Assembly (NCBI GenBank): GCA_021298085.1
Contig: JAJTDE010000024.1
Coordinates: 1 to 38,809 of the forward strand
DNA: 38,809 nucleotides
Source: Rubrivivax sp.
GTDB taxonomy: Bacteria > Pseudomonadota > Gammaproteobacteria > Burkholderiales > Burkholderiaceae_C
Direction of reading: 5' to 3'
Positions 1 through 38,809 of the stretch are shown here, in pieces. The translations under genes were made by a program, and so were the position numbers. Below the pieces are notes generated by a model that saw nothing but the letters and a program-made list of their open reading frames with translations, was not told the DNA's origin and did not search any database. The first letter of the stretch is position 1. Every line of letters begins with the position of its first letter.

Positions 1-205
1 AAAAACCGGAAAACGCCTCTAACCTATTGATTTGTATACGGCGCGATGCCCGAAAAGGCGAAAAACGGGGGCAAAGTGTCGAACTCCGGTGAACCGGCCA
101 CCCGCGTCACCACGCGCATGGCGCGATGGTTCAAGACACGGGGCTACGCCGGGCGCCTGCCGCCCGCGGCCTTTCGGGCCCGCTTCACGCGCGGGGATTC
201 AGGCG

Positions 206-231
206 CCGGGGCCCTGAGGCAGGGCTCCCGG
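206..231 (-). terminator. Hairpin after the DUF1178 gene, possible transcript end
   Basis: An 11-bp inverted repeat with one bulged base (arms 206-216 and 220-231, 3-nt loop) lies about 10 bases beyond the DUF1178 stop codon on the minus strand. It has no T-run after it, so it may stabilise or process the 3' end rather than act as a classical intrinsic terminator. The rest of 1-241 holds no convincing gene. Bases 1-45 are AT-richer than their surroundings. Confidence 0.4.
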
Positions 232-241
232 ACAAGCGACC

Positions 242-736
242 TCACTGAACTGGGCCCTTCAGGGCCGCCGGCAAGGGCAGTGACACCACCTCGATGCCCT
301 CTTCCCGCAGCGCCTGGCGCTCATCGGCCGAGGTCACACCGCGGATGCCGCGGTCTTCGGTTTCGCCGTAATGCATGCGCCGCGCCTCTTCGGCAAAGCG
401 CTCGCCCACGTCTTCGGTGTTCGCCAGCACGTGCTGGACCGCCTGCACCCAGCGCTGGTGAAGATCACCCATCCGCTGCTGGGCCCGCGCATCGGGGCTG
501 GCGCCTGGCCCTTCGATCCGTCCGGCGGACCCCGGGGGCGCGGCCACCGCCCGCTCGGGCTCACGGGCCCCGGAGAGGTTCAGGCGCGGGGCGGAGGGCA
601 TGCGGGTGACCACCTTGTCGGCGCACAGCGGGCACTCGATCAGGCCGCGGCCGTTCTGGTCCAGAAAATCGTCTTCGGAGCCGAACCAGCCTTCAAATCC
701 ATGGCCGTTGGCGCAACGCAGGTTGAGAACTTTCAT
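242..736 (-). CDS. DUF1178 family protein, conserved hypothetical
   Basis: This encodes a 164-residue protein. The N-terminus (MKVLNLRCANGHGFEGWF) and the pairs C8/H12 and C35-x2-C38 look like a small zinc-ribbon, which is typical of DUF1178. The middle is low-complexity (Ala/Gly/Pro), followed by a charged helical part containing GERFAEEARRMHYGE. The start at 736 was chosen because the family begins at this MKV and the upstream extension in the same frame is non-conserved. It is the last gene of the run that follows nuoN, 20 bases after the Nudix gene. The family has no established function that I know of; a metal-binding role is an inference from the cysteines. Confidence 0.85.
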   Translation of the reverse strand: MKVLNLRCANGHGFEGWFGSEDDFLDQNGRGLIECPLCADKVVTRMPSAPRLNLSGAREPERAVAAPPGSAGRIEGPGASPDARAQQRMGDLHQRWVQAVQHVLANTEDVGERFAEEARRMHYGETEDRGIRGVTSADERQALREEGIEVVSLPLPAALKGPVQ

Positions 737-756
737 GTCTGCCCGCGATGATGCGC

Positions 757-1353
757 TCAATCCAAAGGCGTGATGGTTTGCCAGTCCAATGGCCAGGCGC
801 TGGCGCGCCACCGCGCCAACCACAGCAGGGCCAGCGCGGTCTTCATGTCCGGCATCTGGCCTTGTTGCAGCTGTTCCAGCAGCGCCTCCAGTGGCACCTC
901 GGCCACTTCCACAAACTCGCCTTCGTCCAGGCGGCTGGGCCCGGCGCGCAGCTCCCGGGCCACCCAGATCTCCATGGTTTCGGTGGAATAGGCGGCGGCA
1001 TTGTGGAACCCACCGAGGCGCGCCCACTGCCCCGCGGTGTAGCCCGTCTCTTCCTGCAGTTCACGCATGGCACAGGCCAGCACCGGTTCATTCGGGTCAC
1101 GCTTGCCGGCGGGAAGCTCCAGCAGGACCTGCCCTACCGGGTGGCGGTACTGCCGCACCATGACCACACGGCCATCGTCCATCAGCGGAATCACCGCCAC
1201 CGCACCCGGGTGCACGATGAACTCACGCGTCGCGGTGCTGCTGTCCGGCAGCGTCACCGTGTCCCGCACCACGTGCAGGTAGCTGCCACTCAGCCGCTCT
1301 TCACGGCGGATGAAATGCTCGGTCAGATGGGCGTCGAGCTTGGGGTTGGTCAT
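757..1353 (-). CDS. Nudix hydrolase, ADP-ribose pyrophosphatase type
   Basis: This 198-residue protein carries a complete Nudix box at about residues 83-105 (G-x5-E-x7-RE-x2-EE-x-G). It sits in a fold resembling ADP-ribose pyrophosphatases (VRQYRHPVGQVLLELPAGK before the box). The family hydrolyses ADP-ribose or related nucleoside diphosphate derivatives in a Mg-dependent reaction; the substrate here is inferred. The start MTNPKL at 1353 is preferred over one 10 codons upstream because the extra residues are not family-like. It lies 36 bases after nuoN in the same direction and may ride on the nuo transcript, where turning over ADP-ribose from NAD breakdown would fit an NADH-consuming complex (inference). 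Confidence 0.88.
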   Translation of the reverse strand: MTNPKLDAHLTEHFIRREERLSGSYLHVVRDTVTLPDSSTATREFIVHPGAVAVIPLMDDGRVVMVRQYRHPVGQVLLELPAGKRDPNEPVLACAMRELQEETGYTAGQWARLGGFHNAAAYSTETMEIWVARELRAGPSRLDEGEFVEVAEVPLEALLEQLQQGQMPDMKTALALLWLARWRASAWPLDWQTITPLD

Positions 1354-1389
1354 GGGCTGTGCCGGCGGGTAACGCCCAGGCACCCAGGT

Positions 1390-2871
1390 TCAGGTGCCCA
1401 GTGCCCGCACGATGGCGTCCCGGCACACACTCATCAGGCCGTCAGGCAGCAGGCCGAAAGCCAGCACCGCCACGCCGTTGAGCGCCAGCAGCGCCGATAC
1501 GCCCTGGCTGCGCACGGGCGCGGGATGGCCCGTGGGCTCGTCGAAATACATGACCTTGACCACCCGCAGGTAGTAGAAGGCACCCACCAGGCTCAGCAGC
1601 ACGGCCACCACGGCCAGCACGATGTAGCTGGTGACGTTGGTCGTCACCAGGGCCTGCAGCACGGCCAGCTTGCCGTAGAAGCCCACCATCGGCGGCACAC
1701 CGGCCAGCGAGAACATGAAGACCGCCATCACCCCCGCCAGCCAGGGTGCGCGCTTGGCCAGGCCGGCAAAATCCTGAATCTCTTCCGATTCAAAACCTTC
1801 GCGCGACAGGAACAGGATCAGCCCGAAGGTGCCCAGCGTGGTCAGCACGTAGGTGACCATGTAGAACATCGCCGAGCTGTAGGCGTTGGCGGCCGACAGC
1901 GTGTTGCCGCTGACCACACCGGCGCTGAGGCCCAGCACCACAAAGCCCATCTGCGCAATCGTCGAATAGGCCAGCATGCGCTTGAGGTTGGTCTGCGCAA
2001 TGGCGGCCAGGTTGCCCACCACCAGCGAGGCCACCCCCAGCACGATCAGCATGCGCTGCCAATCCACCGCCAAGCCCAGCATGCCTTCGACCAGGATGCG
2101 GATGGTGATGGCAAAGGCTGCCAGCTTGGGCGCCGCGCCGATCAGCATCGTCACCACCGTGGGGGCGCCGTGGTAGACGTCAGGCACCCACATGTGGAAT
2201 GGTGCGGCACCCAGCTTGAAGGCCAGGCCGGCCACCATGAAGACGGTGCCCAGCACCAGCACTTCCTTGTTGATGGTGCCCTTGGCGATCTGCTCGAAGA
2301 CCTTGGGAATCTCCAGCGAGCCGGTGGCGCCGTACATCATGGACATGCCGTAGAGCAGGAAGCCGCTGGCCAGCGCGCCCAGCACAAAGTACTTCATCGC
2401 CGCTTCGGTGGCCACGGCGTGGTCACGCCTGAGGGCCGTCAGCGCATACAGCGACAAGCTCATCACTTCCAGGCCCAGGTAAACCACCAGGAAGTGGTTG
2501 GCCGAGCACATCACCGAGATGCCCAGGTAGGAAAACAGCGTCAGGGTGAAGAACTCGCCCTTGAGCATGTCGCGCGACGCCAGGTAGGGCTGCGCATAGG
2601 CAATGGTGATCAGCGTGGCAAAGGCCGCGCACGCGGCCAGCAGGTGGCCCATCGGGTCGGTCACCACCAGGCCCTGCATGGCGTACAGCGTCAGGCCGCC
2701 CTGCAGGTACATCAGGTGCACCACGCCGACCACAAACAGGGTGCCTTGTGTCAGCCAGAAGGTCAGGCGACGGGCGGGGTCGGTGATGTAGAGGTCGACG
2801 ATGGCGATGACACAGGTCATCCCCAGCAGGACGATCTCGGGGTAGATGGCGAGCCAGTTCATGGACTGCAT
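1390..2871 (-). CDS. nuoN: NADH-quinone oxidoreductase subunit N
   Basis: This 493-residue, highly hydrophobic protein is a membrane-arm subunit of complex I and one of three antiporter-like subunits thought to move protons. The signature PFHMWVPDVYHGAPTVVT and the following APKLAAF lysine region match the Mrp-antiporter core. About 14 membrane helices are expected. The first ATG (2871) has a GGAG about 10 bases upstream; a second ATG three codons on (2862) is possible. It is the last nuo gene, 25 bases after nuoM. Confidence 0.97.
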   Translation of the reverse strand: MQSMNWLAIYPEIVLLGMTCVIAIVDLYITDPARRLTFWLTQGTLFVVGVVHLMYLQGGLTLYAMQGLVVTDPMGHLLAACAAFATLITIAYAQPYLASRDMLKGEFFTLTLFSYLGISVMCSANHFLVVYLGLEVMSLSLYALTALRRDHAVATEAAMKYFVLGALASGFLLYGMSMMYGATGSLEIPKVFEQIAKGTINKEVLVLGTVFMVAGLAFKLGAAPFHMWVPDVYHGAPTVVTMLIGAAPKLAAFAITIRILVEGMLGLAVDWQRMLIVLGVASLVVGNLAAIAQTNLKRMLAYSTIAQMGFVVLGLSAGVVSGNTLSAANAYSSAMFYMVTYVLTTLGTFGLILFLSREGFESEEIQDFAGLAKRAPWLAGVMAVFMFSLAGVPPMVGFYGKLAVLQALVTTNVTSYIVLAVVAVLLSLVGAFYYLRVVKVMYFDEPTGHPAPVRSQGVSALLALNGVAVLAFGLLPDGLMSVCRDAIVRALGT

Positions 2872-2896
2872 GGTGAGAGTTCTCCGCTGGCGGCCG

Positions 2897-4369
2897 TCAC
2901 AGCTTGCTGATCGCGATGTGCTTGAGCAGTTCCGTCACGGACACATGCATCACATCGGTGAAGGGCTTGGGGTAGACGCCCATGTAGAGCGTGGCGACGG
3001 CCAGCAGAGCCAACATGACAAATTCGCGGCTGTTGATGTCCGTCAGCGCCCTGACGTTGTCGTTGGCCACATCGCCAAAGTACACCCGCTTGACCATCCA
3101 CAGGGTGTAGGCGGCACCAAAGATGAGCGCCGTGGCAGCCAGCGCGCCCAGCCAGAAGTTGACCTTGACGGTGCCCAGGATGACCATCCACTCGCCCACA
3201 AACCCTGCCGTGCCGGGCAGGCCGCAGTTGGCCATCGCAAAGAACACCGCAAATGCCGTGAAGCGGGGCATGGTGTTGACCACGCCGCCGTAGGACGAGA
3301 TCTCGCGGCTGTGGACACGGTCATAGAGGACGCCGATGCACAGGAACATCGCGCCCGAGACAAAGCCGTGGCTGATCATCTGGACGATGCCGCCCGAGAC
3401 GCCGAGCTCGTTGAAGATGAAGAAGCCCAGCGTCACAAAACCCATGTGCGCCACGGACGAATACGCGACCAGCTTCTTCATGTCCTGCTGGACCAGCGCC
3501 ACCAGGCCGATGTAGATGACGGCCACCAGGCTCAGGCTGATGATGAACCAGTCCAGCTCGCGGCTGGCATCCGGCGCGATGGGCATGGAAAAGCGCAGGA
3601 AACCGTAGGCGCCCAGCTTCAGCATGATGGCCGCCAGCACCACCGAGCCCCCGGTGGGCGCCTCGACGTGGGCGTCGGGCAGCCATGTGTGCACCGGCCA
3701 CATCGGCACCTTGACGGAGAAGGCGGCAAAGAAGGCGAAGAACAGCAGCGTCTGCACATCCATCGGCAGCGGCAGCTTGTGCCAGGTGAGGATGTCGAAG
3801 CTGCCGCCGCTCTTGAAGTACAGGTACAGCAGGGCCACCAGCATCAGCAGCGAACCCAGCAGCGTGTACAGGAAGAACTTGAAGGCGGCATAGACCCGCC
3901 GCGGCCCGCCCCAGACGCCGATGATGATGTACATCGGGATCAGCGTGGCTTCGAAGAAGACGTAGAACAGCAAACCATCGAGTGCACTGAACACCCCGAT
4001 CATCAGGCCGGACAGGATCATGAAGGCGCCCATGTACTCATGGACACGCTCCGTCACCACCTCCCAGCCCGCGATCACCACGATGATGGTGATGAACGCC
4101 GTCAGCAGCACAAACCACACCGAGATGCCGTCCACACCCAGCTTGTAGGCCACGTTGAAACGCTCGATCCACAGCAGGTTCTCGGTGAACTGCATGGCGG
4201 CAGTGCCGGTGTCGAAGCCGCTGATCAGCGGAATCGTCACCAGGAAACTGGCGATGGCACCGATCAGCGCCACCCACCGCACGGTGCCGGCAAAGGCATC
4301 ACGGCCCACCGCCAGCAGCAGCACGCCGATCGTGATCGGCAGCCAGATGGCCACGCTCAGAAGACCCAT
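2897..4369 (-). CDS. nuoM: NADH-quinone oxidoreductase subunit M
   Basis: This 490-residue polytopic membrane protein is an antiporter-like proton-pumping subunit of complex I. The proton-channel signature PVHTWLPDAHVEAPTGGSV followed by AAIMLKLGAYG is intact, including the conserved lysine. The N-terminal segment holds the conserved glutamate region (NLLWIERFNVAYKLGVDGIS). Length is normal. It lies between nuoL (65-base gap) and nuoN (25-base gap). Confidence 0.97.
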   Translation of the reverse strand: MGLLSVAIWLPITIGVLLLAVGRDAFAGTVRWVALIGAIASFLVTIPLISGFDTGTAAMQFTENLLWIERFNVAYKLGVDGISVWFVLLTAFITIIVVIAGWEVVTERVHEYMGAFMILSGLMIGVFSALDGLLFYVFFEATLIPMYIIIGVWGGPRRVYAAFKFFLYTLLGSLLMLVALLYLYFKSGGSFDILTWHKLPLPMDVQTLLFFAFFAAFSVKVPMWPVHTWLPDAHVEAPTGGSVVLAAIMLKLGAYGFLRFSMPIAPDASRELDWFIISLSLVAVIYIGLVALVQQDMKKLVAYSSVAHMGFVTLGFFIFNELGVSGGIVQMISHGFVSGAMFLCIGVLYDRVHSREISSYGGVVNTMPRFTAFAVFFAMANCGLPGTAGFVGEWMVILGTVKVNFWLGALAATALIFGAAYTLWMVKRVYFGDVANDNVRALTDINSREFVMLALLAVATLYMGVYPKPFTDVMHVSVTELLKHIAISKL

Positions 4370-4434
4370 GTTGTTGTTCTCCGCCTATGTCGTCTCGAGG
4401 GTTCGGTTGACCCGGTGTTCATGGGCTGCGTGCA

Positions 4435-6468
4435 TCACACACCCAGCGCCTTGCTCAGGTAGGGCCACAGCTGCCAGGTGAGCAGGCCGAAGATGCCCAG
4501 CACCATCACCAGCGCATACCAGTACAGCTGGCCAGTCTGGAACAGGCGCGTCAGGCCGGCAAAGACACCCACGACGCGGGCTGACCCGTTGACGATGGCG
4601 CCGTCGATGACACCGACGTCACCGACCTTCCACAGGCCCGTGCCCAGCAGGCGCGAGCCAGCGGCCAGCACCTTTTCGTTGAAGGCGTCGAAGTAGTACT
4701 TGTTCTCGAGCACGCGCACCACTGGGCTCAGCGCCTTGGCGATGGCCGCCGGCACCGACGGCGCCTTCAGGTACATCCACCACGACAACGCCACACCGGC
4801 CACGGCCAGCCAGAACGGCAGCGTCTGCAGTCCGTGCACGGCCATGGCCGCGGCACCATGGAAATGCTGCTGAAGGTCTTGCATGGCGCCGTGAAGGCTG
4901 CCATTGACAACCACGGCGTCCTTGAGGAAATCACCAAACAGCAAGGGCTGGATCGTCAGGTAGCCGATGATGACCGAGGGAATGGCCAGCGCCACCAACG
5001 GCACCCACACCACCCACGGCGACTCGTGCGGCACATGCGGCTCGTGGTGGCCGTGGCCGTCGTCGTGGTGGTCGTGCTCGCCCGGGAAGGGCTTGTGCCG
5101 GAAGTTTTCAGGCCCGTGGAAGACCAGGAAGTACATCCTGAAGGAATAGAACGCGGTGATGAACACACCCGCCACCACGGCCACGTAGGCAAAGCCTGCC
5201 GCCGGCAGCTGGCTGGCGTGCACCGCCAGGATGATGCTGTCCTTGCTGTAGAAGCCGCTGAAAAACGGCGTGCCGATCAAGGCCAGCGAACCCAGCAGCG
5301 AGGTGATCCAGGTGATGGGCATGTACTTGCGCAGGCCGCCCATGTTGCGGATGTCCTGGTCATGGTGCATGCCGATGATGACCGAGCCCGCACCGAGAAA
5401 CAGCAGCGCCTTGAAGAAGGCATGGGTCATCAGGTGGAAGACCGCCACCGAATAGGCCGACACGCCCAGCGCCACCGTCATGTAGCCCAACTGCGACAGC
5501 GTGGAATACGCCACCACCCGCTTGATGTCGTTCTGGATGATGCCCAGGAAGCCCATGAACAGCGCCGTGATGGCGCCAATCACCAGCACGAAGTTGAGCG
5601 CCGTGTCTGACAGCTCAAACAAGGGGCTCATGCGCGTGACCATGAAGATGCCGGCCGTCACCATGGTCGCGGCGTGGATCAGCGCGGAAATGGGGGTGGG
5701 GCCTTCCATGGAATCGGGCAGCCACACGTGCAGCGGCACCTGGGCGCTCTTGCCCATCGCGCCGATGAACAGGCAGATGCAGATCACGGTGATCAGCATC
5801 CAGTCGGTTCCCGGAAAGCCCAGCTTGCCCAGATCACCGGCCTTGGCAAAGACCTCGGTGTAGTTGAGTGAGCCGGTGTAGGCCAGGATCAGACCGATGC
5901 CCAGGATGAAGCCGAAATCACCCACCCGGTTGACCAGGAACGCCTTCATGTTCGCAAAGATGGCCGTGGGCTTCTTGTACCAGAAGCCGATCAGCAGGTA
6001 GCTCACCAGGCCCACCGCTTCCCAGCCGAAGAACAGCTGCAGGAAGTTGTTGCTCATCACGAGCATCAGCATCGAGAAGGTGAACAGCGAGATGTAGCTG
6101 AAAAAGCGCTGGTAGCCGTCGTCCTCTTCCATGTAGCCGATGGTGTAGATGTGCACCATCAGCGACACGAAGGTCACCACGCACATCATCATCGCCGTCA
6201 GGCCATCGACCATGAAGCCGATTTCCATCTTCAGGCCGCCCAGCACCATCCATTCGTAGAGGGTGGCATTGAAGCGAGCACCGGCGACGACGTCCTTCAG
6301 CGTGAGCGCCGAGGCCACAAAGGCCACGCCGACGCCCAGGATGGTGGCCCAATGGGCGCCGGCACGCCCGATCTGCTTGCCAAAGAAGCCTGCCAGGATG
6401 GCGCCCACCAGGGGCGCAAAGGCCGCGGTGAGCAGCAGGTTCTGGGAAAGGGTTGCGCTGGTAGACAT
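4435..6468 (-). CDS. nuoL: NADH-quinone oxidoreductase subunit L
   Basis: This 677-residue protein is the distal antiporter-like subunit of the complex I membrane arm, including the long lateral C-terminal helix region. The core motif VPLHVWLPDSMEGPTPIS followed by ALIHAATMVTAG is intact. An unusual histidine- and aspartate-rich stretch (eight His in under 20 residues, around 5028-5080) sits in a loop between membrane segments, just before HESPWVVWVPL. It starts at 6468, five bases after nuoK. Confidence 0.97.
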   Translation of the reverse strand: MSTSATLSQNLLLTAAFAPLVGAILAGFFGKQIGRAGAHWATILGVGVAFVASALTLKDVVAGARFNATLYEWMVLGGLKMEIGFMVDGLTAMMMCVVTFVSLMVHIYTIGYMEEDDGYQRFFSYISLFTFSMLMLVMSNNFLQLFFGWEAVGLVSYLLIGFWYKKPTAIFANMKAFLVNRVGDFGFILGIGLILAYTGSLNYTEVFAKAGDLGKLGFPGTDWMLITVICICLFIGAMGKSAQVPLHVWLPDSMEGPTPISALIHAATMVTAGIFMVTRMSPLFELSDTALNFVLVIGAITALFMGFLGIIQNDIKRVVAYSTLSQLGYMTVALGVSAYSVAVFHLMTHAFFKALLFLGAGSVIIGMHHDQDIRNMGGLRKYMPITWITSLLGSLALIGTPFFSGFYSKDSIILAVHASQLPAAGFAYVAVVAGVFITAFYSFRMYFLVFHGPENFRHKPFPGEHDHHDDGHGHHEPHVPHESPWVVWVPLVALAIPSVIIGYLTIQPLLFGDFLKDAVVVNGSLHGAMQDLQQHFHGAAAMAVHGLQTLPFWLAVAGVALSWWMYLKAPSVPAAIAKALSPVVRVLENKYYFDAFNEKVLAAGSRLLGTGLWKVGDVGVIDGAIVNGSARVVGVFAGLTRLFQTGQLYWYALVMVLGIFGLLTWQLWPYLSKALGV

Positions 6469-6473
6469 CGTTC

Positions 6474-6782
6474 TTATCCCTGCAGGGCGTCCAGTTCCTG
6501 AACGTCCACGGTCGAACGGTTGCGGAACAGCACCACCAGGATGGCCAGGCCAATGGCCGATTCAGCCGCCGCCACGGTGAGGATGAAAAACACGAAGACC
6601 TGACCGGCCATGTCGCCCAGGAAGTGCGAGAAGGCGATGAAGTTCATGTTGACCGCGAGCAGCATGAGCTCAATGGCCATCAGCAGCACGATCAGGTTGT
6701 GGCGGTTGAGGAAGATGCCGATGACCGACAGCGCAAACAGCACGCCGCCCAGCGACAGGAAGTGTCCGAGTGTGAGTGTCAT
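6474..6782 (-). CDS. nuoK: NADH-quinone oxidoreductase subunit K
   Basis: This 102-residue protein has three membrane helices and is a small membrane-arm subunit of complex I. The two buried glutamates important for proton transfer are visible in [16 protein letters not shown] and [12 protein letters not shown]. Its ATG overlaps the nuoJ stop by 4 bases (ATGA), implying translational coupling. Confidence 0.97.
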
Positions 6783-7423
6783 GACTTGGGCCCCTCCTGC
6801 CCAGTGCCCGCGGTACCGGACGGTGTCTCCACCGTCGGCGCCATCTTCACCAGGCGCACGCGGTCGGCCTTCTTGGCCTTGACCTGTTCTCCCGGGTCCT
6901 GGTAGCGGCTGTCCTTGCGTTCACGCAGCGTCAGCGCAATCGCCGCGATGATGGCCACCAGCAGCAGCACGGCCGCCAGCTGCAGCGGGTAGAGGTAATC
7001 GGTATAGATCTCGATGCCCAGCAGCTTCGTGTTGCCCATCTGCACCGCGGCGGGGCTCAGCGCCGGCGCCTCGGTCTGACGGTGGCCGCGCATCAGCACC
7101 AGTGCCATCTCCACGGCAATCACTGCGCCGATGACGCCAGCCAGCGGAAAGTGCTTCCAGAAGCCATCGCGGAAGGCATCGCTCTTGATGTCCAGCATCA
7201 TCACGACAAACAGGAACAGCACCATCACCGCGCCCACGTAGACCAGCACCAGCGCAATCGCCAGGAACTCGGCCTGCAGCAGCATCCAGACACAGGCGGC
7301 GCTGAAGAAGGCCAGCACCAGGTAGAGGGCCGCATGCACGGTGCTGCGGGCGGTGATGACCCGGAAGGCTGCAAAGAGCAGCACTGCCGAGAACACATAG
7401 AACATGGCGGTGGTGGAGTTCAT
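6779..7423 (-). CDS. nuoJ: NADH-quinone oxidoreductase subunit J
   Basis: This 214-residue subunit has about five membrane helices in the first 165 residues (for example [16 protein letters not shown], the conserved helix containing the pi-bulge region). A hydrophilic C-terminal tail of about 50 residues follows ([22 protein letters not shown] onward), longer than in many homologues. It overlaps nuoK by 4 bases. Confidence 0.96.
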
Positions 7424-7462
7424 CGCTCGTGATCGTGGTGGCGCGTCGGTGGCGGCCTCACC

Positions 7463-7948
7463 TCAGCGGTAAGGGGCGTCCGCCGCGCGGTTGGCGGCAA
7501 TCTCTTGTTCGTAGCGATCACCCACGGCCAGCAACATGTCCTTGGTGAAGTACAGGTCACCGCGCTTTTCGCCGTGGTATTCAAAGTGGTGGGTCTCGAC
7601 AATCGAATCCACCGGACAGCTCTCTTCGCAGAAGCCGCAGAAGATGCACTTGGTGAGGTCGATGTCGTAGCGCGTCGTGCGGCGCGAACCATCGGCCCGC
7701 ACGGTCGATTCGATGGTGATGGCCATCGCCGGGCAGACCGCTTCGCACAGCTTGCAGGCAATGCAGCGTTCTTCACCGTTCTCGTAGCGGCGCAGTGCGT
7801 GCAGGCCCCGGAAACGCGGCGACAGCGGCGTCTTCTCTTCCGGGAACTGCACCGTGATGGTCTTGGAGAGGAAGTGCCGGCCGGTCAGGGCCAGGCCCTT
7901 GAACAGCTCGGTGAGCATGAAGCTCTGCAGGACGTCCTTGATGGCCAT
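7463..7948 (-). CDS. nuoI: NADH-quinone oxidoreductase subunit I (two 4Fe-4S clusters)
   Basis: This 161-residue peripheral subunit carries clusters N6a and N6b and links NuoG to NuoB in the electron path. Both C-x2-C-x2-C-x3-CP motifs are intact: C62/C65/C68/C72 and C101/C104/C107/C111. An amphipathic N-terminal helix ([19 protein letters not shown]) anchors it to the membrane in known structures. It lies between nuoH (26-base gap) and nuoJ (39-base gap). Confidence 0.97.
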
Positions 7949-7974
7949 GGTGGTAATCCTTCAGTCCTTGGGGT

Positions 7975-9042
7975 TCACTGCCAGATATTCCAGGGCGAGT
8001 GGATCCAGAACGCCACCACCACCAGCCAGACCAGCGTGATGGGGATGAAGATCTTCCAGCCCAGGCGCATGATCTGGTCGTAGCGGTACCGCGGGAACGA
8101 CGCGCGTACCCACAGGAACATGGTCACCACCAGGAAGGTCTTGATGGCCAGCCAGATCCAGCCGGGAATCCAGTTGAAGACCGCGCTGTCGATGGGGGGC
8201 AGCCAGCCCCCCAGGAACAGGATCACGCACAACATCGACACGAGGATCATGTTGGCGTACTCGGCCAGGAAGAACATGGCAAACGACATGCCCGAGTACT
8301 CGATCATGTGGCCGGCCACGATCTCGGATTCACCTTCCACCACGTCGAACGGGTGGCGGTTGGTTTCGGCCAGGCCCGAGATGAAGTAGACGACGAAGAT
8401 CGGCAGCAGCGGCAGCCAGTTCCAGCTCAGGAAGTTCAGGCCCATGTCGGCGAAGGTGCCCTTGTCCTGCGCCATGACGATGTCCGTCATGTTCATGCTG
8501 GCCGACACCATCAGCACCACCACCAGGGCAAAGCCCATGGCGATCTCGTAGCTGACCATCTGCGCCGAGGCGCGCAACGCGCCCAGGAAGGCGTACTTCG
8601 AGTTCGACGCCCAGCCGGCGATGATCACGCCATAGACCTCCAGCGAGGTGATGGCCATCAGGAACAGCAGGCCGGCATTGACATTGGCCAAGGCCACATC
8701 AGGGCCAAACGGGATGACCGCCCAGGCCGCCAGCGCCGGCATGATGGTCATGATGGGGCCGAGGAAAAACAGGCCCTTGCTGGCTGCCGTGGGGCGGATG
8801 ATTTCCTTGAAGATCAGCTTGACGGCGTCGGCGATCGGGGTCAGCAGGCCCATGGGGCCCACGCGGTTGGGGCCCGGCCGCACCTGGGTACGGCCAATCG
8901 CCTTGCGTTCCCACAGCGTCAGGTAGGCCACGCAGCCCATCAGCGGCAGCAGCACGCAGATGATCTTGATCAGGCTCCAGATGATCAGCCAGAGGGTCGG
9001 GCCGAAGAAGCCCTGCCCGGCGGTCCAGATGGTTTCGATCAT
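7975..9042 (-). CDS. nuoH: NADH-quinone oxidoreductase subunit H
   Basis: This 355-residue, eight-helix membrane subunit forms much of the quinone chamber. The conserved cytoplasmic loops are present: [20 protein letters not shown] and [20 protein letters not shown], the acidic loop near the quinone site. Its ATG overlaps the nuoG stop by 4 bases (9039-9042). Confidence 0.97.
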
Positions 9043-11390
9043 GCGGCCACTCCTTGTGCAGCGGCCACACGGGTCACGTCCAGCGTGCCGAACATCGCGC
9101 CCAGCGACGCGGTGTCGGGATGGCCGGCCGGCACGCGCACGGTGTTGGGCGCCAGCGTGGCATCCAGGCGGGCCTTCAACACCACGTGGCCCTGGCCCTG
9201 GCCGATGCGGACACGGTCACCATCGGCCAGGCCGAGCTGTTGCCACAGGCCTTCGGGCAGGCTGGCCACTGGTGGGCGGGCGTCGGCCGTCTGCTGCAGC
9301 GATTCGGCGCGCCGCACCAGCGCGTCGGTCGCGTAGATCGGCACATCGGCCAGGCGTTCAACCGCTGCCGGGCTTGACGCCCCGGTGCTGGACGGGAGCG
9401 GCGCTGCGTTGTTCAGGCGGCCGGCCAGTGACGCCTCGTCGCCCAGCGCTTCAGACCGCACCGCGTCGGCCGATTCAAAGCCAAACCCGGGCAGACCGAG
9501 CAGGTTGCCGAGCACGCGCAAGACCTTCCAGGCCGGGCGGGTGTCGCCCAGGGGCGGAACCACGCCCACAAAACCTTGTGCCCGCCCTTCGGCGTTGACA
9601 AAGGTGCCCGCGGTCTCCGAGAACGGGGCAATCGGCAGCAGCACGTCGGCGCCATCGACGGCCGCGTCCTTGAAGGACGTGAAGGCCACGGCCAGCTCGG
9701 CCGCGGCCAGCGCGGCGTGTGCCGCTTGCGCATCGGCCATGTCCAGCACCGGCTCGACATTCAGCATCAGCAGGGCCTTGCGAGGCTGGGCCAGCATCTG
9801 CGCGGCGCTCAGGCCGCCAGCGCCCGGCAGCGCGTTGACCAGTTGGGCGCCGACGCTGTTGGCGGCCTCGCCCAGGCAGCCGACGCGGGCACCCGTGTGC
9901 TGCGCGATGAAGCCAGCCAGGGCCAGCAGATCCTGCGCCTGCGGGTGCTGCAGCGCGGCGTTGCCCAGCAGCACGGCGCGGTGCTGGCCGGTGCACAGCG
10001 CCTTGAGCGCCGCCTGCGCGGCATCGGTGGCTGTGCCGGGCAGCGGCGCGGGCACGTTGGCTGCCTCGGCCACGGCGCACGCGATGTCGGCCAGCGACTG
10101 CATCCAGCCGGAAGGCGCTGCGGTGACCCGTTGGGCGATGGGCATCAGCCAATCGTCGTGCACGGCGTTCAGGCTGGCCACCTTGGCACCGCGGCGCGCG
10201 GCCTGGCGCAGGCGTTGCGCCAGCAGCGGGTGATCCTTGCGCAGGAACGAGCCCACCACCAGCACGCCATTCAGCTGCGACAGCTCGGCCATGGGCATGC
10301 CCAGCCAGCGGGCATGGCCATCGGCCAAGCCATCGCGGCGGCTATCGGCATGGCGCAGGCGGGTATCGATGTTCTGGCTGCCCAGGCCACGCACCAGCTT
10401 GGCCAGCAGGTGCAGCTCTTCAACGGTGCTGTGCGGCGAACCCAGGGCGCCCAGCGCCGCGGGGCCGTGGTCCTTGATGACGTGTTTCAGGCCGTTGGCC
10501 ACGTACTCCAGCGCCGCCGTCCAATCCACGGTGCGCCACTGGCCACCCTGCTTGATCATCGGCTGCGTGAGACGCTGCGGGCTGTTCAGGGCTTCGTAGC
10601 TGAAGCGGTCGCGGTCGGCGATCCAGCATTCGTTGACGTCGTCGTTCTCGAGCGGCACCACACGCATCACCTTGTTGGACTTCACCTGAACGATCAGGTT
10701 AGCCCCAGTGCTGTCGTGCGGGCTCACGCTCTTGCGGCGCGCCAGCTCCCAGGTGCGGGCGCTGTAGCGGAAGGGCTTGCTGGTCAGCGCGCCCACCGGG
10801 CAGATGTCGATCATGTTGCCCGACAGCTCGCTGTCGACGCTGCGGCCCACGAAGGTGGTGATCTCGCTGTGCTCGCCGCGGTTGAGCATGCCCAGCTCCA
10901 TCACGCCGGCGATCTCCTGGCCGAAGCGCACGCAGCGGGTGCAGTGGATGCAGCGGCTCATCTCCTCCATCGAGATCAGCGGCCCGACGTTCTTGTGGAA
11001 CACCACGCGCTTTTCCTCGTTGTAGCGCGAGGCCGAACCGCCATAACCCACAGCCAGGTCCTGCAGCTGGCATTCGCCACCCTGGTCGCAGATGGGGCAA
11101 TCCAGCGGGTGGTTGATGAGCAGAAACTCCATCACCGACTTCTGGGCCTTGATCGCCTTGTCGCTCTTGGTGCGGACGATCATGCCGTTGGTCACGGGCG
11201 TGGCGCAGGCCGGCATCGGCTTGGGCGCCTTTTCAACGTCCACCAGGCACATGCGGCAGTTGGCCGCGATGCTCAGCTTCTTGTGGTAGCAGAAGTGCGG
11301 GATGTAGGTGCCCGCCGCATCGGCCGCATGCATCACCATGCTGCCTTCGGCGACGCTGACCTTCTTGCCGTCGAGTTCGATTTCGATCAT
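9039..11390 (-). CDS. nuoG: NADH-quinone oxidoreductase subunit G
   Basis: This 783-residue peripheral-arm subunit has three N-terminal cluster regions. A 2Fe-2S ferredoxin domain comes first ([15 protein letters not shown] and a further Cys in PACATPV). A His-liganded 4Fe-4S motif follows ([15 protein letters not shown]), then a 4Fe-4S domain ([10 protein letters not shown] with the partner CPVGAL). A molybdopterin-oxidoreductase-like domain without cofactor follows. The extra N7 cysteine motif of E. coli NuoG is not seen after [11 protein letters not shown]. The C-terminal third is Ala-rich and less conserved. It is coupled to nuoH by a 4-base overlap. Confidence 0.97.
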
Positions 11391-11407
11391 CGCTGCGTTT
11401 CCTGCCC

Positions 11408-12769
11408 TCAGGGTGTCTGCGGGACCATGCAGGTCTTGTGGTCGACGTGGTAGGCAAACTCGTCGCGGAAGTGCTTGAGCATGCCCTGCACCGGCATGGC
11501 CGCCGCATCACCCAGCGCGCAGATGGTGCGGCCCTTGATGTTGTCGGCCACGTTGTCCAGCAAGGCCAGGTCTTCCGGCCGGCCCTTGCCGTGTTCGATG
11601 CGGTCCACCATGCGCCACAGCCAGCCCGTGCCTTCGCGGCAGGGTGTGCACTGGCCGCAGCTTTCGTGCTGGTAGAAGTAGCTCAGGCGCAGCAGGCTCT
11701 TGACCATGCAGCGCGTGTCGTTCATCACGATGACCGCCCCCGAGCCCAGCATGGAGCCGGCCTTGGCGATGGCGTCGTAGTCCATCGTGCAGTCCATCAT
11801 GGTCTTGGCCGGCAGCACCGGCGCCGATGACCCACCCGGGATCACGGCCTTCAGCGCCCCGCCCTTCACGCCGCCAGCGAGTTCCAGCAGCGTGGAAAAC
11901 GGTGTACCCAAGGGGATCTCGTAGTTGCCCGGACGCTCGACGTCACCCACCACCGAGAACAGCTTGGTGCCGCCGTTGTTGGGCTTGCCGCATTCCAGGT
12001 ACTTCTGGCCACCGTTGACGATGATCCACGGCACCGCGGCAAAGGTCTCGGTGTTGTTGATCGTGGTCGGCTTGCCGTAAAGGCCGAAGCTGGCCGGGAA
12101 CGGCGGCTTGAAGCGCGGCTGGCCCTTCTTGCCTTCCAGGCTTTCCAGCAAGGCGGTTTCCTCGCCACAGATGTAGGCGCCGAAGCCGTGGTGCGCGTGC
12201 AGCTGGAAGCTGTAGCTGCTGCCCAGGATGTTGTCACCCAGATAACCGGCCGCGCGCGCTTCTTGCAATGCCGCTTCAAAGCGCTGGTAGACCTCGAAGA
12301 TCTCGCCGTGGATGTAGTTGTAGCCCGTCTTGACCCCCATCGCGTAGGCGGCAATGGCCATGCCTTCGATGACGATGTGCGGGTTGAACATGAGGATGTC
12401 GCGGTCCTTGCAGGTACCGGGCTCACCTTCGTCGGAGTTGCACACCAGGTACTTGGCGCCCGGGAAGGCGCGGGGCATGAAGCTCCACTTCAGGCCCGTC
12501 GGAAAACCCGCGCCACCACGGCCGCGCAGCGCCGACAGCTTGACCTCGGCGATGACCTGGTCGGGCGTCATGCCCGGCCCGCCATCCAGCCCCAGGATCT
12601 TCTTCAGCGCCTGGTAGCCCCCACGGGCCTCGTAGTCCTTCAGGCCCCAGTTGCGGCCATCCAGCCCCGCGACGATCTGCGGGGTGATGTGGCGACCATG
12701 GAAGCACGTTTCGTGGCCCTGGGCCTTGAAACGGGACAGATCGACGGAAACCGGCAGTCGCGCACCCAT
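11408..12769 (-). CDS. nuoF: NADH-quinone oxidoreductase subunit F (NADH and FMN binding)
   Basis: This 453-residue subunit oxidises NADH, holds FMN and passes electrons to cluster N3. The nucleotide-binding glycine-rich stretch [16 protein letters not shown] is present, as are the N3 ligands in [12 protein letters not shown] with the distal Cys in [10 protein letters not shown]. Its start codon overlaps the last base of the nuoE stop. Confidence 0.98.
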
Positions 12770-13260
12770 CAGACAGACCTCTTCAAGGTATCGATCAGCT
12801 CATCGAGCCGATCTTGGGACATGAAGCTCAGCATTTCACGGTCGTTCACCAGCATCACCGGCGCGTCGGCGCAGGCGCCCAGGCACTCGCTGGGCTGCAC
12901 GGTGATGCAGCCGTCGGCCGTGGTGCCGTAGGGTTCGACACCCAGCTTGTGGCAGACATGGTCCAGCGCCGTCTGCCCGTTGCGCAGCTGGCATGGCAGG
13001 TTGGTGCAGATGTTCAGCTTGAAGCGGCCCACCGGCTGCTGGTTGTACATGTTGTAGAAGGTGGTCACCTCACGCACGGCAATGGGCGCCATGCCCAGGT
13101 GCGCGGCGATGGCCTCCTCGGCCTGCGGCGGCACCCAGCCCTGCTCGTGCTGGACGATGCTCAGGCACGCCATCACCGCCGACTGCTTCTGGTCGGGCGG
13201 GTACTTGGCCACTTCCCTGTCAAACAGGGCGCGCGTGGCGTCGGTCAAGGCAAACGTCAT
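12769..13260 (-). CDS. nuoE: NADH-quinone oxidoreductase subunit E (2Fe-2S)
   Basis: This 163-residue, thioredoxin-like-fold subunit carries cluster N1a. Ligands are visible as C-x4-C (ICTNLPC) and C-x3-C (ECLGAC). It forms the NADH-dehydrogenase tip with NuoF. It overlaps nuoD by 4 bases and nuoF by 1 base, so nuoD-E-F are translationally coupled. Confidence 0.97.
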
Positions 13261-14510
13261 CGGTCAATCTCGCCAAACACGATGTCCATGGTGCCGATGA
13301 TCGCGACAGCGTCAGCGATCATGTGGCCGCGGCTCATCTCGTCCAGGCCGGCCAGGTGCACAAACCCGGGCGGACGAATCTTCAGGCGCCAGGGCTTGTT
13401 GGCCCCGTCGCTGATCAGGTAGATGCCAAATTCACCCTTGGGGTGTTCCACGGCCGCGTAGGCCTCGCCCTCGGGCACGTGGAAGCCTTCGGTGAAGAGC
13501 TTGAAGTGGTGGATCAGCTCCTCCATGCTGCTCTTCATCTGGACCCGTGAGGGTGGCGCCACCTTGTGGTTGCTGGTGATCACCGGGCCGGGGTTCTTGC
13601 GCAGCCAGTCGACACACTGCAGGATGATCTTGTTGCTCTGGCGCATCTCTTCGATGCGGACCAGGTAACGGTCGTAGGTGTCGCCATTGACACCCACCGG
13701 GATGTCGAAATCCATGCGGTCGTAGACATCGTAGGGCTGCTGCTTGCGCAGGTCCCAGGCGATGCCGGAGCCCCGCAGCATGGCGCCCGTGAAGCCCAGG
13801 TTCAGCGCCCGCTCAGGCGTCACCACGCCAATGCCCACGGTGCGCTGTTTCCAGATGCGGTTGTCGGTGAGCAGCGTCTCGTAATCGTCGACGTTCTTCC
13901 AGAAGCGCTTGCAGAAGTCTTCGACAAAGTCGAGCAGCGAGCCCTGGCGGTTCTCGTTCAGGGCCTTGATGGCCTTTTCGTTCTTGATCTTGTTGACGGT
14001 GTACTGCGGCATGCGGTCCGGCAGGTCGCGGTAGACGCCACCGGGCCGGAAGTAGGCCGCGTGCATGCGGGCGCCCGACACCGCCTCGTACATGTCGAAC
14101 AGGTCTTCACGTTCGCGGAAGCAGTAGATGAGGATGTTCATCGCCCCGCAGTCCATGCCGTGGCAGCCCAGCCACAGCAGGTGGTTCAGCAGGCGCGTGA
14201 TCTCGGCAAACATCACCCGGATGTACTGCGCGCGTTCCGGCACCTCGATGCCCATCAGCTTCTCGATGGCCAGGCAGTAGGCGTGCTCGTTGGCCATCAT
14301 CGAGACGTAGTCCAGCCGGTCCATGTAGGGCAGGCTCTGGATGTACGTCTTTTGTTCGGCCAGCTTTTCCGTGGCGCGGTGCAGCAGGCCGATGTGAGGG
14401 TCGGCGCGCTGGATGACTTCGCCGTCCAACTCGAGCACCAGCCGCAGCACACCGTGTGCTGCCGGGTGCTGCGGCCCGAAATTCAGGGTGTAGTTCTTGA
14501 TTTCAGCCAT
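13257..14510 (-). CDS. nuoD: NADH-quinone oxidoreductase subunit D
   Basis: This 417-residue, 49-kDa-type subunit is related to NiFe-hydrogenase large subunits and forms the quinone site with NuoB. The conserved [13 protein letters not shown] near the N-terminus and [20 protein letters not shown] are present. It is separate from nuoC, as is usual in betaproteobacteria and unlike the fused nuoCD of E. coli. It lies 9 bases after nuoC. Confidence 0.98.
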
Positions 14511-14519
14511 GACGCGACC

Positions 14520-15119
14520 TCAATGCAGACCGCCGTAGTTGTCTTCACGCACCACACGGGGCACGTTTTCGCGCGGCTCGATCGTGACCGGCTGGTAGAT
14601 CACGCGGCCGCGCTCGGCGTCGTAGCGCATTTCCACGTGTCCGGAGACCGGGAAATCCTTGCGCATCGGGTGCCCGATGAAGCCGTAGTCCGTCAGGATG
14701 CGCCGCAGATCGGTGTGGCCTTCGAAGACGATGCCGTACATGTCAAACGCTTCGCGTTCGAACCAGTTGGCCGCGCTCCAGATGTCATTGACGGACGCCA
14801 CGGAGGGCAAGTCGTCGTCAGCGGCAAACACCTTCAGGCGCAGACGCCAGTTGTGCGTGACGCTCAGCAGGTGGCACACCACCGCATAACGCGCCGCTTC
14901 CCAGGGCTTGTTCTGGTAGCCGGCGTAGTCAACGCCGCAGAGGTCGATCAGCTGCTCGAACTTCACGGTCGGGTCGTCGCGCAGCGTCTGCGCGACAGCC
15001 GCGTAATCGGCCGATGTCACGGTCAGTGTCAGCTCACCCAGTCGCCGCGTGAGCGATTGCACCTGCGTGCCCAGCAGCGCCTCCAGTGAGGCCTGCAGTT
15101 TGTCCAGACGTTGTGTCAT
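14520..15119 (-). CDS. nuoC: NADH-quinone oxidoreductase subunit C
   Basis: This 199-residue, 30-kDa-type peripheral subunit bridges NuoB and NuoD. The family signature [20 protein letters not shown] and [12 protein letters not shown] is intact. The start MTQRLDKL at 15119 is chosen: the longer upstream frame overlaps nuoB and is not family-like, and this start leaves a normal 4-base spacer after nuoB. Confidence 0.96.
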
Positions 15120-15123
15120 GGTC

Positions 15124-15603
15124 TCAGGCCCTCGCGATGGTGTTTTCGCGCCGGATCTTGGTCTGCAGCTGCAAGATGCCGTAGAGCAGCGCCTCGGCAG
15201 TGGGCGGGCAACCCGGGACGTAGATGTCCACCGGCACGATGCGGTCGCAGCCGCGCACCACCGAATAGCTGTAGTGGTAGTAGCCGCCACCATTGGCGCA
15301 CGAGCCCATGCTGAGCACCCAGCGCGGCTCGGCCATCTGGTCGTAGACCTTGCGCAGGGCCGGGGCCATCTTGTTGCACAGCGTGCCGGCGACGATCATC
15401 AGGTCACTCTGGCGCGGGCTGGGGCGAAACAGCATGCCAAAACGGTCGATGTCGTAACGCGCGGCGCCGGCGTGCATCATCTCGACAGCACAACAGGCCA
15501 GCCCGAAGGTCATGGGCCACAGGGACCCCGTCTTGGACCAGTTGATCAGCTTGTCGACCGAGGTGGTGACAAAGCCTTCCTTCAGAACACCTTCAATGCC
15601 CAC
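15124..15603 (-). CDS. nuoB: NADH-quinone oxidoreductase subunit B (cluster N2)
   Basis: This 159-residue subunit holds the terminal cluster N2 next to the quinone site. The tandem cysteines ([10 protein letters not shown]) and the later ligands in [11 protein letters not shown] and [15 protein letters not shown] are present. It lies 14 bases after nuoA and 4 bases before nuoC. Confidence 0.98.
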
Positions 15604-15617
15604 GATTCACGCTCCGG

Positions 15618-15977
15618 TCATTCCCAATCCAGGGCGCCCTTCTTCCACTCGTAGATGAAGCCCACCACCAGGATGCCCAGGAACAGCATCATGGCCCACA
15701 AGCCGGCAGACCCCGTCTCTCGCAGGCTCACGGCCCACGGGAAGAGGAAGGCGATTTCCAGGTCGAACAGGATGAAAAGGATCGCCACGAGGTAGTAGCG
15801 AACGTCGAACTTCATGCGCGCGTCTTCGAAAGCTTCGAAGCCGCATTCGTAGGGGCTGTTCTTGGCCGCGTCGGGCCTCTGGGGGCCCAGCAAGAAACCC
15901 AGCACCTGCGGCGCCACGCCGACACCGATGCCGACGAGGATGAAAAGAATGACCGGAACGTATTCGGTGAGATCCAT
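15618..15977 (-). CDS. nuoA: NADH-quinone oxidoreductase subunit A
   Basis: This 119-residue subunit has three membrane helices. The long first loop ([23 protein letters not shown]) has the conserved Cys and Glu close to the quinone channel. It is the first nuo gene. No good Shine-Dalgarno precedes its ATG, and only about 40 bases separate it from the terminator of the upstream tRNA-Leu gene. I could not find a convincing promoter there. Confidence 0.96.
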
Positions 15978-16019
15978 CTCGGGCAGCCGTCAGTCGCTCG
16001 TCAGTTAAGTTTTGGGCAT

Positions 16020-16058
16020 GAAAAAGCGTGATCACGGAATGAACCGACCGATCACGCT
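16020..16058 (-). terminator. Rho-independent terminator of tRNA-Leu
   Basis: A perfect 9-bp inverted repeat (AGCGTGATC at 16025-16033, GATCACGCT at 16050-16058) with a 16-nt loop is followed on the minus strand by TTTTT. It lies about 20 bases beyond the tRNA 3' end and immediately before nuoA. Confidence 0.85.
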
Positions 16059-16076
16059 CTCACGTCATCTCCTGCT

Positions 16077-16161
16077 TGGTGCCGACGGCGAGACTCGAAC
16101 TCGCACAGCTTTCGCCACTACCCCCTCAAGATAGCGTGTCTACCAATTTCACCACGTCGGC
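16077..16161 (-). tRNA. tRNA-Leu (anticodon GAG)
   Basis: This is an 85-nt cloverleaf with acceptor stem GCCGACG/CGTCGGC, the leucine-type D-arm GGTGAAATTGGTAGACAC, and an anticodon loop TTGAGGG with GAG at 16125-16127. It has a variable arm, the T-arm GCGAG-TTCGAGT-CTCGC, discriminator A and an encoded CCA end. It reads CUC/CUU leucine codons. Its own terminator follows. Confidence 0.97.
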
Positions 16162-16169
16162 GTGCAACG

Positions 16170-16208
16170 GCTTGGGCCTGAGACCCTCACCGCCCGCCAG
16201 GCCCAAGC
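16170..16208 (-). repeat. Perfect 10-bp inverted repeat in the tRNA-Leu leader
   Basis: Arms GCTTGGGCCT and AGGCCCAAGC (minus strand, 16199-16208 and 16170-16179) flank a 19-nt loop that ends about 8 bases before the mature tRNA 5' end. No T-run follows. It may be a processing structure or an extra barrier to secG read-through. A weak -10-like TAGAAT lies further upstream on the minus strand near 16264. Confidence 0.5.
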
Positions 16209-16321
16209 GCCTGGCCGGCTGTCTGAATGGCATGAGGAATTGCGCTTCTGACAGCCTGTGATTCTAGTCGCACTTTCAGGGCTCTCCCGAATGTCTGCCA
16301 GCCTGAAACACGACTAGGCGG

Positions 16322-16350
16322 ACGAAGAAAAGGCCGGTCAAACCGGCCTT
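16322..16350 (-). terminator. Rho-independent terminator of secG (tpiA-secG run)
   Basis: A perfect 9-bp stem (AAGGCCGGT/ACCGGCCTT, arms 16330-16338 and 16342-16350) with a 3-nt loop is followed on the minus strand by TTTTCTTC. It lies 38 bases after the secG stop. Confidence 0.92.
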
Positions 16351-16387
16351 GTTCAGGACGCGCCACCGATGGCGCGCGGGCGCAGGG

Positions 16388-16843
16388 TCACTTGCTCGCG
16401 GCGGGCGCTGCAGCAGCGGGGATCGCCGGGTTGGCAGCCGGCGCGGCAGTGCCTGCGGGTGTCGCACCCGGTGCGGCCGGGGTTGCCGGGGCGGTCGGAA
16501 CGACGGCCGGTGCGGTCGGAATGGTGCCGGGCGCGGCCGAGGCTGCGCCCGCGGGCGTCGGGGCCTTGTCCAGCACACTGCCGCCCGCGGCATCCGGCTT
16601 GGCACCATGGGTGTTCATGTAGGCCAGGCCCAGCGTGGCCACAAAGAACACCGTCGCCGCCACCGCCGTGGAGCGCGACAGGAAGTTGGCACTGCCGGTG
16701 GCCCCAAACAGGCTTCCGGAGGAACCACTGCCGAAAGACGCACCCATGTCGGCACCTTTGCCGTGCTGCACCAGCACCAGCCCGATGATCACCAGCGCAG
16801 CCAGGATCTGGACGACGATGAGCAGGGTTAACAGAATTTGCAT
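16388..16843 (-). CDS. secG: Protein-export membrane protein SecG
   Basis: This 151-residue auxiliary subunit of the SecYEG translocon has two membrane helices (about residues 2-24 and 54-76) flanking the conserved loop HGKGADMGASFGSGSSGSLF. The last 65 residues or so are an Ala/Pro/Gly/Thr-rich tail, which makes it about 40 residues longer than E. coli SecG. It follows tpiA by 71 bases and ends in a strong terminator. Confidence 0.95.
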   Translation of the reverse strand: MQILLTLLIVVQILAALVIIGLVLVQHGKGADMGASFGSGSSGSLFGATGSANFLSRSTAVAATVFFVATLGLAYMNTHGAKPDAAGGSVLDKAPTPAGAASAAPGTIPTAPAVVPTAPATPAAPGATPAGTAAPAANPAIPAAAAPAASK

Positions 16844-16914
16844 GGTCTTGTGTCTCTCTCTAGGGCAAGGGAAGGTGGCCGTACGACGTCGAGGCCCAAC
16901 GCCTCACGTGTACG

Positions 16915-17667
16915 TCAGGGCTGTCGGGTGGCGCGGCAGATGGCCACAAAATCGGCAGCCTTCAGCGCCGCCCCGCCGATCAGGCCACCATCGATATCGG
17001 GTTGGGCAAACAGCGTGGCGGCGTTGTCCGGCTTGACGCTGCCACCGTAGAGGATCTTCATGTCGTCGGCACGGTCGGCCACCGCCGCGCGCAGTTGCCC
17101 GCGCAACAGGGCGTGCACGGCCTGGGCCTGCTCGGGCGTGGCCGTCAGGCCAGTGCCGATGGCCCAGACGGGCTCATAGGCCACCACCATCTCACCGGCG
17201 CAGTGCGCCACGGTCTGGACAACGGCAGCCAGCTGGCGCTTGACCACGGCCTCGGTCTCACCGGCCTCACGCTGTGCCAGGGTTTCGCCCACACACACGA
17301 TAGGCGTCAGGCCACGGGCCAGCGCGGCCTTGGCCTTGTCAGCGACCAGCGCATCGGCTTCACCGTGCAGCGCACGGCGCTCGGAGTGGCCGACGATCAC
17401 ATAGCGGCAGCCAAACTCATGCAGCATGGCGGCAGACACCTCGCCGGTGTAGGCGCCTTGATCGTGCGCCGAGCAGTCTTGCGCACCCCAGCGAACGTCA
17501 CTGCCTGACAGCGTGACCGCCGTTTCCGAGAGGAACGGAAAGGGTACACACACGGCCACGTCACAGTGGAAGGGCCGCGCCTGCAGCACACCATCCAGCA
17601 GCAGCGCATTGGCGGGCCGGCTGCCGTGCATCTTCCAGTTTCCGACCACCAGTTGACGTCGTGACAT
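16915..17667 (-). CDS. tpiA: Triose-phosphate isomerase
   Basis: This 250-residue TIM-barrel enzyme interconverts dihydroxyacetone phosphate and glyceraldehyde 3-phosphate. Catalytic lysine lies in VGNWKMHG, histidine in VGHSERR, glutamate in [11 protein letters not shown], and the phosphate-binding end is [14 protein letters not shown] Shine-Dalgarno precedes the start at 17667 with 8-base spacing. It sits 27 bases after the quinone oxidoreductase gene. Confidence 0.97.
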
Positions 17668-17694
17668 GCTGTTGACTCCCGTGGTGAGCAGCGC

Positions 17695-18687
17695 TCAGGC
17701 CGCCCAGTTCAGAACGATCTTGCCCACATGGGTGCTGCTCTCCATCAGCGCATGGGCCTGGGCAGCTTCATCGGCAGGAAACACCTTGAACACCGCCGGC
17801 TTCACCTGGCCGGCCTCCAGCAGCGGCCACACCCTGCGGCGCAGGGCATCGGCCAGCAGGGCCTTGTAGGCGAGCGAACGGGGACGCAGCGTTGAGCCGG
17901 TGATCGCCACACGCTTGCGCAGCAACAGGCCGGCGTCGAGCGCACTGGACGTGCCGCCCTGGACAGCGATCACCGCAATGCGGCCGTCATCGGCCACGCA
18001 CTGCAGTTCTCGGCCCAGGTACTCACCGGCAACCATGTCCAGCACAACATCGACACCCTTGCCGTCTGTCCAACGTTTTACCTCAGCAACAAAGTCCTGC
18101 TCACGGTAGTTGACGGCCGCATCGGCGCCCCAGCGCAGGCAGGCATCGCACTTGTCGGCACTGCCGGCCGTGACGATGACACGGCTGCCCAGGGCCTTGG
18201 CCAGCTGGATGGCCGTCACACCAATGCCACTGGAGCCGCCCTGCACCAGCAGCGACTCACCCGGCTGCAGCCTGGCAATCTCGAAGACGTTCTGCCAGAC
18301 GGTGAAGAAGGTTTCGGGCAACGAGGCCGCCTCGACATCGCTGAAGCCGGCCGGCACCGGCAGGCACTGGCCGATCGGCGCCACGCAGTACTCGGCATAA
18401 CCGCCGCCAGCCACCAGGGCACAGACCCTGTCGCCCAGCTGCCAGCCGGCAGCCGCCAATTCAGCCGCATCACCGCCGGCAACCACGCCAGCCAGCTCCA
18501 GGCCCGGCAGGTCAGACACGCCGGGGGGCATCGGGTACAGGCCCTTGCGCTGGAGCACATCAGGCCGATTGACACCCGAGGCGCCGACACGGATCAGCAT
18601 CTCGCCGCGGGCCGGCGCGGGCACGGGCCGCTCGCACGGCGCGAGCACTTCCGGCCCGCCCGGCTGGCGGATCTCGATGGCCTTCAT
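17695..18687 (-). CDS. NAD(P)H quinone oxidoreductase, zinc-free MDR superfamily
   Basis: This 330-residue protein belongs to the QOR/PIG3-like medium-chain dehydrogenase/reductase family. It has a GroES-like N-terminal domain (MKAIEIRQPGGPEVL) and a Rossmann domain with the nucleotide motif VQGGSSGIGVTAIQLAKALG. The structural and catalytic zinc ligands of alcohol dehydrogenases are absent. It probably reduces quinones with NADPH; the physiological substrate is unknown. It lies between pnp (39-base gap) and tpiA in one directional run. Confidence 0.88.
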   Translation of the reverse strand: MKAIEIRQPGGPEVLAPCERPVPAPARGEMLIRVGASGVNRPDVLQRKGLYPMPPGVSDLPGLELAGVVAGGDAAELAAAGWQLGDRVCALVAGGGYAEYCVAPIGQCLPVPAGFSDVEAASLPETFFTVWQNVFEIARLQPGESLLVQGGSSGIGVTAIQLAKALGSRVIVTAGSADKCDACLRWGADAAVNYREQDFVAEVKRWTDGKGVDVVLDMVAGEYLGRELQCVADDGRIAVIAVQGGTSSALDAGLLLRKRVAITGSTLRPRSLAYKALLADALRRRVWPLLEAGQVKPAVFKVFPADEAAQAHALMESSTHVGKIVLNWAA

Positions 18688-18726
18688 GGCAACACCTGGG
18701 GAGCGGTCACTGGGTTGGCGAGCCGT

Positions 18727-21054
18727 TCAGTGGTTGTCGCCATCGTGGCGAGGCTGCTCAGCCGGCGGCGGCGCATCGGCAGCGGGCGCCTCGGCGTCCG
18801 GCGCACGGTGCTCAGCACGATCCTCACGGGGCTCGCGTTCGCGACGGGGGCCACGGTCGCCGCGGTCGCCACGGTCACGGCGCGGGCCGCGGTCACCTCG
18901 GTCACCGCGGTCTTCGCGGCGCGGACGCTCTTCATCCACCCAACCCTCAGGTTTGTCCAGCAGGGCCTTCATCGACAGCTTGATGCGGCCCTTCTCGTCG
19001 GTCTCCATGACCTTGACCTTGACGATCTGGCCTTCCTTCAGGTAGTCCTCGACCTTCTCGACACGCTCGAACGCGATCTGGCTGATGTGCAGCAGACCAT
19101 CCTTGCCCGGCAGGATGTTGATCAGGGCGCCAAAGTCGAGGATCTTGGTCACCGGGCCTTCATAGACCTTGCCGATCTCGGCTTCAGCGGTGATTTCCTC
19201 GATGCGCTTCTTGGCGTAAGCGGCGCGCTCACCATCGGTGGAGGCGATGGTGATGGTGCCGTCTTCGGCGATGTCGATGGTCGTGCCGGTTTCTTCCGTC
19301 AAGGCGCGGATGGTGGCGCCACCCTTGCCGATCACGTCACGGATCTTTTCCGGGTTGATCTTCATCGTGTACAGGCGCGGTGCAAACTGCGACACCTCCT
19401 GCTTCGCCTCGCCCATGGCCTCGACCATCTTGCCCAGGATGTGCAGACGGGCTTCCTTGGCCTGCGCCAGGGCCACCTGCATGATTTCCTTGGTGATGCC
19501 CTGGATCTTGATGTCCATCTGCAGCGCGGTGATGCCAGCGGTGGTGCCGGCCACCTTGAAGTCCATGTCGCCGAGGTGATCCTCGTCGCCCAGGATGTCG
19601 GTCAGCACGGCAAAGCGGTTGCCGTCCTTGATCAGGCCCATGGCGATGCCGGCCACGTGGGCCTTCATCGGCACACCGGCGTCCATCAGCGCCAGGCAGC
19701 CGCCGCAGACCGAGGCCATCGACGAGGAGCCGTTGGATTCGGTGATCTCGCTGACCACACGCAGCGTGTACGGGAATTCGTCCTTGCTGGGCAGCGCTGC
19801 CACCAAGGCACGCTTGGCCAGGCGGCCGTGGCCGATCTCGCGGCGCTTGGGGCTGCCGACACGGCCCGTTTCGCCGGTGGCAAACGGGGGCATGTTGTAG
19901 TGCAGCATGAACCGGTCTTCAAAATCACCGGCCAGGGCGTCGATGCGCTGCGCATCGCGCTCGGTGCCCAGCGTGGCAACCGCCAGCGCCTGGGTTTCAC
20001 CGCGGGTGAACAGGGCTGAGCCGTGTGTACGCGGCAGGACGCCCGAGCGGATCTCGATGGGGCGCACCGTACGGGTGTCGCGGCCGTCGATGCGGGGCTC
20101 ACCGGCCAGGATCTGGCTGCGCACCAGGCGCGCTTCGATGTCGAACAGCAGGGCTTCGACCTTGACCTCGTCAAAGGCCACACCGTCGGCGGCCAGCGCG
20201 GCCTTGACCGAGGCATAGGCCTCACGGCAGGCCTGGGTGCGCGACTGCTTGCTGCGGATCTGGTAGGCGGCGCGGAGCTTTTCCTCGGCCAGGCCGTTGA
20301 CCTTGGCGATGAAGGCTTCGTCCTTGGCGGGCGGCACCCAGGTGCCGGCGGCCAGCCACTCAGGCTTGCCGGCATCACGCACCAGTTCATGGATGGCGTT
20401 GATGGCCACCTTGCCCATGTCGTGGCCGTAGACCACGGCGCCCAGCATCAGCTCTTCGCTGAGTTGCTGTGCTTCGGACTCCACCATCAGCACGGCGCTT
20501 TCGGTGCCGGCCACGACGAGGTCCATCTGGCTGTTGGCCAGCTGTTCCTTGCCCGGGTTCAGCACGTATTCGCCGTTGACGTAACCCACGCGGGCGGCAC
20601 CAATGGGGCCATTGAACGGGATGCCGCTGATGGACAGGGCCGCGCTGGAGGCGATCAGGGCAGCGATGTCGGCCTGCACCTCGGGGTTCAGGCTCAGCAC
20701 ATGGACCACGACCTGGACTTCATTGAAGAAGCCATCGGGAAACAGCGGGCGAATGGGGCGGTCGATCAGGCGGCTGGTCAGGGTTTCCAGTTCGCTGGGG
20801 CGGCCTTCACGCTTGAAGAAGCTGCCGGGGATCTTGCCGGCGGCGTAAGTCTTTTCCAGGTAGTCAACCGTCAGCGGGAAGAAATCCTGCCCCGGCTTGG
20901 CGTTCTTGGCCGCGACGACGGTGGCCAACACCACCGTGCCTTCGATGTCGACCAGCACAGCGCCCGAGGCCTGGCGAGCGATCTCGCCCGTTTCCATGGT
21001 GACCTGATGGGGGCCCCACTGGAAGCTCTTGGTGACCTTGTTGAACATGCTCAT
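18727..21054 (-). CDS. pnp: Polyribonucleotide nucleotidyltransferase (PNPase)
   Basis: This 775-residue phosphorolytic 3'-5' exoribonuclease has two RNase PH-like domains (the active one includes [20 protein letters not shown] and [12 protein letters not shown]). A KH domain ([20 protein letters not shown]) and an S1 domain ([20 protein letters not shown]) follow. After the S1 domain there is an unusual tail of about 65 residues with tandem RGD/RGPRR repeats and an acidic end. AAGGAG lies 7 bases before the ATG at 21054. It lies downstream of rpsO, as in most proteobacteria. Confidence 0.98.
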
Positions 21055-21264
21055 GGACTCGCTCCTTGGTGCAGCGCCTGAAAACCGCCGGCGCCTTTGG
21101 CAGGAGACACATCACGCATGACAGCAATGCCATTCCAGAGAAGCTGCTGCACTTCGAAGGTGGGAAGCACCCAATCCTTGAAATCAGCCACCGTGGAATG
21201 ACACAGCAGTTGCTCGTACCCGATGCGGCTCAGAGTATGAGAGCACCCTGCGGGCGCCCTCGGC

Positions 21265-21307
21265 ACGCAGCCCCGCCCGGCCAATGGTGGCCAAACGGGG
21301 CTCGCGT
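21265..21307 (-). other. Long hairpin between rpsO and pnp
   Basis: Beginning 8 bases beyond the rpsO stop on the minus strand, an 11-bp stem with one bulge (core AGCCCCG/CGGGGCT at 21269-21275 and 21296-21302) encloses an inner GGCC/GGCC pairing. No T-run follows. By position it corresponds to the E. coli rpsO-pnp terminator and RNase III processing region, where pnp mRNA stability is controlled. That role is inferred. Confidence 0.5.
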
Positions 21308-21314
21308 GGAATTG

Positions 21315-21584
21315 TTACTTGCGCAGACCCAGCTTCTGGATCAGGGCGGTGTAACGATCCGCATCTTTTTTCTTCAGGTAGGACAACAGGCTCTTGCGCT
21401 GGTTGACCATCTTCAGCAGGCCGCGGCGACCATGGTGATCCTTGGCGTGCAGCTTGAAGTGCGGCGTCAGTTCGTTGATGCGGGCCGTCAGCAGCGCGAC
21501 CTGAACTTCGGGGCTCCCGGTGTCGGCAGCGCCGCGGGCATTGGCCTGGATGATGTCGGCCTTCTTGGCAGTGCTCATCGTCAT
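21315..21584 (-). CDS. rpsO: 30S ribosomal protein S15
   Basis: This 89-residue primary 16S rRNA-binding protein of the small subunit carries the conserved core [26 protein letters not shown]-like ([13 protein letters not shown]) and [19 protein letters not shown]. The ATG at 21584 is preferred because AGGA lies 7 bases upstream. A second ATG two codons on (21578, MSTAKK) would have a 13-base spacing. The untranslated leader may be about 180 nt, long enough for S15 autoregulation. Confidence 0.97.
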
Positions 21585-21773
21585 GATGATTTCCTGGGTG
21601 AGGAACTGCCGATCACGCTGCCCCGGCACAGGGGCTCTGGATGAGCGCCTGGCAACAGGGCCACGCTGGCGGTTCCGGGGTGGTACTTGCGAACACAGGT
21701 GAAACCGACCCGTGCCGTGCTGGGGTGTCTGCAGCCAGAAGGCCTGGAGGCCCGCCAACCGCAAAACCCGCAG

Positions 21774-21779
21774 AGTATA
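21774..21779 (-). promoter_or_regulatory. Candidate -10 box for rpsO
   Basis: TATACT on the minus strand is a strong sigma-70 -10 match in the only AT-richer patch upstream of rpsO. No good -35 hexamer lies at 16-18 bases. The implied leader is about 180 nt. The remainder of 21585-21811 shows no gene. Confidence 0.4.
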
Positions 21780-21811
21780 ACCCAGCTGTCAGCCGCGAGG
21801 CTGTTCGAGCA

Positions 21812-22993
21812 TCAGCGGCCCAGCGCCTGCCGCAGGCGCAGCAGGCCAGCATCCAGACGGGCAGCCTCGCGCGAGGCAAAACACCAGCGCAACCAGCCCT
21901 CGCCTTCCGGCCCGAAGGCCACACCCGGGGCCAGCCCCAGGCCATGGTCACGCACCAGTTGCTTGGCAAAGGCCAGTGAATCGGGCTGCCCTTCCACGGC
22001 AAAGAAGGCGTACATGCCGCCGTCCGGCACGGCCACGCGGATGCCGGGGATGGCCTGCAGGCCACCCACCAGCTGGTCACGGCGTTGCTGCATCTGCGCC
22101 TGCAAGGCGGGCACAAAGCCTTGGGCGAGCTGCAGCGCGGCCTCACCCGCACGCTGCACAAACACGGGCGCACACGAACTGCTGAACTCGATCAGCTTGG
22201 CGGCCTGATCGGCCAGGCCTTCGGGCAGGACCAGCCAGCCCAGCCGCCAGCCCGTCATCAGGAAGCTCTTCGAGAAGCTGTGGGCCACGATGACGCGGTC
22301 CTGCGGCTCGGCGATATCCAGAAAGCTGGGCGCACAGCCACTGGCCGAAGGCGCGTAGTAAAGCCGCTCATAGACCTCGTCGGCCACGATCCAGGTGCCG
22401 GTGCGGCGGCAGTGGTCCAGCAGGGTCTGCTGCTCCGCACGCGACAAGGTCCAGCCCGTCGGGTTGTTGGGGGCGTTGAGCAGCAGCACACGTGTGTGCG
22501 GCGTCACGGCGTCCAGCGTTCGCTGCAGGTCCAGCGTCCAGCGCCCGGTGCCCGGTTCCACGGTCAGCGGCAAGCGCTTGACCACACCCCCGAGCACCGC
22601 CGGCTGCGCCGTCAGGTTGGGCCACACCGGCGTGACCGCCAGCACCTCGTCACCCGCATCCACCAGCAGCTGCATCGCCAGCATCAGCGCACTGACCCCC
22701 GACGAGGTCACCGCCAGGCGTGCGGGCGACACCGCGGGGTGCAGGGAAGCCAGATAACCCGCCAGCGCCTCGCGCAGGCTGGCCAGGCCCAGGTTGTGCG
22801 AATAGAAGGTCTCGCCCGCCGCCAGAGACTGGGCCGCCGCGTCGCGGATAGGCTGCGGCGTGACTTCGTCGCTCTCGCCGAACCAGAAGGCCAGCACGTC
22901 GCTGCGGCCCATCGCGGCGTTGGCCACCTCACGGATGCGGGACCCAGGAAGCGCCTGAACGGCGGAACGGATACGGGGATCGGTCACGGTCAT
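21812..22993 (-). CDS. Pyridoxal-phosphate aminotransferase, class I/II
   Basis: This 393-residue fold-type I enzyme resembles the aspartate aminotransferase Ib group. The PLP lysine is about K242 in [25 protein letters not shown] (about N177) and DEVYERL (about D205, Y208) supply the cofactor contacts, and the C-terminal substrate arginine lies in [14 protein letters not shown]. The substrate cannot be named. Its ATG overlaps the tsaD stop by 4 bases, so the two are translationally coupled. Confidence 0.9.
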
Positions 22994-24024
22994 ACCTCAG
23001 CCAAGGGCCATCGGGGGGCCACATCAAACGAACGGGCCGCATCCGGCGCGGCCAGGCCAGCATCCACACGCATGGCCGCCGCCAGCGCGATCATCGCGCC
23101 GTTGTCGGTGCACAGCTCCAGCTCCGGGTAGTGCACACGGATGCGCCGGCGGGCACAGGCCTCGTCCAGACGTTCCCGCAGCCGCCGGTTGGCACCCACG
23201 CCACCTGCCACGACCAGGCGTGTCAGCCCGGTCTGCTTCAGCGCCTTCAGGCTCTTGGCCACCAGCACATCCACGATGGCGGCCTGCGTGGCGGCTGCCA
23301 GGTCAGCGCGCTGCTGCCCGGAAGGCGACGGGCCAAACCGCCGGAACGCAGTCGCCACCGCCGTCTTCAGGCCCGCAAAGGAAAAGTCCAGGTTGTCGGC
23401 ATGCAGCAGCGGCCGCGGCAAGGCCACCGCGTCCTCCGCGCCCTGCGTGGCCAGGCGCGACAGCGCGGGCCCACCCGGGTAACCCAAGCCCAGCAGCTTG
23501 GCCGACTTGTCAAACGCTTCGCCGGCGGCGTCGTCAATGGTCTCGCCCAGCAGGGTGTAGCGCCCCACCCCATCGACCCGCATCAGTTGGGTGTGCCCAC
23601 CTGAGACCAGCAAGGCCAGGAAAGGGAACTCGGGTGGATCGGCCGACAGGAAGGGGGTCAGCAGGTGGCCCTCGAGGTGATGCACCGCCAGCGCCGGCTT
23701 GCCCAGGGCGGCCGCCAGGGCCACCGCAAAGCCCGCACCGACCAGCAATGCACCCGCCAGCCCAGGCCCGCGGGTGTAGGCCACGAGGTCAATGTCCTGG
23801 CGCGCCAGGCCCGCCTGGGCCAGCACCGTCTCGCACAAGGGGACGATGCGGCGGATGTGGTCTCGCGAGGCCAGCTCCGGCACCACACCGCCAAAGGCTT
23901 CATGCATGTCCGCCTGGCTGTGCAGCGCGTGGGCCAGCAGGCGCGGCACACGGCCTGCGCCCAGGCTCTGCACGACCGCCACGCCCGTCTCGTCGCAGGA
24001 AGACTCAATGCCAAGCACATTCAT
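22990..24024 (-). CDS. tsaD: tRNA N6-adenosine threonylcarbamoyltransferase
   Basis: This 344-residue ASKHA-fold protein (formerly Gcp/YgjD) transfers threonylcarbamoyl to A37 of ANN-decoding tRNAs together with TsaB and TsaE. The N-terminal [17 protein letters not shown], the metal-binding HHLEGH (H116, H120), [10 protein letters not shown] and [13 protein letters not shown] are all intact. It is coupled to the aminotransferase. Its start codon lies inside an NtrC-like dyad (24014-24030). A GAATATTC palindrome at 24043-24050 sits where a tsaD -10 could be. The common neighbour rpsU is not present upstream. Confidence 0.97.
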
Positions 24025-24030
24025 GGTGCA
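24014..24030. promoter_or_regulatory. NtrC-like enhancer dyad
   Basis: GCAC-N7-GTGC (24015-24018 and 24026-24029) with a flanking A at 24030 agrees with the NtrC consensus TGCAC-N6-GGTGCA at all but the first base. It lies about 155-170 bases upstream of the sigma-54 element at 24181, a usual enhancer distance. A second half-site (ATGGTGCA) lies at 24067-24074. Recognition by NtrC is an inference from the motif only. Confidence 0.4.
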
Positions 24031-24180
24031 TCACCCGTCAGGGAATATTCAGACCCGCGCCGTGCGATGGTGCACTGCAGCAATCTTTGGGCACAACGCC
24101 GAAGCCGTCGGCGCCTCATCTTGCCTGCAGGCCCCTCGTGAGACACCCACATGGGCCCGTAAACGGCGCACCAACGTGGG

Positions 24181-24197
24181 TTGGCACAGTGCTTGCG
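24181..24197 (+). promoter_or_regulatory. Sigma-54 (RpoN) promoter, -24/-12 element
   Basis: TTGGCACAGTGCTTGCG matches the RpoN consensus YTGGCACG-N4-TTGCW at all ten core bases (TGGCAC, TTGC), with the required GG-N10-GC spacing (GG 24183-24184, GC 24195-24196). The predicted start is near 24205-24209. A 5-bp inverted repeat CCAAC/GTTGG (24171-24184) overlaps the -24 half and could be an operator. No coding sequence follows on this strand before the terminator at 24300. Confidence 0.7.
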
Positions 24198-24205
24198 AGA
24201 GCAGA

Positions 24206-24333
24206 ACCGACGCCAGCGTCCGGCGTCGGTCTATCTCCTCAGTGGATATTCGGGGGCGCTGCGAAACACTTCGGTGCTTTTGTCAGCTGGCTTGCCCGGC
24301 CCCGGCATCGAAAGGTGCTGGGGTTCTTTTTTT
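24206..24333 (+). ncRNA. Putative sigma-54-dependent small RNA
   Basis: The predicted RNA of about 128 nt runs from the sigma-54 start region to the terminator in the tsaD-fdx spacer. It begins with a 9-bp hairpin (ACCGACGCC/GGCGTCGGT, 24206-24214 and 24222-24230). An unpaired CU-rich stretch CTATCTCCTCAG (24231-24242) follows, containing CUCC, which could mask Shine-Dalgarno sequences. Next is a small CAC-UUCG-GUG hairpin followed by UUUU (24267-24281), then the terminator with a U-rich tail typical of Hfq-dependent RNAs. No open reading frame with a ribosome-binding site is visible. It lies antisense to any transcript running past fdx. I do not recognise a known RNA family. The end points are estimates. 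Confidence 0.55.
24300..24333 (+). terminator. Rho-independent terminator of the putative sRNA
   Basis: An 8-bp stem (CCCCGGCA/TGCTGGGG with one G-U pair; arms 24300-24307 and 24316-24323) with an 8-nt loop is followed directly by TTCTTTTTTT on the plus strand. The T-run lies only on this strand, so it is oriented against the isc operon and tsaD and needs a plus-strand transcript to make sense. Confidence 0.85.
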
Positions 24334-24369
24334 AGTGCGACTGAATTGTGTGCAGCGCCAACCCGATGG

Positions 24370-24711
24370 TCAACCGTGCTTTTCCCGTGCGTGGTTGATC
24401 GAATACTTCGGGATCTCGATCGTCACGTCCTGGTCGCTCAGGATGGCCTGGCACGACAGGCGGGAGGTGGGCGTCAGGCCCCAGGCCCGGTCCAGCAGGT
24501 CCTCCTCGGATTCGTCCATCTCGCCCAAGGACGCAAAGCCCGCCTTCACCACCACATGGCAGGTGGTGCACGCGCAGCTCAGCTCGCAGGCGTGTTCAAT
24601 CTCGATGTCGTTGTCCAGCAGCGCCTCGCAGATCGAGGTGCCCCGCGGGGCCTGGATTTCGTCACCCAGCGGGCAGTAGTCAGGGTGGGGAAGGATCTTG
24701 ATGATCGGCAC
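24370..24711 (-). CDS. fdx: ISC-system 2Fe-2S ferredoxin
   Basis: This 113-residue adrenodoxin-type ferredoxin is thought to supply electrons to cluster assembly on IscU/IscS. Ligands C42, C48, C51 and C87 coincide in numbering with E. coli Fdx; the extra C46 lies within HACELSCACTTCH. It is the last gene of the isc run, 21 bases after hscA. No iscX follows. Beyond the stop, the minus strand has only the 9-bp hairpin at 24206-24230 as a possible end signal. Confidence 0.97.
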   Translation of the reverse strand: MPIIKILPHPDYCPLGDEIQAPRGTSICEALLDNDIEIEHACELSCACTTCHVVVKAGFASLGEMDESEEDLLDRAWGLTPTSRLSCQAILSDQDVTIEIPKYSINHAREKHG

Positions 24712-24732
24712 GTCACATCCTCAGGTCTGGTG

Positions 24733-26589
24733 TCAGACGTCGTCGACTCGGCGGCCCGTGAGCGCAGCCTGGATACCGCGGTTCATGCGAAGCGCGGCGA
24801 AGGATTCGGTGCCGGCGGCCAGGGCCTCGACGGCGGCGTCGATGGCGTGGTGGTCGTCGCTGCGGGCCAGCGCCTCGGTCTGCGCCACCAGCACCTCGAT
24901 GTCGGCCCGCTGTGCAGCCGTCAGCACATCGCCATCGGCGGACAAGGCAGCGCGCGTGGCCAGCACCATGCGCTCGGCCTCGACACGCGCAAGGCGCAGG
25001 GCCCGCTCGGCCATGTCGGCATCGGCATGGGTAAAACCATCTTTCAGCATCTGCGCGATCTGGTCGTCGGCCAGGCCATAGCTGGGCTTGACGGTGACCG
25101 CGGCCTCGACGCCGCTGGCCATCTCGCGGGCTGACACACTGAGCAAGCCGTCGGCATCCACCTGGAAGGTCACGCGGATGCGCGCAGCACCCGCCACCAT
25201 CGGCGGAATTCCGCGCAGCTCGAAGCGCGCCAGGCTGCGGCAGTCCGAAACCAGGTCGCGCTCACCCTGCACCACGTGGATGGCCATGGCCGTCTGGCCG
25301 TCCTTGAAGGTGGTGAACTCCTGGGCATTGGCCACCGGGATGGTGGTGTTGCGCTCGATCACCCGCTCGACGATGCCACCCATGGTTTCCAGGCCCAGCG
25401 ACAGCGGGATCACATCCAGCAGCAGCAGTTCACCCTCGCGCCCGTTGCCGGCCAGGGCGTTGGCCTGGATGGCGGCGCCCAGGGCCACCACCTCGTCGGG
25501 GTTGACGTTGGTGAGCGGGGCGCGGCCAAAGAACTCGCCCACGGCCGTGCGGACACTGGGCATGCGGGTGGAGCCACCCACCAGGACCACCCCCTGCACG
25601 TCCTCGCGCGTCACCTTGGCGTCGCGCAGTACCCGCCGGACGGCCGTCATGCAACGCGCCAGCAAGGGCTGGGTACACCGTTCCAGAGCCTCGCGCGTCA
25701 CCACCACCGACACGGACTCACCGCCCAGGACGCACTCGAACGAGACCTGCTCGGCATCGGTCAGGGATTCCTTCACCTGACGTGCGGCCACCAGCACGGC
25801 GCGGCGTTCCTGCGGGCTGAGCGCCTCCCGGCCCACCTGGTGCAACACCCACTCGGCCAGCGCGGCGTCGAAGTCGTCGCCGCCCAGCGCGGCATCACCG
25901 CCGGTGGCGACCACCTCGAACACGCCACGGGTCAGGCGAAGCAGGGAAATGTCGAAGGTGCCGCCGCCGAGGTCATACACCGCATAGAGGCCCTCACTGC
26001 CGTTCTCCAGCCCGTAGGCCACGGCGGCCGCCGTGGGCTCGTTGATCAGGCGAAGCACCTTCAGGCCGGCCAGTTGGGCCGCATCCTTGGTAGCCTGCCG
26101 CTGGGCGTCGTCAAAGTAGGCCGGCACGGTGATGACGGCACCGTACAGGTCGCTGTCGAAGCTGTCCTCGGCCCGGAAGCGCAGCGTGGCGAGGATCTCG
26201 GCCGACACCTCCACGGGCGTCTTCAAGCCCTGGCGGGTATCGATGGCCAGCATGCCGGGCTGGTCCACGAAGCGGTAGGGCAGGCGCGCGGCGTCGTGCA
26301 CGTCAACCACGCGGCGGCCCATGAAACGCTTGACCGACACGATGGTGTTCTCGGCGTCCTCGGCCTGCGCGGCACGGGCCTCGAAGCCGATCTGGCGGCC
26401 TTCACCGGCCAGGTAACGCACCACCGACGGCAGGATCACCCGGCCCGACTCGTCAGGCAGGCATTCCGCCACCCCGCTGCGCACGGCAGCCACCAGGGAA
26501 TGGGTGGTGCCCAGGTCGATGCCCACCGCGATGCGCCGCTGGTGAGGGTCGGGCGACTGCCCGGGTTCGGAAATTTGCAGCAATGCCAT
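24733..26589 (-). CDS. hscA: Fe-S biogenesis chaperone HscA (Hsp70 family)
   Basis: This 618-residue specialised Hsp70 binds the LPPVK loop of IscU and promotes cluster release with HscB. The ATPase motifs [14 protein letters not shown] and [14 protein letters not shown], and the substrate-binding domain start [17 protein letters not shown], are present. The C-terminal lid is helical and Ala-rich. It follows hscB by 60 bases. Confidence 0.97.
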
Positions 26590-26649
26590 GGGGTGATCGT
26601 TCTTCTTGGAAGGGACAGGCAGCCGGGACGGGCTTGGCGCGAAAGCGGC

Positions 26650-27171
26650 TCAGGCGTGGTTCTGCTCGATGCGGCGTCCGATGTCTTCCCGGAACCGTTC
26701 GATGAACATCAGTGCCCTCACGTGCTGGGCCGCGTCAGCGGCGTCAGCCTGCACATCCAGTGCCCGCTCCAGCGCCTGCAGGCGCTGCCGATACTGGGCG
26801 TCAACTTCCTGCTCCAGCGACTCCAACGCCCGCAGGCCGGAAGCGTCGTCCAGGGCCTCGCGCCAAGCCATCTGCTGCTGCAGAAAGTCCAGGGGCATCG
26901 CCGTGTTGCGCTCGGCGTCCACCCGGGCACCCCGCAAACCGGCCAGGTAGGCGCCTCGGGTCAGCGGGTTTTTCAGCCGTTGGTAGGCCTCATTGACACG
27001 CACCGCCCACTGCATCGCCACGCGCTGGGCGGCTGCGCCTTCTGAGGCAAAGCGGTCGGGATGAACTTCAGCCTGCAGCGAACGCCAGCGCGCATCAAGG
27101 CCCGAACGGTCTAGCGCAAAGCGCGGCGGCAGCCCGAACAGGGTGAAGTCATCGTCGTCCAGCTTCATCAA
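26650..27171 (-). CDS. hscB: Co-chaperone HscB (J-domain protein)
   Basis: This 173-residue protein has an N-terminal J domain with the HPD motif (EVHPDRFAS, about residues 37-40) and a C-terminal three-helix domain that binds IscU. It stimulates the HscA ATPase. It overlaps iscA by 4 bases (27168-27171), indicating coupling. Confidence 0.95.
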
Positions 27172-27491
27172 ACACGGAAAGACTCACCGCAGCCGCAGCG
27201 GTCTTTTTCTCGGGGGTTGCGGAACTTGAAGCCCTCGTTCAACCCCTCGCGCACGAAGTCCAGCTGCGTGCCGTCCAGGTACGGCAGGCTCTTGGGGTCC
27301 ACAAGCACCTTGACGCCGCGGTCTTCGAAGATCTGGTCTTCGGGGGCCACGTCATCGGCATATTCCAGCTTGTAGGCCAAGCCTGAGCAGCCCGTCGTCT
27401 TCACGCCCAGGCGCACACCAACGCCTTTGCCACGGCGTGTGAGATAGCGCGAGACATGCCGCGCGGCCGCTTCGGTCAGGGTGATGGACAT
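27168..27491 (-). CDS. iscA: Iron-sulfur cluster assembly protein IscA
   Basis: This 107-residue A-type carrier that passes Fe-S clusters to targets has the three conserved cysteines C35, C99 and C101 ([17 protein letters not shown]). Length equals the E. coli protein. It lies between iscU (26-base gap) and hscB (4-base overlap). Confidence 0.97.
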
Positions 27492-27517
27492 GACGTGTCA
27501 ACCTTCAGCGCACGCAC

Positions 27518-27946
27518 TCAATGGGCCTGGGCAGGCTCTGACGCCGGCGCCTCGGCGGTGGCATCGGTGTGCTTGGCCTTGTAGTCCTGCACGGCAGCCC
27601 GAATGGCATCTTCGGCCAGGATGGAGCAATGAATCTTGACCGGCGGCAGGGCCAGTTCTTCGGCGATGTGGGTATTCTTGATGGTCAGGGCTTCGTCCAG
27701 CGACTTGCCCTTCACCCACTCGGTGACCAGCGAGCTCGACGCAATGGCCGAACCACACCCGTAGGTCTTGAAGCGGGCATCCTCGATCAGGCCAGTGGCC
27801 GGGTTCACCTTGATCTGCAGCTTCATCACGTCGCCGCAGGCAGGTGCGCCCACCATGCCGGTGCCAACATCGTCGTCGCCCTTGTCAAAGGCGCCCACGT
27901 TGCGCGGGTTTTCGTAGTGGTCGATGACTTTGTCGCTGTAGGCCAT
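27518..27946 (-). CDS. iscU: Fe-S cluster scaffold IscU
   Basis: This 142-residue scaffold on which 2Fe-2S clusters are built keeps its cluster ligands C37, C64 and C107 and the adjacent D39. The HscA recognition loop LPPVK precedes H106-C107. A C-terminal extension of about 14 residues (Ala/Pro/Glu-rich) goes beyond the usual end. It lies 61 bases after iscS. Confidence 0.97.
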   Translation of the reverse strand: MAYSDKVIDHYENPRNVGAFDKGDDDVGTGMVGAPACGDVMKLQIKVNPATGLIEDARFKTYGCGSAIASSSLVTEWVKGKSLDEALTIKNTHIAEELALPPVKIHCSILAEDAIRAAVQDYKAKHTDATAEAPASEPAQAH

Positions 27947-28007
27947 GTCTGTGACTCCTGGTGTTGTCGTGAGCGCGCGGGCTCAACGTGTTCGATTCAA
28001 GGCTGGG

Positions 28008-29222
28008 TCAGTGCGCCGTCCACTGGATGGTGGAGAGGTCAATGCCGTCGCGGTACATGTCCCACAGCGGCGAGAGTTCGCGCAGTTTCGCGACCCGTTC
28101 CTGCAGGGTGCTGACGGCGTAATCGATGTCTTCCACCGTGGTGAAGCGTCCAATGGTCATGCGAAGGCTGGAGTGCGCCAGTTCGTCGCTGCGGCCCAGG
28201 GCGCGCAGGACATAGCTGGGTTCCAGGCTGGCCGAGGTACAGGCCGAACCCGAGGACACCGCGATGCCCTTGATGCCCATGATCAGGGACTCGCCTTCGA
28301 CGTAGTTGAACGAGGCATTCACGTTGTGCGGCACACGCTGTTCCAGGTTGCCGTTGATGAACACCTGCTCGATCTGCTGCAGCCCGCTCAACAGGCGCTG
28401 CTGGAGCATGCGCGTGCGCTCGAGTTCAGCGCCCATCTCGAGCTTGGCCAGCCGGAAGGCTTCACCCATGCCCACACACTGGTGCGTCGGCAGGGTGCCA
28501 CTGCGCATGCCGCGCTCGTGGCCACCACCGTGCATCTGGGCCTCCAGGCGCACGCGAGGCTTGCGCCGGACGTACAGCGCGCCGATGCCCTTGGGGCCGT
28601 AAGTCTTGTGCGACGCCAGGGACATGAGGTCCACGGGCAGCACGCGCATGTCGATCGTCACCTTGCCGGTAGCCTGGGCGGCGTCGACATGGAAGATGAT
28701 CCCGCGCTCGCGGCACATCGCGCCGATAGCCGCCACGTCCTGGATGACGCCGATCTCGTTGTTGACCATCATCACGGAGATGACGATGGTGTCAGGGCGA
28801 ATGGCGTCCTTCAGGCGGTTCAGGTCCAGCAAGCCGTCTTCCTGGACGTCGAGGTAGGTCACCTCGAAGCCCTGGCGCTCGAGCTCGCGCATGGTGTCCA
28901 GGACCGCCTTGTGCTCGGTCTTGACCGTGATCAGGTGCTTGCCGCGGGAGGCGTAGAAATGCGCCGCGCCCTTGATCGCCAGGTTGTTGCTTTCCGTCGC
29001 GCCCGATGTCCAGACGATCTCTCGCGGGTCAGCACCAATCAGCTCGGCCACCTGCTCGCGGGAGCGCTCGACAGCCTCCTCGGCTTCCCAGCCCCAGGCA
29101 TGGCTGCGTGACGCCGGGTTGCCGAAGTGTTCGCGCAACCAGGGCACCATCACGTCAACCACACGAGGGTCCACCGGTGTGGTGGAGCCGTAATCCATGT
29201 AAATGGGGAAATGCGGGGTCAT
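28008..29222 (-). CDS. iscS: Cysteine desulfurase IscS
   Basis: This 404-residue PLP enzyme takes sulfur from cysteine for Fe-S clusters, tRNA thiolation and other sulfur transfer. H104, the PLP lysine K206 ([12 protein letters not shown]) and the persulfide C328 ([13 protein letters not shown]) align with E. coli IscS, which also has 404 residues. The start MTPHFP at 29222 has AAGG 9 bases upstream; a TTG seven codons earlier is less likely. The 117-base spacer to iscR shows no further gene. Confidence 0.97.
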
Positions 29223-29339
29223 GCTCACTTGCCTTGACAACAAATCAGATGGTCACTTCGCGGGGGTAGGGTAGACGCTCAAGAGTCACTGCAACGCTCG
29301 GCCGGGGGCCCTTGGCGGGCTATGCCAGCCGGTGCCGCT

Positions 29340-29873
29340 TCACTTGGCGAGCGCCGAACCCAGGGCGAAGATGGAATTGGGTGCGGTCACCTTGATGGGC
29401 TTGACCACCGGCACGCTCGAGATGGCCCGCTTGACCGGCGACTCCTCGATCGAGATGCCCTTGGCCAGCTGATCGGCCGCCAGGCGCTTCAGGGTGATGG
29501 AGTCCAGGAACTCGATCATCTTCTCGTTCAGGCTGGCCCAGAGGTCGTGCGTCATGCACTTGCCGCTGTCTTCACCCATGCAGTCGCCCTTGCCGCCACA
29601 ACCGGTGGCATCGATGGGCTCGTCCACGGCGACGATGATGTCGGCCACGGAGATCTGGTCGGCGTCCCGGCCGAGCGTATAACCGCCGCCAGGGCCACGC
29701 GTGCTGGCCACCAGTTCGGCGCGGCGCAGCTTGCCGAACAGCTGTTCGAGGTAGGACAGCGAAATCTGTTGACGCTGGCTGATGGCGGCCAATGCCACCG
29801 GCCCATTCTGCGAACGCAGGGCCAGGTCGATCATCGCGGTGACGGCAAAACGGCCTTTGGTGGTCAGTCTCAT
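29340..29873 (-). CDS. iscR: Fe-S cluster regulator IscR (Rrf2 family)
   Basis: This 177-residue winged-helix regulator represses its own operon when it holds a 2Fe-2S cluster. The N-terminal [19 protein letters not shown] and recognition region [17 protein letters not shown] are typical. Ligands appear as C92, C98, C106 and H109 ([22 protein letters not shown] region), with two more residues before the third Cys than in E. coli (C104, H107). AGGAG lies 7 bases before the ATG at 29873. It heads the isc run. Confidence 0.97.
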
Positions 29874-29922
29874 GCGGAACTCCTGTCGCTGGAAGGCTTT
29901 AGCCCACACCGCTCTTCAACGT

Positions 29923-29948
29923 TTATCCGAGCAGCGGACTCAAGTATA
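29923..29948 (-). promoter_or_regulatory. isc operon promoter -10 with overlapping IscR type-1-like site
   Basis: On the minus strand, TATACT (29943-29948) is a good -10. A 25-bp stretch at 29923-29947 starts ATACTTGA and ends CTCGGATAA, resembling the E. coli IscR type-1 site (ATA-x-TTGA and CTCGG conserved, same length). No consensus -35 is seen at 17 bases. Just upstream, ACCAA-N5-TTGGT (29955-29969) is a second perfect dyad. Cluster-bound IscR here would block transcription start near 29936. Confidence 0.6.
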
Positions 29949-30001
29949 ACTGAAACCAACCGTTTTGGTCGGAAAACCGGACTTTGGTTCCCTGACTTCC
30001 G

Positions 30002-30547
30002 TCAAGAACGTGTGGCCTCAGGCCCCAGCATCCGGTGCAGCACCCCCGACAGGCCGTCACACGCATCGGAAACGAGCTCCAGCACGCGCTCGAACCCCAT
30101 CTCGGCACCGTAATATGGGTCAGGGATTTCCCGTACATCGCGGTGGTTGCGCGCAAACTCCATCAGCAGCTTGACGCGCACTGCCGTCCCTTCCGGCGCC
30201 AGGCGGCGCAGTTCCTGAAGGTTGTCCTCGTCCATGGCGAGCAAGAGGTCGAAGCGGGTGAAGTCTTCCAAGGCCACCTTGCGGGCCTTGAGCGAAGACA
30301 GATCCAGCCCGCGTGCACGGCCGTGGCGCTGCGCGCGCTCGTCCGGCGGGGAGCCCAGGTGGTAGCCATGGGTACCGGCCGAATCCACCCGTACGCGCTG
30401 GTGCAGGCCCAGGGCTTCGAGGCGCTGTCGCAAGGCCGCTTCGGCCGTGGGCGAACGGCAGATGTTGCCCATGCAGACCATGAGCACCGAAAACTCCGGC
30501 GTGGCTGTCGGCTCACGCCGTACCAGCTTGCTGATGACCGATTTCAT
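30002..30547 (-). CDS. Low-molecular-weight protein-tyrosine phosphatase
   Basis: This 181-residue protein carries the active-site loop C-x5-R (V-CMGNICRS; C25, R31) and the general-acid motif EIPDPYYG. The family dephosphorylates tyrosine, and some members act on arginine phosphate. The target here is unknown. The start at 30547 adds about 20 residues before the core FSVLMVCMGN; it lies 10 bases after the uvrB stop. It sits between uvrB and iscR. Confidence 0.9.
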   Translation of the reverse strand: MKSVISKLVRREPTATPEFSVLMVCMGNICRSPTAEAALRQRLEALGLHQRVRVDSAGTHGYHLGSPPDERAQRHGRARGLDLSSLKARKVALEDFTRFDLLLAMDEDNLQELRRLAPEGTAVRVKLLMEFARNHRDVREIPDPYYGAEMGFERVLELVSDACDGLSGVLHRMLGPEATRS

Positions 30548-30557
30548 GACCAGCGCT

Positions 30558-32678
30558 TCATGCCTTTTTGCTGCCCACCAGCGGAACCACATTGTCACGC
30601 CCCGGCGCACCAAAGGCCTGCTCGCGCAGCACACTGAGCTGGTCTCGGATGCGCGCGGCCTTCTCGAATTCCAGGTTCCTGGCGTGCTCCAGCATCTGCT
30701 TTTCCAGCTGCTTGATGCGCTTGCCGAGGTCTTTCTCGCTCAGCGCCTCGACCTCGGCCGCGGCCTGGGCAAAGCGCATGTCGTCCTTGGCGGTCTTGTC
30801 GGAGACCACGCCGTCGATCAGTTCGCGCACCTGCTTCTTCACGCTGCGTGGAACGATGCCATGGGCCTCGTTGTGCGCCAGCTGACGTGTCCGACGCCGC
30901 TCGGTCTCGCCCAGCGCCCGGCGCATCGACTCCGTGACCACGTCGGCGTAGAGGATGGCACGGCCGTTGACATTGCGCGCCGCGCGGCCGATGGTCTGGA
31001 TCAGGCTGCGCTCCGCACGCAGGAAGCCTTCCTTGTCGGCGTCCAGAATGGCCACCAGCGACACCTCGGGTATGTCCAGGCCTTCGCGCAGCAGGTTGAT
31101 GCCCACCAGCACGTCAAATTGGCCCAGCCGCAGGTCCCGGATGATCTCCACCCGCTCGACCGTGTCGACGTCGCTGTGCAGGTAGCGCACCTTGACCCCG
31201 TTTTCGCCCAGGTAATCCGTCAGCTGCTCGGCCATGCGCTTGGTCAGCGTGGTGATCAGCACCCGTTCCTGCACCTTCACGCGCTCGCGGATCTCCTGCA
31301 GCACGTCGTCGACCTGATGCGCAGCCGGCCGCACCTCGACGATCGGGTCCACCAGCCCGGTGGGGCGAACCACCTGCTCCACGACCTGACCGGCGTGGGT
31401 CTTCTCGTAGTCGGCCGGCGTGGCCGAGACAAACACCGTCTGGCGCAGCTTGCCTTCAAACTCGGCAAACTTCAGTGGGCGGTTGTCCAGGGCACTCGGC
31501 AGGCGGAAACCGTACTCCACCAGCGTGGTCTTGCGGGCCCGGTCGCCGTTGTACATGCCGCCCAGCTGCCCCACCAGCACGTGGCTCTCATCCAGGAACA
31601 TGATGGCGTCGCGCGCGAGGTAGTCCACCAGCGTGGGCGGAGGGTCTCCCGGCTTGGCGCCGGAGAGGTGTCGGGTGTAGTTCTCGATGCCCTTGCAGTG
31701 CCCGACTTCATTGAGCATCTCCAGATCAAAGCGGGTGCGCTGCTCCAGCCGCTGGGCCTCCACCAGCTTGCCCGCCTTGACCAGTTCGTCCAGGCGCTCG
31801 CGCAGCTCGGTCTTGATCGATTCCACGGCGCTGAGCACCCGCTCGCGCGGCGTCACGTAATGGCTGCTGGGGTAGACCGTGAAGCGCGGGATCTTCTGGC
31901 GGATCCTGCCCGTCAGCGGGTCAAACAGCTGAAGTGATTCGATCTCGTCGTCAAACAGCTCGATCCTGATCGCCAGCTCGCTGTGTTCAGCCGGGAAGAT
32001 GTCGATCGTGTCGCCGCGCACGCGGAACGAACCGCGGGAGAAGTCGGTCTCGTTGCGGGTGTACTGCATGCGGATCAGGTGCGCAATGACGTCGCGCTGA
32101 CCGGCGCGGTCGCCCACACGGACGGTCATCACCATCTGGTGGTAGTCGGCCGGGTTGCCAATGCCGTAGATCGCGCTGACGCTGGCCACGATCACCACAT
32201 CGCGGCGCTCCAGCAGGCTCTTGGTGGCGCTGAGCCGCATCTGCTCGATGTGCTCGTTGATGGAACTGTCCTTCTCGATGAACAGGTCCCGCTGGGGCAC
32301 GTAGGCCTCGGGCTGGTAGTAGTCGTAGTAGCTGACGAAGTACTCGACGGCGTTCCTGGGGAAGAACTCGCGGAACTCGCTGTACAGCTGGGCCGCCAGC
32401 GTCTTATTCGGCGCAAACACGATGGCCGGGCGCCCTGCCCGCGCGATCACGTTGGCCATGGTGAAGGTCTTGCCGGAGCCGGTGACCCCCAACAAGGTCT
32501 GGTAGGCCAAGCCTTCTTCCAACCCCTCGACCAGCTGATCGATGGCTGCGGGTTGATCCCCCGCTGGGGGGTAAGGCTGGTACAGCTGGAAGGGCGAACC
32601 GTCAAAGCTGACAAATTGACCTTCCAGCGGGCTGGGTTCCGCCTCGGTGGCAGGGCTGGTTGCCGTCAGCTCGGTCAT
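30558..32678 (-). CDS. uvrB: Excinuclease ABC subunit B
   Basis: This 706-residue helicase-like damage-verification subunit works in nucleotide excision repair with UvrA and UvrC. Visible elements are Walker [11 protein letters not shown], the beta-hairpin region [12 protein letters not shown], the Walker B-type motif FLDESHV, helicase motif QTIGRAARN and the C-terminal UVR helix pair ([19 protein letters not shown] region). The start MTELTATSP at 32678 has AGGAG 8 bases upstream. The longer frame beyond runs into the divergent promoter region. No LexA box (CTGT-N8-ACAG) was found upstream. Confidence 0.97.
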
Positions 32679-32690
32679 GGAACGGGCTCC

Positions 32691-32697
32691 TAGAATA
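32691..32697. promoter_or_regulatory. Overlapping divergent -10-like elements between uvrB and the aminotransferase
   Basis: TAGAAT on the plus strand (32691-32696) and TATTCT on the minus strand (32692-32697) overlap in the 82-base gap. The plus-strand element fits a leader of about 60 nt for the aminotransferase. The minus-strand one would leave uvrB only about 6 nt of leader, so it may not be used. No good -35 on either side. Confidence 0.3.
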
Positions 32698-32760
32698 CAC
32701 ACGACCCTCCAGAGTAACGCAGGCTGCCCCATGCGCGCAGCTTCATCCACAGGAATACCC

Positions 32761-33963
32761 ATGTCAGTCTTTGCCGCCGTGGCCATGGCGCCCCGCGACC
32801 CCATCCTGGGCCTGAACGAACAGTTTGCCGCCGACACCCGCGACAACAAGGTCAACCTGGGCGTGGGCGTCTATTTCGACGAAAACGGCAAGCTGCCGCT
32901 GCTGGCCTGCGTGGCCGAGGCCGAACGGCAACTGGTGGCGTCGGCCAAGCCACGCGGTTACCTGCCCATCGACGGCATCGCCGCGTATGACAAGGCTGTT
33001 CAGAACCTGGTGTTTGGCGAAGGCAGCGCCATCCTCGCTGAAGGCCGGGTGGCCACCGTGCAGGCCCTGGGCGGTACGGGCGGGCTCAAGGTCGGCGCCG
33101 ATTTTCTCAAGCGCCTGCGGCCTGACGCCACCGTGCTGATCAGCGACCCGAGCTGGGAAAACCACCGCGCTCTGTTCACCCAGGCCGGGTTCGAGGTCGG
33201 CACCTACCCCTACTATGACCCGTCCACCCGCGGCGTGCGCTTTGACGCCATGCTGGCCGCGCTGGAAGCCGCACCTGCCGGCACCATCGCCGTGCTGCAC
33301 GCCTGCTGCCACAACCCGACGGGCGCTGACCTCACCACCGCCCAGTGGGACGAGGTGGTTCGTGTCGTGAAGGCCCGTGGGCTCATCCCTTTCCTGGACA
33401 TGGCCTATCAGGGCTTTGGCGATGGCCTGGCCGAAGATGGCGCGGTGGTTCAGCAGTTTGTGGCGGCAGGCATGGCGTTTTTTGTGGCGACGTCGTTCTC
33501 CAAGAGTTTCTCGCTGTACGGCGAGCGTGTGGGCGCGATGAGTGTGGTCTGCGACAACCGCGAGGAAACCGCCCGTGTCCTGTCGCAGCTGAAGATCATG
33601 GTCCGCACCAACTACTCCAACCCTCCAACCCATGGTGCCCAAGTGGTGGCCATGGTGCTGAACACACCTGCGCTGCGCCAGCAATGGGAAGACGAGCTGG
33701 CTGGCATGCGCCTGCGCATCCGCGCCATGCGCAGCGCGCTGGCGGAAGGGCTGAAGGCCGCCGGTGCGCCCGGCGACCTCGCCTACATCACCCAGCAACG
33801 CGGCATGTTCAGTTACTCAGGCCTGACAGCACAGCAGATGCAACGTTTGCGCAACGAATTCGCGGTATACGGCGTCGATTCAGGCCGCATTTGCGTGGCT
33901 GCCCTGAATACAAAGAACCTACGCTCGGTGATTCCAGCTATCGTGGCCGTGATGCAGGACTGA
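32761..33963 (+). CDS. Aromatic/aspartate aminotransferase, class I
   Basis: This 400-residue PLP enzyme of the TyrB/AspC group transfers amino groups between aspartate or aromatic amino acids and 2-oxoglutarate. The PLP lysine is about K248 ([16 protein letters not shown]). W132, N185 (CCHNPTGAD), D213 and Y216 ([10 protein letters not shown]), and the carboxylate-binding arginine in [12 protein letters not shown] are all present. AGGA lies 7 bases before the ATG at 32761. It diverges from uvrB; phaZ follows after 63 bases. Confidence 0.93.
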
Positions 33964-34026
33964 TCCCCGCGTCAGCTGGATTTCAGCTCCGGGTTTTCAA
34001 CTGCGCGATGGTCGAGGGAATGCACC

Positions 34027-35313
34027 ATGCTTTATCAGATGTATGAATCACAGCGGGCGCTGATGGCGCCGTTCTCGGAATTCGCCAGCGCCGCTGCCAA
34101 GCTCTACAGCCACCCACTGTCGCCCTTCACCCACACGCCCATGGCGCAGCGTGTGTCGGCCAGCCTCGACCTGATGCACCGCCTGGCCAAGGAGTACGAA
34201 AAGCCGCCATTTGGCATCACCTCCGCGCTGGTCGATGGTGTTGAAGTGGCCGTGCAGGAGCAGGTGGCCATCACCAAGCCGTTCTGCCGGCTGCTGCGCT
34301 TCAAGCGCTTCACCGACCAGACACAGGCCCTTGAGAAGATGAAGACGCAGCCCACGGTGCTGGTGGTGGCGCCCTTGTCAGGCCACCACTCCACCTTGCT
34401 GCGCGACACCGTGCGCAGCCTGCTGCAGGACCACAAGGTCTACATCACCGACTGGACCGACGCGCGCATGGTGCCGCTGTCCGATGGCGCCTTCCACCTG
34501 GACGACTACGTCCATTACGTGCAGGAGTTCATCCGCCACATCGGCCCCAGCGTGCACGTGATCTCGGTGTGCCAGCCCACGGTTCCGGTGCTGGCGGCCG
34601 TGTCCTTGCTGGCCAGCGGCGGGGAATTCACCCCGCGTTCGCTGACGATGATGGGTGGCCCCATCGACGCCCGGAAGTCGCCAACAGCCGTGAACAACCT
34701 CGCGATGAACAAGAGCCACAACTGGTTCGAGAACAACGTGATCTACCGCGTACCCCCGAATTACCCGGGCGCGGGCCGGCGTGTGTACCCCGGTTTTCTG
34801 CAGCACACCGGCTTTGTGGCGATGAACCCCGACCGCCACCTCACGTCGCACTACGACTATTTCCTGGATCTTGTGCGCGGTGATGAAGACAGTGCCGAGT
34901 CTCATCGCCAGTTCTACGACGAGTACAACGCCGTGCTCGACATGCCGGCCGAGTACTACCTAGACACCATCAAGACCGTCTTTCAGGACTTCGCGCTGGT
35001 CAACGGCACCTGGGAGGTGGCTGGCGAGCAGGTGCGTCCGCAGGACATCCGCACCAGCGCCCTGCTCACCGTCGAAGGTGAACTCGACGACATCTCAGGC
35101 GCCGGCCAGACTCGGGCTGCACACAGCCTGTGCACCGGCGTTCCGAGCGAACGCCAGCACCACTATGACGTCGAGGGCGCCGGCCACTACGGCATCTTCA
35201 GCGGGCGACGCTGGCGCGAACTGGTCTATCCGCGGGTGCGTTCATTCATCACCACCTACAACGCCGACGCAGCGGCCAGCAGCGGCAAGGGACGCCGCCT
35301 GCGCAGCGCCTGA
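34027..35313 (+). CDS. phaZ: Intracellular polyhydroxybutyrate depolymerase
   Basis: This 428-residue protein has an alpha/beta-hydrolase fold and belongs to the Ralstonia PhaZ1-type family that mobilises stored PHB granules. Instead of a serine lipase box it has a cysteine nucleophile (SVCQPTVP, C182), with the likely acid D354 (VEGELDD) and histidine H387 (VEGAGHYGIFSGRRWR). These match the catalytic Cys-Asp-His of that family. No signal peptide, consistent with an intracellular enzyme. A GAGG lies about 9 bases before the ATG. Confidence 0.93.
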   Translation: MLYQMYESQRALMAPFSEFASAAAKLYSHPLSPFTHTPMAQRVSASLDLMHRLAKEYEKPPFGITSALVDGVEVAVQEQVAITKPFCRLLRFKRFTDQTQALEKMKTQPTVLVVAPLSGHHSTLLRDTVRSLLQDHKVYITDWTDARMVPLSDGAFHLDDYVHYVQEFIRHIGPSVHVISVCQPTVPVLAAVSLLASGGEFTPRSLTMMGGPIDARKSPTAVNNLAMNKSHNWFENNVIYRVPPNYPGAGRRVYPGFLQHTGFVAMNPDRHLTSHYDYFLDLVRGDEDSAESHRQFYDEYNAVLDMPAEYYLDTIKTVFQDFALVNGTWEVAGEQVRPQDIRTSALLTVEGELDDISGAGQTRAAHSLCTGVPSERQHHYDVEGAGHYGIFSGRRWRELVYPRVRSFITTYNADAAASSGKGRRLRSA

Positions 35314-35355
35314 GCCCGCGCTGACCAGCCCCGTGCCCTGCGGCCACACCGCCCC

Positions 35356-36072
35356 GTGACCACGGCCTCCCAGCTGGACGCGGTACTGCCGCAGACGCAG
35401 TGCACACGCTGCGGCTACCCTGATTGCGGCAGTTATGCCCAGGCCATGGCCGAGGGCGCGGCCGACATCAACCAGTGCCCTCCCGGTGGCGAGGAAGGCA
35501 TCAGGCGCCTGGCGCAGATCACCCGGCGCCCGGCACTGCCGCTGAACCCGGCGCATGGCGTGGAAGGGCCGCGCCAGCTGGCGGTCATCGACGAAGCCTG
35601 GTGCATCGGCTGCACGCTGTGCATCAAGGCCTGCCCGGTGGACTGCATCGTGGGCGCTTCCAAGCAGATGCACACGGTGATCGACGCCGATTGCACCGGC
35701 TGCGAGCTGTGCATCCCCGCCTGTCCAGTCGATTGCATCAGCCTGGTCAATGCCAGCGGCAGCGCCACCGGCTGGCAGGCCTGGAGCCCCGAACAGGCCG
35801 GCCGCGCCCGCGAGGCCTACCACTTCCGCAACGCCCGGCTGACGCGGGTGCGCCAGGAGAACGACGAACGGCTGGCCAACCGCGCCCGCGAGAAGCTGGC
35901 CGACCTGGCGGCTGCGTCCCACCTGACGGACCCCGTCATGCTGGCGCGCAAGAAGGCGTTGGTCGAAGCCGCGATGGCGCGCGCCCAGGCCAGCCGTCAA
36001 GGCGCCAGCCCAGCCAGGGCCACGCCATCGCAGCCCGACCCTGCCACCCGCGCACCCGACGAGGCACCCTGA
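35356..36072 (+). CDS. RnfB-type ferredoxin, stand-alone
   Basis: This 238-residue protein starts with GTG. An N-terminal Fe-S domain (C16, C19, C24, C41; [16 protein letters not shown]) is followed by two 4Fe-4S ferredoxin motifs (C83/C86/C89/C93 with C97, and C113/C116/C119/C123). A helical, charged C-terminal half follows. It resembles RnfB/RsxB, but the membrane anchor of classical RnfB is missing and no other rnf gene is present. The Shine-Dalgarno is poor. Its TGA overlaps the nth ATG by one base. In E. coli nth closes the rsx operon, so this pair looks like a residue of that order (inference). Confidence 0.87.
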
Positions 36073-36725
36073 TGGACGACCCGTCGGTCGAGGCATTCTT
36101 CAGCACGCTGCGGGCAGCCAACCCGCACCCGGTCACCGAGCTGGCCTACAGCAGCGTCTTCGAGCTGCTCGCGGCGGTGTTGCTGTCCGCTCAGGCCACC
36201 GACGTCTCTGTCAACAAGGCCACCCGAGCCCTGTTTGTGGCCGCACCCACCCCCCAGCGCATGCTGGCCCTGGGCGTGGCCGGCATCGAGCAGCACATCC
36301 AGCGCATCGGGCTGTACCGCAGCAAGGCGCGGCACCTGCACGAGACCTGCCGCATCCTGGTCGAGGAACACGGTGGCCGTGTGCCTGCTCAACGCGAAGC
36401 CCTGGAGCGCCTGCCCGGTGTCGGCCGCAAGACAGCCAACGTGGTGCTCAACTGTGCCTTCGGCGAAGAAACCATGGCCGTCGACACGCACATCTTCAGG
36501 GTCTCCAACCGCACGGGCCTCGCGCCCGGCAAGGACACCTGGGCGGTTGAGCAGGGGCTGCTGGCACGCGTGCCCGCCGCCTACCGTCAGCACGCCCACC
36601 ACTGGCTCATCCTCCATGGCCGCTATGTCTGCCAAGCCCGCAAGCCCGCCTGTGAGGCCTGCAGCGTGAGCCGCTGGTGTGACAGCGCTCCTACAATGGC
36701 GCTCCACCATTCCGGGTCAGCCTGA
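36072..36725 (+). CDS. nth: Endonuclease III
   Basis: This 217-residue bifunctional DNA glycosylase/AP lyase removes oxidised pyrimidines. The helix-hairpin-helix LPGVGRKTANVV with the catalytic lysine, the catalytic aspartate in AVDTHIFRVSNR, and the 4Fe-4S ligands C-x6-C-x2-C-x5-C (CQARKPACEACSVSRWC) are intact. The start ATG at 36072 overlaps the rnfB-type stop, implying coupling. Confidence 0.97.
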   Translation: MDDPSVEAFFSTLRAANPHPVTELAYSSVFELLAAVLLSAQATDVSVNKATRALFVAAPTPQRMLALGVAGIEQHIQRIGLYRSKARHLHETCRILVEEHGGRVPAQREALERLPGVGRKTANVVLNCAFGEETMAVDTHIFRVSNRTGLAPGKDTWAVEQGLLARVPAAYRQHAHHWLILHGRYVCQARKPACEACSVSRWCDSAPTMALHHSGSA

Positions 36726-36732
36726 CCACGCC

Positions 36733-36951
36733 ATGCACGACCTTCGCGATCTGGCCGAACGCATCGAGCGCCTGCTGCTCCGGCACGAAGAACTCAAGCG
36801 CACCAACAGCTTGCTCACCGACGAGATTGCCATGCTGACCGCCGAGCGCGACGCACTGCGTTCCCGCCTGGCCGCGGCCAGGGCCCGCATGGACAGCCTG
36901 ATCGAGCGCCTGCCCCGTGACAGCGCCGATCCGAGCCCGGAGTCGCCATGA
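36733..36951 (+). CDS. ZapB-like coiled-coil protein (TIGR02449 type)
   Basis: This 72-residue protein is almost entirely a coiled coil with leucine heptads (LAERIERLLLRHEELKRTNS onward) and a Pro/Ser tail. Such small proteins commonly precede zapA in beta- and gammaproteobacteria and are described as ZapB-like or TIGR02449. A role in organising the Z-ring with ZapA is inferred. The start at 36733 lies 7 bases after the nth stop with no clear Shine-Dalgarno, and its end overlaps zapA by 4 bases. Confidence 0.82.
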   Translation: MHDLRDLAERIERLLLRHEELKRTNSLLTDEIAMLTAERDALRSRLAAARARMDSLIERLPRDSADPSPESP

Positions 36952-37286
36952 AACAGATGGAATTCACGATACTCGGCCAGGGCTACATCCTCGGCTGCGA
37001 GGAAGGCGGCGAAGCCATGCTCAAGGCAGCCGCCGAAACGGTTGACCGGGAAATGAGCGGCATCCGCGATGGCGGCAAGATCAAGGCCCGTGAGCGCATC
37101 GCCGTGCTGGCAGCGCTGAACCTCGCCTACCGACTGGCCCAGAAGTCCGACCCCGCTGCCGACACCCCGGCCACCGGCACGGCACCCGCACACCGCGATG
37201 CACCCCCCGCCCTCAGCGACATCGAGGTCGACGGGCTGGTGCGCCAGCTCGACGCCGCGCTGGGTGCCGATGGCCACCTGCTCTGA
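36948..37286 (+). CDS. zapA: Cell division protein ZapA
   Basis: This 112-residue FtsZ-binding protein promotes Z-ring bundling. The N-terminal beta part (MEFTILGQGYILGCEEGGEAMLKAAAE region) and the helix KIKARERIAVLAALNLAYRLAQ match the family, followed by an Ala/Pro linker and a short helix. It is coupled to the upstream ZapB-like gene (ATGA at 36948-36951). 6S RNA follows downstream, as in other proteobacteria. Confidence 0.93.
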   Translation: MKQMEFTILGQGYILGCEEGGEAMLKAAAETVDREMSGIRDGGKIKARERIAVLAALNLAYRLAQKSDPAADTPATGTAPAHRDAPPALSDIEVDGLVRQLDAALGADGHLL

Positions 37287-37390
37287 GCAGATCAGACCTC
37301 GAGGCTGCGTCCCGGCGGCCTTCAGCGGTGCCCTGAAAAAGGCCTCACACTTCGGCGCACTTAATGTCCCGAAAGCCGCGCAGAGCTGCC

Positions 37391-37396
37391 TAGAAT
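37391..37396 (+). promoter_or_regulatory. -10 box of the 6S RNA promoter
   Basis: TAGAAT lies 7 bases before the predicted 6S RNA 5' end, which is correct spacing. The -35 position (about 37368-37373) is poor. Bases 37287-37390 contain nothing else that I recognise except a GGCCTT/AAGGCC repeat after zapA. Confidence 0.55.
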
Positions 37397-37402
37397 GGTC
37401 TC

Positions 37403-37580
37403 GTCCGCTGCGTCTTGCAGGTCTATATTTCCCTGAACCGATGCTCATTGAGCAAGGGCTTGGAACATCGCCCGGCAGGTGTGATCATCTCGCGTCAGAT
37501 GAACCCGAAGCCATGCTGACCTCGCCCACCTGGATCTTCGCTGAGGGTTCAGGAACTCGGCCTGTGGGGCGCGGCGGACA
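37403..37580 (+). ncRNA. ssrS: 6S RNA
   Basis: This RNA of about 178 nt sequesters sigma-70 RNA polymerase by mimicking an open promoter. Its ends pair over 12 bp (37403-37414 with 37568-37579, two G-U pairs). The 5' half has CCCTGAACCGAT (compare E. coli CCCTGAGCCGAT). The 3' half has GGGTTCAGG, then GGCCTG and GCGGCGG, matching the E. coli 3' strand. The position after zapA is the conserved one. The 3' end is estimated from the stem. Confidence 0.88.
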
Positions 37581-37592
37581 CCTTCACGCCCC

Positions 37593-38075
37593 ATGAAGGC
37601 GCTCACCTTGGCAAGCCCTGGCTTCTGGCTGATGAAGAGCGAGCCCGACGAGGCCTCGATCGACCACCTCGCGGCCACACCCGGCGCCACCCTGCCCTGG
37701 ACGGGCGTTCGCAACTACCAAGCTCGCAATTTCATGCGCGACACCATGCGCATCGGCGATGGCGTGCTGTTCTACCACTCGTCGTGTGCGCAGCCTGGCA
37801 TTGCCGGCCTGGCCGAGGTCTGCAGCCTGCCCAAGCCCGACCCGACGCAGTTCGACCCGTCCAGCCCCTACTTCGACGCGAAGTCCAGCCCGCAGGTGCC
37901 ACGATGGATGCTGGTGGATGTTCGCCTGGTGCGCAAGACCCGGCTGCTCAGCCTGGATGAGATGCGCAGATCCCCAACGCTGCAGACCATGCGCGTCCTG
38001 CAGCGGGGCAATCGGCTGTCGATCACACCGGTGACTGACGCCGAGTGGCGGGCTGTCCAGGCGCTGCTGGCCTGA
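37593..38075 (+). CDS. EVE domain-containing protein
   Basis: This 160-residue protein is a single EVE (PUA-like) domain: FWLMKSEPDEASIDHL at the N-terminus, WTGVRNYQARNFMRD, and the GDGVLFYHSSC strand. EVE domains bind modified bases in DNA or RNA; the ligand here is unknown. The ATG at 37593 lies inside a 6-bp hairpin (CCTTCA/TGAAGG, 37581-37586 and 37594-37599) directly after 6S RNA, without a Shine-Dalgarno. A slightly later non-ATG start is possible. It is probably expressed by read-through from 6S RNA. Confidence 0.88.
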   Translation: MKALTLASPGFWLMKSEPDEASIDHLAATPGATLPWTGVRNYQARNFMRDTMRIGDGVLFYHSSCAQPGIAGLAEVCSLPKPDPTQFDPSSPYFDAKSSPQVPRWMLVDVRLVRKTRLLSLDEMRRSPTLQTMRVLQRGNRLSITPVTDAEWRAVQALLA

Positions 38076-38120
38076 CACGATCGGCAGCGCCCGGGCACCA
38101 GCGCGGGACTGCGCGCACGC

Positions 38121-38809
38121 TCAGTTCTCGTCGAGGCGAATGCTGGCCAGGCTGACGTAGTTGCCCTTCAGGCGCGCCTGGGCCACCGCGTGTTCGCTGG
38201 CGGTGAGCAGCTGCTCGCGGGTGTGGGCGGTGTGCGGGAAGCTGGCCACCCCGATCGACACCGAGAAGTGCAGTTCGCGCGTTTCGTGCATCACGATCTG
38301 CGTCGCGCACTGGCGGCGAAACTGCTCCATTCGGCCATGCGCCGTGGCCAGGCCGACGCCCGACAGCAGCACCGCAAACCGGCTGCCGTCGAGGTGGCAT
38401 GACGCATCCATGGCGCGCGTGTTGGTTCGCAGCAGCTGGGCCAGCGACTTCACCACCCGCACCTGGGCTTCCGCCCCCCCCTGCCTGACCGCCTCGCTCC
38501 ACGGGTCGATGTCAACCAGCACCAGTGAAAACTCGCGGTGTTCCCTGACCGACAGGTCAATCTCGCGACGCAGCTGATCGTCGAAGTGCGCCCGGGTGTA
38601 CAGGCCCGCGTGGCCATCACGCAAGCCTTGGTCCTTGATCTCGCGGCGCAGGGCCTCGTTGGCACGCTGTTCGGTTTCCAGCTGTTCCAGCGCACTGCGC
38701 AGCTGGGCCTCCCTCAGCCGCTCGACACCGCGGTCTTGCCAGACGCAGCACAGGTAGCTCTGGCCGCCCTGCTCCAGGATGAGGCGAAGCACGCTGTAGT
38801 CGCGCCGCA
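38121..38809 (-). CDS. Degenerate GGDEF-domain protein, partial (5' end beyond window)
   Basis: The frame is open to the window edge, so the N-terminus is missing; 229 residues are visible. The first 20 or so (RRDYSVLRLILEQGGQSYLCCVWQD) look like the end of a sensory domain, perhaps PAS. A coiled-coil linker (QLRSALEQLETEQRANEALRR region) follows, then a GGDEF fold (LYTRAHFDDQLRREIDL, LVLVDIDPW). The signature that should read GGDEF is DGSRF (38376-38390), so diguanylate cyclase activity is unlikely. SIGVASFPHTAHTREQLL is the usual C-terminal part. It converges with the EVE gene. Confidence 0.82.
   Translation of the reverse strand, partial: RRDYSVLRLILEQGGQSYLCCVWQDRGVERLREAQLRSALEQLETEQRANEALRREIKDQGLRDGHAGLYTRAHFDDQLRREIDLSVREHREFSLVLVDIDPWSEAVRQGGAEAQVRVVKSLAQLLRTNTRAMDASCHLDGSRFAVLLSGVGLATAHGRMEQFRRQCATQIVMHETRELHFSVSIGVASFPHTAHTREQLLTASEHAVAQARLKGNYVSLASIRLDEN

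Follow-up and report, generated by a model that had tools for sequence, protein, structure and literature searches.

A predicted sigma-54-dependent small RNA linked to nitrate-uptake genes in a family of Burkholderiales

Several small RNAs (sRNAs) are driven by sigma-54, including GlmY/GlmZ, CrcZ, and the Qrr RNAs, and NrsZ of Pseudomonas aeruginosa is an NtrC/RpoN-dependent sRNA. The RNA that we describe here would have sigma-54 in common with the former group, whose activators, structures, and seeds are different (a comparison made via Rfam scans only). It is likened to NrsZ by description only: both would be sRNAs of the NtrC/RpoN type, but they differ in genus and locus, and NrsZ is larger.

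GlnZ of Enterobacteriaceae is released from the glnA 3' untranslated region (3'UTR) by RNase E, according to PMC9731577. As portrayed there, this sRNA is tied to a gene of nitrogen assimilation, works when nitrogen is limiting, and has a conserved seed, and in these respects it resembles our proposal. The present RNA differs in being preceded by a separate sigma-54 core, and the likening to GlnZ is by description only. The glnA 3'UTR location is not shared either, since the neighbours in our DNA are tsaD and fdx, and those found with our probes in relatives are nrtC, tsaD, and fdx.

A further likeness is to RF02278, the Betaproteobacteria toxic small RNA family (ncS27, S17S, bdhR1), which likewise occurs in Burkholderiales and has a CU-rich strand with UCUCCUC upstream of a hairpin and a terminator. 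Pairing at ribosome-binding sites is a reported mode of action of S17 (PMC11722255) and a proposed one of ncS27 (PMC5688073), and S17 is transcribed from a sigma-A promoter (PMC11722255). The present RNA differs in scoring below the family, in its extra 5' hairpin, in its sigma-54 core, and in its linkage to nrt genes, and where RF02278 has a two-hairpin body, it has three helices, of which the first is 5'-terminal. By analogy, it may act like the RF02278 family, of which it is no member by score.

We read the locus as encoding a trans-acting sRNA that is transcribed from a sigma-54 promoter, probably driven by NtrC, and that blocks ribosome-binding sites under nitrogen limitation. Judging from sequence comparisons, we give this reading a probability of about 0.74.

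The tsaD–fdx spacer

The window (the whole stretch of DNA that was analysed, 38,809 nucleotides) contains a spacer of 345 bases between tsaD and fdx, both of which are on the minus strand, as the preliminary description had said. The tsaD products of two relatives exceed the TIGR03723 TsaD cut-off, and the fdx product of the relative locus L121 exceeds the TIGR02007 cut-off. The features of the region are as follows.

22990–24024, minus strand: tsaD, the divergent upstream neighbour, named by eye and by match to relatives.
24182–24196, plus strand: sigma-54 -24/-12 promoter core (TGGCAC-N5-TTGC), within one mismatch in 53/53 curated loci and exact in 49.
24206–24333, plus strand: predicted small RNA of about 126–128 nt, with a fold z of -4.4 and a match to covariance model R1.
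24206–24230, plus strand: 5' hairpin of the window fold, with double changes in 6/6 modelled pairs.
24230–24242, plus strand: CU-rich single strand UCUAUCUCCUCAG, the likely seed, in which UCUCCUC is kept in 52/53 loci.
24251–24298, plus strand: branched stem of the window copy, where relatives have a shorter hairpin, often AGGGC/GCCCU.
24298–24333, plus strand: intrinsic terminator with a T tract, from the window scan, with double changes in 10/11 modelled pairs.
24370–24711, minus strand: fdx (ISC ferredoxin), the convergent downstream neighbour, named by eye and by match to relatives.

The ten-base RpoN core and the Rho-independent terminator of the preliminary description are both present on the plus strand, the latter as a stem at 24298–24325 followed by CTTTTTTT. 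The predicted transcription start (+1) lies near 24208, the 12th base past the -12 C of TTGC (the usual spacing), so the 9-bp hairpin of the window fold is about flush with the 5' end of the RNA, where it had been placed before. The predicted RNA (24206–24333) has a folding energy of -60.9 kcal/mol, and model R1 matches the window at 24207–24332 with 68.4 bits (the window copy being one of the 14 seeds of the model). The CU-rich strand is the complement of a Shine-Dalgarno-type sequence; in the predicted folds, it is partly paired in the window copy and unpaired in the relative locus L063. A UUCG-capped hairpin followed by UUUU, which had been counted as part of the architecture, is indeed present in the window but absent from all other alignment rows. 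It sits in an insertion of about 35 nt peculiar to the window copy (14-sequence alignment) and, by this comparison, is no conserved part of the RNA.

Taken alone, the window proves no gene. The chance expectation of a sigma-54 core is 0.25 per window (one is present in 25/100 shuffles), and that of a terminator is 0.4 in the 801 scanned bases, which contain one. Core and terminator are therefore near chance expectation, and the evidence for the RNA is comparative.

Relatives and conservation

When 61 genomes were searched at the DNA level, three of the same genus proved to retain segments around 24182–24242, at 85%, 77%, and 74%; the search also recovered the fdx end of many more. The loci share a common plan: a sigma-54 core, a 5' hairpin, a strand such as UGUCUAUCUCCUCAGCAGGGC, a small hairpin, and a terminator. 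The first covariance model was made from 14 transcripts with the promoter excluded, and the later models likewise contain no promoter. At E 0.001, the model matches 45/81 same-genus genomes (with E no higher than 3e-11 in 37), and 44/81, some of them incomplete, are without a strong match. Beyond the genus, matches occur in 77/299 family genomes (many weak) and, at E 0.001 and with Infernal's stricter filters, in 31/399 order genomes and 16/185 class genomes, the window's own genome being included each time.

We examined the 38 hits of the order and class searches that came with a locus (L121–L158), minus six that are cut at contig ends (L143, L147, L152, L154, L156, and L158). Among the readable ones, core and seed occur together only in L121, which is from the window's own family, and the RNA was not found outside that family. 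Four loci (L122, L135, L141, and L146) have a CU strand without a sigma-54 core, and the remaining readable loci look like terminators.

Our curated set holds 53 loci, i.e., 30 from the window's genus and 23 from 14 other genera (using the tool's genus labels), so the relatives span 15 genera of one family; the RNA is present in Rubrivivax gelatinosus and Aquincola tertiaricarbonis. A. tertiaricarbonis RN12 reportedly carries four rpoN paralogues, rpoN1 being the one studied (PMC9850573). The curated set comes from 58 loci that were read, weaker genus and family hits that had no locus being left aside, with L121 added and six removed: L075 (a near copy of L074), L118 and L120 (false, no seed), and L115, L116, and L119 (another RNA with UUGUCUCCUC and no sigma-54 core). 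This second RNA type occurs near position 1501 of L115, L116, L119, L135, and L141, where UUGUCUCCUC or a similar sequence is accompanied by a hairpin and a terminator, again with no sigma-54 core, and it is RF02278-like by eye.

A divergent copy in L014 (about 1583–1680, minus strand; outside the 53) has the core TGGCACACCGTTTGC and the strand GTCTCCTCGG. It scores only 21.7 bits, a sign that distant members escape the model. When genome contigs were scanned for TGTCTATCTCCTCAGCAGG, 32 stretches turned up, 28 of which have a core within 60 nt upstream; the others are L048, where the core has altered spacing, and three stretches from unrelated bacteria without a core.

When a 29-nt interval upstream is searched, the core is within one mismatch in every curated locus (30/30 in the genus, 23/23 outside it), with four loci deviating by one base. 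In the background of 20,490 windows of this kind, 0.08% have it exactly and 0.99% are one off (1.07% within one mismatch). An earlier scan with a wider interval had found the core in 48/52 loci.

The stems are conserved as well. In the 52-locus alignment, which was fitted to the model, leans toward structure, and contains related sequences, 96.1% of cells are paired and double changes occur in 18/22 pairs, a result reached by 0/500 shuffles. These pairs are divided among the helices as 6/6 (5' hairpin), 2/5 (middle), and 10/11 (terminator), i.e., two of the three stems covary well. The 5' hairpin persists while its arms differ strongly between genera. For the 44 nt around it, the 23 loci outside the genus have a mean z of -2.6 (range -0.1 to -4.6), and 18/23 single folds lie at 5% or less of shuffles; these loci came from models that include the hairpin, so this test is alignment-free but selection-aided.

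A peptide-coding reading of the transcript was ranked low. A frame of at least 10 codons lies wholly inside the transcript in only 7/53 loci, a start position is shared by at most two, and lengths in the frame test are distributed over all three remainders of 3 (53 loci); no small reading frame is common to the 53 loci. Of the earlier claim that no reading frame lies between core and terminator, the part that concerns the transcript agrees with this comparison, by which it is non-coding, but some long mechanical reading frames do run across the tsaD–fdx spacer.

The preliminary description had proposed that relatives be compared for covarying promoter, hairpins, and terminator and that Rfam models be searched. 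Both comparisons favour its central claim of a small RNA outside Rfam with a sigma-54 promoter, which is strongly supported by conservation, the position of the core being fixed and the stems covarying. No Rfam family reaches its gathering score at the RNA in searches at gathering and permissive thresholds. One candidate, BjrC68, was rejected: it reaches 21.1 bits in L063 (gathering score 39, E 0.0017), and neither L105 nor the window has this match. A search of the literature, whose scope largely left out subscription papers and which is no proof of novelty, found no description of the RNA. Elsewhere in the window, at 37402–37581 on the plus strand, there is a 6S RNA with 53.4 bits, over the gathering score.

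The preliminary description had named relatives with the same gene order as a test. Among the first 30 loci, 12 with adjacent tsaD and fdx retain the RNA (including the window copy and L020, whose promoter spacing is altered), and six tsaD–fdx-adjacent loci are without it (L004, L007, L008, L018, L024, and L025). Only 0–74 bp are left between the genes in those six, so the entire RNA stretch is gone. L021, where nrtC adjoins fdx and the RNA is absent, is a counter-case.

The RNA could instead be a member or recent branch of RF02278 (ncS27, S17, bdhR1) that gained a sigma-54 promoter and an extra 5' hairpin. In its favour are the common UCUCCUC strand with its hairpin and terminator and the ribosome-binding-site pairing reported or proposed for RNAs of that family. 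The RF02278 model, however, gives only 15.0 and 14.2 bits in two relatives (gathering score 50) and leaves the window unlisted even at E 10, and a separate RF02278 RNA exists elsewhere in the same genome; we consider such a branch unlikely. The two RF02278-type loci of that genome, both with UGUCUCCUCC, are L159 (C321), at 69.5 bits and above the cut-off, and L160 (C280), at 43.8 bits and below it.

Gene context and the activator

Gene context was determined by tblastn with seven probes, in loci that reach only some 1.5 kb to either side, and it brings out a link to nitrate-uptake genes that was invisible to the preliminary description. Upstream, the nearest of the probed genes is nrtC in 25/53 loci, tsaD in 24/53, and none in 4/53, and fdx is downstream in 43/53. 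nrtC is on the same strand as the RNA (L089 has it at 55% identity only), and in 20 of the 25 nrtC loci the seed lies within 130 nt after it. NrtC, part of a nitrate ABC transporter, is over the TIGR01184 cut-off in 6/6 tested loci, and NrtB is over the TIGR01183 cut-off in the one locus tested. A NasT-like gene with an ANTAR domain is upstream of the nrt genes in 4/4 clusters tested by Pfam (L192, L193, L199, and L201). nrtA was confirmed by Pfam in L192 and assigned by position elsewhere, and the upstream frame of L198 has no NCBIfam match. For example, the order in L192 is tsaD, ANTAR gene, nrtA, nrtB, nrtC, sRNA, fdx.

A second sigma-54 core lies 3.2–3.4 kb upstream of the seed, where nrtA begins, in 11/11 scanned clusters; 12 were fetched, and L197 was omitted because its seed variant escaped the anchor. 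By eye, the leader that follows this core (L192–L196 and L198–L203) has its own hairpin and T tract, and most clusters have a GGTCAANGGCGAYC-like element and later a GGACG..GGCGTCC..GACGCC-T tract. It is probably a NasT/ANTAR antitermination leader.

The window's genome has one nrtC over the cut-off, on another contig of 9 kb, followed by what is by eye a nitrite-reductase-type reductase, and nrt genes are absent from the spot in the window. On the nrtC strand of that contig, no sigma-54 core and no CU strand were found. In the lineage of the window, the nrt genes were apparently lost from this spot and the RNA was kept, a direction of change that we infer over an insertion in the other lineages.

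As a sign of the activator, we looked for GCAC-N7-GTGC, which we take to be the NtrC dyad. All 11 copies in 52 loci stand no more than 350 bases from the RNA, with none in the 121 kb that remain, and in 4/11 clusters a copy lies 35–98 nt upstream of the nrtA core. Against this, the window's genome has 281 copies vs 149 of the reversed control. With one mismatch allowed, the dyad rate is 1.8 per kb near the RNA vs 1.4 elsewhere, and dyads with a spacing of 12 are also frequent near the RNA (17 vs 11 elsewhere). By eye, three of the 11 dyads run into the start of tsaD and one into the stop of fdx, and the rows are related. The dyads are suggestive of NtrC, i.e., modest and not decisive evidence.

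A different activator (e.g., a sensor of another signal) could drive the sigma-54 RNA in a role outside nitrogen control. The window's genome has one rpoN and one ntrC over the cut-off, and there are six ntrC-like matches at E 1e-60, which would leave room for such a regulator, as would the modest dyads and the 24 loci where tsaD and no nrt gene is nearest. Set against this are the adjacent nitrate-uptake genes, for which all the scanned clusters show a separate sigma-54 core, and we think a non-NtrC activator improbable.

The closeness of the seed to nrtC on the same strand would also suit an RNA that is the 3'UTR of the nrtABC operon or its remnant, i.e., a processed 3' product whose terminator serves the operon, as GlnZ is a nitrogen RNA from a 3'UTR (PMC9731577). 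This is very unlikely, as the RNA has its own sigma-54 core, whose distance from the seed hardly varies and which is present also in loci with divergent tsaD as the closest probed gene upstream.

The ANTAR gene in all four Pfam-tested clusters raises the idea that the RNA binds NasT, the ANTAR regulator, as a decoy, in the way that some sRNAs bind EutV. The loops vary in length and letters with no shared hexaloop by eye (14-sequence alignment), and conservation is strongest in a CU-rich stretch that is mostly single-stranded, leaving the decoy with a very slim chance. Mere chance co-occurrence of core, hairpins, and terminator, for which the near-expectation counts of core and terminator within the window alone would allow, is refuted by conservation and covariation over 53 loci of 15 genera and has a negligible probability.

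Proposed action and significance

The promoter, the hairpins, the conserved seed, the terminator, and the gene context can be read from the aligned loci; the targets of the proposed trans-acting sRNA are a matter of prediction. The 11-base complement of the seed shows no recurring target: it occurs 11 times outside the RNA gene in 81 genomes, about two of these at plausible start sites. The shorter pattern TGAGGAGA-N3-10-ATG has 153 matches in 10 genomes, of which 140 were taken further; the 13 left out are one overlapping row, the RNA gene in G195, and 11 in G103. Frames under 50 aa result from 20 of the 140 candidates. Few groups recur, by eye, each in two genera: cyanase, a putative exported protein, and a thiolase-like pair. 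Further groups are four tripartite-transporter-type binding proteins in two genomes and two pairs, each within one genome. We treat these protein groups as candidate targets, i.e., as leads only. In L284 and L321, from two genera, a cyanase-like gene (cynS by eye) has a similar start region, TGAGGAGAATCGCATG; this gene is a possible target of the seed.

The RNA has a U tail and a CU-rich strand, and Hfq binding is putative. In the mechanism that we propose, transcription, NtrC, Hfq, repression, and targets are steps that we infer. The RNA of several related genera closes a cassette, nasT(ANTAR)-nrtA-nrtB-nrtC-sRNA, whose nrt genes have their own sigma-54 core; in the window's lineage, this spot is without the nrt genes, and the RNA has remained with its promoter. 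Nitrogen limitation would lead an activator, most likely NtrC, to open the promoter. The RNA would then be protected by its 5' hairpin and terminator and probably held by Hfq, and its exposed UCUAUCUCCUCAG would pair with Shine-Dalgarno regions of target mRNAs, blocking their translation. The outcome would be a metabolism adjusted during the induction of nitrate uptake.

More tentatively, and at rather less than even odds, the RNA may be a nitrogen-status sRNA throughout the family. Its nitrate-assimilation cassette would then have two sigma-54 promoters, one serving the uptake genes and the other an anti-Shine-Dalgarno RNA. Through a seed of the kind found in the growth-attenuating RF02278 RNAs, this RNA would switch off competing uptake and carbon–nitrogen metabolism, and it would have been kept after the uptake genes left.

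On comparative grounds, what was a single observation in the window is now an RNA family without a fitting Rfam entry. If our reading is true, nitrogen control has a post-transcriptional arm in the Burkholderiales family to which Rubrivivax, Aquincola, and Azohydromonas belong. The RNA is also an example of how an sRNA may persist after its accompanying operon has gone.
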